A stretch of DNA of 64,000 nucleotides. Origin: Methylobacterium sp. 17Sr1-1. Its GTDB lineage: Bacteria > Pseudomonadota > Alphaproteobacteria > Rhizobiales > Beijerinckiaceae. The first letter of the stretch is position 1; each line of letters starts with the position of its first letter. The position numbers and the translations under genes were made by a program. The stretch covers positions 5,211,001-5,275,000 of the forward strand of contig NZ_CP029552.1 in the NCBI RefSeq assembly GCF_003173775.1, given 5' to 3'. Shown one piece after another: positions 1 through 64,000 of the stretch. The notes beneath the pieces were generated by a model. The model saw nothing but the letters and a program-made list of their open reading frames with translations, was not told the DNA's origin and searched no databases.

Positions 1-148
1 CATCGGCTTCGTGGTGGCGTTCCTGTCGGCCCTGTTCGTGGTCCGCAAGCTCCTCAACTACGTCTCCCGGCACGGCTTCTCGCTGTTCGCCTGGTGGCGC
101 ATCATCGTCGGCGCGGCGGGCTTCGCCGGATTGATCGTGTTCGGCTGA
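1..148 (+). CDS. uppP: Undecaprenyl-diphosphatase UppP, C-terminal end (partial)
   Basis: Only the last 48 codons are present, read from base 2 to the TGA at 146-148. The peptide has two hydrophobic segments separated by a basic stretch ([20 protein letters not shown]) and ends in a membrane helix. This matches the C-terminus of the UppP/BacA family, which recycles the undecaprenyl carrier lipid of peptidoglycan synthesis in the inner membrane. The conserved pattern is the RxLLxYVSRHxFxxFAWxR-type ending of the family. The catalytic residues lie upstream of the window, so the family call rests on the tail alone. Confidence 0.75.
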
Positions 149-154
149 CGACAA

Positions 155-170
155 GGGGACCGACGTCCCC
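155..170. terminator. Hairpin after uppP
   Basis: A perfect 6-base stem (GGGGAC / GTCCCC) with a 4-base loop lies 6 bases after the uppP stop. There is no T-run, as is common in GC-rich genomes, so its role as a terminator is inferred. Confidence 0.4.
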
Positions 171-246
171 GCAACGGCACTCGACCATGGGCGGGTCGCG
201 CGGCTATGTCGTGGTCAGGAAACGACCCGCGCCACGAGGACCCGCC

Positions 247-2064
247 ATGGACGATACGACGCTCGCCGCCGCGTTTCCGGCCGCCACGGAGGCGCAGTGG
301 CGTGCCCTGGTGGACGGGGTGCTGAAGGGCGCCGATTTCGGCAAGCGGCTGGTGCGCCGCACGCCGGACGGCATCCCGGTCCAGCCGCTCTATCCGCCGG
401 CCGACGCCGCCCCCCAGCCCGGGCGCGCGGCGCCCGGGCGCTGGCGGGTGAGCCAGCGGGTCGACCATCCGGATCCCGCCGAGGCCAACGCGCTCGCGCT
501 GACCGACCTCGACGGCGGCGCCGACGCCCTGACCCTGGTGATGGCAGGCAGCCCTGCCGCCCGCGGCTTCGGTCTTCCCGGGCCCCAGGCCCTGGAGGCG
601 GCGCTCGACGGCGTGATGCTGCCGCTGATCGGGCTGCGGCTCGATGCTGGCCCGGCGGCCCCCGAGACCGCCAGGGCCCTCCTCGCCCTGGCAACGGCAA
701 GGGGCGACGACACGGGCGCCCTCGACATCGATCTCGGCCTCGACCCGGTCGCCGTGCAGGCCGCCACCGGGACCGTGCCGTCCTGGCCCGGTCTCGCCGA
801 CCTCCTGCGCGAATTCGAGGCGCAGGGCTTCTCCGGCCGCGCCTTCCTGGCCGACGGCCGCCCCTTCCACGAGGCCGGCGCCGGCGAGGCGCTGGAGCTC
901 GCCTGCCTCCTCTCCGGAGCCCTCGCGACCCTGCGGGCGCTCGAGGCCGGCGGGCACAGCCTGGAGCGCGCCCGCGCCGCCCTGGCCTTCCTGCTCGTGG
1001 CCGATGCCGACGAGTTCCTGACGGTGGCCAAGACCCGGGCCCTGCGCCGCCTCTGGGCACGGGTCGAGGAGGCCTGCGGCCTGACGCCGGCGCCGATCCG
1101 CCTGCATGCCGAGACCGCCTGGCGCAGCACCACCCGGCGCGACCCCTGGGTCAACATGCTGCGGGCGACGACCGCCGTATTCTCGGCGGGCCTGGGCGGG
1201 GCCGACGCGATCACGGTGCTGCCCTTCACCGCGGCGATCGGCCTGCCCGACGCCTTCGCGCGCCGCTGCGCCCGCAACACCCAGCACGTCCTCCTCGACG
1301 AGGCCAACCTCTGGCGCGTCGCCGATCCGGCCGCGGGTGCGGGCGGGTTCGAGGCGCTGACCGACGCGCTCTGCACCGAGGCCTGGGCGCTCTTCCAGGC
1401 GATCGAGCGGGAAGGGGGGATCGCGGAGAGCCTGCGCTCCGGCGCGCTCGCCGGCCGCCTCGCGGCGTTGCGGGACGCCCGCGACACGGATCTCGCCACC
1501 CGCCGCCAGCCGATCACCGGCACCAGCGAGTTCCCGGACCTGCACGAGGCACCCGTGGCGGTGCTCGGCCCAGCCCCGGTCGCCGACGCCCTGCCGGAGG
1601 GGGCGCTGCCGTCCCGGCGCCTCGCGGAGCCCTACGAGGCCCTGCGCGAGGCCTCCGACGAGATCCTGGCCCGCACCGGCCGGCGCCCGCGGGTCTTCCT
1701 GGCCAATCTCGGACCCTTGAGCGCCTTCAACACCCGCGCCACCTTCGCCCGCAACGCCTTCGAGGCCGGCGGCCTCGAGGCGGTGACGAACGAGGGCTTT
1801 GCGGATCACGCCGCCCTGGTCGAGGCCTTCCGGGCGTCGGGCACGACGCTCGCCTGCCTGTGCTCCTCGGACGCGGTCTATGCCGAGGAGGCGGTGCCCG
1901 CCGCCGAAGCCCTGAAGGCGGCCGGCGCCACCACGCTCTTCCTCGCCGGCAAGCCGGGCGAGCTCGAAGCCCCCTTGCGGGCGGCGGGCGTCGCCCACGA
2001 CCTCTATGCCGGCTGCGACCTGGTGACACTGCTGGGGCAGGCGCAAGAGGCGGCGAAGGCCTGA
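247..2064 (+). CDS. mutA: Methylmalonyl-CoA mutase, small (beta) subunit
   Basis: This 605-residue protein resembles the small subunit of heterodimeric methylmalonyl-CoA mutase, which with the large subunit interconverts (R)-methylmalonyl-CoA and succinyl-CoA using adenosylcobalamin. The N-terminal two thirds form a mutase-type barrel domain (NMLRATTAVFSAGLGGADAI, NTQHVLLDEANLWRVADPA). The C-terminal region, about 475-605, has the flavodoxin-like B12-domain fold. It lacks the DxHxxG cobalamin-ligand motif, as expected for the non-catalytic small subunit. The ATG at 247 is preceded by GAGG and gives the expected N-terminus; upstream in-frame codons look non-coding. No large subunit is in the window. 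In serine-cycle methylotrophs this enzyme also serves glyoxylate regeneration, but that role here is inference. Confidence 0.88.
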   Translation: MDDTTLAAAFPAATEAQWRALVDGVLKGADFGKRLVRRTPDGIPVQPLYPPADAAPQPGRAAPGRWRVSQRVDHPDPAEANALALTDLDGGADALTLVMAGSPAARGFGLPGPQALEAALDGVMLPLIGLRLDAGPAAPETARALLALATARGDDTGALDIDLGLDPVAVQAATGTVPSWPGLADLLREFEAQGFSGRAFLADGRPFHEAGAGEALELACLLSGALATLRALEAGGHSLERARAALAFLLVADADEFLTVAKTRALRRLWARVEEACGLTPAPIRLHAETAWRSTTRRDPWVNMLRATTAVFSAGLGGADAITVLPFTAAIGLPDAFARRCARNTQHVLLDEANLWRVADPAAGAGGFEALTDALCTEAWALFQAIEREGGIAESLRSGALAGRLAALRDARDTDLATRRQPITGTSEFPDLHEAPVAVLGPAPVADALPEGALPSRRLAEPYEALREASDEILARTGRRPRVFLANLGPLSAFNTRATFARNAFEAGGLEAVTNEGFADHAALVEAFRASGTTLACLCSSDAVYAEEAVPAAEALKAAGATTLFLAGKPGELEAPLRAAGVAHDLYAGCDLVTLLGQAQEAAKA

Positions 2065-2076
2065 AGGCCGGACATC

Positions 2077-2110
2077 GCATCCCGGGCCGGTGCCGTCCGG
2101 CCCGGGATGC
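2077..2110. terminator. Perfect 14-bp-stem hairpin between mutA and holC
   Basis: GCATCCCGGGCCGG and its exact reverse complement are separated by a 6-base loop, starting 12 bases after the mutA stop. No T-run follows. The right arm covers an ATG at 2107 that could otherwise be taken as the holC start, so the hairpin argues for a start further downstream. Confidence 0.6.
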
Positions 2111-2127
2111 CCTATCTCGTGAGCACC

Positions 2128-2580
2128 GTGACCGAGATCCTGTTCTACCACATGCAGCGCCAGCCCCTGGAGACGGTGCTGCCGAGCCTCCTGGAGAAAT
2201 CCCTGGAGCGGCAATGGCGCGTCGCCGTGCAGGCGACGAGCGAGGAGCGGCTCCAGGCCCTCGACGACCACCTCTGGGTGTTCTCGGAGGAGAGCTTCCT
2301 GCCCCACGGCACCGACCGCGACCCCGATTGCGCCACCCAGCCGGTGGTGCTGACCCTGCGCGACGCCAACCCGAATGGCGCCTCGATCCGCTTCCTGGTC
2401 GAGGGCGCAGCCCTGCCCGACGACGTGGCGAGCTACCAGCGCATCTGCATCCTGTTCGACGGCACCGACCAGGACGCCCTGCTCCACGCCCGCGAGCAGT
2501 GGCGGGGCGCCAAGGAGGCCGGCCACAGCGTCGCCTACTGGCAGCAGGACGAGCGCGGCCGCTGGCAGAAGAAGGCGTGA
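2128..2580 (+). CDS. holC: DNA polymerase III subunit chi
   Basis: About 150 residues with the HolC pattern: TEILFYHMQRQPLE at the N-terminus, LLEKSLERQWRVAVQA, DDHLWVFSEESFLPHG and a late ILFDG strand. Chi belongs to the clamp-loader complex and links it to single-stranded DNA-binding protein. I chose the GTG at 2128 because family members begin directly with the TEILFYH strand. The alternative ATG at 2107 adds seven residues (MPYLVST) and lies in the right arm of a strong hairpin. In many alphaproteobacteria holC follows a leucyl aminopeptidase gene; that is not so here. Confidence 0.85.
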   Translation: MTEILFYHMQRQPLETVLPSLLEKSLERQWRVAVQATSEERLQALDDHLWVFSEESFLPHGTDRDPDCATQPVVLTLRDANPNGASIRFLVEGAALPDDVASYQRICILFDGTDQDALLHAREQWRGAKEAGHSVAYWQQDERGRWQKKA

Positions 2581-2645
2581 GGCGGGATCTGTGTCCTCTG
2601 TGCTGCCGATATGACACGCATCTCGTCTCTACCGTGTGGGCAGAC

Positions 2646-2880
2646 TTGTCCGGGGCGAGGAATGGCGCGGGTTTCCCCTCCCCCCCTCTGCGGGGGAGGG
2701 TGCCCGGCGGAGCCGGGCGGGAGAGGGGCGGCGCGACGCTGATCCAGGTTGGCGCCCGTCAGAACGGCTCTGTCTTATCCTGAAGCGTGGTTCCCCTCTC
2801 CCGACCCCCGCTGACGCGGGGGCCACCCTCCCCGCAGAGGGGGGAGGGGTTAAACTCGCGCCATTCCTTTCCCCGGACAG
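2646..2880. repeat. Long inverted intergenic repeat, family A copy 1
   Basis: Two mirrored arms face each other. The left begins near a TGTCCGGGG element, then GCGCGGGTTTCCCCTC; the right ends with CGCGCCATTCC...CCCCGGACAG. Nested hairpins of CCCTCCCC/GGGGAGGG type lie inside. The central part (2727-2783) contains GCGCGACGCTGATCCAG and CAGAACGG, also found in the copy at 26170-26340. It fills most of the 402-base gap after holC and holds no convincing gene. Confidence 0.8.
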
Positions 2881-2982
2881 CCCTGCTGCCCGCGGGGAGA
2901 GGGGGAACCCGCGCCCAATCTTCAAAGGAGAGGGAGCGGGGACCTTTGGATGAACCAGGGCCCCGGCCCGCGAGGAGACGTC

Positions 2983-4521
2983 ATGACCTACCTCACGACC
3001 CGCATCCTCGCGCTCGCGGCCGCTCTGCTGCTCGGGCCGTCACCGCTGCTGGCGCAGCCCGCCCGTCAGGAGAACCGCCAGGAATCCCGCCAGCCCGAGG
3101 GCCGGCGCCTGCCGCCCGACGCCACGACGCAGCACAGCCTCACCCTCTCCGACGGCCGCTCCTTGAGCTTCACCGCGGTCGCCGGCAGCCTGCCGCTGGT
3201 CGACGAATCCGGAAAGCTCCAGGCCGAGATCGCCTTCACGGCCTTCACCCTGCCGGAGCGCGAGGCGGGCAGGCGGCCGGTCACCTTCGCGATCAATGGC
3301 GGGCCGGGCGCGGCCTCGGCCTATCTCAACCTCGCGGCGGTCGGGCCCTGGCGCCTGCCGCTCGACGGACCGAGCATCAGCCCCTCGATGCCGCCGACGG
3401 CGGTCCCGAACGACGAGACCTGGCTCGACTTCACCGACCTCGTCTTCATCGATCCCGTCGGCACCGGCTACAGCCGCGCCGCCGGCGACGAGGCTAAGCG
3501 CTATTACGGCGTGGAGAGCGACGCGGCCGTGCTGTCGGCCGCCATCGCCCGCTGGCTGCGCACCAACGACCGGCTCGCCTCCCCAAAATTCTTCCTCGGC
3601 GAGAGCTACGGCGGCTTTCGCGGGCCGCTGATCGCCCGCAAGCTCCAGGACGATGTCGGCGTCGGTCTCTCGGGGCTGGTGCTGCTCTCGCCCGTGCTCG
3701 ATTTCGGCTATCTCCAGCCGCCGCGGCACAACCCCCTCGGCGCGGTGACGCGGCTGCCCTCGCTCGCCGCCGCCGGCCTGGAGCGGCGCGGACAGACGCC
3801 CGACCCCGCCCGGATGCAGGAGGCCGAGGCCTACGCCGCCGGGCCCTACCTCGCCGACCTCCTGCGCGGGCCCGCCGATGCCGCCGCCACCGGGCGGATG
3901 ACCGAGCGCGTCGCGGCGCTGACCGGGCTCGATCCTGCGCTCGTGCGCCGCCAGGCCGGCCGGGTCGCCGGATCGAGCTATCAGCGCGAGGCCGACCGCG
4001 AGTCGGGGCGGGTGTCGAGCGCCTACGACACCGGCGTCACCGGCTGGGACCCAGACCCGAGCGCGGCGTCGGGCCGGTTCGTCGATCCGATCCTCTCCGC
4101 CATGCAGGCGCCGCTCACCAGCGCCATCGTCGATCTCACCGCCCGCACCCTGAACTGGCGGGTGCCGAACCTGCGCTACGAGCTCCTCAGCAACGCGGTC
4201 AACGGCGGCTGGAACTGGGGCGGCGGCCGCTCGCCGCCGGAGGTGGTGAGCGAGCTGCGCCAGGCGCTGGCCCTCGACGGAGCGATGCGGGTGCTCGTCG
4301 CCCACGGCTACACCGACCTCGTCACGCCCTACTTCGCCTCGAAGCTGATCCTCGACCAGATCCCGCCCTACGGCCGCGAGACGCGCCTCTCCCTGTCGGT
4401 CTATCCCGGCGGCCACATGTTCTATTTCCGCAAAGCCTCGCGGGCGGCCTTGCGCGGGGACGCGCTCCGCCTCTACGAGACGGCCCTGGCCGCGCGGCAG
4501 GGCGGCAACGACGGACGATGA
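2983..4521 (+). CDS. Secreted serine carboxypeptidase, peptidase family S10
   Basis: This 512-residue protein starts with a signal peptide (about 1-25, ending LLAQ), so it is expected in the periplasm. It carries the S10 carboxypeptidase hallmarks: an oxyanion-hole region INGGPGAAS, the nucleophile in GESYGG (Ser208), the acid in HGYTDLVTP (Asp445) and the catalytic histidine in YPGGHMFY (His478). These enzymes remove C-terminal residues from peptides at acid pH. The ATG at 2983 has GAGGAG 5 bases upstream; an earlier in-frame ATG at 2950 would place 11 polar residues before the signal peptide. The lipoprotein gene follows after 13 bases, so the two may be co-transcribed. Confidence 0.85.
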   Translation: MTYLTTRILALAAALLLGPSPLLAQPARQENRQESRQPEGRRLPPDATTQHSLTLSDGRSLSFTAVAGSLPLVDESGKLQAEIAFTAFTLPEREAGRRPVTFAINGGPGAASAYLNLAAVGPWRLPLDGPSISPSMPPTAVPNDETWLDFTDLVFIDPVGTGYSRAAGDEAKRYYGVESDAAVLSAAIARWLRTNDRLASPKFFLGESYGGFRGPLIARKLQDDVGVGLSGLVLLSPVLDFGYLQPPRHNPLGAVTRLPSLAAAGLERRGQTPDPARMQEAEAYAAGPYLADLLRGPADAAATGRMTERVAALTGLDPALVRRQAGRVAGSSYQREADRESGRVSSAYDTGVTGWDPDPSAASGRFVDPILSAMQAPLTSAIVDLTARTLNWRVPNLRYELLSNAVNGGWNWGGGRSPPEVVSELRQALALDGAMRVLVAHGYTDLVTPYFASKLILDQIPPYGRETRLSLSVYPGGHMFYFRKASRAALRGDALRLYETALAARQGGNDGR

Positions 4522-4534
4522 CGGGCGGGGCACG

Positions 4535-4918
4535 ATGCGGCGGACGGTGATCGGGATCGCCCTGATGGGACTCGCCTCGGCGGCATTGCCTCTGGCCGGC
4601 TGCAGCAGCACCGACCGGGCCGCCCCGCCGGTGAACCTCGCGACCCCGGTCAAGCCGCCCCCGCCGCCCGCCCCGGCCTGGGGCCCGGTCCTGGCGCCGG
4701 ACGGCAGCTGCACCGGATCGGTCCCGGCGACCGCGACCGGGATCGCTCCCGGCATCGCCGAGTGCGAACTGGTTCGGCTGAAGGGCAAGCCGCCGACCGA
4801 CGTGCTCGTCGGCGAGAGCGGGCGGGGCCAGCGCGAGGTCCAGGTGCTCTACACTGAGCCCGGCGCGAAGGAGCTGTACTTCTTCGTCAACAACCGCCTC
4901 GACCGGATCGTGAAGTAG
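4535..4918 (+). CDS. Small lipoprotein of unknown function
   Basis: 127 residues. The N-terminus is a type II signal peptide with lipobox LAGC, giving a lipidated Cys23. A proline-rich linker (PPPPPAPAWGP) leads to a compact domain of about 65 residues with two cysteines (GSCTGS, AECELV) and a hydrophobic end (ELYFFVNNRLDRIVK). I do not recognise a named family. The short distance to the carboxypeptidase gene suggests a shared transcript and an envelope location. Confidence 0.7.
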   Translation: MRRTVIGIALMGLASAALPLAGCSSTDRAAPPVNLATPVKPPPPPAPAWGPVLAPDGSCTGSVPATATGIAPGIAECELVRLKGKPPTDVLVGESGRGQREVQVLYTEPGAKELYFFVNNRLDRIVK

Positions 4919-5059
4919 GGCAGGGCGCCCTCCACGATCCCGGCCGGCCGCCGCGCGGGAGATGCGCGGTGGCCTCCTCATGCGCTAAATTCAACGACGA
5001 CAGGCACTCCCCATCGGTCCGGGGACGTCCGCAGGCCGGCAAAAGGGACCACGAGCCTC

Positions 5060-6157
5060 ATGCGTGAACCGAATGCGGTCGACTTCTGGCGCGGCATCGC
5101 CCTGATCACGATCTTCATCAACCACATCCCGGGCAACGTCTTCCAGAACTACACCTATTCCCAGTACGGGATCTCTGACGCGGCCGAGCTGTTCGTGTTC
5201 CTGGCCGGCTGGTCGATCGGCATCGCCACCCGCGGGCGCGACGGGGTGCCGGAGCCGGCCCTGCGCACGGTGCTGCGGCTGATCTCGCGCATGGTCGAGG
5301 TGTACCGGGCGCAGCTCGTCATCACCGCCATCGCGCTGGCGATGCTGGCGGGCGCGGCCCTCTACCTCGACAATCCGCTGCTGGTGGAGTGGCACAATGC
5401 CGGGCCGATCTTCAGCGACCCGATCCAGGCCACCGTCGGCTGGGTGACGCTGCTGCACCAGCTCGGCTTCTTCAACATCCTGCCGCTCTACGTCGTGCTG
5501 CTCGGCCTGGCGCCGGCCTTCGTGCTGCTGTCGCGGGTGCATCTCGGCCTCGCGGTCGGGATCTCGGCCCTGCTCTACGCGGTGAGCCTGGTCTTCGAGA
5601 TCAACATCCCGAGCTGGCCGGTGGAGGGGCATTGGTTCTTCAACCCGCTGTGCTGGCAGCTGCTGCTGGTGCTGGGCTTCGCAGCGCACGAGTGGCGGCG
5701 CAGCTCGGAGCGGTTCCTGGCGTGGCGCCGCAAGCTGATGCCGCTCGGGATCGTCATCGTGATCGTCGGCGCGGTCCTGTCCTGGTTCAACCTGCGGCCC
5801 GACCCCCTGGCGGTGCCGGAGCCGCGGCTGCTCTTCATCTTCGACAAGTCCTACCTGTCGCCGGCGCGCCTCGTGCACTTCCTCGGCGTGCTCCTCGCCT
5901 TCCAGGCGGTGTTCGGCCTCGTTCAGCCGCGGGCGCGCTGGCTCACCCGCCAGCTCGCCGGCCTCGGGCGCAATTCGCTCGCGGTGTTCTCGGTCGGCTC
6001 GGTCGCCAGCCTCGGTGCACAGCTGATTCGTTTCTGGAGCGGGGGAGGTTTCGCGACGGACATATTCGTCGTAGGATGCGGGCTGGCCTCACTCTCGTTC
6101 ACGGCATGGTTCGTCGAATGGCGCTCTCGCTCTCCCCGTCCCTCCTCGGCGGCGTGA
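5060..6157 (+). CDS. OpgC-like integral membrane acyl/succinyl-transferase
   Basis: 365 residues with about ten membrane segments. The N-terminus (NAVDFWRGIALITIFINHIP, then AAELFVFLAGWSIG) is the signature of the OpgC family, whose founding member adds succinyl groups to osmoregulated periplasmic glucans. A conserved His in the first helix region (INHIPG) is the likely catalytic residue by analogy with related acyltransferases. Its last 52 bases overlap the start of an SGNH hydrolase gene, so the two are probably translated together and act on one envelope glycan. The substrate is not shown by sequence. Confidence 0.8.
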   Translation: MREPNAVDFWRGIALITIFINHIPGNVFQNYTYSQYGISDAAELFVFLAGWSIGIATRGRDGVPEPALRTVLRLISRMVEVYRAQLVITAIALAMLAGAALYLDNPLLVEWHNAGPIFSDPIQATVGWVTLLHQLGFFNILPLYVVLLGLAPAFVLLSRVHLGLAVGISALLYAVSLVFEINIPSWPVEGHWFFNPLCWQLLLVLGFAAHEWRRSSERFLAWRRKLMPLGIVIVIVGAVLSWFNLRPDPLAVPEPRLLFIFDKSYLSPARLVHFLGVLLAFQAVFGLVQPRARWLTRQLAGLGRNSLAVFSVGSVASLGAQLIRFWSGGGFATDIFVVGCGLASLSFTAWFVEWRSRSPRPSSAA

Positions 6158-7044
6158 GCCTCGCCTTGGTCTCGTGCCTCGGCTTCGCCGTGCAGGCGCA
6201 GTCGACGACGCCCCAACCCGCGCCGGTGCAACCCGGACAGGTTCAACCGGCCCAGCCGGCGCATGCCGAGATCCCGGCGCTCCAGGCCACCGCGCCGGGG
6301 CTGGACGCGCCCGATCCCAGCCTCTCGCCCGAGTGCCGGGTGCCGGGCTCCAAGCTCTACACCCTGGCCAAGCTCAAGGCGGTGAAGAAGGCGCTGGTCG
6401 AGCACCGTGCGGTCCAGGTCCTGACCATCGGCTCCAATTCCGGGGGCATCGGCACCGCCGCGACCTACCCGGTTCGCCTGGAGGACGCGCTCACCCGCTC
6501 GCTGCCCGACATCGAGGTGACGGTGGAGAGCCGCGGCGTGTCGGGCGAGATCGCCTTCGGGGCGGCCGAGCGCCTGCGCAACCAGGTGGCGGAGATCGAG
6601 CCCGACCTCGTGGTCTGGCAGGTCGGCGGCAACGACGCGCTCGCCCGCGTCGACATCGAGGATTTCTCGCAGTCGCTGGCCGAGACCGTGGCCTGGATCA
6701 AGTCGCACGGGATCGACGTGGTCCTGGTCGATCCGCAATACACCGCGAGCCTCGCCAAGGACGATTACTACCGCCAGTTCGTCCAGGCGATCCAGAAAGT
6801 CGCCGAGCGCGCGCAGGTGCCCCTGGTCCAGCGCTACGAGGCGATGCGCTACCTCGCCACGCGGGCGATCAGCGCGCTGAAAGGCGAATCGCGGGGCGAC
6901 ACGGCGCAGTCCGGCGCCGGCTTCCGCCTGGCCGATCTCGGCTATCGCTGCATGGCCGAGCACGTCACCCGGGCGATCACCGTCTCGCTGCTCCAGCCGG
7001 ACGTGGCGCCCGCAAAGGCGGCGGCGCCAGTGCCGGCGAATTGA
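6106..7044 (+). CDS. Periplasmic SGNH/GDSL-type hydrolase
   Basis: About 312 residues, with a basic start (MVRRMALS), a hydrophobic helix ending VQAQ, and a proline/glutamine-rich linker. The SGNH blocks follow: TIGSNSGG (nucleophile Ser), the Gly block SRGVSGE, the Asn block QVGGNDALAR, and a distal DLGYRCMAEH that could supply the Asp/His pair. This fold removes or transfers acyl groups. The start is ambiguous (6076, 6106 or 6118); 6106 gives the best signal peptide, and all overlap the OpgC-like gene. The pair suggests acyl transfer across the membrane followed by periplasmic transfer or removal, which is inference. Confidence 0.78.
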   Translation: MVRRMALSLSPSLLGGVSLALVSCLGFAVQAQSTTPQPAPVQPGQVQPAQPAHAEIPALQATAPGLDAPDPSLSPECRVPGSKLYTLAKLKAVKKALVEHRAVQVLTIGSNSGGIGTAATYPVRLEDALTRSLPDIEVTVESRGVSGEIAFGAAERLRNQVAEIEPDLVVWQVGGNDALARVDIEDFSQSLAETVAWIKSHGIDVVLVDPQYTASLAKDDYYRQFVQAIQKVAERAQVPLVQRYEAMRYLATRAISALKGESRGDTAQSGAGFRLADLGYRCMAEHVTRAITVSLLQPDVAPAKAAAPVPAN

Positions 7045-7077
7045 GACATCGCTCCACGACATTTTTCCATCCGCCAC

Positions 7078-7213
7078 GTCATTCCGGGGCCGCGCAGCGG
7101 AGCCCGGAGTCCAGAACCGCAGGTTTTGCAGAAGAATGCGGATTACATTTCGCTTCATCCTGTATCACCTGAGCGTCTGGATTCCGGGCTCTGCTGCGCG
7201 GCCCCGGAATGAC
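7078..7213. repeat. Inverted REP-like pair, family B
   Basis: GTCATTCCGGGGCCGCGCAG at 7078 returns inverted as GCGCGGCCCCGGAATGAC ending at 7213. The arms are about 35 bases and the spacer about 65. Related single or paired copies occur at 12281, 12430, 32491 and 63957. It lies between two convergence-free plus-strand genes and may aid transcript ending. Confidence 0.8.
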
Positions 7214-7257
7214 ATGGCGGGGTGCAGAGTCGTCGAGAGAATGCAGGACACCAAGCA

Positions 7258-8193
7258 ATGCTGAAACCCTGGCTGATCGCCGCCTCCTGCATCGCCCTCC
7301 TCACCGCGATCCCCGCCCCCCGCGCCGCCGAACCCCTACGCCTCGTCCTCGCCACCGCGACGCCCGGCGGCGGGTTTCCGGCCTATGGCGAGGCGCTGGC
7401 GGCGGCGCTCCGGGAGGTGGATCCGGATCTCACCTTGGAGTTGCGCGCCAGCAAGGGCTCGACCGAGAATCTAGTCCTCCTGCGCGATCGCCACGTCGAT
7501 CTCGGCCTCGTCCAGGGCGAGTACGCCTACGAGGCGCTCGAAGGCCAGGGCGCACCGGCGGTGACGGTGGTCGCGCCGGTCTACGCCGCACCCGGCCTGT
7601 TCGTGGTGCCGGCGGGGAGCCCGGTGACGCGCATCGACGACCTGCGCGGGCAAATGGTGGCCCTCGGCACGAAGAGCTCCGGGCTCACCGCCATGGGCCG
7701 AACCGTGCTGCGCGGCTCCGGCATCGACCCCGAGCACGACATCCGCCCGATCCTCCTTGAGCACGCCGGCGACGGCCCGGCGATGGTGCGCGACGGACGG
7801 GCCGCGGCCCTGTTCGGCGGCGGCACCGGCTGGCCGGGCTTCCGGACCATGGCCGAAGCGCCGGGCGGCGCCCGCTTCCTCGGCCCCTCGGCGGCGGCGA
7901 TCCCGGCGATCCTGGCGGCGAGCCCGTCCCTGCGGCGCATCACCGTCGCGCCCGGCACCTTCCCGGGCCAGAACGCGGCGATCGAGACGGTGGGGTCGTG
8001 GAGCTTCGTTCTCGGCCGGCCCGGCCTCGACCCGGCCGCGGTGACCCGCCTCGTCGCGGCGATCGACAAGGCGAAGCCGGCCCTCGCCCGGCTCTTGCCG
8101 CACGAGCGGCCGAGCGACCCGCGCGACTTGAAGGACGCCGTCCCGGCGGCGTGGCTGCACCCCGCGACGGCGGCCTTCCTGCGCGGGGAGTAG
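7258..8193 (+). CDS. TAXI-family TRAP transporter solute-binding protein
   Basis: 311 residues with a signal peptide (MLKPWLIAASCIALLTAIPAPRAA). The mature part begins LRLVLATATPGGGFPAYGEA, then LRASKGSTENLVLLRDRHVDLGLVQ, the ligand-binding pattern of TAXI periplasmic proteins that feed TRAP permeases. A second half with GAKSSG-like (GTKSSGLTAMGR) and GHD-type loops completes a two-lobe binding protein. No TRAP membrane subunit is adjacent; the DctQ/DctM pair at 48-50 kb is far away. The start at 7258 was chosen because the signal peptide begins there; an ATG at 7241 is out of frame. Confidence 0.72.
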   Translation: MLKPWLIAASCIALLTAIPAPRAAEPLRLVLATATPGGGFPAYGEALAAALREVDPDLTLELRASKGSTENLVLLRDRHVDLGLVQGEYAYEALEGQGAPAVTVVAPVYAAPGLFVVPAGSPVTRIDDLRGQMVALGTKSSGLTAMGRTVLRGSGIDPEHDIRPILLEHAGDGPAMVRDGRAAALFGGGTGWPGFRTMAEAPGGARFLGPSAAAIPAILAASPSLRRITVAPGTFPGQNAAIETVGSWSFVLGRPGLDPAAVTRLVAAIDKAKPALARLLPHERPSDPRDLKDAVPAAWLHPATAAFLRGE

Positions 8194-8300
8194 GGCCGGG
8201 AGGCCCTGCCGGACAGTGTGATCCCGCAGCCACAGCGATCGCAACATTATTACATTGCGTTTCTGGATGTTGCTCCCCGGTGGGCGGGCTGCCATGGATG

Positions 8301-8486
8301 GTGCCGCCAAGGTTCCTGGGGCGCGAGCCCGCGGGCGAAGAGGGAACTCGGTGAGTCCTGACGGGACGAAGCCGAGGCTGCCCCCGCAACTGTGAGCGGA
8401 GAGGTCCCGCCGCCGACGGCCACTGGTGCGCCTGCACCGGGAAGGCCAGGCGGGTCCGACGATCCGCGAGCCAGGAGACCTGCCTT
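8301..8486 (+). promoter_or_regulatory. Cobalamin riboswitch
   Basis: The leader shows the conserved blocks of the cobalamin (B12) riboswitch in order: AAGAGGGAACTCGGTG, CTGCCCCCGCAACTGTGAGC (about 8378-8397), GCCACTG (8419-8425), GGGAAGGC (8439-8446) and the B12-box AGCCAGGAGACCTGCC (8469-8484). GGTTCC near 8311 can pair with the GACC at the 3' end. These RNAs normally lower expression of the downstream gene when adenosylcobalamin or a related form binds. The 140 bases between the box and the receptor start probably hold the expression platform, which I could not resolve. Confidence 0.93.
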
Positions 8487-8625
8487 GAGCGCGCGCCGTC
8501 TGGCGCGGTCACGTCCCGCGGGCGGTACGGCCCGGAGGAGCGCTCGGGCATGCGCCGCGCGGACGCGCGGACTCAGCCTGCCGCTCGCCCGGATCGCGTC
8601 GCGCGGCAACAGTCGAGTACGCTCC

Positions 8626-10842
8626 GTGAAACGCCGTCCGCCGTCCCCCAGCGTTCCGTCCGCTCACCCGGCGCCCCACCGGCGTCGGTACGGTGCGACC
8701 CTGGCGACCGCGCTCGCTCTCGGCGCCGCGGCGCCCGAGGCCCGGGCCGAGGAGACCATCGCCCTCGACGAGGTCGTGGTGGAGGGCCCGCGCCCGCCCG
8801 TGCCGGGCCCGAGCCTGCCGGTGCTGCCGACCACCGCCGCCGGCACGATCGGCCTCGTCGGCCCGACCCCGGGCTTTCGCGCCGACCGCGCCGTCAGCAG
8901 CACGAAGACGGACACGCCCCAGCGCGACGTGCCGCAGGTCGTCACCGTCGCCCCCCGCGAGGTCATCACCGATCTGGCGGCGACGCGGGCCGAGCAGGTC
9001 CTCGCCTACACGCCGGGCATCGTGCAGCAGAACAATTTCGGCGGGCTCTCGCCCCTCGGCTACGCCGTGCGCGGCGTCGCCACGGCCGAGATCTACAAGA
9101 ACGGATTTCCCCTCGCCCGCGGGTTCCCGCCCCAGCAGGACACCCAGAACATCGAGCGGATCGAGGTGCTGAAGGGCCCCGGCGGCGGCCTGTTCGGCCG
9201 CAGCGACCCGGGCGGCCTCGTCAACATCATCACCAAGCAGCCGACGAGGGAGCGCTTCGTCGAGATGGGCGGGCTCTGGGGCTCGTTCGAACAGGCCCGC
9301 GGCACGGTCGATGCCGGAGGCAGCCTCGACGAGGAGGGCACGCTCCTCTACCGCTTCAACCTCGCCGCTGGACGCCAGAGCAGCTTCCGGGATTTCGTCG
9401 ACGGCGACCGGCTCCTCGTCGCCCCGGTGGTGAGCTGGCAGGTCACGCCCGATACGCGGGTGACGGTCGAGACCGAATTTCTGCGCAACCGCGCGGTGTT
9501 CGACCGCGGCATCGTGGCGATCAACGGGCAGCTCGGCGCATTGCCGATCTCCCGCTTCCTCGGCGAGCCGGGCCAGAGCATCCATCAATCCAGCGACACG
9601 ATGCAGGTGCGGGTCGACCACCGCTTCGATGCCGACTGGCAGATGCGGCTCGCGACCTACTTCAACACCGGCGCGCTGACCGGCGAGGCGGTGGAGGTGA
9701 GGGGGATCGCCGCCGACAACCGCACCGTCCTGCGCGACCGCAACCTGCGCAATTACCGCTGGGACGTGGCGATCGGCCAGGCCGAGCTGGTCGGACGCTT
9801 CGACACCGCCGGGATCGGCCACACCCTGCTCCTCGGTGTCGAGCGCGAGAGCACCGATGCCCGCTACCAGCAGGTCCGCTCGCGCTTCCGCCAGACGCCC
9901 TATTCCCTCGACATTGATGCCCCGGTCTACGGCCGGCCGCTGCCGCCCTTCGCCTTCCAGACCAACGGATTCGAGCAGGTCACCAACACGGCTTTCTACG
10001 CCCAGGACCAGATCAGCTTGACCCCGGAATGGAAGGCGCTCGTCGGCGCGCGTTTCGACGTCTTCGAGCAGTCGTTCCGGGAGCGGACCACCGGGCTCCA
10101 GACCGACCAGACCCATTTCGCCGCCTCGCCCCGGGCCGGGCTCGTCTACCAGCCGCTACAGGCGCTCTCCTTCTACGCCAATGTCGGCACCAGCTTCCGG
10201 CCGAATACCGGGCCCGACGCGTTCGCGGCGGCACGGAGTGCTCCCTTCGCGCCGGAGAGCGGCCTCGGCTACGAGGTCGGCACCAAGCTCGACCTGTTCG
10301 GAGGCGCCTTGAGCCTCACCGGCGCCGCCTTCCGGGTCGAGCGACAGAACGTGCTGACCGCCGATCCCAACAATTCCGGCTTCTCCCTCGCCGCCGGCGG
10401 CGTCCGCAGCCAGGGCTTCGAGCTCACCGCGTCCGGCCAGATCACGCCGGAGATCAAGGTCCTGGCCGGCTACGTCTTCGCCGACGCGGTGATCACCAAG
10501 GACAATGTGCTGCCGGTCGGCGCGCCCTTGATCAACGTGCCGCGCCATTCGGGCAGCCTGCTCGCGGTCCACGAGGTGCAGGCGGGCCCGTGGAAGGGTT
10601 TCGGCCTCGGCGGCGGCGTGCGCGCCGTCGGCGAGCGGGCGGGCGACGCCAATGCCAGCTTCCGGCTGCCGGGCTACATCGCGGTCGATGCCCTCGCTTA
10701 TTACCGCTGGGAGAATGTCCGGTTCGGCCTGAACGTCGAGAACGTGTTCGACACCACGTATTACGAAAGCTCGCTCAGCGCGCTCCGGGTCTATCCGGGA
10801 GCGCCGCGCCGGTTCACCGGAACCCTGTCGGTGCGGTTCTGA
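8626..10842 (+). CDS. TonB-dependent outer-membrane receptor, siderophore type, under riboswitch control
   Basis: About 738 residues. A basic N-terminus leads into a signal helix (ATLATALALGAAAPEARA), then a TonB-box-like stretch (ETIALDEVVVEG). The plug domain, about 85-200, has TKTDTPQRDVPQVVTV, YTPGIVQQNNFGG and IERIEVLKGPGGGLFGRSDPGGLVNIITK. A 22-strand-type barrel follows, ending in the typical TLSVRF with terminal Phe. The plug resembles ferric-siderophore receptors more than BtuB, yet a cobalamin riboswitch precedes it, so the cargo may be a corrinoid or a cobalt chelate. The GTG at 8626 is the likeliest in-frame start but has no clear ribosome-binding site. The stop overlaps the next gene by one base. 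Confidence 0.85.
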   Translation: MKRRPPSPSVPSAHPAPHRRRYGATLATALALGAAAPEARAEETIALDEVVVEGPRPPVPGPSLPVLPTTAAGTIGLVGPTPGFRADRAVSSTKTDTPQRDVPQVVTVAPREVITDLAATRAEQVLAYTPGIVQQNNFGGLSPLGYAVRGVATAEIYKNGFPLARGFPPQQDTQNIERIEVLKGPGGGLFGRSDPGGLVNIITKQPTRERFVEMGGLWGSFEQARGTVDAGGSLDEEGTLLYRFNLAAGRQSSFRDFVDGDRLLVAPVVSWQVTPDTRVTVETEFLRNRAVFDRGIVAINGQLGALPISRFLGEPGQSIHQSSDTMQVRVDHRFDADWQMRLATYFNTGALTGEAVEVRGIAADNRTVLRDRNLRNYRWDVAIGQAELVGRFDTAGIGHTLLLGVERESTDARYQQVRSRFRQTPYSLDIDAPVYGRPLPPFAFQTNGFEQVTNTAFYAQDQISLTPEWKALVGARFDVFEQSFRERTTGLQTDQTHFAASPRAGLVYQPLQALSFYANVGTSFRPNTGPDAFAAARSAPFAPESGLGYEVGTKLDLFGGALSLTGAAFRVERQNVLTADPNNSGFSLAAGGVRSQGFELTASGQITPEIKVLAGYVFADAVITKDNVLPVGAPLINVPRHSGSLLAVHEVQAGPWKGFGLGGGVRAVGERAGDANASFRLPGYIAVDALAYYRWENVRFGLNVENVFDTTYYESSLSALRVYPGAPRRFTGTLSVRF

Positions 10843-11081
10843 TGGTGGCTCTCCGCAAGGGCGATGCCGGCCGCGATGCCGCCGCCGCCCGCGCCCGGCG
10901 CTACCGCCGGGACCTCGCGCCGGTCCTGGCGGTGATCGCCGCCGAGACCGGCGGGACCCCCGAGGGCATCGCCGCCTCGCTGACCCGGCGCGGGGTGCGC
11001 AAGCCCCGCGGCGGCCCGATCTGGACGCCGCCGGACGTGCGCCGGCTCCTCGCCCGCCTCGCCGCCGAGACCGGATCATGA
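10842..11081 (+). CDS. 79-residue recombinase-tail-like helix-turn-helix protein
   Basis: The ATG overlaps the receptor's TGA, and its own TGA overlaps the next start (ATGA), which implies translational coupling on both sides. The sequence resembles the small helical segment found in serine recombinases downstream of the catalytic domain: IAAETGGTPEGIAASLTRRG, then RKPRGG and WTPPDVRRLLARL. That pattern (repeat-IA-x-x-L-x-x-RG-x-x-RGG-x-W-x-V-x-x-lL) normally contacts DNA. No catalytic recombinase domain is present, so recombination is unlikely; a small DNA-binding regulator is one possibility. Function unknown. Confidence 0.7.
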   Translation: MVALRKGDAGRDAAAARARRYRRDLAPVLAVIAAETGGTPEGIAASLTRRGVRKPRGGPIWTPPDVRRLLARLAAETGS

Positions 11082-12229
11082 CGTCAGCGTCCACATCTAC
11101 GCCCACGACCGCCCCGCGCATCGGCGCGATCGACGCCCTGCGCGGCCTCGTCATGCTGCTGATGCTGGTCGACCACGTGCGGGAGACCGTCTTCCTGCAC
11201 GCCCAGCTCCGCGATCCGATGGACCTCGCGGTCACTGCCCCCGACCTGGTGGCGACGCGGCTGACCTCGCATCTCTGCGCACCGGTCTTCCTGCTGCTCA
11301 CCGGCCTCTCGGCCTGCCTCTACGCGGGCAAGCACGGCACGGGCGCGGCCTCGCGCTTCCTGCTCACCCGCGGCCTGTTCCTGATCGGGCTCGAGGTCAC
11401 GCTCGTGAACCTCGCCTGGACGGGCCGGCTCCTGCCGCCGGTCCTCTACCTGCAGGTGATCTGGGCCATCGGCCTCAGCATGGTCGCGCTCGCGGGCCTG
11501 CTGCGGCTGCCGCGCCCCGCCCTGGCGGCGGTCGCCCTCGTCATCATGCTCGGCCACAACCTCCTCGACGGGATCGTGCTGGCGCCGGGCCAGGCCGGCT
11601 ACGTGCCGTGGTCGATCCTGCACCAGCGCGGCCTCATCGACCTGCCCTGGGGGGTGGCCCGCACCTCCTATCCGGTACTGCCCTGGATCGGCGTCGCGGC
11701 GGCGGGCTACGCCCTCGGACCGTGGTTCGCCCTCGATCCCGATGCCCGGCGGCGCCGGCTCCTCGCCCTCGGGGCGGCGGCGCTCGCCGGGTTCCTGGTG
11801 CTGCGGGGGCTCGACGGCTACGGCGAGCCGGTGCCCTGGCAGGCCGGCCCGACGATCGGGGCGACGGTCCTGTCCTTCCTCAATCTCACCAAGTACCCGC
11901 CCTCCGCCTGCTTCCTGCTGCTCACTCTGGGCCTCGGGCTCTGGCTCCTCGCCCTGTTCGAGGCGCTGCCGGCCGCGCGCCTTGCCTGGCTGCGGGTGTT
12001 CGGGGGGACGCCCTTGTTCTTCTACGTCGTCCATCTCTGGCTGTTGCGCGGGCTTCATCATCTCGCGCTGGCCCTCGGCTTCGCCGGCATGTCAGGGAGG
12101 GTCGAGGCCGGGTCGCCGGCGCAGCTCTGGCTGATCGCGGCGCTCCTCAGCCTGCCGCTCTACGGGGCGTGCCGCTGGATGGTGGGGCTGAAGCGGCGGG
12201 GGCGGCATCCGGTGCTGAGCTATCTGTAG
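11078..12229 (+). CDS. DUF1624-type membrane protein, acyltransferase-like
   Basis: 383 residues with about ten membrane segments. The first (IGAIDALRGLVMLLMLVDHV) carries the RG...DH motif of the DUF1624 / heparan-glucosaminide acetyltransferase-like group, whose conserved histidine is thought to carry an acetyl group across the membrane. A later segment (GGTPLFFYVVHLWLLRGLHH) holds further conserved histidines. It is the last gene of the riboswitch-controlled operon and starts inside the previous stop codon. The substrate is unknown; modification of an envelope component or a bound nutrient is speculative. Confidence 0.78.
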   Translation: MTSASTSTPTTAPRIGAIDALRGLVMLLMLVDHVRETVFLHAQLRDPMDLAVTAPDLVATRLTSHLCAPVFLLLTGLSACLYAGKHGTGAASRFLLTRGLFLIGLEVTLVNLAWTGRLLPPVLYLQVIWAIGLSMVALAGLLRLPRPALAAVALVIMLGHNLLDGIVLAPGQAGYVPWSILHQRGLIDLPWGVARTSYPVLPWIGVAAAGYALGPWFALDPDARRRRLLALGAAALAGFLVLRGLDGYGEPVPWQAGPTIGATVLSFLNLTKYPPSACFLLLTLGLGLWLLALFEALPAARLAWLRVFGGTPLFFYVVHLWLLRGLHHLALALGFAGMSGRVEAGSPAQLWLIAALLSLPLYGACRWMVGLKRRGRHPVLSYL

Positions 12230-12280
12230 GAAGTCAGCCCCGGATTTAGGTCTCTCATCGGCGGAACTGACACCCACCTC

Positions 12281-12316
12281 GTCATTCCGGGCTCCGCTGC
12301 GCGGCCCCGGAATGAC
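12281..12316. repeat. Family B REP-like palindrome, single copy
   Basis: GTCATTCCGGGCTCCGCTGC runs into GCGGCCCCGGAATGAC, an imperfect 36-base palindrome. It lies 51 bases after the DUF1624 gene and could end the operon transcript. Confidence 0.75.
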
Positions 12317-12429
12317 CCTGTGCGGCGAGAGCGTCGCGGCCCGAATCCAAGCTTCGGCCGTAAGAACACGCAGAGCGCATTCGAGCGGTTACGTCGATCG
12401 ATCCTGCACGCACACCGACAACTCACCAC

Positions 12430-12569
12430 GTCATCCCGGGACTCGACGCAGTCGGGAACCCGGGATCCATAACCGCTGACGCTCCCGGATGGGTCGGGAC
12501 GTCTTCCGCTTCGTTCTCAACCGTCGGCGGTTATGGATCCCGGGTTCCGCTCCGCGGCCCCGGGATGAC
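12430..12569. repeat. Family B inverted pair
   Basis: GTCATCCCGGGACTCGACGC...CCCGGGATCCATAACCGC is mirrored by GCGGTTATGGATCCCGGG...CCCCGGGATGAC. The arms are near 50 bases around a short unrelated centre. The rest of the 646-base gap (12230-12875) shows no convincing gene; it ends in the promoter region of the small gene at 12876. Confidence 0.8.
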
Positions 12570-12818
12570 GCGGGTGATGTAAATGTGATCGGCGCACCCA
12601 AGCAGACCCTAAGGACAAACGACGAGGCGCAGCGCGTTATTGCCGGCACGCCGACAAGGTTTCACCCCTGTTGCGAGCGCGCCACGAACACGCGCGCCAC
12701 GCACGGTGTCGATAGTCTATCGATGATCCGCGCCGGGGCGCGGTTGCATCCTCCGGGCCGTGCGATGAGGATGATTGTCCTACCAGGCTATTCGGCGCGC
12801 CGACGGCCCCGGAAAGCC

Positions 12819-12847
12819 GGAACCCTTTCTGCTGCGACGAAGTTGTT
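12819..12847 (+). promoter_or_regulatory. Candidate EcfG (general stress response) promoter
   Basis: GGAAC at 12819-12823 is followed, 18 bases later, by GTTGTT (12842-12847). The alphaproteobacterial stress sigma factor EcfG uses GGAAC with a CGTT-like -10 at about 16-18 bases. The match is good at -35 and partial at -10 (AGTT). It sits 29-57 bases upstream of the small periplasmic gene, a fitting distance. Confidence 0.4.
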
Positions 12848-12875
12848 AGCGCCAGATGAACTAGGGAGATCACCG

Positions 12876-13121
12876 ATGCGGACAGTCTTCACAGCTGGTG
12901 CGACCGCGCTCGTCCTGGCCGGGTTCTCGGTCTCGGCGATGGCCGAGGAAACCACCGTGATCCATCGCGACCGGGCGCCGGGCATCGCGGTCGAGCATCG
13001 CGAGGGCGTCGTCGAGCACCGCGACATCACCACCGGCAGCGTCGATTGCGGCTCCAAGACCGTCCACAAGGAGGACGGCATGGGCAACTCGAAGACCGTG
13101 CACAAGGAAGGCTGCAACTGA
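12876..13121 (+). CDS. Small secreted protein rich in His-Lys-Glu motifs
   Basis: 81 residues, with a signal peptide (MRTVFTAGATALVLAGFSVS, cut after AMA). The mature part is charged, with repeated motifs: VEHREGVVEHRD, then TVHKEDGMGNSKTVHKEGCN, in which TVHKE(D/G) occurs twice with a GNSK spacer and two cysteines flank it. The family resembles small alphaproteobacterial periplasmic proteins of unknown function. GGGAG 7 bases upstream supports the start. A stress-type promoter may drive it. Confidence 0.72.
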   Translation: MRTVFTAGATALVLAGFSVSAMAEETTVIHRDRAPGIAVEHREGVVEHRDITTGSVDCGSKTVHKEDGMGNSKTVHKEGCN

Positions 13122-13176
13122 CGTCAGGTCTTCGATCGACAGGCGCAGCGGACCGCCTCAACGGTCCGCTGCCGCA

Positions 13177-13374
13177 TCAGGGAAGGGCGACGATCTCGCT
13201 CTCCCGCACGGCGCGCTCGCCCATCCGCGACCGGATGCGATAGGCGGCCTCTCCGCTGCGGTCCTCCGGCATCAGCCGGACGACCTCGAAGGCATCCATG
13301 TCGCTGGCAAGGCTGACGGACGATCCGGTCCGCAGCATCCGCACGCGCTGGTTCAGCTTGAACTTGTGTGACAT
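13177..13374 (-). CDS. Small conserved-type protein of unknown function (65 aa)
   Basis: The product starts MSHKFKLNQRVRMLRTGSS and continues through FEVVRLMPEDRSGEAAYRIR to ERAVRESEIVAL, a small beta-rich layout like an SH3-type barrel. Similar short proteins of Hyphomicrobiales have no known role. AGGAG lies 8 bases before the ATG. It follows the DUF6481 gene after 38 bases on the same strand, so a shared transcript is likely. Confidence 0.7.
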   Translation of the reverse strand: MSHKFKLNQRVRMLRTGSSVSLASDMDAFEVVRLMPEDRSGEAAYRIRSRMGERAVRESEIVALP

Positions 13375-13412
13375 CGCGCCACTCCTTCCGACATCCGGCG
13401 ACGCGGCGCCGT

Positions 13413-13814
13413 TCACCCGCGACGGCGCGCCTTGCGGGCCGCGTATCGGGCGTCGCGCGCAGCCTTCTGATCGGCCTGGAGCGCCGCATTCGTCCGCACG
13501 GCCTCGGCGGCGCGTTCCGCCTCCTCGGCGGCCTCGGTCTCGCGCTGGCGCGCCTCCGCGGCCTGCGCCTCGGCCTCGCGCGCCACCCGGGCGGCCTCCA
13601 GCGCGGTCCGCTCGGCCTCGCGCTCGGCCAGTCGGACGGTCCGTGCCGCGGTGATCGCCTGGCGTACTGCGCGCCGCGCCGCGAAGGCCGGGTCGTCCTC
13701 GGTGGGCCGCGCCTGGAACCGGGCGAGCGCGCCGTTCCGGGCCGCCGCGGCCGAGCCCAGCCGGTCGCCCAGCGACGCTTCCTTGAACTTGGACGCTTCC
13801 TTGAACTTGGCCAT
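13413..13814 (-). CDS. DUF6481-type helical protein
   Basis: 133 residues dominated by Ala, Arg and Glu. It is predicted to be one long charged helix or coiled coil (about 45-120), ending in a basic tail (QKAARDARYAARKARRRG) typical of the DUF6481 group in Methylobacteriaceae and relatives. The N-terminus contains a duplicated KFKEAS made by an exact 18-base tandem repeat. Function unknown; the basic tail would allow nucleic-acid contact. The upstream small gene ends 3 bases before its start codon. Confidence 0.75.
   Translation of the reverse strand: MAKFKEASKFKEASLGDRLGSAAAARNGALARFQARPTEDDPAFAARRAVRQAITAARTVRLAEREAERTALEAARVAREAEAQAAEARQRETEAAEEAERAAEAVRTNAALQADQKAARDARYAARKARRRG
13774..13809. 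repeat. Exact 18-bp tandem duplication inside the DUF6481 gene
   Basis: GACGCTTCCTTGAACTTG occurs twice back to back. It keeps the reading frame and adds six residues (KFKEAS twice) at the N-terminus. A slipped-strand duplication is the simplest origin. Confidence 0.9.
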
Positions 13815-13817
13815 CGC

Positions 13818-14033
13818 TCAGACCCGGCTCAGGGCGACGGAGCGGATCGGGCGCGAGAACCGGTCGGCGAGGTGCCAATGGAGTTCCCGGACGGAATGAT
13901 AACGGTAGGTCCGGTCGATCAGGTGGCTGACGTCGTGGCTCTGGTCGTCGACCTGCTGCCAGATCTGCTGCACCTGGAAGGTCGCGGGCTCGATCGCCGC
14001 GCCGGTGGAATGCGAACTGAACGTGAAATTCAC
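13818..14033 (-). CDS. Small protein of unknown function (71 aa)
   Basis: It begins with GTG and reads VNFTFSSHSTGAAIEPATFQ, then a polar helix (QIWQQVDDQSHDVSHLIDRT) and SVRELHWHLADRFS. I recognise no family. It sits immediately upstream of the DUF6481 gene (3 bases between the stop and the next start on the minus strand), which suggests one transcript of three small genes. The start is the first available codon in frame. Confidence 0.55.
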   Translation of the reverse strand: MNFTFSSHSTGAAIEPATFQVQQIWQQVDDQSHDVSHLIDRTYRYHSVRELHWHLADRFSRPIRSVALSRV

Positions 14034-14119
14034 TCAAGTGATCCGATGGAGGTCAGGCCTGCGCCGTGGCGCAGGGCGGGAGATGCGGACGAAACCATCC
14101 GCATCCCGGTACCGGAGCG

Positions 14120-14329
14120 TTACGCGGCGCGCAGGTTGCCGGCCGATTGCTTGCCGCTGCGGCGGTCGGTTTCCATCTCGTAAGAGACCTTCTGTCCTTC
14201 CGACAGGGTCTGCATGCCCGACCGCTCGACGGCGGAGATGTGCACGAACACGTCCTTGCCGCCGTCATCCGGTTGGATGAAGCCGAAACCCTTCTGGACG
14301 TTGAACCACTTCACGGTGCCGATGGTCAT
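14120..14329 (-). CDS. cspA: Cold-shock domain protein
   Basis: 69 residues forming a single cold-shock domain: [20 protein letters not shown] contains RNP1 (KGFGFI), and [10 protein letters not shown] contains RNP2 (VFVH). These proteins bind single-stranded RNA or DNA and loosen secondary structure. The C-terminus carries the usual basic stretch ([15 protein letters not shown]). An in-frame ATG at 14341 would add four residues (MDTT). The long AT-rich leader upstream is typical of post-transcriptionally controlled csp genes. Confidence 0.92.
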
Positions 14330-14693
14330 TGTCGTATCCATAATCTGCAAGCGCATGGTGGAGCTCGGCACGCCGTCGGCAGCGCCAAGACTCGGATCAA
14401 TCGACGGATTTGGAGCGAGTGGCAGAGCATGCGCCGGCGACAACGCGGCGGAGAGGCTCGGTAATCAGGCCAACAATCGATTCCAGATATTTAATTCAGT
14501 TTGCGACAGAGTGCAAGGCTCTCGAAAAAATATCAGGCGAGCCGGTCGGAACGACTAAAAAATCACGCGAGAGCGAAGGAATTTCCGGAAAATCATCCTG
14601 TAAAACGCTGCTCTCATGCGCGACGTCGCCCGTCTGCCGGACCGCCCGGACGGGGTCCCAGGACCCGCTCCGCGAGTCCCGGCCGCGCATCAC
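14330..14693. other. AT-rich leader/promoter region of cspA
   Basis: No gene is evident. About 14460-14610 is clearly richer in A and T than its surroundings (for example AGATATTTAATTCAG and CGAAAAAATATCAGG). On the minus strand it would hold the cspA promoter and a long 5' leader. A 6-bp-stem palindrome GGGTCCCAGGACCC lies at about 14654-14667, near the end of the oxidoreductase gene. Confidence 0.5.
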
Positions 14694-15836
14694 TTAGGCG
14701 GTGACCGCCCCCGGGGCGGGCCAGCCGATGCAGGCCTCGTGGGCGCGGAAGTTGCGCAGCCACCAGCCCCAATCCTCCGGCACCAGCGCGAACGGGTCGG
14801 GATGCGCCAGCTCCCGCGCCGCCCAGACCGGCCAGTGCGGGTTCGACAGGGCCGGCCGGCCGAGGAAGACGAGGTCGATCAGCTCGTCGCGGATCACCCG
14901 GTCGGCCACTGCCGGCAGGCCGAGATTCCAGCTCACCCCGACCGGGATCCCGACCTCGCGTCGCACCCGCGTGCCGCGCTCGACCATGAACGACATCCGG
15001 GCGAAGGGCGGATCGGTCATCGCGTCGGTGTTGAAGCCGATCGACAGGTCGGCGAGGTCGAGGCCGTGCGCCTTCATCCGCCCGACCGCCACCACCGCTT
15101 CGTCGAACTGCACGCCGTCCGGGTGGAGGTCGTCGGAGCCGAGCCGCATGGTGAGCGGCAGGCGCTCCGGCCAGACCGCCCGCACGGCGTCGAGCGCCTC
15201 GAGGTGGAACCGGAGCCGGTTGTCGAGGCTGCCGCCGTATCGGTCCGTGCGCTGGTTGGCGAGGGGCGAGAAGAAGCTCGCGCCGAGATAGCCGTGGGCG
15301 AAGTGCATCTCCAGCCACTCGAACCCGGCCTCGACGGCCCGGCGGGCGGCCTCCGCGTAGGCCCGGTGGATGCCGGCGATCTCCTCGACCGTCAGTTCCT
15401 GGACCGGGTAGGTGTAGCGGCCGCCGTAGGAGATCGGGGAGGGGGCCTTGAGCTGCCAGCCGTCGGGATGGTCCGGCGGCAGTTGCAGCTTGCCCTCCCA
15501 GGGCTTCTGCTCGCTGCCTTTCCGCCCGGTATGCCCGAGCTGGATCGCCGGTACCCCGCCCATCTCCCGGATGATGCGGGTGACGCGGGCGAGGCCCTCG
15601 ACGTGCCGGTCGTCCCAGATGCCCGCGCAGGCGGTGGTGGTGCGCCCTTCCGGGGTGATCGCGATCTGCTCGGGGAAGACGAGCCCGAACCCGCCGGCCG
15701 CCCGCGAGCCGTAGAGCATGACGTGGTAGTCGCCCATCGCCCCGTCGACCGACCGGTGCATGGTCATCGGCGACATCGCGATCCGGTTGCGGAGCGTGAC
15801 GTCCTTGAGGGTGAAGGGGCTGAACAGGTCGGGCAT
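14694..15836 (-). CDS. NADH:flavin oxidoreductase, old yellow enzyme family
   Basis: 380 residues forming a single FMN TIM barrel. Motifs include LFSPFTLKDVTLRNRIAMSP (N-terminal FMN loop), GHTGRKGS, the substrate/FMN signature FEWLEMHFAHGYLGASFFSP, then NQRTDRYGGSLDNRLRF, and PVGVSWN/FLGRPAL near the phosphate-binding end. The layout fits the YqjM-like class of ene-reductases, which reduce activated C=C bonds with NAD(P)H. The ATG at 15836 begins exactly at the family's N-terminus; longer upstream frames give an unlikely proline/arginine tail. Confidence 0.88.
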   Translation of the reverse strand: MPDLFSPFTLKDVTLRNRIAMSPMTMHRSVDGAMGDYHVMLYGSRAAGGFGLVFPEQIAITPEGRTTTACAGIWDDRHVEGLARVTRIIREMGGVPAIQLGHTGRKGSEQKPWEGKLQLPPDHPDGWQLKAPSPISYGGRYTYPVQELTVEEIAGIHRAYAEAARRAVEAGFEWLEMHFAHGYLGASFFSPLANQRTDRYGGSLDNRLRFHLEALDAVRAVWPERLPLTMRLGSDDLHPDGVQFDEAVVAVGRMKAHGLDLADLSIGFNTDAMTDPPFARMSFMVERGTRVRREVGIPVGVSWNLGLPAVADRVIRDELIDLVFLGRPALSNPHWPVWAARELAHPDPFALVPEDWGWWLRNFRAHEACIGWPAPGAVTA

Positions 15837-15969
15837 GCGGCCTCGCGGGAGGGACGGCCGCCCGACCATCGAGCCGGTGGGCCGCTCGCGAGGGTACGGA
15901 GCCGGACGCGGAGCCGGCAAGGGAGCCTGCGCGACGAGGGCGATCCGTCGCGGGACGAGGCGCACCCTC

Positions 15970-16018
15970 CTGAACCCTTCCCCCTCTGCGGGGGAGGGTT
16001 CACGCGGGGAGGGTGAGG
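15970..16018. repeat. Short family A fragment after gatB
   Basis: CCCTTCCCCCTCTGCGGGGG begins a fragment with the same hairpin core as the copies at 2646 and 26170. It lies just after the gatB stop on the minus strand and may aid transcript ending. Confidence 0.6.
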
Positions 16019-16022
16019 CCGA

Positions 16023-17495
16023 TTACTCGATCCCGAGCTTCGCCTTCAGCAGCGCGTTCACCGCCGCCGGGTTGGCCTTGCCGCCCGTCGCCTTCATGGT
16101 CTGGCCGACGAACCAGCCGAGCAGGGTCGGCTTGGCCTTGGCCTGCTCGACCTTGTCGGGATTGGCCGCGATGATCTGGTCGATCGCCGCCTCGATCGCG
16201 CCGGTATCGGTGACCTGGCGCAGGCCGCGGCTCTCGACGACCTGGCGCGGGTCGCCGCCCTCGCTCCAGACGATCTCGAACACGTCCTTGGCGATCTTGC
16301 CCGAGATGGTGCCGTCGCCGATGAGGTCGACGATCGCGCCGAGCTGGTCCGCCGAGACCGGGCTGTCCTCGATGCCCTTGCCCTCCTTGTTCAGGCGGCC
16401 GAACAGCTCGTTGATGACCCAGTTCGCCGCGATCTTGCCGTCGCGGCCCTTGGCCACCGCCTCGAAGTAGTCGGCGGACGCACGCTCGGCCACCAGCACC
16501 GTCGCGTCGTAGGGCGAGAGGCCGTACGCGTCGATGAAGCGGGCCTTCTTGGCGTCGGGCAGCTCCGGCAGGCCGGCGGCGAGGCCGTCGACGAAGGCCT
16601 GGTCGAATTCGAGCGGCAGCAGGTCCGGATCGGGGAAGTAGCGGTAATCGTGCGCCTCTTCCTTCGAGCGCATCGAGCGGGTCTCGCCCTTGTTCGGGTC
16701 GAACAGGCGGGTCTCCTGGTCGATCGTGCCGCCATCCTCGATGATCGCGATCTGGCGCCGCGCCTCGACCTCGATCGCCTGGCCGATGAAGCGGATCGAG
16801 TTGACGTTCTTGATCTCGCAGCGGGTGCCGAAGGGGTCGCCGGGCTTGCGCACCGAGACGTTCACGTCGGCCCGGAGATTGCCCTTCTCCATGTCGCCGT
16901 CGCAGGTGCCGAGATAGCGCAGGATGGTGCGCAGCTTCGTCACGTAGGCCTTGGCCTCCTCCGACGAGCGCAGGTCCGGCTTCGAGACGATCTCCATCAG
17001 CGCCACGCCCGACCGGTTGAGGTCGACGAAGCTCATCGTCGGGGACTGGTCGTGCAGCGACTTGCCGGCATCCTGCTCGAGGTGCAGGCGCTCGATCCCG
17101 ACCCGGATGCTCTCGCCGTCGGGCAGGTCGACCAGCACCTCGCCCTCGCCGACGATCGGGCTCTTGTACTGGCTGATCTGGTAGCCCTGGGGCAGGTCCG
17201 GGTAGAAGTAGTTCTTCCGGTCGAACACCGAGCGGTGGTTGATCTGCGCCTTGAGGCCTAAGCCCGTGCGCACCGCCTGCGCGACGCATTCGCGGTTGAT
17301 CACCGGCAGCATGCCGGGCATCGCGGCGTCGACCAGCGAGACGTTGTCGTTCGGCTCGGCCCCGAAGGCGGTCGGCGCGCCGGAAAACAGCTTCGAGCGG
17401 CTGGTGACCTGGGCATGGATCTCCATGCCGATCACCACCTCCCAGTCGCCCAGCGCGCCCTTGATCAGCTTCTTGGGGTTCACGGGAGCGTTCAT
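16023..17495 (-). CDS. gatB: Asp/Glu-tRNA amidotransferase subunit B
   Basis: 490 residues, full length for the family. GatB binds tRNA and, with GatA and GatC, converts Glu-tRNA(Gln) or Asp-tRNA(Asn) to the amide form. Seen motifs: [55 protein letters not shown], and [20 protein letters not shown]. The helical tail with the YqeY-like domain ends [16 protein letters not shown]. The start at 17495 (MNAPVNPKK) is preferred; six earlier codons in frame lack a ribosome-binding site. A membrane-protein gene separates it from gatA. Confidence 0.95.
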
Positions 17496-17520
17496 GAGGG
17501 TCTGGTCTCTCAAGCGATTC

Positions 17521-17672
17521 TCCCCTCTCCCGTGTGGGAGAGGGGCCGGGGGTGAGGGTGCTACGGTTCTAAGTCGAGCACTCGGCGTTGAGCTGCCAGC
17601 ACAACGGTCAGCGACTTACACTGAACCGTAGCACCCTCACCCCCAGCCCCTCTCCCACACGGGAGAGGGGGG
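17521..17672. repeat. Large inverted repeat with about 49-base arms (family D)
   Basis: The left arm runs from TCCCCTCTCCCGTGTGGGAG through GGTGAGGGTGCTACGGTTC. The right arm mirrors it (GAACCGTAGCACCCTCACC ... CCCTCTCCCACACGGGAG) around a 53-base centre. Each arm also has a small hairpin at its outer tip. A related, less perfect copy is at 29959-30111. It lies between gatB and the membrane protein gene. Confidence 0.85.
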
Positions 17673-17718
17673 GTAGGTTGAGTCTAGTAGGAAGGGTGGC
17701 GCCAGCCGGTCAAGCGCG

Positions 17719-18027
17719 TCAAGCGCGCGGCGCGATGGCTCGCCGGGCGGTGTAGCCGATGATCGCGTAGATCAGCGCCGCACCGGTGCGCACGGGAAAG
17801 AAGGTCGGAAGTTCCCGCCCGATCGGCGCCGGCCACGGCACGCCGATCCCGGTCAGCACCCACGACACCAGCACCGAGCCGACGAGCGCGATCATCGCGA
17901 CGAGCACGACCTTGCCGAACTGGTCCGCCTTCCAGCCGAGGTAGAGCGCGAGCCCGATCAGGACCGGATCGAACGCCGCCAGGATCCAGACGGAGGGCGG
18001 GTAGTAGGGGACGGTCGGGTGGTTCAC
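17719..18027 (-). CDS. Small membrane protein coupled to gatA
   Basis: About 102 residues with three hydrophobic segments ([52 protein letters not shown]). The GTG at 18027 overlaps the gatA stop by four bases (GTGA), which favours translational coupling; two further GTG codons lie upstream inside gatA. I recognise no family beyond short uncharacterised membrane proteins. Its place between gatA and gatB need not imply a role in tRNA amidation. Confidence 0.65.
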
Positions 18028-19532
18028 GCCCACCACGCCTGCGGCAGGGCGATGCAGCCCGCCGCCTCCTCGATCACCTGGCCCGCGGCGAACAGGGTCT
18101 CCTCGTCGAAGGGACGGCCGATGAGCTGGAGGCCGAGGGGCAGGCCTTGCGCGTCGAGCCCCGCCGGCACCGCGAGGCCGGGCAGGCCCGCCATGTTCAC
18201 CGTCACGGTGAACACGTCGAGGAGGTACATCTCGACCGGGTCGGCCTTCGCCTTCTCGCCGAAGCCGAAGGCGGCGGACGGGGTGGTGGGGGTGAGGATC
18301 GCGTCGACGCCCGAGGCGTAGACCTCTTCGAAGTCGCGCTTGATCAGCGTGCGGATCTTCTGGGCCCGGACGTAATAGGCGTCGTAATAGCCGGCCGAGA
18401 GCACGTAGGTGCCGATCATGATCCGGCGCTTGACCTCGCGGCCGAAGCCGGCGGCGCGGGTCGCCTCGTACATCCCGACGATGTCACGCCCCGGCACGCG
18501 CAGGCCGTAGCGGACGCCGTCGTAGCGGGCGAGGTTCGAGGAGGCCTCGGCCGGCGCCACGATGTAGTAGGCCGGCAGGGCATACTTGGTGTGCGGCAGC
18601 GAGACCTCGACCACCTTGGCGCCGGCGTCGCGCAGCCAATCGGCGCCCTGCTGCCACAGCCGCTCGATCTCGGCCGGCATGCCGTCGACCCGGTACTCCT
18701 TCGGGATGCCGATGGTCAGGCCCTTGACGCCGCGATTCACCGCCGCCTCGAAGTCGGGCACCGGGATGTCGACCGAGGTGGTGTCCTTGTCGTCGTGGCC
18801 GGACATCGAGGTGAGCAGGATCGCGGTGTCGCGCACCGTGCGGGCGATCGGCCCGGCCTGGTCGAGGGACGAGGCGAAGGCGACGGTGCCCCAGCGGGAG
18901 CAGCGGCCGTAGGTCGGCTTGATGCCGACGGTGCCGGTGAAGGCCGCCGGCTGGCGGATCGAGCCGCCGGTGTCGGTGGCGGTGGCGCCCAGGCACAGGC
19001 GGGCCGCGACCGCGGCGGCCGAGCCGCCCGACGAGCCGCCGGGCACCAGCTTGGCGTCGGAAAGCTTGCCGTCGGCACCTTGGCGCCGCCACGGCGAGAT
19101 CACCGGGCCGTAGGCGCTGGTCTCGTTCGACGAGCCCATGGCGAACTCGTCGAGGTTGAGCTTGCCGAGCATCACCGCGCCGTCGCGCCACAGGTTGTGG
19201 CTGACGGTGGATTCGTAGTGCGGCTGGAAGCCTTCGAGGATCTTCGAGCCCGCGGTGGTGGCGACCCCGTGGGTGCAGAACAGGTCCTTGATGCCGAGCG
19301 GCAGGCCCTCGAGGGGCCGCGCCTCGCCGGCGGCGAGCTTCTGGTCGGCGACCTCCGCCATCGCGAGCGCCCGGTCGGGCGTCTCGAGCAGGTAGGCGTT
19401 GAGGAGGCGGGCCTTCTCCATCGCGTCGAGATGGGCCTGCGCCAGCTCCCGGGCGGAGAACTCCTTCGCCCGCAGGCCGTCGCGGGCCTGCGCCAGGGTG
19501 AGGTCGGTCAGCTCTGCCGGCTTGGTGCTCAC
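18024..19532 (-). CDS. gatA: Asp/Glu-tRNA amidotransferase subunit A
   Basis: 502 residues, the glutaminase/amidase subunit. The amidase signature is clear: [20 protein letters not shown] carries the catalytic Lys, and [20 protein letters not shown] with [16 protein letters not shown] carries the Ser-cisSer-Lys site. [21 protein letters not shown] is the usual C-terminal strand. It releases ammonia from glutamine for transfer in GatB. It begins with GTG (VSTKPAEL) 82 bases after gatC and ends overlapping a membrane protein gene. Confidence 0.95.
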
Positions 19533-19614
19533 GATCGTCCGTCCTGTCGCGGCCCGTCGGCCGCCATGGGTGCGCTGAAAGGGGTCTGCAGGTCGAGGTT
19601 GCTCGGAGCCGAGC

Positions 19615-19902
19615 CTACTCGACGACCTTCGGCACCACGAAATAGTTGTCCTCGGTCAGAGGTGCGTTGAACACGATCTCGCGGGCATGCCCGCCGTCGG
19701 TGATCACGTCCTCGCGGCTCTTCATCGCCATCGGGGTCACCGAGGTCATCGGCTCGACGCCGGAGACGTCGACCGCGTCGAGCTGCTCGACGAAGGACAG
19801 GATGGCGTTGAGCTCGTCCTGGAGCGGTGCCACCTCCTCGTCGGTGACTGCGATCCGCGCCAGGTGCGCGATGCGCCGGACCGTCTTGGCGTCGACCGAC
19901 AT
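19615..19902 (-). CDS. gatC: Asp/Glu-tRNA amidotransferase subunit C
   Basis: 95 residues, standard for GatC, which wraps around GatA and stabilises the complex. Motifs: [19 protein letters not shown], then [29 protein letters not shown] and the ending [14 protein letters not shown]. The ATG at 19902 has CGGAG 5 bases upstream and was preferred to a GTG two codons earlier. It leads the gatC-gatA group on the minus strand. Confidence 0.93.
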
Positions 19903-20013
19903 GGGCACTCCGTTCGGACAAGCGGGAGACCGGGCGCGACACGGCCCGGCGGCCGGGTCACGGCCGCGGGGCGCTATAGCACCGGCTTTCGCGCTGCCGC
20001 AACGGGCGGAGGG

Positions 20014-20418
20014 TCAGGCCGTCGGGATCCGCAGCGGCAGCGCCGCGATGGCGTTGGTGCGGGCGTTCGGCACCTCGATCAGCACCGCCCGGGGCTTGAA
20101 GTGGCGGCGCGCCTCCGAGCCGCCGAAGTAGAGGACCGCGGCGGCGGTCACCAGCATCAGCTTGTGCTTGCGCTCCATCCGCCGGCGCGCCGGCACGGGC
20201 GCGGGGGCCGCGTCCGGGCGGCCCGCGGCAGGGCGGATCCCGCGGCCGATGGCGAGGATCGCGTCCGCCGGCACGCGCCGGCGGGGCGCGGCATCGGTCG
20301 GGACGCTCCCGTCGCGGTCGAGGGCCGTCGCACCCGGGATCCGCGGCGCCGATCCGTCGGCGGGGCTTGGCTCCTGCCGGCCGGGAGCGAGCGCGAAGGG
20401 AAGGATGTCGGCAGCCAC
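20014..20418 (-). CDS. Hypothetical protein with one membrane helix
   Basis: 134 residues from a GTG preceded by GAGG. The first 90 residues are Pro/Ala/Arg-rich and probably disordered. One hydrophobic helix follows (KHKLMLVTAAAVLYFGG), then a short tail (ARRHFKPRAVLIEVPNARTN). I recognise no family. The frame is open and its composition fits coding DNA, but another start or a non-coding frame cannot be excluded. Confidence 0.45.
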   Translation of the reverse strand: MAADILPFALAPGRQEPSPADGSAPRIPGATALDRDGSVPTDAAPRRRVPADAILAIGRGIRPAAGRPDAAPAPVPARRRMERKHKLMLVTAAAVLYFGGSEARRHFKPRAVLIEVPNARTNAIAALPLRIPTA

Positions 20419-20565
20419 GGGCGACCTCGGTGAAGGGAGACGACAGGTTAACGCCTGGTTAATCCCACCGGCCCCGCCCCGCCATGTCAACCTTTCGTTA
20501 ACCTTAACGCCGCCGGCCGCGGCGCGGCGCGACGGCCGCCCCGGCGGAGGGCGGCCGCCCTGGTT

Positions 20566-21267
20566 CTACTGCACCGTGACGGCGGTGCCCTTGTGCGGCA
20601 CGATCACCTGCACGCCGCTGCCGTCCATGGCGGCGACGAAGCGGTCGGCGCTCGGATCGACGATCGGGAAGGAGCCGTAGTGGCAGGGGATCACGGCCTT
20701 GGGCTTGAAGAAGCGCGTGACGGCGAGCGCCGCGGTCTCCGCCCCCATGGTGAAGCGGTCGCCGACCGGCACCATCAGCACATCGGGGCGGTAGATCTCC
20801 TGGATCAGCGCCATGTCGCCGAAGATGTCGGTGTCGCCCATGTGGTAGACCGTCGGCTCGCCCTCGGCCCGCACGATCACGCCGTTCGGCAGCCCGAGCG
20901 GCACCGTCACCCCGGCCTCGCTCATGCCGGCCGAGTGGTCGGCCCGCACCAGGCTGACCCTGAAGCCCCCGACATCGACCGTGCCGCCGGTGTTCATCGG
21001 CTCGAACTGCGTCACGCCCTTCGAGGACAGCCACATGCACAGGTCGTAGTTGGTGACGACCTTGGCACCGGTCTCGGCGGCGATCTCGACCGTGTCGCCG
21101 ACATGGTCGCCGTGGCCGTGGGTGATCAGGATGTGGGTCGCGCCCTCGGTCGCCGCCTTGCGGTCGCCCTCGAAGGCCGGGTTGCCGCTGAAGAACGGAT
21201 CGATCAACACGTGAGCGCAGCCGAAATCGAGGCGGAAGGTGGAATGGCCGAACCAGGTGATGCGCAT
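20566..21267 (-). CDS. UPF0173-type metal-dependent hydrolase, metallo-beta-lactamase fold
   Basis: 233 residues. The N-terminus [16 protein letters not shown] and the metal motif [12 protein letters not shown] (HxHxDH) place it in the UPF0173 branch. Further ligands are in [21 protein letters not shown] and IPCHYGSFP. Members bind two metals and cleave phosphoester or related bonds; the substrate is not known. GGAG precedes the start. It is divergent from ruvX, 110 bases away. Confidence 0.88.
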
Positions 21268-21377
21268 CGGATGGTCTCCGGGCGAGGATTTTTTCGGTGT
21301 GGGACTCGGCGGCAGCCCGCCCGGACGCTGCGGCGGGGCGGGGCCGGCACCGCCTACTTAACGCGCGGAGGCCGGCC

Positions 21378-21875
21378 GTGAACCGGGAGACGATCGCAGC
21401 CTTCGCGGCCGAGTCGCGCGGGGGCGCCCGCCTGCTCGGGCTCGACCTCGGCACCAAGACCATCGGGCTCGCCCTCTCGGACGTGCAGCGCCGGATCGCC
21501 TCGCCGCTGGAGACGATCAAGCGGGTCAAGTTCACGCCCGACGCGGCGACCCTGGCGGGGATCGCGACAAAGCACGGGGTCGGCGGGCTGGTGGTCGGGC
21601 TGCCCCTCAACATGGACGGCAGCGAGGGCCCGCGGGTGCAATCGACCCGGGCCTTCGTGCGCAACCTGAAGCCGATCCTGCCCCTGCCGGTCCTGTTCTG
21701 GGACGAGCGCCTGTCGACGGCGGCCGTCACCCGCACCCTGCTGGAGGCCGACGCCTCCCGGGCGCGCCGCGGCGAACTCGTCGACAAGCTGGCCGCCGCC
21801 TACATCCTGCAGGGCTGCCTGGATGTGCTGGACGGGCTGCGGGAGGAGGGGGAGGACGACTTTTCGGAAGGGTAG
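21378..21875 (+). CDS. ruvX: Putative Holliday junction resolvase RuvX/YqgF
   Basis: 165 residues with an RNase H-like fold: [17 protein letters not shown] (first catalytic Asp), [34 protein letters not shown] (second acidic site) and [14 protein letters not shown]. The family resolves branched nucleic acids or matures the 5' end of 16S rRNA precursor. The start is a GTG with GGAG 7 bases before it. It is followed by a long inverted repeat that separates it from topA. Confidence 0.9.
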
Positions 21876-21895
21876 GGCGTGACGCCCAACCCTTC

Positions 21896-22190
21896 CTCCT
21901 CTGTGGCAGGGCTGTCCGTGAGAAGGAACGGCGCGGGTTTCCCCCTCTCCCCGCGGGCGGGGAGAGGACTTCATCGACCTTGTCGTCGATGAAGTGAGCG
22001 CAGGCGAAGGCCGAAGCGAGGGTGAGGGGGTGTTTCCGGAGGAGTCTTATCCGGAGACACCCCCTCACCCTCGCAGCGAACCTTGGGTTCGCTGCTCCCT
22101 GAGCCCCTTCGGAGCTCAGGCCTCTCCCCGCCCGCGGGGAGAGGGGAATGCCCGCGCCGTTCTTTTCCCCGGACAGTCCCACAAAGAAGG
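21896..22190. repeat. Long inverted intergenic repeat, family A copy 2
   Basis: Left arm: CTGTCCGTGAGAAGGAACGG, then GCGGGTTTCCCCCTCTCC. Right arm: GGAGAGGGGAATGCCCGCGC and TTTTCCCCGGACAG. The centre has two further mirrored parts: GGTGAGGGGGTGTTTCCGG against CCGGAGACACCCCCTCACC, and a hairpin with GAACC/TTGGGTTC. It lies between the convergent ruvX and topA genes and could stop transcripts from both sides. Confidence 0.85.
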
Positions 22191-22220
22191 GGCAGGGGTC
22201 ACGCGCTCGGCCGCAGCACC

Positions 22221-24998
22221 CTACTCGCCGGCCGCGCTCTTCGCCGCCGGCTTCTTCGCCGGAGCCTTCTTGGCGGCCGGCTTGGCGGCAGCGCTCTTAG
22301 CCGGGGTCTTGCGCGCCGCAGACTTCGGCTTCGCCTCGGCGGCCTCGTCGCCGGAGGCCTCCGTCTCGCCCTTCGCCGCAGCCTTCGCCTTGCCGGCGGC
22401 GGTCTTGCCGGCCGACGCCTTGGCCGGGGCCTTGCGCGCGCCCGCCTTCTTCTTCGTCCCACCCCCAGCCTCGCGGCGGGCCGCGATCAGCCGCAGGGCC
22501 TCGTCGAGCGTCACCGCCTCGGCATCGGCCCCATTCGGCAGGGTGGCGTTGATCTCGCCGTCGGTGACGTAGGCGCCGTAGCGGCCGGCCTTGACGGTGA
22601 CGGGCTTGCCGCTGTCGGGCGCCGTGCCGATCAGCCGGCCGGGATCCTGCGCCGGGCGCCCGCCGCCCTGCTCCTTCTGGACGATCAGGTCGATGGCGCG
22701 GTTGGCGCCGACCTCCAGCACGTCGTCGTCCTTGCCGAGATTGGCGTAGGTCTTGCCGTGCTGCACGTAGGGACCGTAGCGGCCGATATTGGCCAGGATC
22801 GGCTCGCCGGTCTCCGGGTGGCGCGCCACCTCGCGCGGCAGCGAGAGGAGCTTCAAGGCCTTCTCGAGATCGACCGCCGACGGCGACAGACCCTTGGGCA
22901 GGGAGGAGCGCTTCGGCTTCTCCGCCCCCTTCTCGGCCGAGGCCTCGCCGAGTTGCAGGAACGGGCCGAAGCGGCCGTCGCGCAGGGTGACCGGCAGGCC
23001 GGTCTCGGGATCGTCGCCGAGCACCCGCACGCCGGGTTGGCCGCCCTCACTGGCCCCCTCGCCGTCGCCGTCGAGGCCTGTCGCGTTGAGCTGGCGGGTG
23101 TACTTGCACTCGGGATAGTTCGAGCAGCCAACGAAGGCGCCGAACTTGCCGAGCTTGAGCGAGAGCTGGCCGCTGGCGCAGTTCGGGCAGGCCCGCGGGT
23201 TCGAGCCGTCGGCCTTGGCCGGGAAGATGTGCTCGGCGAGCAGCCCGTTCAGCGCCTCCAGCACCTCCGTCGTGCGCAGTTCCTTGGTGCCGGCGATCGC
23301 CGCGGAGAAGTCGCGCCAGAAGTCGCGCAGCACCGCGCGCCAGTCGATCTCGGCGTTCGAGACGCGGTCGAGCTGCGTCTCGAGGTCGGCGGTGAAGTCG
23401 TACTCGACGTAGCGGCGAAAAAAGCTCTCGAGGAAGCCGGTGACGATCCGGCCCTTGTCCTCCGGCACCAGGCGCTTCTTGTCGATCTTGACGTATTCGC
23501 GGTCGCGCAGGACCTGGAGCACGGCGGCGTAGGTCGAGGGCCGGCCGATGCCGAGCTCCTCCATCCGCTTGACCAGGCTCGCCTCGGAGTAGCGCGGCGG
23601 CGGCTCGGTGAAGTGCTGGGTCGCGGCGATGCGCTCGCGGGTCAGCGCGTCGTCCTTGCGCATCGGCGGCAGGCGGCGCGATTCCTCGTCCTCCTCGTCG
23701 TCCTTGCCCTCCTGGTAGAGGGTGAGGAAGCCGTCGAACTTCACCACCTGGCCGGTGGCGCGCAGATCGATGCGACGCGGCCCGACCTGGGCCGCGATCT
23801 CGACCGTGGTGCGCTCGAGTTCCGCCGATTCCATCTGGCTCGCCACCGTGCGGGTCCAGATCAGCTCGTAGAGCTTGGCCTGCTCCGGATCGAGGAAGCG
23901 GGCGACCTCCTTGGGCAGCCGGCTGAGATCGGTCGGGCGCACCGCCTCGTGGGCTTCCTGCGCGTTCTTGGCCTTCACGCTGTACTTGCGCGGAGCGCCC
24001 GGCACGTAGGCGTCGCCGTACTCGGCGCCGATCACCTCGCGGGCCTGAGCGACCGCCTCGGGAGCCATGTCGACGCCGTCGGTCCGCATGTAGGTGATGA
24101 GGCCGACGGTCTCGCCGCCGATCTCGACGCCCTCGTAGAGGCGCTGGGCCACCCGCATCGTCTGGGCCGGGGCGAGGCCGAGCTTGCGCGAGGCCTCCTG
24201 CTGCAGGGTCGAGGTGGTGAAGGGCGGCTGGGGATGGCGCTTGGCGGGCTTGGCCTCGACCGAGGCGACCGTGAAGGTCGCGAGTTCCAGGTCGCGCCGG
24301 AAGGCCTCGGCCTCCTCGGCGGTGCCGACGTCGAGGCGCTGGATCCGCTTGCCGTCGGCGCCGACGAGGCGCGCCTCGAACACCGCGCCGTTCGCGGTCT
24401 TCAGCGTCGCGACGATCGACCAGTATTCCCGCGGCTTGAAGGTCTCGATCTCGCGCTCGCGGTCGCAGACGAGGCGGAGCGCCACCGACTGCACGCGGCC
24501 GGCCGAGCGGGCCCCCGGCAGCTTGCGCCACAGGACCGGCGAGAGGTTGAAGCCGACGAGGTAATCCAGCGCCCGGCGCGCCAGGTAGGCGTCGACCAGC
24601 GCCTGGTCGATCGCCCGCGGCTGGGCCATCGCGGTCGCGACCGCGTCCTTGGTGATGGCGTTGAAGGTGACGCGCTCGACGGCGACGTCCTTCAGCACTT
24701 TCTTGGCCTGCAGCGCCTCCAGCACGTGCCAGGAGATCGCCTCGCCCTCGCGGTCCGGGTCGGTCGCCAGGATCAGCGTGTCGGCGCCCTTCACCGCTTT
24801 CGCGATCTCGGCGACGCGTTTCGCCCCGCGATCCTCCAGCTCCCACAGCATATGGAAGTCCTGCTCGGGATCGACCGAGCCGTCTTTCGCCGGAAGATCC
24901 CGGATATGCCCGAACGAGGCCAGCACCTCGTAGTCGCTGCCGAGGTATTTATTGATCGTCTTGGCTTTGGCGGGCGACTCGACGACGACGACTTTCAT
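22221..24998 (-). CDS. topA: DNA topoisomerase I
   Basis: 925 residues. The Toprim domain has VVVESPAKAKTINKYLG and ATDPDREGEAISWH (metal-binding Asp80, Asp82, Glu84). The catalytic tyrosine is in GLITYMRTDG (Tyr303). One four-cysteine zinc motif is seen (CPNCASG ... CSNYPECKY), followed by toprim-repeat modules with RFGPFLQLGE and RYGPYVQHGK. From about residue 845 the protein has a Lys/Ala/Pro-rich tail with AAKPAAKKAPAKKPAAK motifs, like histone H1. It relaxes negative supercoils. The next gene on the other strand, pyrB, is divergent. Confidence 0.96.
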   Translation of the reverse strand: MKVVVVESPAKAKTINKYLGSDYEVLASFGHIRDLPAKDGSVDPEQDFHMLWELEDRGAKRVAEIAKAVKGADTLILATDPDREGEAISWHVLEALQAKKVLKDVAVERVTFNAITKDAVATAMAQPRAIDQALVDAYLARRALDYLVGFNLSPVLWRKLPGARSAGRVQSVALRLVCDREREIETFKPREYWSIVATLKTANGAVFEARLVGADGKRIQRLDVGTAEEAEAFRRDLELATFTVASVEAKPAKRHPQPPFTTSTLQQEASRKLGLAPAQTMRVAQRLYEGVEIGGETVGLITYMRTDGVDMAPEAVAQAREVIGAEYGDAYVPGAPRKYSVKAKNAQEAHEAVRPTDLSRLPKEVARFLDPEQAKLYELIWTRTVASQMESAELERTTVEIAAQVGPRRIDLRATGQVVKFDGFLTLYQEGKDDEEDEESRRLPPMRKDDALTRERIAATQHFTEPPPRYSEASLVKRMEELGIGRPSTYAAVLQVLRDREYVKIDKKRLVPEDKGRIVTGFLESFFRRYVEYDFTADLETQLDRVSNAEIDWRAVLRDFWRDFSAAIAGTKELRTTEVLEALNGLLAEHIFPAKADGSNPRACPNCASGQLSLKLGKFGAFVGCSNYPECKYTRQLNATGLDGDGEGASEGGQPGVRVLGDDPETGLPVTLRDGRFGPFLQLGEASAEKGAEKPKRSSLPKGLSPSAVDLEKALKLLSLPREVARHPETGEPILANIGRYGPYVQHGKTYANLGKDDDVLEVGANRAIDLIVQKEQGGGRPAQDPGRLIGTAPDSGKPVTVKAGRYGAYVTDGEINATLPNGADAEAVTLDEALRLIAARREAGGGTKKKAGARKAPAKASAGKTAAGKAKAAAKGETEASGDEAAEAKPKSAARKTPAKSAAAKPAAKKAPAKKPAAKSAAGE

Positions 24999-25200
24999 GG
25001 ACGGGCTGCCTCTTCGAAGAGCACACCGCGGCAGATCGGGCTTCAACTTGTGCGGGGCGGCCGGCGCGGATTTTGGCGTGGCGAAGCGGACAAGTGGGTG
25101 ATGACGCGGCGGTTGTCAAATACCCCCGATGATCCGGATGCGTTCCGCAAAGGCCGTCCTTGCGGCCCGGGCCCGCGGCTCCTATAGCGCTCGTCTCAGG

Positions 25201-26148
25201 ATGAGCACCCAGGCACCCCCCGGCTTCCCGCACCGCCACCTCCTCGGCATCGAGGGCCTCTCGCCCCTCGAGATCGCGGCGCTCCTCGACCGTGCCGACG
25301 AGGCCGTCGAGATCAGCCGCCAGGTCGAGAAGAAGCGCACGACCCTGCGCGGGCGCACCCAGATCAACCTGTTCTTCGAGCCCTCGACCCGGACGCAGTC
25401 CTCGTTCGAGCTGGCCGGCAAGCGCCTCGGCGCCGACGTGATGAACATGTCGGTCGCCTCCTCGTCGGTGAAGAAGGGCGAGACCCTGATCGACACCGCC
25501 GCGACCCTCAACGCGATGCGCCCCGACATCATCGTGGTGCGCCACCACCAGGCCGGCGCGGTGCATCTCCTCGCCCGCAAGGTCGATTGTTCTGTGGTCA
25601 ATGCCGGCGACGGCGCCCACGAGCACCCGACCCAGGCGCTCCTCGACGCGCTGACGATCCGGCGCAACAAGGGCCGGGTCGAGGGGCTCACCGTCGCGAT
25701 CTGCGGCGACGTCCTGCATTCGCGGGTGGCGCGCTCCAACATCATCCTGCTGATGGCGCTCGGCGCCCGGGTGCGGGTGATCGGCCCCTCGACCCTGCTG
25801 CCGCCCGGGCTGTCGCGCTTCGGCGTCGAGGTCTTCACCGACATGCGGGCGGGGCTCAAGGACGCCGACATCGTGATGATGCTGCGGCTCCAGCGCGAGC
25901 GGATGAACGGTTCCTTCGTGCCGTCGGTGAAGGAGTACTTCCGCTATTTCGGCCTCGACGGCGACAAGCTGCGCCACGCGAAACCCGACGCGCTCGTGAT
26001 GCATCCCGGCCCGATGAACCGCGGCGTCGAGATCTCGTCCGAGGTCGCCGACGGGGCGCAGTCGCTGATCAGGGAGCAGGTCGAGATGGGGGTCGCGGTG
26101 CGGATGGCGGTGCTGGAAGCGCTGGCCATGCACCTGCCGAATGCGTGA
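25201..26148 (+). CDS. pyrB: Aspartate carbamoyltransferase, catalytic chain
   Basis: 315 residues. It condenses carbamoyl phosphate and aspartate in pyrimidine synthesis. Motifs: [20 protein letters not shown] (carbamoyl phosphate site), [29 protein letters not shown] and [11 protein letters not shown]. The start at 25201 begins just before the family's conserved N-terminus. No regulatory pyrI gene follows; instead a nuclease-fold gene and a dihydroorotase homologue lie downstream, fitting the class of enzyme that assembles with a PyrC-like partner. Confidence 0.95.
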
Positions 26149-26169
26149 TGGGGATAGGCGCACCGGCCC

Positions 26170-26340
26170 AACCCTCCCCCCTCTGCGGGGGAGGGTGGCG
26201 AACGAAGTGAGACGGGAGAGGGGCAGCGCGACGGTGATCCAGCGCGCGCCCGCCAGAACGGTTCAGGTCTATCCGGAAACGGGGTTCCCCTCTCCCGCCC
26301 GGCTCCGCCGGGCACCCTCCCCCGCAGAGGGGGGAGGGAT
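26170..26340. repeat. Long inverted intergenic repeat, family A copy 3
   Basis: Arms CCCTCCCCCCTCTGCGGGGG and its mirror CCCCGCAGAGGGGGGAGGG enclose a centre with GCGCGACGGTGATCCAGCGC and GCCAGAACGGTT. That centre aligns with the one at 2727-2783. It separates pyrB from the rest of the pyr group. Confidence 0.85.
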
Positions 26341-26370
26341 CAGGGGCGGCGAACTTGTGAGGAGGGGCGG

Positions 26371-26781
26371 GTGGAGCAGGAAAAGCGAAACCCAGTTTCC
26401 GAGCGGCTCCGCGATTTCGCCAAGGACCAGCGCATTCTTGCAACTCGCGCCGAAGCCCTGTTCTGGAGCCAGGTCCGCGCCGGCCGCCTCTCCGGCCACA
26501 AGTTCAAGCGTCAGGTTCCCATCACCCCCTACATCGTCGATTTCCTCTGCCCGTCGGCCCGCCTGATCGTCGAACTCGACGGCGAGCCGCACGACACCGC
26601 CGAACGCCGCAGGCGTGACGCGACCCGGGATGCCTGGCTCCGAAGCCAGACTTTCGAAATCATGCGGTTCACGAACGAAGCCTTCCTCGGCAATCCCCTG
26701 CGAGCGCTCGACACCGTGCTCGCCGCGATCGAGCAACGCTCCGCCATGCCTCCGCCGAACCCCGAGCGGCCCATCCGATGA
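26371..26781 (+). CDS. DUF559-type endonuclease-fold protein
   Basis: 136 residues. The pattern [20 protein letters not shown], then [20 protein letters not shown] and [20 protein letters not shown], is that of DUF559. This is a small restriction-endonuclease-like fold related to very-short-patch repair nucleases, with acidic residues D and E in the VDF and ELDG strands. Function in cells is mostly unknown. It starts with GTG after GGAGGGG and its stop overlaps the next ATG (ATGA), tying it to the dihydroorotase homologue. Confidence 0.82.
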
Positions 26782-28076
26782 CGACACTCCTCCTCCTCAC
26801 CAACGCCCACCTGATCGACCCCGCCACCGGCCGCGAGGGCCCGGGCGCGGTGCTCGTCCGCGACGATCGCATCGCCGACGTGCACTGGGGCACGCCCGCC
26901 TCCGTGCCCGAGGGCGCCGAGGTGATCGAGTGCGGGGGCCAGGTGCTCACCGCCGGCCTCGTGGATCTGCGCGCCTTCGTCGGCGAGCCGGGGGCCGAGC
27001 ACCGCGAGACCCTGGCGAGCGCCAGCGCCGCGGCCGCCGCCGGCGGCGTGACCACGCTCGTGTGCATGCCCGACACCAACCCGCCGATCGACGATCCGGC
27101 CATCGTCGACTTCGTGCTGCGGCGCGCCCGCGATACCGCCAGCACCCACGTGCTGCCGGCCGCCGCCATCACCAAGGGGCTCGCCGGCCAGGTGATGACG
27201 GAGTTCGGCCTGCTCACCGAGGCCGGCGCCGTCGCCTTCACCGACGGCCTCAAGGCCGTCACCAACGCCCAGGTGATGCGCCGCGCGCTCACCTATGCCC
27301 GCGATTTCGGCGTGCTCCTGATGCAGCACGTCGAGGAGCCGACGCTGGTCGGCGACGGGGTGATGAACGAGGGCGAGATGGCCTCGCGGCTGGGGCTCCA
27401 CGGCATCCCGCGCGAGGCCGAGACGATTCTCCTGGAACGCGACATCCGCCTCGTGCGCCTCACCGGCGGGCGCTACCACGCGGCGATGATCTCCTGCGCC
27501 GATTCGGTCGAGATCGTGCGGCGGGCGAAGGAGGCCGGCCTGCCGGTGACCTGCGGCGTCTCGGTCAACAACCTGGTGCTGAACGAGAACGACATTGGCC
27601 ACTACCGCACCTTCTGCAAGCTCTCGCCTCCCTTGCGCACGGAAGCCGACCGCCAGGCCGTGGTGGCGGCGCTCAACGAGGGGGTGATCGACGTGATCGT
27701 CTCCGACCACAACCCGCAGGACGTCGAGACCAAGCGCCTCCCCTTCGCCGAGGCCGCCGACGGGGCCCTCGGGATCGAGACGCTGCTCGCCGCCTCCTTA
27801 CGCCTGGTGCATGCCGGCGACATCGCGCTGCCGCGGCTGCTTGCGGCCCTCTCGGCGGCGCCGTCGCGGGTCCTCGGCCGCGAGACCGGGCACCTCAGGC
27901 CGGGCGCCCCGGCCGACCTCGTGCTGATCGACCCCGACGCGCCCTACGTCCTCGACAAGCGGCAACTGAAATCGCGTTCGAAGAACTCGCCCTTCGACGA
28001 GGCCCGGCTCCAGGGGCAGGCCGCCCTCACCATGGTCGCCGGCCGCATCGTCCATCGCCTCGAGGAGACGCGCTGA
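26778..28076 (+). CDS. Dihydroorotase homologue, probably inactive (PyrC'-type)
   Basis: 432 residues with the amidohydrolase barrel: PGLVDxR-like [57 protein letters not shown] and VSDHNP. The metal-binding HxH that should follow the first barrel strand is replaced (Arg65 and Phe67 in DLRAF). The later HxxHxS is YHAAMIS, lacking its second His. His184 and Asp310 remain. In Pseudomonas an inactive PyrC' is needed to assemble the PyrB dodecamer; the same role is inferred here. A catalytic dihydroorotase should then be elsewhere. It overlaps neighbours on both sides. Confidence 0.85.
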
Positions 28077-28675
28077 TGGCGCCGGACTGGACGCAGATCG
28101 CCCTCTGGCTCGCCGTCGGCTACCTGTTCGGGGCGATCCCCTTCGGGCTGATCCTCACGCGCTTCGCCGGCCTCGGCGACGTACGGGCGATCGGGTCGGG
28201 CAATATCGGCGCCACCAACGTGCTGCGCACCGGCCGCAAGGGTCTCGCCGCCGCGACTTTGCTCGGCGACGCGCTCAAGGGCACCGTCGCGGTGCTGATC
28301 GCGTCCCGGTTCGGTGGCCAGGAGGCGGCGCTGGCCGCCGGGCTCGGCGCCTTCCTCGGCCACCTCTTCCCGGTCTGGCTCGGCTTCAAGGGCGGCAAGG
28401 GTGTCGCCACCTTCATCGGCGTGCTGCTCGGGCTGTTTCCCCTCGGGGTCCTGGTCTTCGCGGTGGTCTGGCTCGGCCTCGCCTTCCTGCTGCGCTACTC
28501 CTCGGCCTCGGCGCTCGCCGCCTCGGCCGCCACCCCCGCCGCCCTGTGGGCGTTCGGGCAGGGTCGCCTCGCCGTGCTGTTCTGCGTGCTCGCCCTGCTG
28601 CTATGGTGGAAGCACGCGCCCAATATCCGCCGCCTCGCCGCGGGGACCGAGGGGCGCATCGGGCAGAAGGGCTGA
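28076..28675 (+). CDS. plsY: Glycerol-3-phosphate acyltransferase PlsY
   Basis: 199 residues, about five membrane helices. Conserved loops: [30 protein letters not shown] (the GSGNxGAxN site), [20 protein letters not shown] (phosphate/acyl-phosphate site) and [17 protein letters not shown]. It transfers the acyl group from acyl phosphate to glycerol-3-phosphate in phospholipid synthesis. The ATG shares one base with the previous TGA. Confidence 0.94.
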
Positions 28676-28712
28676 AGGTCTGACATCGACCCTCACCCAG
28701 AGGGAGAGGGCC

Positions 28713-29903
28713 GTGACCTTAAGCGACGCGCAGCGCCTCGACTGGCTCCGGCTGATCCGCTCCGAGGGCGTCGGCCCGCGCACCTTCCGGGGATTGGTGA
28801 ACAAGTTCGGCGGCGCCGGCCCCGCGCTGAAGGCCCTGCCGGGCCTCGCCAAGGCCCGGGGCAAACCGATCCGGGTGACCACCAAGGCCGAGGCCGAGCG
28901 CGAGATCGCGGCGGCCGCCCGCCTCGGCGCCCGGTTCGTGGCGATGGGCGAGCCCGATTACCCGCTGCCGCTCCAGGCCACCGCCGACGCGCCGCCGCTG
29001 ATCTCCTTACGCGGCGACGCCGCCTGCCTGAGGCGGCCGGCGGTCGCCATCGTCGGCTCACGCAATGCCTCCGCCGCCGGCCTCACCTTCACCGAGCGGC
29101 TGTCGCACGCGCTCGGCGCCGAGGGGATGGTGATCGTCTCAGGGTTGGCCCGCGGCGTCGATGCCCGTGCCCACAAGGCGGCGCTCGCGACCGGCACCGT
29201 CGCGGTGCTCGCCGGCGGACACGACAGGATCTATCCGTCCGAGCACGAGGAGTTGGTCGCGCGCATCCTCGATAACGGCGGCGCGGTCGTCGCCGAGATG
29301 CCGATCGGCTGGGAACCCCGCGGCCGCGACTTCCCGCGCCGCAACCGCATCATCTCCGGCCTTTCCCTCGGCACTGTCGTCGTGGAGGCAGCGCGGCGCT
29401 CCGGCTCGCTCATCACCGCCCGTTTCGCCCTGGAGCAGGGTCGCGAGGTCTTCGCCGTCCCGGGTTCGCCCCTCGATCCCCGGGCCGAGGGCACCAACGA
29501 CCTCATCCGCGACGGCGCCACGCTCTGCGCCGCCCCCGAGCACGTGATGGCGGTGCTGGCGCCCCTGATCGGGGGACCTGCCCCCGACACCGGGGCCGAG
29601 GATGCGGCGGACCGGCCGGAGCCCGCGCTCTACTGGGACGAAATCGACTTCTCCGCCGAGGAGCCCGTCACCGCCATGGCGGCCGAGCCGGCGCAGCGCC
29701 CTCTCGACGAGGCACCCGCGCGACCCGGGCCGCGGGAGGAGCGCACCATCCTGCTCGAACTCCGCGGGCCGTCGCCGGTGCCGGTCGACGCGCTCGCGCG
29801 CCAGGCCGGGATGCCGGCGCGGGTGGTTCAGGGCTTGTTGATGGAGCTGGAACTCGACGGGAAGATCTGGCGGCATCCGGGTGGGGCGGTATCGCTGCGG
29901 TGA
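28713..29903 (+). CDS. dprA: DNA-processing protein DprA
   Basis: 396 residues from a GTG preceded by AGGGAGAGG. A helix-hairpin-helix-type N-terminus (RLIRSEGVGPRTFRGLVNKF) precedes the Rossmann-like DprA domain: VAIVGSRNASAAGLTFTERL, SGLARGVDARAHKAAL, VLAGGHDRIYPSEHEELV, FPRRNRIISGLSLGTVVVEA and PGSPLDPRAEGTNDLIRDGA. A winged-helix domain ends it (about 325-396). DprA loads RecA on incoming single-stranded DNA in transformation. It follows plsY after 37 bases. Confidence 0.94.
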   Translation: MTLSDAQRLDWLRLIRSEGVGPRTFRGLVNKFGGAGPALKALPGLAKARGKPIRVTTKAEAEREIAAAARLGARFVAMGEPDYPLPLQATADAPPLISLRGDAACLRRPAVAIVGSRNASAAGLTFTERLSHALGAEGMVIVSGLARGVDARAHKAALATGTVAVLAGGHDRIYPSEHEELVARILDNGGAVVAEMPIGWEPRGRDFPRRNRIISGLSLGTVVVEAARRSGSLITARFALEQGREVFAVPGSPLDPRAEGTNDLIRDGATLCAAPEHVMAVLAPLIGGPAPDTGAEDAADRPEPALYWDEIDFSAEEPVTAMAAEPAQRPLDEAPARPGPREERTILLELRGPSPVPVDALARQAGMPARVVQGLLMELELDGKIWRHPGGAVSLR

Positions 29904-29958
29904 GAGCGGAAGTCGAGATCATGTTGTGATCTGCACTCATGCTTCCAAGTAGCGCGCT

Positions 29959-30111
29959 TCCCCTCTCCCGTTTGGGAGAGGGGTCAGGGGTGAGGGTGAC
30001 ACGCTTCAGTGTGAATCGCTGAGCGTCGTGCGGGTAGCTCAACTGTCCAGGAACATTGCGGAGACCGAGCCACCCTCGCGCGATCTTCGATCGCCCCGAC
30101 CCCTCTCCCAC
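29959..30111. repeat. Inverted repeat, family D, diverged copy
   Basis: CCCCTCTCCCGTTTGGGAGA and GGTGAGGGTGACACGC at the left face GAGCCACCCTCGCGCG and GACCCCTCTCCCACGCC at the right. It resembles the repeat at 17521-17672 but with more mismatches. It occupies the convergent gap between dprA and the methylase gene. Confidence 0.7.
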
Positions 30112-30199
30112 GCCTTGCAGCGATACCGGGCAAGGATCTCTGGCAAGCCCGGCATCGCCTGGAGAGGGGATCCCGCGACTTTCTCGTTGTACGATAACC

Positions 30200-30967
30200 C
30201 TATGACAGCCCTTCACCTCGGTGCATCGCCTCCACCCTGTCCGTGAACCGCCCATCCGGCCCGTGCAGCACCAGGGCCGGCATCAGGACGAACGGCGCCC
30301 GGCTGCCGCGTACCCCCGCCACCAGCACCCGGATCGCCGCGGTATCCGCCCGCGGCTGAACCGGCGTGACCTGGATCCCGCCGAACCGTCCCGCCAGCGC
30401 GTCGAGGCAGGCGGGGAGGGCGTCGGCCCGGTGGATCAGCACCAGCCGGCCGCCGGGACGCAGCAGGTCGGCACAGGTGCGCAGCCATGCCTCCAATCCG
30501 CCGGGCTCGGAGAAGCCGTGCGCCGCGGCCCGGGCCGCCACCGGCGAGGCGCGATGCCGGCCGGGCTCGAAGAAGGGTGGGTTGGTGAGCAGCAGATCGA
30601 CCGAATCGGGAAGGAGGCCTGCGCTCCGTCGCTCGCGGCCCTGCGCCGTCACGTCGGCCTCGATCACCCGGACGCGGGCCGATAGTCCGTTCTCCTCCGC
30701 GTTGAGGCAAGCCAGCGCCGCGGCCTCCGGGTCGCGCTCGACCAGCATCACCCGCGTCTCCGGGCAGGCGCGAGCGACCGCGAGCCCGACCGCGCCGGTG
30801 CCCGCGCCCAGATCGCACACCGTCTCGCCGGCTTGCGCGCCGGCGCTCGCGGCGAGCAGCACCGCGTCGGTCCCGGCCCGGTGGGCACCCCGCGGCGGCT
30901 GGCGCAAGGTGAGACACCCGCCGAGCCAGGCTTCGGCGGGGGGAGGGGCGTCGGCCGCGCTGCTCAC
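30200..30967 (-). CDS. TrmN6-like SAM-dependent methyltransferase
   Basis: 255 residues from a GTG. It has TLRQPPRGAHRAGTDAVLLA, the SAM-binding ETVCDLGAGTGAVGLAVARA, and the catalytic NPPF motif (DLLLTNPPFFEPGRHR) of N6-adenine methylases. This layout matches TrmN6/YfiC, which methylates A37 of tRNA1(Val). The exact target is inferred from family. Its GTG overlaps the DUF2007 stop by four bases, so the two are co-translated. Confidence 0.85.
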   Translation of the reverse strand: MSSAADAPPPAEAWLGGCLTLRQPPRGAHRAGTDAVLLAASAGAQAGETVCDLGAGTGAVGLAVARACPETRVMLVERDPEAAALACLNAEENGLSARVRVIEADVTAQGRERRSAGLLPDSVDLLLTNPPFFEPGRHRASPVAARAAAHGFSEPGGLEAWLRTCADLLRPGGRLVLIHRADALPACLDALAGRFGGIQVTPVQPRADTAAIRVLVAGVRGSRAPFVLMPALVLHGPDGRFTDRVEAMHRGEGLS

Positions 30968-31188
30968 GGGTGGCGCAGCTCGTGCGCGAGGCCCGCATCG
31001 GTGAGGATGCGCCGGGCCTGGCGCGCATGGTCCTCCGGCACCAGGAGCCGGCGCGGGAAGGCGCCGATCATCCCCTCCATCACGCTGATGTGGTTGTCGG
31101 CGACCAGTACCGGGATCTCGGCGCCGGTGAGGAGGGATTCCGCGAAGCCGATCAGGACGAGGTCGTTGGTGCGGATCAGCTCGATCAT
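30964..31188 (-). CDS. DUF2007-type small protein
   Basis: 74 residues: MIELIRTNDLVLIGFAESLL, then EIPVLVADNHISVMEGMIG, RRLLVPEDHARQARRIL. It is the single-domain DUF2007 (putative signal-transducing) family, found fused or next to many enzymes. The ATG at 31188 is the family's normal start. It lies just upstream of the methyltransferase and divergent from the prenyl synthase, 205 bases away. Confidence 0.85.
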   Translation of the reverse strand: MIELIRTNDLVLIGFAESLLTGAEIPVLVADNHISVMEGMIGAFPRRLLVPEDHARQARRILTDAGLAHELRHP

Positions 31189-31393
31189 GGTGCGGCACAG
31201 GGTCCCTGTTCGGATCGCGGCGGCCATACCACACAAGCGCGCCGGTTGCGCCGCATCCCCAGGCCGCGGGGCCGGCAACCAGGCCTTGCGGCAGCTTGCG
31301 TGTTGCCGCCGGGGGCGCTCGCGTGCCAAAGGGGGCGGGAGTTGATCGAGATGCCCCGCGGTTCGGGGCCGTCTCCGAGGAGATCGCGCGGGC

Positions 31394-32422
31394 GTGGGCG
31401 TCGTACTTCCCCTTCAGGACAGACCCTCCGATCCGGAGGCCAGCCTCGACGCCCTGGTGGGCCTCGTGGCGGGCGGGATGGAGCGCGTCAACGCGATGAT
31501 CCTGTCGCGCACCGGCTCCGACGTGACGATGATCCCGGAGGTCGCCAACCACCTGATCTCCTCGGGCGGCAAGCGCCTGCGCCCGATCCTGACCCTCGCG
31601 ACCGCGTCGCTGGCCGGCTACGACCCGGCCGCCGACGGCGACGTGAAGCTCGCCGCCAGCGTCGAGTTCATGCACACCGCGACGCTGCTCCACGACGACG
31701 TCGTCGACGAGAGCGACATGCGCCGCGGCAAGGTCGCGGCCCGGATCAAGTGGGGCAACGAGGCCAGCGTCCTCGTCGGCGACTTCCTGCTCGGCCAGGC
31801 CTTCAAGATGATGGTCGAGGTCGGCTCGCTGCGCGCCCTCGACATCCTCTCCTCCGCCGCCTCGGTGATCGCCGAGGGCGAGGTAATGCAGCTCACCGCC
31901 GCCCGCTCGACCGAGACCACCGAGGACGAGTACCTGGCGGTGATCCGGGCGAAGACCGCCGAGCTGTTCGCCGCCGCCTGCGAGGTCGGCCCGGTCATCG
32001 CCGAGCGGCCGACGGCCGAGATCGCCGCCTGCCGCAGCTACGGCATGAATCTCGGCATCGCCTTCCAGCTCGTCGACGACGCCCTCGATTACGGCGGCAC
32101 CAGCGCCGATCTCGGCAAGAACGTCGGCGACGATTTTCGCGAGGGCAAGATCACCCTGCCGGTGGTGCTGTCGTTCCGCCGCGGCAGCGACGAGGAGCGG
32201 GCCTTCTGGCGCCGCACCCTGGAGCGCCAGGAGATCGAGGAGCCCCGCGACCTCGACGCGGCGCTCGCGATCATGCGCCGCCACTCCGCTCTCGAGGATA
32301 CGATCGAGCGCGCCCGCCATTACGGCGACAGGGCGAAGGACGCGCTGGCGCCCTTTCCGGCCTCGCCGATGAAGCAGGCACTGCTCGAAGCGGTGGATTT
32401 CTGCATCGCCCGGGCGCGCTGA
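31394..32422 (+). CDS. ispB: Trans-polyprenyl (octaprenyl-type) diphosphate synthase
   Basis: 342 residues. Both aspartate-rich motifs are present: LLHDDVVDESDMRRG and QLVDDALDYGG, with SGGKRLRPILTLA binding pyrophosphate and VGDFLLGQAFKMMVE in between. The enzyme makes the side chain of ubiquinone; chain length (often decaprenyl in this order) cannot be read from sequence alone. It starts with GTG. A family B palindrome follows the gene. Confidence 0.9.
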   Translation: MGVVLPLQDRPSDPEASLDALVGLVAGGMERVNAMILSRTGSDVTMIPEVANHLISSGGKRLRPILTLATASLAGYDPAADGDVKLAASVEFMHTATLLHDDVVDESDMRRGKVAARIKWGNEASVLVGDFLLGQAFKMMVEVGSLRALDILSSAASVIAEGEVMQLTAARSTETTEDEYLAVIRAKTAELFAAACEVGPVIAERPTAEIAACRSYGMNLGIAFQLVDDALDYGGTSADLGKNVGDDFREGKITLPVVLSFRRGSDEERAFWRRTLERQEIEEPRDLDAALAIMRRHSALEDTIERARHYGDRAKDALAPFPASPMKQALLEAVDFCIARAR

Positions 32423-32490
32423 GGCGCCTGCGCCGGCAATTCTTCGATCGACCGTGCCGATCGATCGGGCACGCAAGCCGACACCGTCAC

Positions 32491-32526
32491 GTCATCCCGG
32501 GTTCCGCTGCGCGGCCCCGGGATGAC
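32491..32526. repeat. Family B REP-like palindrome
   Basis: GTCATCCCGGGTTCCGCTGC followed by GCGGCCCCGGGATGAC. It lies between convergent ispB and ispE and could terminate both transcripts. Confidence 0.75.
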
Positions 32527-32606
32527 GCTGAGGGTATCAGGTTCGTCGGGCAGGTCGAACACGCCCTCGGCTGACAGGAGGGGTCGCGGCCCACCTCGCC
32601 GCGCGC

Positions 32607-33494
32607 TCAGCGCAGCAAAGTCGCCCGCACCCACCAGCCTGCTTGCGCCGCCGCGATCGCCCGCGCCGCCCGCACCGCCTCGGAACGGTAGCCGAACAGC
32701 CCGAACACCGTCGCACCCGACCCCGACATCCGGGCGAGCCGGCAGCCGGCCTGGTCGCGCAGGGCCGCCAGCGTGTCGCCGATCACCGGGGCGACCGTGA
32801 GGGCCGGGGCCTCGAGGTCGTTGCGGGCAGGCCCGATGCGGGCGAAGAGCGCATCGAGACCGTCCGCCCCATCAATGTCCGGATGCTTTTCGGCGGCGCG
32901 GGGATGCGCCTCGCCGACCGTGAGCCCGAGGGCGCGGAAGACCGGCGCGGTCTCGACCGGTACGCCAGGGTTGATCAGCACCGCCGGCACCGGGGCCAGG
33001 GCGAGGGCCGGGCCGACCGCCTCGCCGGCCCCGCGCATCATCCGGGCGCGGGGATCGAGGCAGACCGGCACGTCGGCGCCGGTGCGGCGCGCCGCCGCCA
33101 TCAGGGCCGGGTGATCGGGGGTAAGACCGTTGAGGCGGCCGAGCAGCCGCAGGGCCGCGGCCGCATCCGACGAGCCGCCGCCGATCCCCGCCGCCACCGG
33201 CAGGCGCTTCACGAGGTGGAACCGCCCGAGCGTCAGTCCGGGGATCTCGGCGGCGAGGTGGCGGGCCGCCCGCATCACCAGGTTGTCGTCGGTCGGTCCG
33301 GCGGGCCCCGCGGTCGGGCCGGTGACGACGAGATCGAGCGCCGGCTCCGGCTCCAGGGTCAGGAGATCGCCGGCATTGGACCCCGCGAACACCACCAGGC
33401 TCTCCAACTCGTGGTAGCCGTCGCCGGGGCGCCGGCCGAGGACGTGCAGGGTCAGGTTGATCTTGGCGGGCGCGCGGGTCGTGAGGGGGAGCAC
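32607..33494 (-). CDS. ispE: 4-diphosphocytidyl-2-C-methyl-D-erythritol kinase
   Basis: 295 residues of the GHMP kinase fold. Motifs: [40 protein letters not shown] (ATP-binding loop) and [13 protein letters not shown] (third GHMP motif). It phosphorylates CDP-methylerythritol in the MEP isoprenoid pathway. It begins with GTG 105 bases downstream of the TPR gene on the same strand. Pairing with the prenyl synthase on the other strand is thematically consistent. Confidence 0.94.
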
Positions 33495-33599
33495 GGCGAC
33501 GTCTCTCGAACGGGCAAGGTCATTGAACGGCGAAGGGGCGCGGCGCCTGTCCGGCGCCGCGCCCGCGATGTCGTCTCGATGCTGGGAGAGCAGGGGCGT

Positions 33600-35465
33600 T
33601 CAGCCCCCGCTCTTCGTCTCGGTGCCCATCGCCGGCGGCTCCGTCGGGGCCGGGGCGCCCTTCGGCATCTCGGGCTGGGGCGCGGAGGCGGGCTGGCTCT
33701 CGGCGGTCGCGGCGGGCTTCTCCAGCTCCGGTAGCCCGTCCTTGAGCTTGGCCTCGATCTTGGCCAGGTCCTCCGGCTCGGGGTTCAGGTCCTTGGCGTG
33801 CTGCCACTGGAACTTGCCCTCGAGGCGCCGGCCGCTGCGCCAGTAGGCGTCGCCGAGGTGGTCGTTGATGGTGGGGTCGCCCGGCTTCAGCTCGATCGCC
33901 TTCTCGAGCTCGCGCACCGCGTCGTCCCAGCGGCCGAGGCGGAAATAGGCCCAGCCGAGGCTGTCGATGATCATGCCGTCGCGCGGCTGGAGGTCGACCG
34001 CCTGCTTCAGCATGCGGAACGCCTCGTCGATGTTCATGTTCTGGTCGACCCAGGAATAGGCGAGATAGTTCAGCACCTGGGCGCGGCCGTTCGGCTGCGT
34101 CGCCGGCACGAGGTCGAGCGCCTTCTTCAGGTCGGCCTCGGCCTTCGGCCACTCCTTGGCGCGCTCGTATGACGTGCCGCGGAAGTAGTACAGGGTCCAG
34201 TAGTTGCGCGCCGGCTGGTCGCCGATCAGGTCGATCGCCTTGGTGTAGGTCTGGGCCGACTCGGCGTACTTCTTGCGCGAGCGCTGGACGTTGCCGAGCG
34301 CCGAGATCACGTCGATGTCGTTGGGATAGGTCTTGGCGACTTGGTCGAGATGGGCGATCGCCTCCTCGCCCTTGCCCATCTGCTCGAGGTTGAGGCCGAT
34401 CTGGATGTCGGCGTTGAGCTTGAGCGGCGAGGAGGCCGGCATGCGGGCGAAGACCTCGTTCGCCCGGTCGGGCGCCTTCATCCGCTCCAGCGTGTCGGCG
34501 AGCGTCAGCAGCGCCAGCGAGTGCTCGGGGGCGAGGTAGAGGGCGAGGCGCAGGTAGACGACCGCCGGCAGTTCGTCGCCCTGCGAGGTCCCGGCCGAGC
34601 CGAGGCCGTAGAGCACCTCCGCCGCGCCTTCCTGGGCCGAGCCGATCAGCGGCGTGAGCGGCTTGCCGGCCTTCAGCTTGTCGAGGGCGTCGCGCACGAT
34701 CGGGTGGCGCGGCAGGACGTTGTCGAATTCCTGGTAGGCCGCCACCGCGAGGTCGGGCCGGCCGGATTCGGCCTCGAAGCGGCCGTAGGCGTCGACGATG
34801 CGCAGGGTGTTGCGGTCGGCATCGTAGGCCGCCTTCAGCCGACGCTCCGCCTCGACCTTGTCGCCGACGAGCGCCGCGATCAGCCCGGCGTGGTAATCGC
34901 GAAAGACGTTGTAGTAGCGCTCGCCCTTCAGCTTGTTGATGGTCTCGAGCGCCTTCTTGCCCTCGCCGGCGCCGGCATAGGACCATGCCGTCAGGAGGGT
35001 CGAGGTCAGGTCGGCCGCCGCGCCCTTGCCGCCGCGCTGCAGGTTCTGGCGCGCCGCGGCGAATTGCTTGGCCTTGATCTTCTGCACGCCGAGCGCGAGC
35101 TGGGCGAGGCCGTTGGCGCCGTCCCGCGCCGTCAGGCGCTCGGCGGCGCGGAACGCCTCCGGCAGCGAGCCGTCGGCGAGCAGGGCCACGAAGGAGCGTT
35201 CGAGCAGCTCGGCGTTGCGGGGGTCGCCCTTCACCGCCTCGCGGTAATAGGTGGCGGCGGCGGCCGTGTCGCGGGAGGCGCCGGCGATGTAGGCGGCGAG
35301 GAAGTTGCCTTCCAGCGAATCCGCCGGCTCGTAGGCCTGCGGAGCGGCGATCTCCCGCGCCGGCAGCCGGGCCGCGAGGGCCGGCGCCGTCGAGGCGGCG
35401 AGAAGCAGGGCCAGCGCGGCGCGCGCAACTCCGCGGCGGGGGGCGGGGATTCGGGTCTTGAGCAC
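33600..35465 (-). CDS. Exported TPR-repeat protein
   Basis: About 621 residues. A signal peptide (RGVARAALALLLAASTAPALA) is followed by a solenoid of about 10-14 tetratricopeptide repeats, clearest near DYHAGLIAALVGDKVEAERR, HPIVRDALDKL, YWTLYYFRGTSYERAKEWPK and DSLGWAYFRLGRWDDAVREL. The last 50 residues are Pro/Ala/Glu-rich. Such proteins scaffold envelope assembly in alphaproteobacteria. The start codon is uncertain (TTG 35468 or GTG 35465). It lies upstream of ispE, a neighbourhood common in the order. Confidence 0.88.
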   Translation of the reverse strand: MLKTRIPAPRRGVARAALALLLAASTAPALAARLPAREIAAPQAYEPADSLEGNFLAAYIAGASRDTAAAATYYREAVKGDPRNAELLERSFVALLADGSLPEAFRAAERLTARDGANGLAQLALGVQKIKAKQFAAARQNLQRGGKGAAADLTSTLLTAWSYAGAGEGKKALETINKLKGERYYNVFRDYHAGLIAALVGDKVEAERRLKAAYDADRNTLRIVDAYGRFEAESGRPDLAVAAYQEFDNVLPRHPIVRDALDKLKAGKPLTPLIGSAQEGAAEVLYGLGSAGTSQGDELPAVVYLRLALYLAPEHSLALLTLADTLERMKAPDRANEVFARMPASSPLKLNADIQIGLNLEQMGKGEEAIAHLDQVAKTYPNDIDVISALGNVQRSRKKYAESAQTYTKAIDLIGDQPARNYWTLYYFRGTSYERAKEWPKAEADLKKALDLVPATQPNGRAQVLNYLAYSWVDQNMNIDEAFRMLKQAVDLQPRDGMIIDSLGWAYFRLGRWDDAVRELEKAIELKPGDPTINDHLGDAYWRSGRRLEGKFQWQHAKDLNPEPEDLAKIEAKLKDGLPELEKPAATAESQPASAPQPEMPKGAPAPTEPPAMGTETKSGG

Positions 35466-35729
35466 CAAACTCGTGGCTCCGTGATCGCGCCGGCCGCGGC
35501 GCCGGCACGCGAAATCGGCGGGACATTGGACCCTGCGCGGGGCAGCGGCAAGACCAAACGGCGGCGGCGATGTGTCGGGGGCTGCTGCCGGGGCGGGCCG
35601 GGCGGGCCGTCCGTGCCGGCCCGAGGATGGCCCTCCCGCGGCTCGAGATTCAGGGTGTAAGACCTATCTTAAGCAATCGCCGCGATAGAGTCGTTAGATT
35701 GCTCAAGTCGACCGTCAGAGCCGCCAAAC

Positions 35730-37787
35730 ATGTCGCTGCGTAGACAAATATTCCTCATCCTGGGCCTGATCGGCTGCCTGCTGGTCTGGCTCGCGGGTTA
35801 TCAGGTCACTGACGCCTGGAACCAGGCCGACATCATGCGGCGGGCGGCGGAGGCCAACCGGGTGACTGACGGGCTCGCCGCCGCCGCCGCGTCGCTGGCA
35901 GCCGAGCGGGGCCTGACCAACGGCTGGCTCGCCAAGCCGCCGGCGGCCGGAGAACTCCCGACCCTGGCACGTTTGCGCGAGGAGGGGGACCGCCAGCTCG
36001 CCCTCTCCCTGGAGACCCTGCGGCAGGACGGAGCGGCCGCGACGGCGGCGACGGCCCTCGGCGAGGCGCGCCGCGACCTCGCGGACCTGCGCCGGCGGGT
36101 CGACCGCGTGCTCGCCGGCACGCCCGATGCCGACCTGACGGCGGCCTGGTTCCCGGCCGCGACCGGCGTGATCGCCCGCGAACAGGCCCTGTTCGACGCG
36201 GTGCGGGCCGGCCTCGCCGGCTCGGTGCCCGGCGCACTGCATCACGGGCTCGATATCAAGCGCGCCCTGTGGGATGCGGGCGAGTTCGCGGGCCGCGAGC
36301 GCGGCCGGCTCAACGCCGCCATCGCCGGGCGGCAGGCGCTTCCCGTCGAGCAGGTCCGCGCGCTTTCCGGGCTCGCCGGGCGGGTCGAGGCCGCTTTGGC
36401 CCAGGCCCGCGCCTCCGGGCCGGCCCTCTCGCCGGAATTCCGGACCGCGCTGGCGTCGGCCTCGCGCCGGGCCGAGGCGTTCGAGGCGACCCGCGCGGCG
36501 GTGATCCGGGCCGGCGCGGCGCGCGAGCCCTACCCCGTCACGGCGGAGGAGTGGTTCCGGCAGGCGAGCGACGTCGTCGCCGGCATCGCCGAGGCCCGGG
36601 CAGCGGCCACCGCGTCGCTCGGTGCGATCGTGGCGGCGGAGAGCCGGGCCGCCGAGACCTGGCTGCTCGCCGCGCTGGCGATCCTCGCCGGCGCCTGCGC
36701 GGCGGTCGGCGGCGGCGCGCTGATGCTGGTGCGCGGCGTGACCGGGCCTCTCGCCCGGATGATCGAGGCGATGCGCCGCCTCACCGCCGGCGATCTCGCG
36801 GTCGCGGTACCGGCGGCCTCGTCCCGCAGCGAGATCGGCGCGATGGCGACGGCGATGGTGCAATTGCGCGACGGCCTCGCCCGCGCCGCCGCCCTGGAGC
36901 AGGAGGCGGCCGCCGCCCGCGAAGGGGCCGAGGCTCAGCGCCGCGCGGCGCTGCGCGAGCTCGCCGACCGGTTCGAGAGCTCGGTCGGCGGCGTGCTGGC
37001 GGCGGTGACCGCCGCCTCGTCCGAGATGGAGGCCACGGCGCGCGGCATGAGCGACATCGCCGGCCGCACCGCCGACCAGAGCACCAGCGTCGCCGCCGCC
37101 GCCGAGGAGGCTTCCTCGAACGTCGCAACCGTCGCGGCGGCGGCGGGCCAGCTCGGCGCCTCGGTGCACGAGATCGGCGGCCGGGCCGGCACCTCCGCCG
37201 AGATGGCCCGGGCCGCAGCCGAGGCCGCCGGCCAGACCGCGCGTCTCGTCCACGAGCTGCGCCAGGGCGCGGCGCGGATCGGCGACGTGCTCGGCCTGAT
37301 CTCGTCGATCGCCGACCAGACCAACCTGCTGGCGCTCAACGCCACGATCGAGGCGGCGCGGGCGGGTGCGGCGGGCCGGGGCTTCGCGGTGGTGGCCGCC
37401 GAGGTCAAGGCGCTCGCCGGCCAGACCGGCCGCGCCACCGCGGAGATCGCCGACCAGGTCGCCCGCATCCAGGGCTCGACCGAGCAGGCCGTCGCGGCGA
37501 TCGGCGGCATCGCCGGGCAGATCGGCGAGATCAGCGCGGCCTCGACCGCCATCGCGGCGGCGGTGGAGGAGCAGGGCGCGGCGACCCGGGAGATCGTCCG
37601 CACCATCTCGGAGGCCGCCAAGGGCACGGACGAGGTGACGGGCAGCGTCGTGCGGGTCGCGGGCGCGGCCGACGAGACGGGGGCCGCGGCGAGCCAGGTC
37701 CTGTCGGCGGCGAGCGAGCTGTCGCGCCAGTCGGAGCACCTGCGCGGGGAGGTCGGGCGGTTCCTGACGACCGTCAGGGCGGCGTGA
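35730..37787 (+). CDS. Methyl-accepting chemotaxis protein with NIT-like sensor
   Basis: 685 residues. One membrane helix (about 7-25) precedes a periplasmic sensor of about 280 residues with [17 protein letters not shown], the NIT (nitrate/nitrite sensing) pattern. A second helix (about 310-333) leads to a HAMP region and a signalling domain whose hairpin tip reads [20 protein letters not shown], then [19 protein letters not shown]. The start is just after the GCCAAAC leader; no strong ribosome-binding site is seen. It is the only chemotaxis gene here, so it would signal to a CheA coded elsewhere. Confidence 0.92.
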
Positions 37788-37950
37788 GTTCCGAGGGCCG
37801 GAGGTCCGTTGAACGCCCGTTCATCGAACTCTCGCCGTCGTCCCGGCGCTCGCTGGCCGGGCGACAGAGCGCCGATCAGGCACCCGCCTGTTGCCCAGGG
37901 GAGAGCACCCCGCGTTCCCCGAGGCGAGGGCCACCAACGGCCAAAAGACC

Positions 37951-37984
37951 TGCGCGGACCGGCCCGGAAGAGCTGGCCCGCGCA
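37951..37984 (-). terminator. Hairpin downstream of the RND pump gene
   Basis: TGCGCGGACCGG and CTGGCCCGCGCA form a stem with one mismatch around a 10-base loop, 9 bases after the pump stop codon on the minus strand. Its position after the last gene of the efflux operon suggests a terminator. The rest of the gap (37788-37992) shows nothing else. Confidence 0.5.
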
Positions 37985-37992
37985 GGCCGCGA

Positions 37993-40900
37993 TCAGTGTC
38001 CGTGCGCGTGCTCCCGCACCGGCTCCGGCGCCTGCACCGCCCCCGCCTCGTTCTCCGCCCGCACCCGGCGGCGCTGGAAGAACCGCATCGCGACGACGAA
38101 GAAGACCGGGACCAGGATCACCGCCAGCACGGTGGCGGAGATCATCCCGCCCATCACGCCGGTGCCGATCGCCTGCTGGCTCTTCGAGGCCGCGCCGGTC
38201 GCGATGGCGAGGGGCACGACGCCGAAGATGAAGGCGAGCGAGGTCATCACGATCGGCCGGAAGCGCAGGCGCGACGCCTCGACCGTCGCCGGAACGAGCT
38301 TCGTGCCGGGCTTCCACAGTTCGCGGGCGAACTCGATGATCAGGATCGCGTTCTTCGCCGACAGGCCGATGATCGTGATGAGGCCGATCTTGAAGTAGAC
38401 GTCGTTCGGCATCTCGCGGATCAGCACGCCGGCGACCGAGCCGATGACGCCGAGGGGGATGACCAGCATCACCGCGAGCGGGATCGACCAGCTCTCATAC
38501 AGGGCCGCGAGGCACAGGAACACGATCAGGACCGAGAGCGCCAGCAGCAGCGTCGCCTGCGAGCCGGCCTGCTTCTCCTGCAGCGACTGCCCGGTCCAGG
38601 TATAGCCGAAGCCCTTCGGCAGCTGCGTCATCAGCCGCTCCATCTCGGCGATCGCCTCGCCGGAGGTGAAGCCCGCCGCCGGCTCGCCGGTGAAGCGGAC
38701 CGACTGGTAGCCGTTGAAGCCGATGATCTGGGCCGGGCCGACGCTCCATTTCAGGTCGGCGAAGGACGACATCGGCACCATCGTGCCGAGGTGGTTCTTA
38801 ACGCTGTAGTTCAGCAGGTCGGTGGCGTTGAGGCGCTGGCCGTCCTCGGCCTGGACGATCACCCGCTGCATCTTGCCCCGGTTGGGGAAGTCGTTGGTGT
38901 AGACCGAGCCGAGATTGACCTGGATCGTGTCGTTGATGTCGGCGAACGAGACGCCGAGCGCCGCCGCCTTCTCGCGGTCGATCACCAGTTCGGCCTGCGG
39001 CGCGGGCGGCAGGCCCTCGACGTAGACGTTCTTCAGGATCGGGCTCTTGCGGGCGAGCGCCAGCAGCTGCTCCTGGGCCGCCATCAGGGCGGCGTAGCCC
39101 TTCTGGGCCCGGTCCTGGAGGCGGAAGCTGAAGCCCGAGGCGTTGCCGAGGTTGTCGATCGGCGGCGGCTCCAGCGCCTGGATCACCGCGTCGCGGTAGC
39201 TCGCCATCGCCTTGTTGGTGCCGACGACCAGCGCCGCGGCCGACTGGTCCTTGCCGCGCTCCGACCAGGGCTTGAGCGTGACGAAGGCCTGCGAGGTCAT
39301 CTGGCCCTGCCCCGAGAACGAGAAGCCGTTGACGATCGTGACGGTCGCCACGCCCGGCTGGGCCATCAGGTGCTCCTCGGTCTTCTTCACCGCGGCCAGC
39401 GTGCGGTTGAACGACGAGCCCGGCGGGGTCTGGATGTCGACGGTGAAGAAGCCCTGGTCCTCGACCGGCAGGAAGCCCTCGGGCAGGCGCACGAAGGCGT
39501 AGGCCACGCCCGCGACCAGGATCAGGTAGACGACCATCATCCGGCCGGATTTGGCGACCGCCCAGGCGACGCCGCGGCCGTAGCGCGCGGTCTCGCGGTC
39601 GACGATCCGGTTGAACCAGCCGAAGAAGCCGCGCTTGGCGTGGTGGTGGCCGGGCTCGACGGGCTTCAGGAGCGTGGCGCAGAGGGCCGGGGTGAGCGAG
39701 AGCGCCAGGAAGGCCGAGAAGGCGATCGAGGTCACCATCGCGATCGAGAACTGGCGGTAGATGATGCCGACGGAGCCGGGGAAGAACGCCATCGGGATGA
39801 ACACCGCGACGACCACCAGCGTGATGCCGATGATCGCGCCGGTGATCTGGCCCATCGCCTTGCGGGTCGCCTCCTTCGGCGACAGGCCCTCCTCGGACAT
39901 GATCCGCTCGACGTTCTCGACCACCACGATCGCGTCGTCGACCAGGATGCCGATGGCGAGCACCATGCCGAACATGGTGAGCACGTTGATCGAGAAGCCG
40001 GCGAGCAGCATGATCGTGCAGGTGCCGAGCAGCGCGATCGGCACCACGATCGTCGGGATCAGGGTGTAGCGGATGTTCTGCAGGAACAGGAACATCACGA
40101 TGAACACCAGCACCACCGCCTCGACGAGGGTGTGCAGCACCTTCTCGATCGAGGCCTCGACCGCCGGCGTGATGTCGTAGGGGATGTCCCACTTCACCGT
40201 GTCGGGGAAGAACTGCGACAGCTCCTCCATCTTGGCGCGGATCGCCTTGGCGGTGTCGAGCGCGTTGCCGTCGGGGGCGAGCGTCACCGAGATGCCGGCG
40301 GCGGGCCCGCCGTTGAGCCGGGTGGTGAACTTGTAATCCTCGCCGCCGAGCTCGATCCGGGCGACGTCGCGCAGCCGCACGGTCGAGCCGTCGGGATTCG
40401 CCCGCAGCACGATCGCGCCGAACTCCTCCGGCGCCCGCATCTGGCCCTTCACGACGATCGGGAAGTTGACCTTGTGGACCTCCGGGCTCGGCTGGGCGCC
40501 GACGGCGCCGGACGCGATCTGGACGTTCTGGCGCGTGATCGCCTGGGTCACGTCGGAGGCGTTGAGCGACAGGCCGCGCAGCTTGTCGGGGTCGATCCAG
40601 ACGCGCAACGAGCGCTCGGTCGAGTACAGGGTGGCGCGGCCGACGCCCGGGATGCGGCGGATCTCGTTGATGACGTTGCGGATGAGGAAGTCGCCGAGCG
40701 CGACCTCGTCCATCGACCCGTCCTTGGAGACCAGCGTGATGATGTTGAGGGTCGCCGCCGAGGCCTCCTCGACCAGGATACCCTGCTGGCGCACCTCCGC
40801 CGGAAGCCGCGCCTCGACGCGCTTGAGGCGGTTCTGCACCTCGACGCCGGCATAGCCCGGATCGGTGCCGGGCTCGAAGTTCGCCGTGATCTCGACGACG

Positions 40901-41157
40901 CCGAACGAGTCGCTCGCCGATTCGAAGCTCTGGATGTTGGCCGCGCCGTTCAGCTCATCCTCGATGAGGCGCGTCGTGCCGGTATAGAGGTCCTCGACCG
41001 AGGCGCCCGGGAAGGCGGTCGAGAGGGCGATCGAGGGCGGCGCGATGATCGGGTACTGCGCCACCGGCAGCATCGGGATCGTCAGGACGCCGCCGAGGCA
41101 GATGAACAGCGCGACGACCCAGGCGAAGATCGGCCGGTCGATGAAGAAGCTCGCCAC
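37993..41157 (-). CDS. RND efflux pump, inner-membrane permease (AcrB/MexB type)
   Basis: 1054 residues, twelve membrane segments, HAE1 class. Seen features: MASFFIDRPIFAWVVALFIC, AFPGASVEDLYTGTTRLIED, the proton-relay aspartates in GILVDDAIVVVENVERIM, and DYGGTSADL-like loops in the porter domains. A second half repeats the pattern (SAKNAILIIEFARELW). It exports drugs or other amphiphiles with a periplasmic adaptor and an outer-membrane channel. The adaptor gene lies just upstream (12-base gap). No TolC-like gene or TetR repressor is in the window. Confidence 0.94.
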   Translation of the reverse strand: MASFFIDRPIFAWVVALFICLGGVLTIPMLPVAQYPIIAPPSIALSTAFPGASVEDLYTGTTRLIEDELNGAANIQSFESASDSFGVVEITANFEPGTDPGYAGVEVQNRLKRVEARLPAEVRQQGILVEEASAATLNIITLVSKDGSMDEVALGDFLIRNVINEIRRIPGVGRATLYSTERSLRVWIDPDKLRGLSLNASDVTQAITRQNVQIASGAVGAQPSPEVHKVNFPIVVKGQMRAPEEFGAIVLRANPDGSTVRLRDVARIELGGEDYKFTTRLNGGPAAGISVTLAPDGNALDTAKAIRAKMEELSQFFPDTVKWDIPYDITPAVEASIEKVLHTLVEAVVLVFIVMFLFLQNIRYTLIPTIVVPIALLGTCTIMLLAGFSINVLTMFGMVLAIGILVDDAIVVVENVERIMSEEGLSPKEATRKAMGQITGAIIGITLVVVAVFIPMAFFPGSVGIIYRQFSIAMVTSIAFSAFLALSLTPALCATLLKPVEPGHHHAKRGFFGWFNRIVDRETARYGRGVAWAVAKSGRMMVVYLILVAGVAYAFVRLPEGFLPVEDQGFFTVDIQTPPGSSFNRTLAAVKKTEEHLMAQPGVATVTIVNGFSFSGQGQMTSQAFVTLKPWSERGKDQSAAALVVGTNKAMASYRDAVIQALEPPPIDNLGNASGFSFRLQDRAQKGYAALMAAQEQLLALARKSPILKNVYVEGLPPAPQAELVIDREKAAALGVSFADINDTIQVNLGSVYTNDFPNRGKMQRVIVQAEDGQRLNATDLLNYSVKNHLGTMVPMSSFADLKWSVGPAQIIGFNGYQSVRFTGEPAAGFTSGEAIAEMERLMTQLPKGFGYTWTGQSLQEKQAGSQATLLLALSVLIVFLCLAALYESWSIPLAVMLVIPLGVIGSVAGVLIREMPNDVYFKIGLITIIGLSAKNAILIIEFARELWKPGTKLVPATVEASRLRFRPIVMTSLAFIFGVVPLAIATGAASKSQQAIGTGVMGGMISATVLAVILVPVFFVVAMRFFQRRRVRAENEAGAVQAPEPVREHAHGH

Positions 41158-41169
41158 GATGGTGCCTCC

Positions 41170-42366
41170 TCAGCGCTGCTCGGTCGAGGCGGGCTGGCGC
41201 CCGGCCCCGGCCGCGGCCATGGTGGTGGTCTCGAACGGCACCGCGGCGACCTTGGTGCCGGCGACGATCTTCTGGAAGCCCTCGGCGACGACCCGGTCGC
41301 CGGCCTTGAGCCCGTCGCGGATCACCCACTGGCCCTCGACGACGGGACCGACCTCGACCGGCTGGAGCACCACCTTCTCATCGGGGCCGACGAGCCAGAC
41401 CTGGGCGCGGCCGTCGTTGGAGCGGTGCACCGCCTGCTGCGGCACCGCGATGGCGTCGGAATCGATGCCCTGCTTGATCCGGGCGCGAACGTACATGCCG
41501 GGGAAGAGCTCGCCGTGCGGGTTCGGCACCACGGCGCGGAGCGTCACCTGGCCGGTGCTCGGATCGGCGGTCACGTCGGAGAACAGCAGCCGGCCGGGCT
41601 CGGGGTAGAGCGAGCCGTCATCCATGATCACGCGCACGCTCGCCACGTCGGCGGCGAGGCGGTCGAGCTCGCCGCTGGCGAGGTCCCGGCGCAGCTTGTT
41701 CAACTCACCGACCGACTGGGTGATGTCGACGTAGATCGGGTCGAGCTGCTGGACGGTCGCCAGGTTGCTGGCGCCGCCCTGCTCGACGAGCGCTCCTTCC
41801 GTCACCAGCGCCCGGCCGATGCGGCCCGAGATCGGCGCCCGGACGTCCGTGTAGCCGAGGTTGAGCTGGGCGCGGTCCCGCGCCGCCTTGGCGCCGGCGA
41901 CCTCGGCCTCGGCCTGCTTCTGGCCCGCGAAGGCGGCGTCGTACTGGGCCTGGCTCGCGGTCTGGCGCGAGAGCAGGGTCTCCAGGCGCTCGGCCTGCTG
42001 GCGGGCGAGCACGAGGGCGGCCTCCGCCTTGGCCAGCGTCGCCTCGGCGCTGGCGAGATCGGCGCGGAACGGCATCGGGTCGATCTTGTAGAGGACGTCG
42101 CCCTCCTTGACCTGGCTGCCCTGCTCGAAGGTGCGCTTGATCACGAGGCCGGCGACGCGGGCGCGCACCTCGGCGATGCGGGTCGGCGCGGCGCGGCCCG
42201 GCAGGTCGCGCTCGTAGGGGATCGGCTGGTGCTTGACCGTGACGATCGAGACTTCCGGCGGGGCGGTCGGGGCCGCGGGGGCGGCGGCCTGCTCGGCCGG
42301 CTTGCAGGCGGCGAGCCCGAGGAAGAGGGCGGTCGCTCCGAGGAGGATGCGGCGGCGTTGGGTCAC
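41170..42366 (-). CDS. RND efflux periplasmic adaptor lipoprotein (AcrA/MexA type)
   Basis: 398 residues. The lipobox LAAC (LFLGLAACKPAEQ) anchors it to the inner membrane. It has the membrane-fusion layout: a beta-barrel and lipoyl half (PGRAAPTRIAEVRARVAGLV), a coiled-coil hairpin (about 100-150: LASAEATLAKAEAALVLARQ), the second lipoyl half (TDVRAPISGRIGRALVTEGA) and a barrel with PNPHGELFPGMYVRARI. It is the first gene of the pump operon; about 250 bases upstream contain nothing recognisable. Confidence 0.93.
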   Translation of the reverse strand: MTQRRRILLGATALFLGLAACKPAEQAAAPAAPTAPPEVSIVTVKHQPIPYERDLPGRAAPTRIAEVRARVAGLVIKRTFEQGSQVKEGDVLYKIDPMPFRADLASAEATLAKAEAALVLARQQAERLETLLSRQTASQAQYDAAFAGQKQAEAEVAGAKAARDRAQLNLGYTDVRAPISGRIGRALVTEGALVEQGGASNLATVQQLDPIYVDITQSVGELNKLRRDLASGELDRLAADVASVRVIMDDGSLYPEPGRLLFSDVTADPSTGQVTLRAVVPNPHGELFPGMYVRARIKQGIDSDAIAVPQQAVHRSNDGRAQVWLVGPDEKVVLQPVEVGPVVEGQWVIRDGLKAGDRVVAEGFQKIVAGTKVAAVPFETTTMAAAGAGRQPASTEQR

Positions 42367-42613
42367 GGGCGGTCTTTCCTGCGCGGTTTTCGGGAAGCGG
42401 GCGCATCAGCGCCGCGGGGCTTCCCGCGAGAGATCAGGGCGAGGGATCGGGGCCGCGGTCGGCGCGGCTCGGATCACCCGAATCAGGTGTCGGGAACTCT
42501 ACAAGATCGCGCGTCGGTCCTGCCGCCGGTCGGCACACGGCATGGGTGAGCGTCGGAGGCTCGCAGGGTTCCGAGGCGGAGATGTGACGGAGATCCGGCG
42601 GGAGACCGGTCCG

Positions 42614-42988
42614 TCAGGCGAGACGCTTCGGCGGGCGCTCGGGCAGGGCGGCACCGGCCTGGACCAGGGCGCCGAGGCGGCGCGGCGGCAGCAGCGTGGC
42701 GGCGGGGGCGGCCGGGCCGTCGGTCGGGCAGGCGAGGTTCGCGCTCGCCGCACCGCTGTCGTCCGGGCGGGGATTGTCGACGCCGCCGGCTGTCAGGGTG
42801 CAGGCCGGGCTCTTGACCCAGTGCGCGTGCAGGCTCGCCATCGGCGAGGCGCCGTGGCTGGCACGCAGCACCGGCTCCGGACGGCTGCCCGCGGCATCCG
42901 CCGCCGACATCGCAAGAAGGGCGAAGCCGAGGCCGAGAAGGGCGGTCGCACAGAAGCGCGCGAGAGATGTCCAGAGTCGACCGGTCAC
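42614..42988 (-). CDS. Hypothetical exported protein
   Basis: About 124 residues from a GTG. A signal peptide ([20 protein letters not shown], ending SAADA) leads to a short domain with two cysteines ([20 protein letters not shown]) and a Pro/Ala-rich tail. I recognise no family. It is divergent from the thiolase gene. The call rests on the signal peptide and codon-like composition; longer upstream starts (43036) would extend it with Arg-rich sequence. Confidence 0.45.
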
Positions 42989-43139
42989 AGCGCGACAGTG
43001 GGGGTTCCGACCGCACCGCACAAGGCGCCGCGACATTCTGTCAGAGCCCGGACCGGACCGGCCCGGTCGGGTGCGGGGGCTTGATCGGACGGGCCCGCCG
43101 CCGTACCGATTTTTCGAAACGAGCACCGGGAGGAGCCCC

Positions 43140-44354
<1,215 letters not shown>

Positions 44355-44376
44355 GCGCCCCACCGCGGCGGGGCGC
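44355..44376 (+). terminator. Hairpin immediately after pcaF
   Basis: GCGCCCC and GGGGCGC form a 7-base stem with an 8-base loop directly after the stop codon. No T-run follows. Confidence 0.55.
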
Positions 44377-44669
44377 CGCACGGAGCCCCGCCGCAGCGGA
44401 AAAAGCTGGGGGCGGCAGCCGAAACGCCGCGAAGGTTACGGTCATCCCGCACTGCACCATGGCACGCGCGCCCGGCATGCGGTAAGCAGTCCCTTCCCGC
44501 CTGTCCCCTTGTCCGTCCCGAGGAACCGCCCGGACGACGCGCCCGCCCTCGGCGGGACGATCGCCGGCAGACGATCCCATGACACGCTCCAACCTCATCT
44601 CCGGCCCCGCCCTTCCGCCGCCCGGACGAAGCCGCCGCTTCGTCCTCCGGTCCCGGTGAGGCGCGAGCG
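44377..44669. other. Upstream region of the BoxR-type gene
   Basis: No gene is seen here. It should carry the promoter and operator of the regulator, but I can point to no clear -35/-10 pair or palindromic operator. Confidence 0.3.
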
Positions 44670-45611
44670 ATGCCCAGCAGACAAGGACCGCGCCCGGGCG
44701 CGGACGAGCTCCCGGCCGGCGCCACCCAGGCGGACGATCCGGAATCCGACTTCCTGGCCGTCCTCGGCCAGCGCGTCCGCACCATGCGGGCGGTGCGGGC
44801 GATGTCGCGCAAGATGCTGTCGCAGACCTCCGGCCTGTCCGAGCGCTACATCGCGCAGCTCGAGGGCGGGCAGGGCAACGTCTCGATCATCCTGCTGCGC
44901 CGGGTCGCGCTCGCCATGGGCGTGCGGCTCGAGGACCTGATCGCGGCGGTCGAGAGCCCGCCGGACTGGCCGGTGGTGCGCGACCTCCTGGAAAAGGCCT
45001 CGGCGGACCAGATCGCCGAGGCCAAGCGCGTGCTCTCGGGCGCGGCCGCGCCGGGCGGCGCCCCGACGCAGCGCGTGGCGCTGATCGGCCTGCGCGGCGC
45101 CGGCAAGTCGACCCTCGGGCGGATCCTCGCCGAGCGGATGGGCTGGACCTTCGTCGAGCTCAACCGCGAGATCGAGCGCGAGAACGGCCTGTCGGTCGCC
45201 GAGATCTTCGCGATCTACGGCCAGGAGACCTATCGCCGCCTGGAGCAGGGGGCGCTGCGGCGCCTCGCCGAGCGGCCGGGCCCGATGGTGCTGGCGACCG
45301 GCGGCGGCATCGTCGCCGAGCCGGTCACCTTCGACCTCCTGCTGTCCTCGTTCTTCACCGTCTGGCTCAAGGCGCGGCCGGAGGAGCATATCCACCGCGT
45401 TCGCGAGCAGGCCGCCAAGGGCATCGCCCCGACGCGGATGCCCGACAGCGACAACGCGCTCAGGGAGATCCGCGGCATCCTGATGAGCCGCGAGCCGCTC
45501 TACGCCCGGGCCCGGGCGGTGGTCGACACCGCCGACCACAATGTGGCCGAGACCGCCGCCGAGCTGACCGGCCTCGTGGAGAACTACCTCGGCGGGCGGC
45601 GCGGCGCCTGA
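44670..45611 (+). CDS. boxR: BoxR-type regulator: helix-turn-helix fused to a shikimate-kinase-like domain
   Basis: 313 residues. Residues about 29-92 are an XRE-type helix-turn-helix (LGQRVRTMRAVRAMSRKMLS, SERYIAQLEGGQGNVSI). Residues about 135-310 are shikimate-kinase-like with a P-loop (GLRGAGKST, 140-148), LNREIERENGLSVAEIF and LATGGGIVAEP. This fusion defines BoxR, the repressor of the aerobic benzoyl-CoA (box) pathway, which senses benzoyl-CoA. No box genes are in the window, but the adjacent thiolase could process the pathway's product. The ATG has GAGG upstream. Confidence 0.85.
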   Translation: MPSRQGPRPGADELPAGATQADDPESDFLAVLGQRVRTMRAVRAMSRKMLSQTSGLSERYIAQLEGGQGNVSIILLRRVALAMGVRLEDLIAAVESPPDWPVVRDLLEKASADQIAEAKRVLSGAAAPGGAPTQRVALIGLRGAGKSTLGRILAERMGWTFVELNREIERENGLSVAEIFAIYGQETYRRLEQGALRRLAERPGPMVLATGGGIVAEPVTFDLLLSSFFTVWLKARPEEHIHRVREQAAKGIAPTRMPDSDNALREIRGILMSREPLYARARAVVDTADHNVAETAAELTGLVENYLGGRRGA

Positions 45612-45614
45612 GGC

Positions 45615-45658
45615 GCCGGCGCCGCCACCGCCGAAAATCACCGGGCGGCGGCGCCGGC
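45615..45658 (+). terminator. Perfect 12-bp-stem hairpin after the BoxR-type gene
   Basis: GCCGGCGCCGCC and GGCGGCGCCGGC flank a 20-base loop, starting 3 bases after the stop codon. The GC-only stem without T-run suggests a terminator or an RNA-stabilising element. Confidence 0.6.
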
Positions 45659-45728
45659 ACACGTATTCTGGCCGCAAATGAGTCGGCAGGCTCCGGGCCG
45701 CAGGATCACGTCGCGATCGAGGAGCACG

Positions 45729-46769
45729 ATGGAGAGTTCGAACCGGGCCGAGAGCTACGAGGCGCACGAGGGTGCGGCGGCGCAGGTGGTCGAGGCGGCG
45801 CATTTCTCCGCCATCCGCAGCGTCCGTACCGAGGCCGAGGCGCTCCTGACCCTCGCCCGCGCCCTCGACCACGAGCTGAAGGCCGGGTTCGGCGCCGCCG
45901 TCGCGGCGATCCACGCCATTCCGGGCCGGGTGATCGTGTCGGGCATCGGCAAGAGCGGCCATATCGGGCGCAAGATCGCCTCGACGCTCGCCTCCACCGG
46001 CACCCCGGCCTCGTTCATCCACCCGAGCGAGGCCAGCCACGGCGACCTCGGGATGATCACCCAGCAGGACATCGTCATCGCCCTGTCCTGGTCCGGCGAG
46101 ACCGCCGAGCTCGGCGACCTGATCAGCTTCTCCAAGCGCTTCGCCGTCACGCTGATCGGCATGACCTCGAACCCGGGCAGCACGCTCGGCCAGGCCGCCG
46201 ACATCCTGCTGCCGCTGCCGCTGGTGAAGGAGGCCTGCCCGCACAACCTCGCGCCGACCTCGTCGAGCGTGATCCAGCTCGCCCTCGGCGACGCGCTGGC
46301 GGTGGCGCTTCTCGAGCGCCGCGGTTTCTCGGCCAGCGACTTCAAGCTCTTCCATCCCGGCGGCAAGCTCGCGGCCCGGCTCAAGACCGTGGCCCAGCTG
46401 ATGCACGCCGGCGAGGAGATGCCGCTGGTGCCCCGGGGCCTGCGGGTCTCCGAGGCGCTGATCGCCGTGATGGGCAAGCGCTTCGGCTGCGCCGGCATCG
46501 TCGACGATGCGGGGCGGCTCGTCGGCATGATCACCGACGGAGACGTGCGCCGCCACATGAGCGCCGGCACCGGCCACAGCGACCTCCTCGCCCGCCGGGT
46601 CGAGGAGATCATGACGCCGTCGCCGATCACCACCAGCCCCGGCACCTTCGCCAGCGCCGCCCTGGAGCTGATGAACCGCAGCCAGATCACCGCCCTGTTC
46701 GCGGTGGAGCGCGGGCGCCCGGTGGGGATCCTGCACATCCACGATATTTTGCGGGCGGGGGTGGTCTGA
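45729..46769 (+). CDS. kdsD: Arabinose-5-phosphate isomerase, KpsF/GutQ family
   Basis: 346 residues. An SIS sugar-isomerase domain (RVIVSGIGKSGHIGRKIAST, HPSEASHGDLGMIT, ALSWSGETAEL, SSSVIQLALGDALAVALLE) precedes two CBS domains (GCAGIVDDAGRLVGMITDGD, MTPSPITTSPGTFASAALEL). It converts ribulose-5-phosphate to arabinose-5-phosphate for Kdo in lipopolysaccharide. GAGGAG 5 bases before 45729 decides the start over an earlier ATG at 45678. It is a single gene followed by a long inverted repeat. Confidence 0.94.
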   Translation: MESSNRAESYEAHEGAAAQVVEAAHFSAIRSVRTEAEALLTLARALDHELKAGFGAAVAAIHAIPGRVIVSGIGKSGHIGRKIASTLASTGTPASFIHPSEASHGDLGMITQQDIVIALSWSGETAELGDLISFSKRFAVTLIGMTSNPGSTLGQAADILLPLPLVKEACPHNLAPTSSSVIQLALGDALAVALLERRGFSASDFKLFHPGGKLAARLKTVAQLMHAGEEMPLVPRGLRVSEALIAVMGKRFGCAGIVDDAGRLVGMITDGDVRRHMSAGTGHSDLLARRVEEIMTPSPITTSPGTFASAALELMNRSQITALFAVERGRPVGILHIHDILRAGVV

Positions 46770-46882
46770 CGGCGGGATGGAGCAACGTCTGCTTGCGACG
46801 CGGCACGGCGCACGACACTGGCATAGAGCGAAAGTTCGGTGCCGCCGAGTTTCCTCGCTCAGCCAAACCCGCTGCCGCTTCT

Positions 46883-47052
46883 CCCCCTTTCCCGGACGAC
46901 TGCAGCGTTAGCGGAAGGAGATCCGGGATCCAGCTAGGAAGTGCCGCGAAGCGGCTCTATCTTTGCACCGTTGCAAGCAGATGGACGCTTCGCGACTTTT
47001 TGCGCTGGATCCCGGATCTCCTTCCACTTCGTTACAGTCGTCCGGGAAAGGG
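46883..47052. repeat. 170-bp inverted repeat, family C copy 1
   Basis: Left arm: CCCTTTCCCGGACGACTGCA, then GGAAGGAGATCCGGGATCCA. Right arm: GGATCCCGGATCTCCTTCC and CAGTCGTCCGGGAAAGGG. The centre holds a second pairing (CGCGAAGCG against CGCTTCGCG). A near-identical element is at 61719-61890. The 398-base gap after kdsD (46770-47167) is filled by this and a tandem repeat. Confidence 0.9.
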
Positions 47053-47072
47053 ACGGAGGTGGAAGCGGCATG

Positions 47073-47108
47073 TCTCCCCTCCGGATCTTGTCTCCCCTCG
47101 GGATCTTG
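47073..47108. repeat. 18-bp tandem repeat, two copies
   Basis: TCTCCCCTCCGGATCTTG is followed directly by TCTCCCCTCGGGATCTTG, with one mismatch. It abuts the family C element and lies 60 bases beyond the end of the NTF2-like gene. Confidence 0.85.
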
Positions 47109-47167
47109 GCCGCTCGGAACCGTCGCTGTCTCTCGACGAACCGGTATCCGCTTCGTCGGATGAAGTT

Positions 47168-47584
47168 CTATCGCGGCAGCAGGCGCGCGAGCGTTCGGAC
47201 GCCGACCCAGCCCCAATAGACCCGATGGTGGGCGATGAGCCCATCGGCGAGGTCGATCATCTCCATCAGGTCGATCTGGTCGCCGTCCGGCGTCTGGCGC
47301 GGGTATTCCCATGCCATCTGCTGCCCCGCGGAGAAGACGATTCCGGTGCGGTACCAGCGGCCCAAGCCGTTCTGCGGCGACCGGAAGCCGTCCTCGAAAA
47401 AGTCCCGGATCGTCGCCCTGCCGGTGAGGATCCCGCTGTCGCCCTCCGGCCGGGACGCCCAGACCAGCGGGCTCTCGAAGACGGCGTCCTCGGCGTAGAG
47501 CGCCGTCAGTCCCTCGATGTCGCGATGCACGACGCTGTCGTGCCACTGCCGGTGGATGTGGCGGATGGCGGCGTCCGGGTTCAT
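47168..47584 (-). CDS. NTF2-like / SnoaL-type protein
   Basis: 138 residues with the small alpha+beta cone of the NTF2 superfamily: AAIRHIHRQWHDSVVHRDIE, GLTALYAEDAVFESPLV, then GRATIRDFFEDGF and LIAHHRVYWGWVGVRTLARL. Members are isomerases, hydrolases or binding proteins and cannot be distinguished from sequence. The start is the ATG at 47584. The FMN-reductase gene lies 86 bases upstream on the same strand. Confidence 0.8.
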   Translation of the reverse strand: MNPDAAIRHIHRQWHDSVVHRDIEGLTALYAEDAVFESPLVWASRPEGDSGILTGRATIRDFFEDGFRSPQNGLGRWYRTGIVFSAGQQMAWEYPRQTPDGDQIDLMEMIDLADGLIAHHRVYWGWVGVRTLARLLPR

Positions 47585-47670
47585 GGTCGGTCCCCTCCGG
47601 CACCGGAAATGGGCCGGTGGCGGACGCTAGCCCCGCGCGCGCCGCGGATGCTTCAGTCCCCGCCGAAGCG

Positions 47671-48249
47671 TCAGTACGGCACCCCGCCCCGCCGCTTCTC
47701 CCGCAGCGCCTCGGCGTACCAGGTCAGCTCGTCGAGGAACCGCCCGGTCGGGCGCTCCAGCCAGGGAAGGAGGGGCCGGCCCTCCTCATCGAGCGCCTTG
47801 TGCACCTCGGGGATCGGCAGCAGCGAGGGGATGCTCGGGGTGCCGAGCTCGCCCAGCATGGCGCGCAGCTGCATCGCCGCGCGCACGCCGCCGTAGCGGC
47901 CGGCGGAGTAGCAGACGATCGCCGAGGGCCGCCAGAAATACTCCTCCAGGAAATGGTCCAGGGTGTTCGACAGGGCCGGCGGGATGCTGTGGTTGTACTC
48001 CGCCGAGACGACCACGAAGGCGTCCGACCGGCGCAGGAGCGCCGCCAGCCGCTCCAGGGCGTCGGGCGCCTCGCCCTTCGGGTATTCCTTGTACATCCTG
48101 TCCAGAAGCGGCAGGCCGAGCTCGGCCGGATCGACCAGCGGCGCCTCGTGGCCGCGGGCGGCGAGGGCGCCCGCGACGTAGCGGGCGGCGCGCAGGCCGT
48201 TGCGCCCCTGGCGCACCGAGCCGAGGATCACCGGGATCACGAGGGTCAT
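47671..48249 (-). CDS. NADPH-dependent FMN reductase-like flavoprotein
   Basis: 192 residues, flavodoxin-like. The phosphate loop is VILGSVRQGRNGLRAARYV; the flavin contacts are VSAEYNHSIPPALSNTLDHF and YSAGRYGGVRAAMQLRAML. It resembles the chromate/azo-reductase-like group that reduces FMN or quinones. GGAG precedes the start. Its genomic neighbours (TRAP permease, NTF2-like) do not define the substrate. Confidence 0.87.
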   Translation of the reverse strand: MTLVIPVILGSVRQGRNGLRAARYVAGALAARGHEAPLVDPAELGLPLLDRMYKEYPKGEAPDALERLAALLRRSDAFVVVSAEYNHSIPPALSNTLDHFLEEYFWRPSAIVCYSAGRYGGVRAAMQLRAMLGELGTPSIPSLLPIPEVHKALDEEGRPLLPWLERPTGRFLDELTWYAEALREKRRGGVPY

Positions 48250-48306
48250 GGTGGAACTCCGGACGGATCTGACACCGCCCGGACCCTACAGCGTCTCGGC
48301 GGGATC

Positions 48307-49632
48307 TCACATCATCCCGAGCATCCGCGGCAGCCACAGGGAGATCGCCGGGACGTAGGTCACGACGACGAGGAACATCAGCATGGTCAGGAGCCACGGC
48401 CAGACCGCGATGGTCAGTTCCGTGATGCCCATGCGGGTGATGCCCGACGCGACGTAGAGGTTGAGGCCGACCGGCGGGTGGCACATGCCGACCTCCATGT
48501 TGACCACGATCAGGATGCCGAAATGCACCGGGTCGATGCCAAGCTTGGCGGCGATCGGGAACAGGATCGGCGCCATGATCAGCACGATGGAGGAGGGCTC
48601 CATCACGTTGCCGGCGACGAGTAGCAGCAGGTTGACGATGAGCAGGAACACCACCCAGTTCAGGCCGGCCCCGGTGATCCAGCTCGCCATCGCCTGCGGG
48701 ATCTGCTCGCTCGTCATCAGGAACGAGAACAGCACCGCGTTGGTGATGATGTAGAGCAGCATCGCGCTCATGTTGGCCGAATCGAGCAGCACCCGCGGCA
48801 CGTCGCGCCAGGTGAGGTCGCGGTAGACGAACAGCGCGATCACGAATGCGTAGACCGCGCTGACCGCCGCCGCCTCGGTCGGGGTGAAGGCGCCGCTATA
48901 GATGCCGCCCAGCACCAGCACGATCAGCAGGAGGCCCCAGACCGACTTGCGGAACGCGACCCAGCGCTCGCGCCAGCTCGCCTTCGGCATGCGCGGATAG
49001 CCGAACTTGCGCGCCCGGTACCAGGTGGTGAGGCCGAGGAGCGCCGCCAGCATCAGGCCCGGGATCACGCCGGCGACGAAGAGCGTCGAGATCGAGGCCG
49101 AGGAGACGCGCTGGCCGTCGGGCCCGGTCACCACCGCGCCGCTCGTGGCGACCGAGTACATCACCATGACGATCGAGGGCGGGATCAGGATGCCGAGCGC
49201 GCCGGAGGTGGTGATGACGCCGGCGCCGAAGCGCTTGGGGAAGCCCTGCGCCACCATGGCGGGCAGGATGATGGAGCCGATCGCCACGACGGTGGCCGGG
49301 CTCGAGCCCGAGATGGCGGCGAACAGCGCGCAGGCCATGACGCCGGCGAGCCCCAGGCCGCCGTGCCAGTGGCCGATCATCGCGGTGGCGAAGTTGATCA
49401 TCCGCCGGGCGACGCCGCCATGGGTGAGGAAGTTGCCCGACAGGATGAAGAACGGGATCGCCATGATCTCGAAATTCTCGATCCCGGTGAACAGCTTGAG
49501 CGCCACCGCCTCGATCGGCACGGTGGTCATGGTGAACAGGAAGGTGAGCACCGAGAGGCCGAGCGCGATCGAGATCGGCATGCCGGTGAGCATCAGGGCG
49601 ATGAGCAGCCCGAAGATGATGGCGGCGTTCAT
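48307..49632 (-). CDS. dctM: TRAP transporter large permease, DctM type
   Basis: 441 residues, about twelve membrane segments. Conserved pieces: MNAAIIFGLLIALMLTGMPI, MAIPFFILSGNFLTHGGVAR, ISGSSPATVVAIGSIILPAM, GALGILIPPSIVMVMYSVAT and HPPVGLNLYVASGI. It is the sodium-coupled channel of tripartite TRAP importers for organic acids. It overlaps dctQ by four bases (ATGA). No DctP-type binding protein gene adjoins the pair. Confidence 0.93.
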   Translation of the reverse strand: MNAAIIFGLLIALMLTGMPISIALGLSVLTFLFTMTTVPIEAVALKLFTGIENFEIMAIPFFILSGNFLTHGGVARRMINFATAMIGHWHGGLGLAGVMACALFAAISGSSPATVVAIGSIILPAMVAQGFPKRFGAGVITTSGALGILIPPSIVMVMYSVATSGAVVTGPDGQRVSSASISTLFVAGVIPGLMLAALLGLTTWYRARKFGYPRMPKASWRERWVAFRKSVWGLLLIVLVLGGIYSGAFTPTEAAAVSAVYAFVIALFVYRDLTWRDVPRVLLDSANMSAMLLYIITNAVLFSFLMTSEQIPQAMASWITGAGLNWVVFLLIVNLLLLVAGNVMEPSSIVLIMAPILFPIAAKLGIDPVHFGILIVVNMEVGMCHPPVGLNLYVASGITRMGITELTIAVWPWLLTMLMFLVVVTYVPAISLWLPRMLGMM

Positions 49633-50240
49633 CGGGCACGGCCTCCGGTGCGGGCTTCGGCAGCGAGGTCCTGCGCGAGATCTTGGGCAGCCTGCGGGCT
49701 CTCGACCACGCCCTCGACGTGGCCCGGATCGTGGTGGGGCAGCTCCCCGGTGCGCCAGAAGCTCCACGCCACCTGGAGGAAGCGGAAGCACATGAGGTAC
49801 GAACCGAGCGGGATCGCCAGGTAGACGACCCAGCTCGGGATCTCGAGGTCGGGGGTGGTCTGGTCGGTGTCGACGAGGCCGTAGACGAAGCGGGCGCCCA
49901 TCGTGCCGACGATCGCGGTGAACAGCGCGCCGCAGAGGAGGCCGAACAGCACGATCCGGTCGCGCCAGGCGGGCGGCAGCTGGTTCACCGCCACGTCGAC
50001 CCCGACATGGATGCCGGTGCGCACGCCGTAGGCCGCGCCGAACTTCGCCATCCACACGAACATGTAGATGCACAGCTCCTGGGCCCAGGAGAGGTGGATC
50101 GCGGTGGTGATGGAATAGAGGGCGTCGATGCCGGACGCGTAGCGGTGCACGACGGCGACGAAGATCAGCAGCGTCGCGCCCGCCATCAGGCTCGCGATCA
50201 GGATCTCCTCGAGTCGGTCGAGGATGCGCAGGGGGTGCAT
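49629..50240 (-). CDS. dctQ: TRAP transporter small permease, DctQ type
   Basis: 203 residues with four membrane helices (ILIASLMAGATLLIFVAVVH, LSWAQELCIYMFVWMAKFG, IVLFGLLCGALFTAIVGTMG, VVYLAIPLGSYLMCFRF). It contains the family WAQE and GVRTGIHVGVDV patterns. It pairs with DctM. GGAG precedes the ATG. The polar C-terminal extension (EARTGGRAR) is longer than in many homologues. The region upstream holds a GST gene rather than a binding protein. Confidence 0.9.
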   Translation of the reverse strand: MHPLRILDRLEEILIASLMAGATLLIFVAVVHRYASGIDALYSITTAIHLSWAQELCIYMFVWMAKFGAAYGVRTGIHVGVDVAVNQLPPAWRDRIVLFGLLCGALFTAIVGTMGARFVYGLVDTDQTTPDLEIPSWVVYLAIPLGSYLMCFRFLQVAWSFWRTGELPHHDPGHVEGVVESPQAAQDLAQDLAAEARTGGRAR

Positions 50241-50280
50241 GGGGTCTCCCGGGACTGTTCTTGTTTTGGGCGGGGCGGCG

Positions 50281-51072
50281 TCAGGGTTCCCCGCCGCCGG
50301 GCCAGGGAAAGCGGATGGTGCGGTCGCGCAGGCCCGCCAGCACCACCTCGACGCCGCCGGACTTCACCATCCATTCGAGGCGGTGGTCGCGGTATTCCCG
50401 CCGGCGCCCGCCGGTGGTGTAGAGGGCGGCGGCCTCGGCCATCCGGGCCGCCGCTGCGTCGAATTCCCGGAACGTCTGCGCCACCGAGGGGCGCTCGCGG
50501 ATCCGCGCGTGCCAGCGGGCGAGCGGGCTGCCCTCGGCGGGCCCGAGCCCGTAATGCACCGAGCGGTTGACCATTGGGGCCGCGGCCGCGTCGGCCCAGC
50601 CGAACCGCTCACCCCCGAACCACTCGGACTCGCCGAGGCGGCCGGTCAGCCAGTCCTGCAAGGTCTTCGTCTGCGCCGCGGCCTCGGCGCGCAGCTGGTC
50701 GGCCAGCGCGCCGGTGGCGCGGCGGAACCACAGGATCTCGCCGAAACCCCAGTTCACCGCCTCGTACTGGGTGTCGCAGACATCCTCGGTCATGCGGGCG
50801 AAAGCGCGGGCGGCGGGATCGCGCGGCAGCAGCGGCGGGTCGGGCCAGCGCTCCTCGACGTATTCGAGGATCACGGTCGAGTCGAAGAGGCTCACCCCGC
50901 CGTCGATCAGCACCGGCACCTCGGTGCGGGGATTGGCCTTGGCGAACGCACCGTCGCTCCGCCCGGTGCCGAAGGTCTCCGGCACTTCGGCCGTGAAGGC
51001 CACCCCCTTCTCGCGCAGGGCGATCTTGACCTTCTGCGCATAGGACGAGAGCGGGTGCTCGTAGAGCAGCAT
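50281..51072 (-). CDS. Glutathione S-transferase family protein
   Basis: 263 residues. The thioredoxin-like N-domain (LLYEHPLSSYAQKVKIALRE, VPVLIDGGVSLFDSTVILEY with the cis-Pro and DS glutathione contacts) is followed by a helical C-domain (about 85-215). The last 45 residues extend beyond the usual fold (RREYRDHRLEWMVKSGGVEV). Substrate unknown. It ends 40 bases upstream of dctQ, so a shared transcript with the TRAP genes is possible. Confidence 0.88.
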   Translation of the reverse strand: MLLYEHPLSSYAQKVKIALREKGVAFTAEVPETFGTGRSDGAFAKANPRTEVPVLIDGGVSLFDSTVILEYVEERWPDPPLLPRDPAARAFARMTEDVCDTQYEAVNWGFGEILWFRRATGALADQLRAEAAAQTKTLQDWLTGRLGESEWFGGERFGWADAAAAPMVNRSVHYGLGPAEGSPLARWHARIRERPSVAQTFREFDAAAARMAEAAALYTTGGRRREYRDHRLEWMVKSGGVEVVLAGLRDRTIRFPWPGGGEP

Positions 51073-51201
51073 GGTGTCGGTTCCCCCCGGACCGTCTCGT
51101 TCGTTTGGGGGGAGTGTCGCACGCGCCGGAGGCCCCGGCGAACCCGACGATGGTTGGTGACCGCAAGAAAAGGATCGATCCGCGGTCCGGGGCTGGCCGA
51201 T

Positions 51202-51224
51202 GTTATGACGGGCCGCATATAACG
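51202..51224 (+). promoter_or_regulatory. Candidate ModE/Mop-type operator before modA
   Basis: GTTATG and CATATAAC face each other across an 8-base spacer, ending in CG. Molybdate-responsive regulators bind palindromes with TATA-rich half-sites ending in AACG. The match is imperfect. It lies 34 bases before the modA start codon. Confidence 0.3.
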
Positions 51225-51257
51225 CGGACAGCCGTTGCCTGCCGAGGATCCATCGCC

Positions 51258-52040
51258 ATGCGCCGCATCGTCCGGGCCGCCTGCCTGCTCTTCGCCGCGA
51301 CCCTCGCCCTCCCGGCCGCGGCGGCCGAACCCGCGACGGTGTTCGCGGCGGCGAGCCTGAAGAACGCCCTCGACGAGGCCGGCAAGGCCTTTACGGCCGA
51401 GAGCGGCCTCCCGGTCCGGGCGAGCTACGCCGCCTCCTCGGCGCTGGCGCGCCAGATCGAGCAGGGCGCGCCGGCCGACCTGTTCGCCTCGGCCGACCTC
51501 GAATGGATGGACTATCTCGCCGCCCGCAAGCTGATCCGGCCGGAGACCCGGGTGAACCTGCTCGCCAACCGCCTGGTCGTGGTGGCGCCCAAGGACGCGA
51601 CCGTGTCCGAGGCGGCGTTCACGGCGGAGTGGGTCACCCGGGCGCTCGGGCCGGACGGGCGGCTCGCCACCGGCGAGGTCAGTTCGGTGCCGATCGGCAA
51701 GTACGCCAAGGCGGCGTTCGAGAAGCTGGGCCTGTGGGCGCAGGTGCAGCCGCGGCTGGCGCAAGCCGACAACGTGCGGGCGGCTCTGGCGCTGGTCTCC
51801 CGCGGCGAGGCGCCCCTCGGCGTGGTCTACGAGAGCGACGCCAGGTCGGATCCGGGCGTGAAGGTGGTGGGGGTGTTTCCGGCGGACAGCCATCCGCCGG
51901 TGGTCTACCCCTTCGCGGTGACGGCCGAGGCCAAGGGCGAGGGCGGCGCGCGCTTCCTCGCCTATCTCAGGAGCAAGGCCGCCCGGCGTTTCTTCGAGGC
52001 GCAGGGCTTCACGATGATCGGGGAGGGGGCGTCGCAGTAG
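51258..52040 (+). CDS. modA: Molybdate ABC transporter substrate-binding protein
   Basis: 260 residues. A signal peptide (RAACLLFAATLALPAAAA) leads to the ModA pattern: TVFAAASLKNALDEAGKAFT, SYAASSALARQIEQGAPADL, FASADLEWMDYLA, VSSVPIGKYAKAAFEKLGLW and GVVYESDARSDPGVKVVGVF. It captures molybdate or tungstate in the periplasm. The genes for the membrane and ATPase subunits (modB, modC) are not adjacent; the next gene is a carbonic anhydrase. Confidence 0.92.
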   Translation: MRRIVRAACLLFAATLALPAAAAEPATVFAAASLKNALDEAGKAFTAESGLPVRASYAASSALARQIEQGAPADLFASADLEWMDYLAARKLIRPETRVNLLANRLVVVAPKDATVSEAAFTAEWVTRALGPDGRLATGEVSSVPIGKYAKAAFEKLGLWAQVQPRLAQADNVRAALALVSRGEAPLGVVYESDARSDPGVKVVGVFPADSHPPVVYPFAVTAEAKGEGGARFLAYLRSKAARRFFEAQGFTMIGEGASQ

Positions 52041-52224
52041 GGTGCCCGGCGCGCCGGTCACGCACGAGGACCGAAGTCTCATCCCGGCCGCTTGCCGGGC
52101 CAGATGACGCACAGGGAGAGGCGTGACCCGGGGCAACCCGCCGGCCCCTCGCGACGTTCTCGGCGTCATGGCGCGGCCCTCGAACGGGCCCGCACGGTTG
52201 CGGCCGAGAGAGAGGAGGTTGCCG

Positions 52225-52938
52225 ATGATGGACAACATCGTCCAGGGGTTCACCCAGTTCCGCGAGCAGGTGTTTCCGAGCCAGCGCTCGGTCTATCAGC
52301 GCCTCGTCCATGACGGCCAGAAGCCGAAGGCGCTGGTGATCTCCTGCGCCGATTCCCGCGTCGTGCCGGAGCTGATCACCCAGGCGGGCCCCGGCGAGCT
52401 GTTCGTCACCCGCAACGTCGGCAACATCGTGCCGCCCTTCGCCACCATGATGGGCGGCGTGACCGCGGCGGTGGAATACGCCGTGATGGCGCTCAACGTC
52501 CGGGACATCGTGGTCTGCGGCCACTCGGATTGCGGGGCGATGAAGGGCCTGCTCACCCCGGGCCTCGCCGAGAAGATGCCGAGCGTCGCGGCGTGGCTGC
52601 GCCACGGCGAGGCGGCGCGCAAGATCGTCTGCGACGCCTATCCGGACGACATCGACGACAAGCGCCGCCTCCACGCCCTGGCGATGGAGAACGTGCTCGC
52701 CCAGCTCAACCACCTGCGCACCCATCCGGCGGTGGCGAGCGCGCTCGCCTCGGGCCAGCTCACCCTGCACGGCTGGCTGTTCGAGATCGAGACCGGGCAC
52801 CTGCTGGTCTATGACGGCGAGGCCGGGCGCTTCGTGGTCCTGGCCGAGGAGGACGCGCTGCCGGTGGCCGAGGCCGCGAACGCGCCGCGGCTCGCGGCGG
52901 CGGGCGTCGCCACCCCGGAGGTCAGGGCGGCCGAGTAA
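52225..52938 (+). CDS. Beta-class carbonic anhydrase
   Basis: 237 residues. Zinc ligands are in SCADSRVVPE (Cys, Asp/Arg pair) and VVCGHSDCGAMKGLL (His, Cys), with TRNVGNIVPPFATMMGGVTA between. The C-terminal HGWLFEIETGHLLVYDGEAG is typical of the larger prokaryotic beta-class. It interconverts CO2 and bicarbonate, useful for carboxylations. AGGAGG 6 bases before ATG 52225 decides the start; a second ATG follows directly. Confidence 0.93.
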   Translation: MMDNIVQGFTQFREQVFPSQRSVYQRLVHDGQKPKALVISCADSRVVPELITQAGPGELFVTRNVGNIVPPFATMMGGVTAAVEYAVMALNVRDIVVCGHSDCGAMKGLLTPGLAEKMPSVAAWLRHGEAARKIVCDAYPDDIDDKRRLHALAMENVLAQLNHLRTHPAVASALASGQLTLHGWLFEIETGHLLVYDGEAGRFVVLAEEDALPVAEAANAPRLAAAGVATPEVRAAE

Positions 52939-52990
52939 GGATGCAGATGGCGGATTGACAGGCGAGGGGCGGCGGGTGAGGACCCCCGGC

Positions 52991-53257
52991 ATGGCCGAGA
53001 CCCGACCCGACCGCTCCCGCGACGCCGCCTTCGCGTGGATCGCCGCCATCGCCACCCTGGCGACGATCCTCGTCGCGAATTTCGCGCCGGCCCGGGGGCC
53101 GGTGCCCCCACCGACCGTCGCGTCGCCGGCCGAGGATCCGGGCTGCCGCGAATGGACCGATTCCTGCCGCGTCTGCACCCGCGGCGCCGACGGGGTCCAT
53201 TGCTCGACGCCGGGCTTCGCCTGCCAGCGCGAGGCCCTGCGCTGCACCGGGCGCTGA
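52991..53257 (+). CDS. Small membrane-anchored six-cysteine protein
   Basis: 88 residues. One membrane helix (AAFAWIAAIATLATILVANF) precedes a Pro-rich linker and a compact tail with six cysteines: GCREWTDSCRVCTRGADGVH, then CSTPGFACQREALRCTGR. The spacing suggests three disulphides in a periplasmic mini-domain. I know of similar hypothetical proteins in the order but no function. The ATG at 52991 is preferred; a GTG five codons earlier is possible. Confidence 0.6.
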   Translation: MAETRPDRSRDAAFAWIAAIATLATILVANFAPARGPVPPPTVASPAEDPGCREWTDSCRVCTRGADGVHCSTPGFACQREALRCTGR

Positions 53258-53318
53258 TCGAGCCACGGCCCCGCCGGGGCGGCTCCCGTACCGTTCCGGA
53301 CCTCGCCTGACGACGTCA

Positions 53319-53337
53319 CCGGGCCGGGACGGCCCGG
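53319..53337. terminator. Hairpin between convergent genes
   Basis: CCGGGCC and GGCCCGG enclose a 5-base loop. It sits 5 bases beyond the diguanylate cyclase stop (minus strand) and 62 bases after the six-cysteine gene, so it could serve both. Confidence 0.5.
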
Positions 53338-53342
53338 GCGGG

Positions 53343-54590
53343 TCAGGCGGATTTCACGATCACCGACACCGACGGGATCGCCGCGACGGAGTTGTGTTCC
53401 GCCAGGGCATGGCGGTTCCGCCCCAGGCGCTTGGCCCGGTAGAGGGCCTGGTCGGCCTTCGCGAGCAGGGCCTCCCGGGTGCACGCGACGCCCGCTTCCT
53501 TGAGCGCGATGCCGACGCTGACGGTGACGACGCCATGCCCGTCCGGGCGGCCCGGATGAACGATATGGAGCGCCTCCACGGCGCGCACCAGGGCGGCGGC
53601 GAGCCGGACCACCTCCGGCGCGCCGGCATCCCGCACGACGAAGGCGAACTCCTCCCCGCCGAAGCGGGCGGCCAGGATGTTGGGACCGGGCACGAAGGTC
53701 GCGAACAGCGTTGCGATCCGGCGCAGGCACGCATCGCCCTCGGGGTGCCCGAGGGTGTCGTTGAACGCCTTGAAGTGATCGACGTCGATCATCATCAGGG
53801 CGGCGGGACGCTCCTCGGCCAACCAGGCCTCGGCGGTCTCGTCGAGAGCGCGGCGGTTCGGCAGGCCCGTGAGGGCGTCGGTGCTCGACAAGCCTTGATA
53901 GCGGCGGCGCGCCGTCTCGGCCGCCATCGAGGCGTCCTGCGCCGCCAGGGTCCGCAGGTATTCACGGCAGCGCCGCTCCTCCATGCGATAATTGGCGTAG
54001 AGGCTGAAGAGGCAGGCGGTCTCGAATTGCACGCAGAAGGCGTCACGCAGGATCGGATCGAGGCCCACCTTGGTGTGAGCGGCCAGGATGGCGCAGGCGG
54101 ATGCGACGGCCGAGAAGGCGAGGGCGTGGCGGAAGCGCATCGCGAGCAAGACGTTGCCGTAGATGATGACCAGGACCGGCTCGACGAACGTGTGGTTGCC
54201 GAGAGGGGCCCGCGTCAACCAGAACAACAGTATCGGAGCCACCACGCCCCCGATCATTCCGCCGAGGATCAGGCCTTCGCGAAGGACCGGCCCGACGCGG
54301 ACGACCAGCCAGGCGATCGCCAGAGCCATCGGCGTCACCACCAGAAGGCGGGCCATGACGCTCAATTCGGCGATGTCCGGCGTCAGCGAGAAGCTGGTGA
54401 AGTTGTAGACGTTGTAGATGACCATCCCGACCAGGATGATCTGCGGCAGCCCGGCGGCGCGATCCCGGCCATGCTCCGCCTCGTGCCGCGCCTCGACGCA
54501 GGGATCGAACCGCAGCAGCCAGTCGAGATGCTCGATGGGGACGGGCTCGGGCACCCGCGGCGCGACGGGATCGTCAGCAGTCAAGGTCAT
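53343..54590 (-). CDS. Membrane diguanylate cyclase (GGDEF)
   Basis: 415 residues. Five or six membrane helices (about 48-200) form an N-terminal sensor of unknown ligand. A short linker helix leads to a GGDEF domain (about 238-400): SSTDALTGLPNRRALDETAE, MMIDVDHFKAFNDTLGHPEG and the active-site RFGGEEFAFV (GGEEF). It should make cyclic di-GMP. No RxxD product-inhibition site could be confirmed before GGEEF. AGAGGG precedes the ATG. There is no EAL domain. Confidence 0.92.
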   Translation of the reverse strand: MTLTADDPVAPRVPEPVPIEHLDWLLRFDPCVEARHEAEHGRDRAAGLPQIILVGMVIYNVYNFTSFSLTPDIAELSVMARLLVVTPMALAIAWLVVRVGPVLREGLILGGMIGGVVAPILLFWLTRAPLGNHTFVEPVLVIIYGNVLLAMRFRHALAFSAVASACAILAAHTKVGLDPILRDAFCVQFETACLFSLYANYRMEERRCREYLRTLAAQDASMAAETARRRYQGLSSTDALTGLPNRRALDETAEAWLAEERPAALMMIDVDHFKAFNDTLGHPEGDACLRRIATLFATFVPGPNILAARFGGEEFAFVVRDAGAPEVVRLAAALVRAVEALHIVHPGRPDGHGVVTVSVGIALKEAGVACTREALLAKADQALYRAKRLGRNRHALAEHNSVAAIPSVSVIVKSA

Positions 54591-54904
54591 GCCCTCTTGC
54601 TTGTCTTGCGACAGACCGGCTTCCGTTACGTCGAAATCATCTAACCGTTGATGAATGACCGGCAGGTCGTCGAATCAGAATTTTATCCTACATTACGGGG
54701 CGGCCGCCTTGTCGGAACAAGATCTAGTCGTTCGGCATGCAGGAGATCATCGGTCATATCACGCGCCAGCTGCCGCATCGCTGCCCGGGGCGGCGGGAGT
54801 CGCCGCATCGCAGCCATGCCCCGGCCCGCCTTGCGGGTGCGGGCGGTCTCCGGCACTGCTCGGCAACCGTGCCGGCTTCCCTTCCCGCGAGCCGGCCCCT
54901 CGGG
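54591..54904. other. Divergent promoter region of the cyclase and exporter genes
   Basis: 314 bases with no gene. The part near 54670-54700 (AGAATTTTATCCTACATTAC) is AT-rich against the background and is the likeliest promoter site. A GGAACAAGATCTAGTCGTT sequence resembles EcfG half-sites but its spacing is too short. Confidence 0.35.
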
Positions 54905-56182
54905 ATGACCATGGCGACCAGCGCGAGCGGCGGGGCGAGTCCCGTCGAGACCATCCGGGCCGAATCGGGCTGGGCAGGGCCCGGCTTCGTCGAGTTCGTG
55001 GCCCTGATGGCGCTGATGATGGGCCTGACCGCGGTCACCATCGACAGCTTCCTGCCGGCCTTCCCGGCGATCCAGCGCGACTTCGCGGTCCAGGATCCCA
55101 ACCGGCTGCAATTGCTGGTCTACGTCTACATGCTGGGCTTCGGCACCGCCCAGCTCCTCTACGGCCCGGTCTCGGACGGGACCGGGCGGCGCCCGGCCCT
55201 GATCGTCGGCATCGGTATCTATCTCGCCGGCAGCGTGCTCGCGATGCTGGCGCCGAGCTTCGAGGTGCTGCTGCTGGCCCGCGCGATCCAGGGCGTGGGC
55301 GGCGCGGCGGGCCGCGTGCTCGCGGTGGCGATCGTGCGCGACCGCTACGAGGGCCGCGACATGGCCCGGGTGATGTCGTTCTGCATGATGGTCTTCCTCA
55401 TCGTGCCGATCCTCGCCCCCTCGATGGGCGGCGCCGTGCTCGTTTTCGGCCACTGGCGCCTGATCTTCGGCATGATGCTGGCGCTCGCCCTCGTCACGCT
55501 CGCGTGGTTCGGCACGCGCCTGCCCGAGACCCTGCACCCCGCCTTCCGCCGTCCGGTCTCGGCCCGGGCGATCGGGGCGGGCATCGGCGTCACGGTGCGC
55601 ACCCGCGCCTCGTTCGGCTACGCCACGGCGCTCGGCCTCACCACCGGCTGCATCATGGGCTATGTCGGCTCGGCGCAGGCCGTGTTCGACACCGGCCTCT
55701 ACCATCTCGGGCCGCTGTTCCCGGTCGCCTTCGCGCTGATCGCCGGCGCGATGGGCGTCGCGACGCTGATCAACGCGCGCCTGGTGCGCCGGCTCGGCAT
55801 GCGGCGGCTGGCGCATGCGGGCACGCTCGGGCTGTTCCTCGCCGCCTGCCTCCAGCTCGCGCTGGTCGTGGCCTTCGCGGGCACGCCGCCGCTGTGGCTC
55901 CTGATCGTCACCCTGGCCGCGTGCCAGTTCCTGATGAGCTTCGCGATGCCGAACTACAACGCCCTGGCGATGGAGCCGCTCGCGGCGATCGCCGGGACGG
56001 CATCGTCGTTCATCGGCTTCTACACCACGCTGCTCGCGGCGTTCTGCGGCCTCCTCGTCGGCCAGTCCTTCGACGGCACCGTCACCCCGCTCGCGATCGG
56101 TTACGGCGTCCTGAGCAGCCTCGCCCTCGCGATGGTGCTGTGGACCGAGCGCGGCCGGCTGTTCGGAAGCGGGGCCCGGTAG
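54905..56182 (+). CDS. Bcr/CflA-family drug:proton antiporter (MFS)
   Basis: 425 residues with twelve membrane segments. The early motifs DSFLPAFPAIQRDFAV and LLYGPVSDGTGRRPALIVGI (MFS motif A) and LLLARAIQGVGGAAGRVLAV are those of the DHA1 Bcr/CflA group, exporters of bicyclomycin, chloramphenicol or other small molecules. Actual substrate unknown. Start is ATG 54905 or 54911; neither has a clear ribosome-binding site, and longer frames upstream are Arg-rich. Confidence 0.88.
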   Translation: MTMATSASGGASPVETIRAESGWAGPGFVEFVALMALMMGLTAVTIDSFLPAFPAIQRDFAVQDPNRLQLLVYVYMLGFGTAQLLYGPVSDGTGRRPALIVGIGIYLAGSVLAMLAPSFEVLLLARAIQGVGGAAGRVLAVAIVRDRYEGRDMARVMSFCMMVFLIVPILAPSMGGAVLVFGHWRLIFGMMLALALVTLAWFGTRLPETLHPAFRRPVSARAIGAGIGVTVRTRASFGYATALGLTTGCIMGYVGSAQAVFDTGLYHLGPLFPVAFALIAGAMGVATLINARLVRRLGMRRLAHAGTLGLFLAACLQLALVVAFAGTPPLWLLIVTLAACQFLMSFAMPNYNALAMEPLAAIAGTASSFIGFYTTLLAAFCGLLVGQSFDGTVTPLAIGYGVLSSLALAMVLWTERGRLFGSGAR

Positions 56183-56238
56183 AGGCGCCTTAACCGGTCC
56201 CGCGCCACCGTCCCGGCATCGAAGTGAGGTGTCTCGGG

Positions 56239-56769
56239 ATGGCTGCGCGCAACGACGGAATCCTGCTCGCCGGGCGGCTGCTCCTGGCCTCGTCCCTGCT
56301 GCCGGCGGCGATCGCGCGGGCGCTCAACCCCTCGGGCTTCGCGCTGACGCTGGCCGGCACCGGCATGCCCTACCCGAACGCGGTCGCGACCGCCTCGGTG
56401 GTGATCGGCCTCTTCGGGCCGCTGCTCCTCGCGCTCGGCCTCGTGCCGCGCCTCGTCGGCCTGGGCCTCGCCCTCCACGCGGTGGTGGCGGGGCTGCTGC
56501 TGCACCGGTTCTGGGAGTTCTCCGGCGCCGTCGCCCGGGTCGAGCAGGAGCTGTTCCTGGCCCAGCTCGGCCTCGCCGCCGGCTTCGTGCTCTACGCCGT
56601 CACCGGTCCGGGCCGCTGGAGCTGGCAGGGCTGGTGGCACGGGGCCGAGCGCGGCGCGATGCCCGCCGGCAAGGCCGCGAAGGAGCCTGCCAGGGATCCC
56701 GCGGCAAAGCCCGCCCGCAAGCGCGCTGCCGCGCCCCGCGGGCCCCGCCCGGCGAAGGCCGCGGCCTGA
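56239..56769 (+). CDS. DoxX-family membrane protein with basic tail
   Basis: 176 residues, four membrane helices: ILLAGRLLLASSLLPAAIAR, VATASVVIGLFGPLLLALGL, LGLALHAVVAGLLLHRFWEF and EQELFLAQLGLAAGFVLYAV. The DoxX fold is linked to respiratory or quinone chemistry but most members are uncharacterised. The last 40 residues (GKAAKEPARDPAAKPARKRA) form a Lys/Ala/Pro tail resembling that of TopA. It follows the exporter gene by 56 bases. Confidence 0.8.
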   Translation: MAARNDGILLAGRLLLASSLLPAAIARALNPSGFALTLAGTGMPYPNAVATASVVIGLFGPLLLALGLVPRLVGLGLALHAVVAGLLLHRFWEFSGAVARVEQELFLAQLGLAAGFVLYAVTGPGRWSWQGWWHGAERGAMPAGKAAKEPARDPAAKPARKRAAAPRGPRPAKAAA

Positions 56770-56820
56770 AGCCGCCACCCGGGCCCGCCGCGCGAGCCCC
56801 CGGACCGGAGGTCGGCCGCG

Positions 56821-57990
56821 TCAGGCCGACATTCGCTGCTCGCCGGCGCGGCGCGGGTTGATGTAGCGGCTCGAGACGTCGCAAGCGACCCCGATCAGCC
56901 GGGCGCGGCCGTCGGGCGCCGTCACCAGGCTGCCGCGAGCGGAGATCCAGCGCACGTGGCCATCGGGGTTGGCAACGCGGTACTGCGCGTCGTAGGTGCC
57001 CTCGCCGCGCAGGGCCGGTTCGAGGCTGGCGAGGACGGCCGGCAGGTCCTCCGGCAGGACCATCGCCAGGAACTCGTCGAGCGGTCCGCTCGTCTGGCCC
57101 ATCAGCCCCTCGCCGAACTCCGAGCAGGTGACCTCCCGGGTCGACGGATCGACGTCCCAGGTCATCATCTCGGCCGCCGCGACAGCGAGGCGCAGCCGCT
57201 CCTCGCTGGTGCGCAGGGCCTCGGCGGCGCGGACCTGCTCGTCGATGTCGGCCATGGTGCCGACCCACTCGCGGATCGCCCCCTCGGTGTTCTCGAGCGG
57301 CACGGCGCGGCCGAGCATCCAGCGGTACTGGCCGTTGCGGTGGCGTACCCGGTAGGTCGCATCGAGCGGAGTCCCGCTCTGGCAGCAGGCCCGCCACAGG
57401 GCCTCGACGCCGGCACGGTCGGCCGGATGCAGGGTGGAGAGCCAGCCGAAGCCCTGAAGTTCGGTATCGTTCAGGCCGGTCCGCGCGCTCAGGCCGAAGG
57501 TCTGGATCAGCTGGCCGTCGGGACTCGAGCGCCATTCCACCGCCGCGCTCGCCTCCACGAGGGCGCGGTAGCGCTGCTCGCTCTCGTGCGCGCCTCCCAC
57601 CGCCGGAACCGTCGACGGACCGGCGGGCGCGGGCGATCCCGCGACCGGCATGATCTGCCGGAAGCTCGGCTCGTAGCGGCCCAGCGGCAGGTCGATGCGC
57701 ACCTCGAGCGGGCAGGCGGGATCGGCGTAGATCTGCTGCAGGACCTGCCGCAGGCGCCGGGCCTCGACCCGCACGATGGCGTCGGTCGCCGGGTCGAAGC
57801 TGGTCGACCGGCCGAGGGCGTCGGTCGCGATGGTGTAGGACTTCAGCAGGCTGCCGCGCCCGGCCAGGCTCTCGCGGACCACGTAGGCGAGGAAGGCCGA
57901 GAGCTGCGGCGATTTCCTCAGCGGCGGCAGGTTCAGCAGAGCGTTCAGGGTAGCGTGGATGTTCTCGGTCCCGATCGCTTCCCGATCCAT
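56821..57990 (-). CDS. Tandem PAS protein with an N-terminal wHTH-like module
   Basis: About 389 residues. Residues about 20-110 (SPQLSAFLAYVVRESLAGRG, SFDPATDAIVRVEARRLRQV, VRIDLPLGRYEPSFR) match a module seen at the front of some alphaproteobacterial adenylate cyclases and TPR proteins. Two PAS domains with PAC ends follow (RYRWMLGRAVPLENT-like QYRWMLGRAVPLENTEGAI; HVRWISARGSLVTAPDGRAR). No kinase, GGDEF or other output domain is present. A GTG at 58065 would lengthen it by 25 residues. It lies next to a LuxR response regulator on the same strand. Confidence 0.75.
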   Translation of the reverse strand: MDREAIGTENIHATLNALLNLPPLRKSPQLSAFLAYVVRESLAGRGSLLKSYTIATDALGRSTSFDPATDAIVRVEARRLRQVLQQIYADPACPLEVRIDLPLGRYEPSFRQIMPVAGSPAPAGPSTVPAVGGAHESEQRYRALVEASAAVEWRSSPDGQLIQTFGLSARTGLNDTELQGFGWLSTLHPADRAGVEALWRACCQSGTPLDATYRVRHRNGQYRWMLGRAVPLENTEGAIREWVGTMADIDEQVRAAEALRTSEERLRLAVAAAEMMTWDVDPSTREVTCSEFGEGLMGQTSGPLDEFLAMVLPEDLPAVLASLEPALRGEGTYDAQYRVANPDGHVRWISARGSLVTAPDGRARLIGVACDVSSRYINPRRAGEQRMSA

Positions 57991-58124
57991 CGCTCGTACC
58001 CACCGTGCCCCGCCACGCGGCCGATCGGAATTCGTCCGCGACGCGCCCTCGCTCCGTTGCGCCACGATTGAGGGTCAATCGATGATGCGAGCGCTTCCCG
58101 CCGGCCGATCCGCCACACCATAAG

Positions 58125-58152
58125 CTGATAAAGCAGCCAATCCCAGTGTCAA
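58125..58152 (-). promoter_or_regulatory. Candidate sigma-70 promoter of the PAS gene
   Basis: On the minus strand TTGACA (58152-58147) is followed after 16 bases by TATCAG (58130-58125). The -35 is a perfect consensus and the -10 is a partial one. The surroundings are AT-rich. The leader to the PAS start would be about 120 bases. Nothing else is evident in the 389-base gap except the tandem repeat at its far end. Confidence 0.5.
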
Positions 58153-58345
58153 GACGTGAACGGTTCCAAGGTAATGACCCAGGGTCAGCATCAGTCAACT
58201 AATTGGCCGCCACAGGCCCGGCGATGACAGGCGACCGGGTTGAATTCGTTTCCCACGCCGCCTTGTGCGCATGGGAATAAAAGGAGCGGCGAAGCGGAAG
58301 TATTGCACGATGTTCTCACCGCGGGCGCTCCATCGGAAACGCCCC

Positions 58346-58396
58346 GTGATCGGCCGCGAGCGTCGATCGGCCGGGAGCCTCAATCGGCCAGGAGCC
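58346..58396. repeat. 17-bp tandem repeat, three copies, over a gene end
   Basis: The units GTGATCGGCCGCGAGCG, TCGATCGGCCGGGAGCC and TCAATCGGCCAGGAGCC lie head to tail. The third contains the stop codon and last codons of the response regulator. Confidence 0.85.
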
Positions 58397-59093
58397 GCGC
58401 CCCCACCACCGCCGCCGCGGCCCGGTTCTGCACCCCGAGGCTGCGCAGGAGCGCCGCCATGTGGACCTTGACGGTGCCCTCGCCGAGCTGGAGCCGCCGG
58501 GCGATCTCCTTGTTCGAGCGCCCCTCGACCAGGAGCGCCAGCACGTCGCGCTGGCGCGGCGTCAGGTCGGGGATGCGCGGCTGGCGCCCGTCCTGGCGCC
58601 CGTCGGGACGCCAGTCCGGCCGGCCGTCGGAGGCGGGGCTGCGCGCTTCGAGCGCCGGGCGCGGGCCGGCGCCGTCGAGCACCGCCAGGGAGGCCGGCAC
58701 GAAGATCTGGCCGTCGAGGATCATGCCCACCGCCCGGGTCAGCTCGGCCGAGCCGATGCCCTTCGGCACGTAGCCGTGGACGCCGACCTCGAGGGCGGTG
58801 AGGATCTTGTTGCGCTCGGTCGAGGCCGAGACCACCGCCACCTTCACCGCCGGGAAGCACTCGCGCACCGCGCTCAGGCTCCCGGGCCCCTCCATGCCGG
58901 GCATCGCGAGGTCGAACAGCGCCAGGGTCACGGCCCCCCGGCGCGTCGAGAGCTGGTCGAGGGCGGCATCGAGGGACCCGGTCTCGACGACCTCGGCGAA
59001 GCCGAAGCTGCGGGTGAGGATCGCCACCACGGCGAGGCGGAAGAAATCGTCGTCATCCGCGATCAAGGCGACTGGCGGAGTCGGTTGGGTCAT
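58380..59093 (-). CDS. LuxR/NarL-family response regulator
   Basis: 237 residues. A receiver domain (1-120) has the acidic pocket IADDDDFFRL, phospho-acceptor Asp61 in LALFDLAMPGMEG and Lys111 in YVPKG. A flexible, repetitive linker (DGRPDWRPDGRQDGRQPR) joins it to a LuxR helix-turn-helix (LTPRQRDVLALLVEGRSNKE, LGEGTVKVHMAALLRSLGVQ). No partner histidine kinase lies nearby; the adjacent PAS protein lacks one. The C-terminus ends at a tandem repeat. Confidence 0.92.
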   Translation of the reverse strand: MTQPTPPVALIADDDDFFRLAVVAILTRSFGFAEVVETGSLDAALDQLSTRRGAVTLALFDLAMPGMEGPGSLSAVRECFPAVKVAVVSASTERNKILTALEVGVHGYVPKGIGSAELTRAVGMILDGQIFVPASLAVLDGAGPRPALEARSPASDGRPDWRPDGRQDGRQPRIPDLTPRQRDVLALLVEGRSNKEIARRLQLGEGTVKVHMAALLRSLGVQNRAAAAVVGARLLAD

Positions 59094-59424
59094 ACCGTGG
59101 CGTCTCTGGAAACGGTCCGTGCGGCAATCATCCTAGAGCAAGTCGGGGGCGCGTGGGTACCCTCCCGACAGGGAACAACTGGCAATATCAACGACCTATC
59201 GCATGGTCCGCGCTGAACCGGGAGTTGGGGCAAGTCGATACCGGATGTCGGACGGCCGACTTCCCGCGCGCGGAAGGGCGCGCGGAAGGGCACGAGCGGG
59301 CGCGGGAGGGCACGGGCCGCGGCCTGCGGCGCGTCACCGCATCGTCACCGGAGGATTCTACGCTGAGGGATGCGTGCATCGAGGCAGGAATCGGGGCAAG
59401 GTCCGATCGGAGACGGGGAGCGCG
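59094..59424. other. Divergent intergenic region
   Basis: 331 bases between the response regulator and the binding protein, without a gene. It contains a short duplicated GCGCGGAAGGGC near 59268-59293 and should hold two divergent promoters; none is clear. Confidence 0.35.
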
Positions 59425-60501
59425 ATGCGCAGGCCGGCATCGTCAGGCGGCCGACGAGCGAGCGGGAGCGGAGGACGGCGCGCGGCCGCCTGCCTCGTCG
59501 CCGGCTTCACGGCATGCGTCGTTGCGTGCCCGGCGCCCGCCGCCGCGGAGCGCACCCGGCTCGTCACCTACACCGCCCTCGAACCCGAGCAGCTCGACCC
59601 GATCCGCCGGGCGATCGAGGCGGCGGTGCCGGAGGTCGAGATCGCCTGGCAGCGCGCCTCGACCGGAATCATCACCGACCGCGTGCTCGCCGAGCGCGCG
59701 GCGCCGCAGGCCGACCTCCTCCTCGGCATCGCGGCCACCAGCCTGCTGCAATTCGAGGCCGCCGACCTCCTCGATCCCTACCGGCCCGCCGGCGTCGAGG
59801 CGCTGCGGCCGTTCTTCCGCGACCCGAGCCCGCCCTACAGCTGGACCGGCATGGACGCCTATCTGGGCGTCATCTGCTTCAACACCGAGGTGGCGGGCCG
59901 GGACCGGATCACGCGCCCGAGCTTCTGGCGCGACCTGCTCGGCCCCGCCCTGAAGGGGCGGATCGTGATGCCGGATCCGGCGGCCTCCGGCACCGGCTAC
60001 CTGCTGGTCGCCGGCTGGCTCCAGACCCTCGGGGAGGAGGCGGGCTGGGCCTACATGGACGCGCTGAACGAGAACGTCGCCGCCTACCTGCCGAGCGGCT
60101 CGGGCCCGTGCCAGGAGGCCGCCGCGGGCCGCGCCGCCGCTGGCCTCTCGCTCGACATGCGGGCCGCCGCCGAGAAGGCGGCGGGCGCGCCCATCGACAT
60201 CGTGGTGCCGGTCGACGGCACCGGCTGGGAGGCGGAGGGCTTCGCGGTCGTGGCCGGCCGGCCGCACCGGGCGCTCGCCCGGCGGGTGGCGGACTGGGCG
60301 GCGAGCCGCGAGGCCAACGCGCTCTACGCCCGCAGCTTCGCCATCGTGGCCTATCCGGGCGTCTCCAGCCCGGGCCCGCTCTACCCGCCCCACGCCGAGG
60401 CGCGGATGATCCGCAACGACCTCGAGTGGATGGCCCGCAACCGGCCCCGCATCCTGGCCGAGTGGCGCCGCCGCTACGGCGCCAAGGTCCGCCGGCCCTG
60501 A
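59425..60501 (+). CDS. ABC transporter substrate-binding protein, iron(III)/AfuA-like
   Basis: 358 residues. Signal region RRAAACLVAGFTACVVACPA is followed by RLVTYTALEPEQLDPIRRAI, QRASTGIITDRVLAERAAPQ ADL-type and WTGMDAYLGVICFNTEVAG, the pattern of ferric-iron or related type 1 binding proteins (FbpA/AfuA, also phosphonate- and spermidine-like). GGGAG precedes the ATG at 59425. No permease or ATPase genes adjoin. The ligand is not proven; the family is broad. Confidence 0.8.
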   Translation: MRRPASSGGRRASGSGGRRAAACLVAGFTACVVACPAPAAAERTRLVTYTALEPEQLDPIRRAIEAAVPEVEIAWQRASTGIITDRVLAERAAPQADLLLGIAATSLLQFEAADLLDPYRPAGVEALRPFFRDPSPPYSWTGMDAYLGVICFNTEVAGRDRITRPSFWRDLLGPALKGRIVMPDPAASGTGYLLVAGWLQTLGEEAGWAYMDALNENVAAYLPSGSGPCQEAAAGRAAAGLSLDMRAAAEKAAGAPIDIVVPVDGTGWEAEGFAVVAGRPHRALARRVADWAASREANALYARSFAIVAYPGVSSPGPLYPPHAEARMIRNDLEWMARNRPRILAEWRRRYGAKVRRP

Positions 60502-60544
60502 TCCACCTGCCCTGATCCACCTGCCCTGATCCACCTGCCCTGAT
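60496..60544. repeat. 14-bp tandem repeat, 3.5 copies, over a stop codon
   Basis: CCCTGATCCACCTG is repeated exactly three times, plus CCCTGAT. The first unit supplies the TGA stop of the binding-protein gene. Since 14 is not a multiple of three, later TGA triplets fall in other frames. Confidence 0.9.
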
Positions 60545-60665
60545 CGGCTCCCGCCGACCGGCGAGGGCGGATCCGGCGCCCGGTCATCTTTCCTTTTCCG
60601 CTGCGCCGTAGCAGACCCGCTCGGGTGGCGGATCTCCCCTCGCGGGACCGCGAGCAGGGAAGCGG

Positions 60666-61577
60666 ATGTATCACGCGGGCAAGGACGGCTGGCTCTTCCT
60701 CACCGGGGGCACCAACGAGGTCGCGGACCAGTACCGGCGGATCCGCCCGATGGACCGGGTGCTGCGCCTGTGGCGCCGGCAGATCCAGCGGCGCATCCGC
60801 CGCTGCCAGGGCCTCGGCAGCCGCTACCTGCACCTGGTGGTGCCCGAGAAGCTCAGCATCTACGAGGACCGCTTCGACGGCCTGACCCTCGACCCGCGCC
60901 TCGGGCCGGCCCGCCGCCTCGGCACCCTGATGCGCTGGTCCTGGCCGGGGCGCCGGGCCTGGATCGACCTCGTCGGGCCGATGCGGGCCCGGCGGGACGA
61001 GAATCTGCACTACCGGACCGACACGCACTGGAACATCCACGGCTGCCTGCTCGCCTACCGGCTGGTCTGCCGGGCCTGCGGCGCCGCCCCGCGCACCGAC
61101 TTCCTGGCGCGGCCGTTCGACGAGTTCGACGCCGTGCTCGACATCGGCAACAAGCTCGACGCGCCGCCCCTCGAGACCGTGCGCAACTACCGGCTCTTCC
61201 GCGATGCCGAGCGGGTCGGCGGCGGCCGCCTCATCGACGCCTACGCCGCCGCCGGCCGCCTCGGCGAGCTGCATAGCGGCGCCCACGCGGTCTACCGCAA
61301 CGCCTCCCCGGAGGCCGATCCCCGCACCCTGGTGCTGTTCGGCGATTCCTGCGCCAACTTCTCCGAGAACGGCCTGACCGCGATGCTGGCCGAGACCTTT
61401 CGCGAGGTCCACTTCATCTGGTCGTCGAGTCTCGACTGGGGCTACATCGAGCGGATCCTGCCCGACATCGTGCTCTGCGAGCAGGTCGAGCGCTTCCTGC
61501 CGCGCGTGCCGGAGGACGATTTCGACCTCGCCTCCGCCGAGGCGGAGCGGCTGGCGGCTCTGGGGGTGGTGGCGTAG
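60666..61577 (+). CDS. AlgX/AlgJ-like SGNH protein
   Basis: 303 residues. The start MYHAGKDGWLFLTGGTNEVA and LHYRTDTHWNIHGCLLAYR (DxHW motif) and the nucleophile VLFGDSCANFSENGL match the SGNH domain of alginate O-acetylation proteins AlgX and AlgJ. They transfer acetyl groups to exopolysaccharide in the periplasm. Here no signal peptide precedes the domain, unlike family members, and no MBOAT partner lies nearby. CAGGGAAG before the ATG supports the start. It could be cytoplasmic or use a start I could not see. Confidence 0.75.
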   Translation: MYHAGKDGWLFLTGGTNEVADQYRRIRPMDRVLRLWRRQIQRRIRRCQGLGSRYLHLVVPEKLSIYEDRFDGLTLDPRLGPARRLGTLMRWSWPGRRAWIDLVGPMRARRDENLHYRTDTHWNIHGCLLAYRLVCRACGAAPRTDFLARPFDEFDAVLDIGNKLDAPPLETVRNYRLFRDAERVGGGRLIDAYAAAGRLGELHSGAHAVYRNASPEADPRTLVLFGDSCANFSENGLTAMLAETFREVHFIWSSSLDWGYIERILPDIVLCEQVERFLPRVPEDDFDLASAEAERLAALGVVA

Positions 61578-61718
61578 GGGCTTGGAGATTCAGGCCGATC
61601 CGCCGGCCTGGCCTGTACGCCGACGCGGCGCCGTACCAAGATGGCCCAGCCGATCGGCGATCCAACACCGTCGAAGAGATCGCCAATACCAAGCAGGACA
61701 TCGCGACTGCGAATGCAA

Positions 61719-61890
61719 CCCCCTTTCCCGGACGACTGCAGCGTCAGGGGAAGGAGATCCGGGATCCAGCATAAGAAGTCGCGAAGCGTCTCTATGTCTG
61801 CAACGTTGCGGAGAGACGGACGCTTCGCGACTCTTTGTGCTGGATCCCGGATCTCCTTCCCCTTCGTTTCAGTCGTTCGGGAAAAGGGGG
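61719..61890. repeat. 172-bp inverted repeat, family C copy 2
   Basis: CCCCTTTCCCGGACGACTGC and GGAAGGAGATCCGGGATCCA open the left arm; GGATCCCGGATCTCCTTCCC and CAGTCGTTCGGGAAAAGGG close the right. The centre has CGCGAAGCGTCTCTATGTCT against AGAGACGGACGCTTCGCG. It is close to the copy at 46883-47052. The remaining parts of the 487-base gap show no gene. Confidence 0.9.
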
Positions 61891-62064
61891 CGAGCTTGCG
61901 CGAGGCGAGGGATCCGCGGGATGCGCTGGCAGGCCACCATCCCGGATCGTACCCGGACGACAGCAATCCACCACCTTCCGGCTTGACGAGAAACTTGCAT
62001 ATGCCACTAATTGCGCGGCGCCGGACCCGCCGGCCGCATTGACGTGAACGAGGAGTGCGGCCCG

Positions 62065-63450
62065 ATGGACGCGCGCACCCACCGCCTGCTCCACGCCCCG
62101 ATCGGCGCGACGCTGCTGCGCCTCGCGGCGCCGAACGTCGTCGTGATGCTGGTCCAGGCCCTGGTCGGGCTGATCGAGACCGCCTTCGTCGCCGGGCTCG
62201 GCACCGATGCGCTCGCCGGCATGGCGCTGGTCTTTCCGGTCCTGATGCTGGTGCAGATGATCTCCGCCGGCGCCATGGGCGGCGGCATCCTGTCGGCGGT
62301 GGCGCGCGCGCTCGGGGCCGGGCGGCGGGCGGAGGCCGATCGGCTGCCGTGGTACGCCGCCGCCATCGCCCTCGTCCTCGGCCTCCTCACGACAGTTCTC
62401 GACCTCGCCTTCGGGCCGGCGCTCTACCGGGCGATGGGGGGCGAGGGCGCCTCGCTCCAGGCGGCCACCACCTATGGGGGCGTGGTCTTCTGCGGCGCTG
62501 TGCTGGTCTGGCTGTTCAATGCGCTCGCGGCGGTGATCCGCGGCACCGGCAACATGGCGCTGCCGGCGATCGTCATCAGCGTCGGCGCCGCCGTGCTGGT
62601 GCCGCTCTCCCCGGCCCTCATCTACGGGGTCGGACCGGTGCCAGGCCTGGGCATCGTCGGCGGCGGCGTCGCGGTGCTGGCCTACTACGCCGCCGGCAGC
62701 CTCGTCTTCGCCCATCATCTCTGGGCCGGGCGCGGCCTGCTGCGGCCCGCTCCCCGCCCGCCGCGTCTCGCCTGGGCGCCCCTGCGCGACATCCTGCGGA
62801 TCGGTGCCGTCTCGTCGATCGTCAGCGCCACCACCAACGTCACCATCGCCGCCGCCACCGCCTTCGCGGGCGCGGCCGGGCCGGCGGCGGTCGCGGGCTA
62901 CGGCACGGGAGCGCGCCTCGAATACCTGCTCGTGCCCCTCGTCTTCGGCCTCGGCGCGCCGATCGGCGCGATGGTCGGCACCTGCATCGGTGCCGGCGAC
63001 CGGGCCCGCGCCCTCAAGGTGGCCTGGACCGGGGCGGCGATCGCCGGGGCGCTGACGGAGGCCATCGGCCTTGCCGCCGCCTTCTGGCCGCTGCCGTTCC
63101 TGAGCCTGTTCGGCCACGACCCGCAGATGCTCGCCACGGGCAGCCGCTACCTCCATCTCGTCGGGCCGTTCTACGGATTCGCCGGGATCGGGCTCGCCCT
63201 CTACTTCGCCTCGCAAGGCGCCGGCCGGGTCGGCTGGCCGCTCGTGGCGGGGCTCGCCCGCATGGCGGTGTCGATCGGCGGCGGCGTCCTGGCCTTGCGC
63301 CTCGGCCTCGGGCTGGACGGGGTCTTCCTCGCGCTCGGCCTCGGGCTCGCCGCCCTCGGGCTCATCAATGCCGGCGCGGTCGCAGCCGGGGTATGGTTTC
63401 GCGGGGAGCGGGCGCCGACGCCCGTCCTCGCCGCAGCGGGAGGGGAGTAG
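62065..63450 (+). CDS. MATE-family efflux transporter
   Basis: 461 residues and twelve membrane segments in two related halves. The first half starts PIGATLLRLAAPNVVVMLVQ and continues LIETAFVAGLGTDALAGMAL; the second LRIGAVSSIVSATTNVTIAA and GAPIGAMVGTCIGAGDRARA. These match the MATE multidrug/toxin export fold. GAGGAG about 9 bases before the ATG at 62065 decides the start; a GTG at 62044 would add seven residues. It overlaps nothing and is followed immediately by the MaoC gene. Confidence 0.9.
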   Translation: MDARTHRLLHAPIGATLLRLAAPNVVVMLVQALVGLIETAFVAGLGTDALAGMALVFPVLMLVQMISAGAMGGGILSAVARALGAGRRAEADRLPWYAAAIALVLGLLTTVLDLAFGPALYRAMGGEGASLQAATTYGGVVFCGAVLVWLFNALAAVIRGTGNMALPAIVISVGAAVLVPLSPALIYGVGPVPGLGIVGGGVAVLAYYAAGSLVFAHHLWAGRGLLRPAPRPPRLAWAPLRDILRIGAVSSIVSATTNVTIAAATAFAGAAGPAAVAGYGTGARLEYLLVPLVFGLGAPIGAMVGTCIGAGDRARALKVAWTGAAIAGALTEAIGLAAAFWPLPFLSLFGHDPQMLATGSRYLHLVGPFYGFAGIGLALYFASQGAGRVGWPLVAGLARMAVSIGGGVLALRLGLGLDGVFLALGLGLAALGLINAGAVAAGVWFRGERAPTPVLAAAGGE

Positions 63451-63451
63451 G

Positions 63452-63907
63452 ATGATGCGGGAGCTGTTCCTCGACGACCTGGCGCCGGGCCAGGTCTACG
63501 GCTCGGGCGAGACCACCGTGACCGAGGCCGACATCGTCCGCTTCGCCGGGGATTTCGATCCGCAGCCCTTCCACCTCGACGCCGAGCGGGCCAAGGCGAC
63601 CTTCTTCGGCGGGCTCGCGGCGAGCGGCTGGCACACCGCGTCGCTCACCATGCGGCTCCTCGTCGGCAGCGAGATGCGGCTCGCCGGCGGCATCATCGGA
63701 GCCGGCATGGACGAGCTGCGCTGGCCCAAGCCCCTGCGCCCGGGCGACACGATCCGGCTCGAGAGCGAGGTGATCGAGGTACGCCCCTCCCGCTCGCGGC
63801 CGAGCCAGGGCCTGGCGAAGGTGCGCACCACGACGTTGAACCAGCACGGCGAGGCGGTGCAGGTGCTGGTGGCGAATCTGCTGGTGGTGCGGCGGCCGGA
63901 GGGGTGA
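63452..63907 (+). CDS. MaoC-like (R)-enoyl-CoA hydratase domain protein
   Basis: 151 residues, hot-dog fold. The hydratase motif is VRFAGDFDPQPFHLDAERAK (catalytic Asp and His) followed by FFGGLAASGWHTASLTMRLL. It hydrates trans-enoyl-CoA or a related acyl thioester. GGAGGGGAG precedes two ATGs (63452 and 63455). It sits one base after the MATE stop, so the pair may share a transcript. Confidence 0.88.
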   Translation: MMRELFLDDLAPGQVYGSGETTVTEADIVRFAGDFDPQPFHLDAERAKATFFGGLAASGWHTASLTMRLLVGSEMRLAGGIIGAGMDELRWPKPLRPGDTIRLESEVIEVRPSRSRPSQGLAKVRTTTLNQHGEAVQVLVANLLVVRRPEG

Positions 63908-63956
63908 GGAGAATTTTACATCGACGGACGGTCTCGACGGTCTTGGCACCCGCCGG

Positions 63957-64000
63957 GTCATTCCGGGGCCGCACAGCGGAGCCCGGGATCCAGAACCGCA
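63957..64000. repeat. Family B REP-like element, cut by the window end
   Basis: GTCATTCCGGGGCCGCACAG and GGAGCCCGGGATCCAGAACC match the left arm at 7078. The mirrored arm presumably lies beyond the window. Confidence 0.75.

Follow-up and report, generated by a model that had tools for sequence, protein, structure and literature searches.

A Methylobacterium operon coupling a siderophore-type receptor and an HGSNAT-type protein, preceded by a candidate Zur-type box and a cobalamin riboswitch

What does a siderophore-type receptor carry when its operon lies behind a cobalamin riboswitch? The question is raised by a locus of Methylobacterium sp. 17Sr1-1. The genome of this strain, a single contig of 6.54 Mb, contains four such switches in total. 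We analyzed it within a 64-kb stretch of that contig (hereafter, the window). The initial annotation had placed a receptor, a small protein and a membrane acyltransferase-like protein behind the riboswitch and had proposed a corrinoid or cobalt-chelate system.

The locus and its gene products

The features, in window coordinates, are as follows.

8241..8258, no strand assigned: Zur-like box GCAACATTATTACATTGC, an 18-bp palindrome 34 bp upstream of the aptamer
8270..8275, + strand: putative -35 element TTGCTC; in 20 of 21 loci, TTG[AC][CT] follows the box by no more than 30 bp
8293..8501, + strand: cobalamin riboswitch aptamer (RF00174, 113.1 bits against a gathering threshold of 31.5, model positions 1-189, E 1.5e-27)
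8502..8625, + strand: leader 3' of the aptamer
8626..10842, + strand: siderophore-type TonB-dependent receptor, GTG at 8626 as putative start (TIGR01783, 360.1 bits)
10842..11081, + strand: 79-aa protein, weakly HTH_62/recombinase-like, an optional part (PF20552, 20.1 bits, cut-off 27)
11078..12229, + strand: HGSNAT-type membrane acetyltransferase (PF07786, 52.6 bits, cut-off 22)

The RF00174 match, the sole one in the window to reach an Rfam gathering threshold, bears out the riboswitch, and the coordinates of the ORFs agree with the described three-gene operon, the receptor and small ORFs overlapping by 1 base and the small and acetyltransferase ORFs by 4 bases. The receptor frame is open upstream to 8392, that is, within the aptamer. 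A promoter/terminator scan detected no terminator-like site in the leader, and a sigma-70 consensus scan found no promoter around 8270-8275. The predicted fold of 8293-8660 was no better than that of shuffled sequences (z -0.69). Upstream lie genes for an OpgC-family protein (PF10129, 257.9 bits) and a TAXI-type solute-binding protein (window 5060-6157 and 7222-8193), for which we saw no sign of operon membership.

The siderophore-type assignment of the receptor held: its TIGR01783 score compares with a cut-off of 223.5, and the PF07715 and PF00593 matches were also above cut-off. The nearest solved chains are labeled CntO/FoxA (238 bits) and FhuA; the CntO label of those entries looks doubtful. 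The receptor fails both models of B12 receptors, with 46.9 bits against 599.7 for TIGR01779 and 19.4 against 836 for PRK10641.

The third protein had been called DUF1624-like, which we take to be the older name of the HGSNAT-type family, and on the PF07786 match it is therefore HGSNAT-type. Human HGSNAT moves acetyl groups across the membrane. The AlphaFold model of the enzyme (pLDDT 89.1) matched human HGSNAT structures: 13 of the first 15 matches bore that title and 2 were titled "membrane proteins" (probability 1.00, TM by query 0.49-0.60, rmsd 6.5-8.5). A PDB search with the enzyme profile returned no match at E 0.1. H41, considered as the active-site histidine, was dropped, as it is not invariant in a 25-row alignment. 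The "recombinase-tail-like" label of the small protein corresponds to a match to PF07508 (Recombinase) that is below threshold (15.6 versus 21.1 bits), as is the match to PF20552.

Conservation of the operon and of the riboswitch

The enzyme was found in 20 of 61 genomes (the own genome and 60 relatives), all of them of the genus, and in 7 of 385 genomes drawn evenly across the class, 3 of these being short weak matches. RF00174 lies upstream of the receptor in 18 of the 20 fetched loci; the exceptions are L076, which ends at a contig end, and L074, where neither switch nor receptor was found. A scan of named genomes listed the best 80 loci; 30 belong to Methylobacterium/Methylorubrum, where M. 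platani ranked highest (84%), and the other 50 come from elsewhere. The fetched 20 and the named 30 share species. Among these listed matches, a purpose-built covariance model detected the switch in 24 of 30 genus loci and in none of the 50 others. The six switchless genus loci listed comprise three at contig ends (L141, L159, and L163), one with no receptor (L196), and two with a receptor present (L150 and L161), where no switch appeared even at E 1. The small protein occurs in 15 of the 30 named genus loci among the matches listed and is therefore no defining part of the operon. Thus, the expectation that the genes stay together behind B12 switches holds in the genus for the receptor and the acetyltransferase, but not for the small protein. 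In 9 of the 30 named genus loci (among the matches listed), and likewise in L068, L070, and L073, an ABC-2 transporter lies between receptor and enzyme; one ABC-2 permease pair among the relatives carries DUF3526.

Further riboswitches adjoin the operon in some relatives. At L075:7370-15363, three cobalamin riboswitches occur within 8 kb; one goes with the receptor and HGSNAT-type enzyme, and another with a second receptor and a Ni/Co permease of HoxN/NixA type. This is the only one of the 20 fetched loci in which a Ni/Co permease adjoins the operon, compared with 0 of 84 in another set (among the matches listed). In L065, L078, and L079, a separate riboswitch operon next door encodes a BtuB-like receptor, a periplasmic binding protein, and a permease (families tested in L078). 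The neighboring operon of L078 (989-7489) also encodes a DUF6925 protein and an AAA_33 kinase-like protein, and the presence of DUF6925 within a B12 operon merits study.

A palindromic box and its link to zinc

The 18-bp palindrome at 8241-8258 had been overlooked in the initial annotation. It matches the self-complementary motif RNAAYRTWATWAYRTTNY at 18 of 18 positions and is the only site in the whole window scoring at least 16. This motif had been set by visual inspection of a few sites, prior to counting. Within the clade of the receptor, a box scoring 16-18 is found upstream of the aptamer in 31 of 33 rows, which represent 20 different 18-mers and include some species twice; the other two rows, apparently one species, carry an 18/18 site between aptamer and receptor. 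Across 21 loci, the information content was 1.23 bits per column in the box versus 0.33 and 0.48 in its flanks, and a score of at least 16 was reached by 21 of 21 real 90-bp stretches versus 5 of 6300 shuffled ones. Among the matches listed, the box is present in all 23 named enzyme-bearing clade loci with upstream sequence: it precedes the switch in 20, follows it in L157, and stands without a switch in L150 and L161. In these last three loci, the box overlaps the -10 of a putative TTGCNN-17-TAATAA promoter, an arrangement that fits repression.

The receptor tree supports both this clade and its sister (SH-aLRT 97 and 99). It omitted 9 of 82 rows (same species, short, or another family), two ORFs of more than 850 aa were trimmed to the last 760, and L092 and L097 fall within its group A although they lack both a switch and a box of 16. 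Because L150 and L161 lie inside the box clade, the tree points to two losses of the switch. The sister clade (57-58% identity) has the switch, and the box was found in 0 of its 10 rows; similarly, L131, with a 62%-identical receptor behind a riboswitch, showed no box. Receptor loci without the enzyme (L092, L093, L095, and L097) had no switch and no box of at least 16 (best, 15), and three of these four genomes gave no enzyme match anywhere. In one member of the sister clade (L154:1521-5457), a Zur-like box precedes separate ABC-2 genes, and no box-clade receptor is present; by eye, the intervening sequence resembles a decayed riboswitch leader.

The zinc link comes from a znuA-site pattern that was searched in six genomes with up to three mismatches. 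It occurred at 24 places, versus 9 for the reversed pattern. These were the operon itself (5), a ZnuA-family gene (PF01297; 5), a CobW-family GTPase (3), and other siderophore-type receptors (2); among the remaining 9, the three places read showed no zinc gene. Counted by genome, 5 of 6 have such a site ahead of a ZnuA-family gene, and 3 of 6 have one ahead of a gene for a ZigA-like GTPase. The CobW-family GTPase that was scanned is nearest ZigA (595.7 bits against a cut-off of 600), and two scanned ZnuA-family proteins are nearest the zinc-binding AztC, below cut-off (~325 of 350). The pattern was chosen after the znuA sites of G000, G467, and G468 had been seen, and these three matches are therefore not independent; the three ZigA-like sites, as well as the znuA sites of G024 and G012, are new matches. 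With a first box pattern, built from two loci, none of the loci read had shown a zinc gene. We regard the box as a candidate Zur operator, whose motif is common to the ZnuA-family and ZigA-like sites. Unlike published boxes, it is placed before the putative -35, and it is symmetric about an even center, in contrast to the 7-1-7 form described for Rhizobiales Zur boxes in the accessible text of PMC7029138. Zinc was absent from the earlier reading of the locus, and it is this box that brings it in.

The other three switches of the own genome precede an operon at L007, a second receptor type (TBDR2, L006), and a FoxA/FhuA-like receptor (TBDR3, L005). The L007 genes are presumably CbtB-CbtA-CobW-Uma2-CobN. 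In a control set of 29 other riboswitch loci, no box was found upstream of the switch (0/29). A box within 300 nt downstream of it occurred in 12 of the 29, all among the 14 loci with a TBDR3-like next gene; none of the remaining 15 had a box of at least 16. Altogether, 384 kb (the 20 fetched loci, the window, and three own-genome stretches) contained 14 sites of at least 16, 13 of them at box-clade or TBDR3 receptors. At the own TBDR3 locus, the riboswitch (1874243-1874445) is followed by a 17/18 box (L005:8057-8074) ahead of the receptor gene, and is itself closely preceded by a transposase-like ORF. The box sits inside TTG[TC]AA-17-TAGNNN in 8 of the 14 TBDR3 loci versus 0 of the 15 others. 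Loci of the TBDR3 type could therefore have a promoter downstream of the switch, open to blocking by a repressor, and would be expressed when either B12 or zinc is low (an "or" logic). The window type differs in that its box stands ahead of the putative -35 and the riboswitch would be part of the transcript; there, an "and" logic may apply, and zinc could even act as an activator.

What the operon may import

Regulation of the operon by both box and switch is supported by the sequence; the regulator, the substrate, the part played by the enzyme, and the direction of the zinc effect we infer. We give an even chance to the reading that the operon imports a zinc and/or cobalt chelate under Zur-type and B12 control, with the enzyme modifying the ligand. 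The Zur-type operator near the promoter would sense zinc, and the riboswitch would lower expression when B12 is plentiful, i.e., when the demand for cobalt is met. The receptor would carry a complex of metal and siderophore-like ligand into the periplasm, where the HGSNAT-type enzyme may transfer acetyl from cytosolic acetyl-CoA to the ligand, freeing the metal or marking the empty ligand. The ABC-2 transporter of some relatives may move the ligand or the metal. Periplasmic acetylation of the ligand is proposed on the basis of the siderophore-type receptor, the HGSNAT-like model, and a precedent in Pseudomonas aeruginosa, where Hannauer and colleagues in 2010 reportedly described ferrichrome uptake with siderophore acylation. 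Going by the title of that work, the likeness is that the ligand is acylated, once the receptor has taken it up, as a step in releasing the metal, although in an iron system.

Enzyme loci outside the genus bear on this reading and on its alternatives. Among the matches listed, 36 of 50 such loci have, no more than 800 bp from the enzyme, a receptor resembling one of three references, in 32 divergently and in 4 codirectionally; these receptors are ~31-39% identical to that of Methylobacterium sp. 17Sr1-1. The other 14 of the 50 listed have no receptor within 800 bp, and eight of the 14 that were read share no neighbor. It is unlikely, in our estimate, that the acetyltransferase works on an envelope sugar or another compound outside metal uptake. 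Its known relative does acetylate a sugar, and the receptorless loci favor such a role; against it stand the frequent pairing with a receptor and the lack of both switch and box at the receptor copies that have no enzyme.

Zur-like sites accompany the pair outside the genus as well. In 21 divergent Caulobacterales gaps, GTAATGTTATTACATATC-like sites had raw scores of 13-15 of 18 on a Zur consensus, and 11 Sphingomonas-type gaps had raw scores of 11-15 on the same consensus. These sites first came to light in a scan of the non-genus gaps for a Fur box, a candidate that was rejected, as the gaps reached 9-12 of 19 on a Fur consensus, within the range of random windows drawn from those loci. The Caulobacterales pair of receptor and enzyme is similar, with a Zur-like site and no riboswitch. 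Of the 50 loci outside the genus, 23 had their genomes covered by one search, along with three further genomes. In three Caulobacter genomes, the Zur pattern with at most one mismatch occurred at 4-5 places each, the receptor-enzyme gap among them; in G453, two other places precede receptors nearest ZnuD (466.8 and 254.5 bits on fragments; cut-off 950). One place in each of the three genomes precedes a MerC-family protein (L238, L239, and L243, near position 1501; one scanned). The gap sites read GTTA-5N-TATC, in contrast to the GTTA-5N-TAAC given for Caulobacter Zur sites in the available text of PMC4176598.

Uptake of a cobalt chelate only, with the B12 switch reporting cobalt need, the box serving another regulator, and zinc irrelevant, we consider quite unlikely. 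It would accord with the switch before the presumed CbtB-CbtA-CobW-CobN operon of the own genome, the Ni/Co permease that adjoins the operon in L075 under a switch of its own, and the sister clade, which has the switch without the box. A predicted cobalt receptor with a B12 switch, a NiCoT permease, and CobW has also been described (PMC7689651, in the part accessible). Against it stand the box-like sites before ZnuA-family and ZigA-like genes and the retention of the box in the two switchless loci.

There is a slim chance that the receptor is a plain iron-siderophore receptor tuned by the two elements for indirect reasons: its nearest models or chains are TIGR01783, FhuA, and FoxA, but the elements found are of the B12 and zinc types, and the Fur matches outside the genus were no better than random windows. 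Slimmer still is the chance of a corrinoid receptor with a corrinoid-modifying acetyltransferase, for which riboswitch control and the adjoining BtuB-like operons of L065, L078, and L079 may speak, but which fails on the TIGR01779 score, would predict no zinc box, and is disfavored by the lack of a switch at all 50 listed enzyme loci outside the genus and by the very separateness of those BtuB-like operons. Of the initially proposed "corrinoid or cobalt-chelate" system, the cobalt-chelate part thus stays plausible, while the corrinoid receptor is not supported.

Returning to import of a zinc and/or cobalt chelate, a broader version is somewhat unlikely as a whole. It holds that a single imported chelate would supply both zinc and cobalt, and that for this reason two metallophore receptor families answer to a B12 riboswitch as well as a zinc regulator, one in the order box-switch-receptor and the other in the order switch-box-receptor; release of the metal in the periplasm would fall to the HGSNAT-type enzyme.

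Receptors behind B12 riboswitches are already known, and so are receptors under Zur control. Apparently new is their combination: neither a joint Zur-type box and B12 riboswitch on one operon, here repeated in a second receptor family, nor the pairing of an HGSNAT-type protein with a receptor was found in the literature searched, most subscription papers lying outside it. According to the accessible text of a 2021 review, no cobalt-specific outer-membrane receptor has been confirmed (PMC7689651). The locus thus offers a conserved candidate for one in a tractable genus, with sequence-level grounds to test zinc and cobalt jointly, and bacterial HGSNAT-type proteins would gain a testable role.

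Comparison with known systems

The receptor resembles BtuB in being TonB-dependent and under a riboswitch, and differs in its TIGR01779 score (46.9 bits, cut-off 599.7). The enzyme shares its Pfam family and fold with human HGSNAT, at ~13-14% identity. Within the same genus, IcuAB of Methylobacterium extorquens likewise has a TonB receptor linked to cobalt uptake and a 4-bp gene overlap; compared by description, its partner is a COG5266 periplasmic protein and no acetyltransferase (PMC2732905 and PMC3621897, as far as accessible). In Novosphingobium aromaticivorans, a B12 riboswitch similarly precedes a TonB receptor predicted for cobalt, presumably as chelates; the partner genes, NiCoT and CobW, are different, and a zinc box is not described in the accessible text (PMC7689651).

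The Zur regulon of Caulobacter crescentus comprises the receptor gene znuK with the znuGHI ABC-2 transporter, znuL, and znuM, so that Zur controls receptors together with an ABC-2 transporter; the available text of the paper mentions no B12 riboswitch or HGSNAT-type gene (PMC4176598). ZnuGHI and the ABC-2 transporter of the Methylobacterium relatives are likened by gene order alone. A link through the DUF3526 permease was dropped: of six genomes searched, only that of Methylobacterium Leaf99 yielded a homologue, the other five being those of M. gossipiicola, a Sphingomonas, a Brevundimonas, and two Caulobacter. What the two systems have in common, as far as the accessible text goes, is zinc TonB receptors under a Zur box and, in some Methylobacterium relatives, an ABC-2 ATPase with two permeases beside the receptor (PMC4176598).
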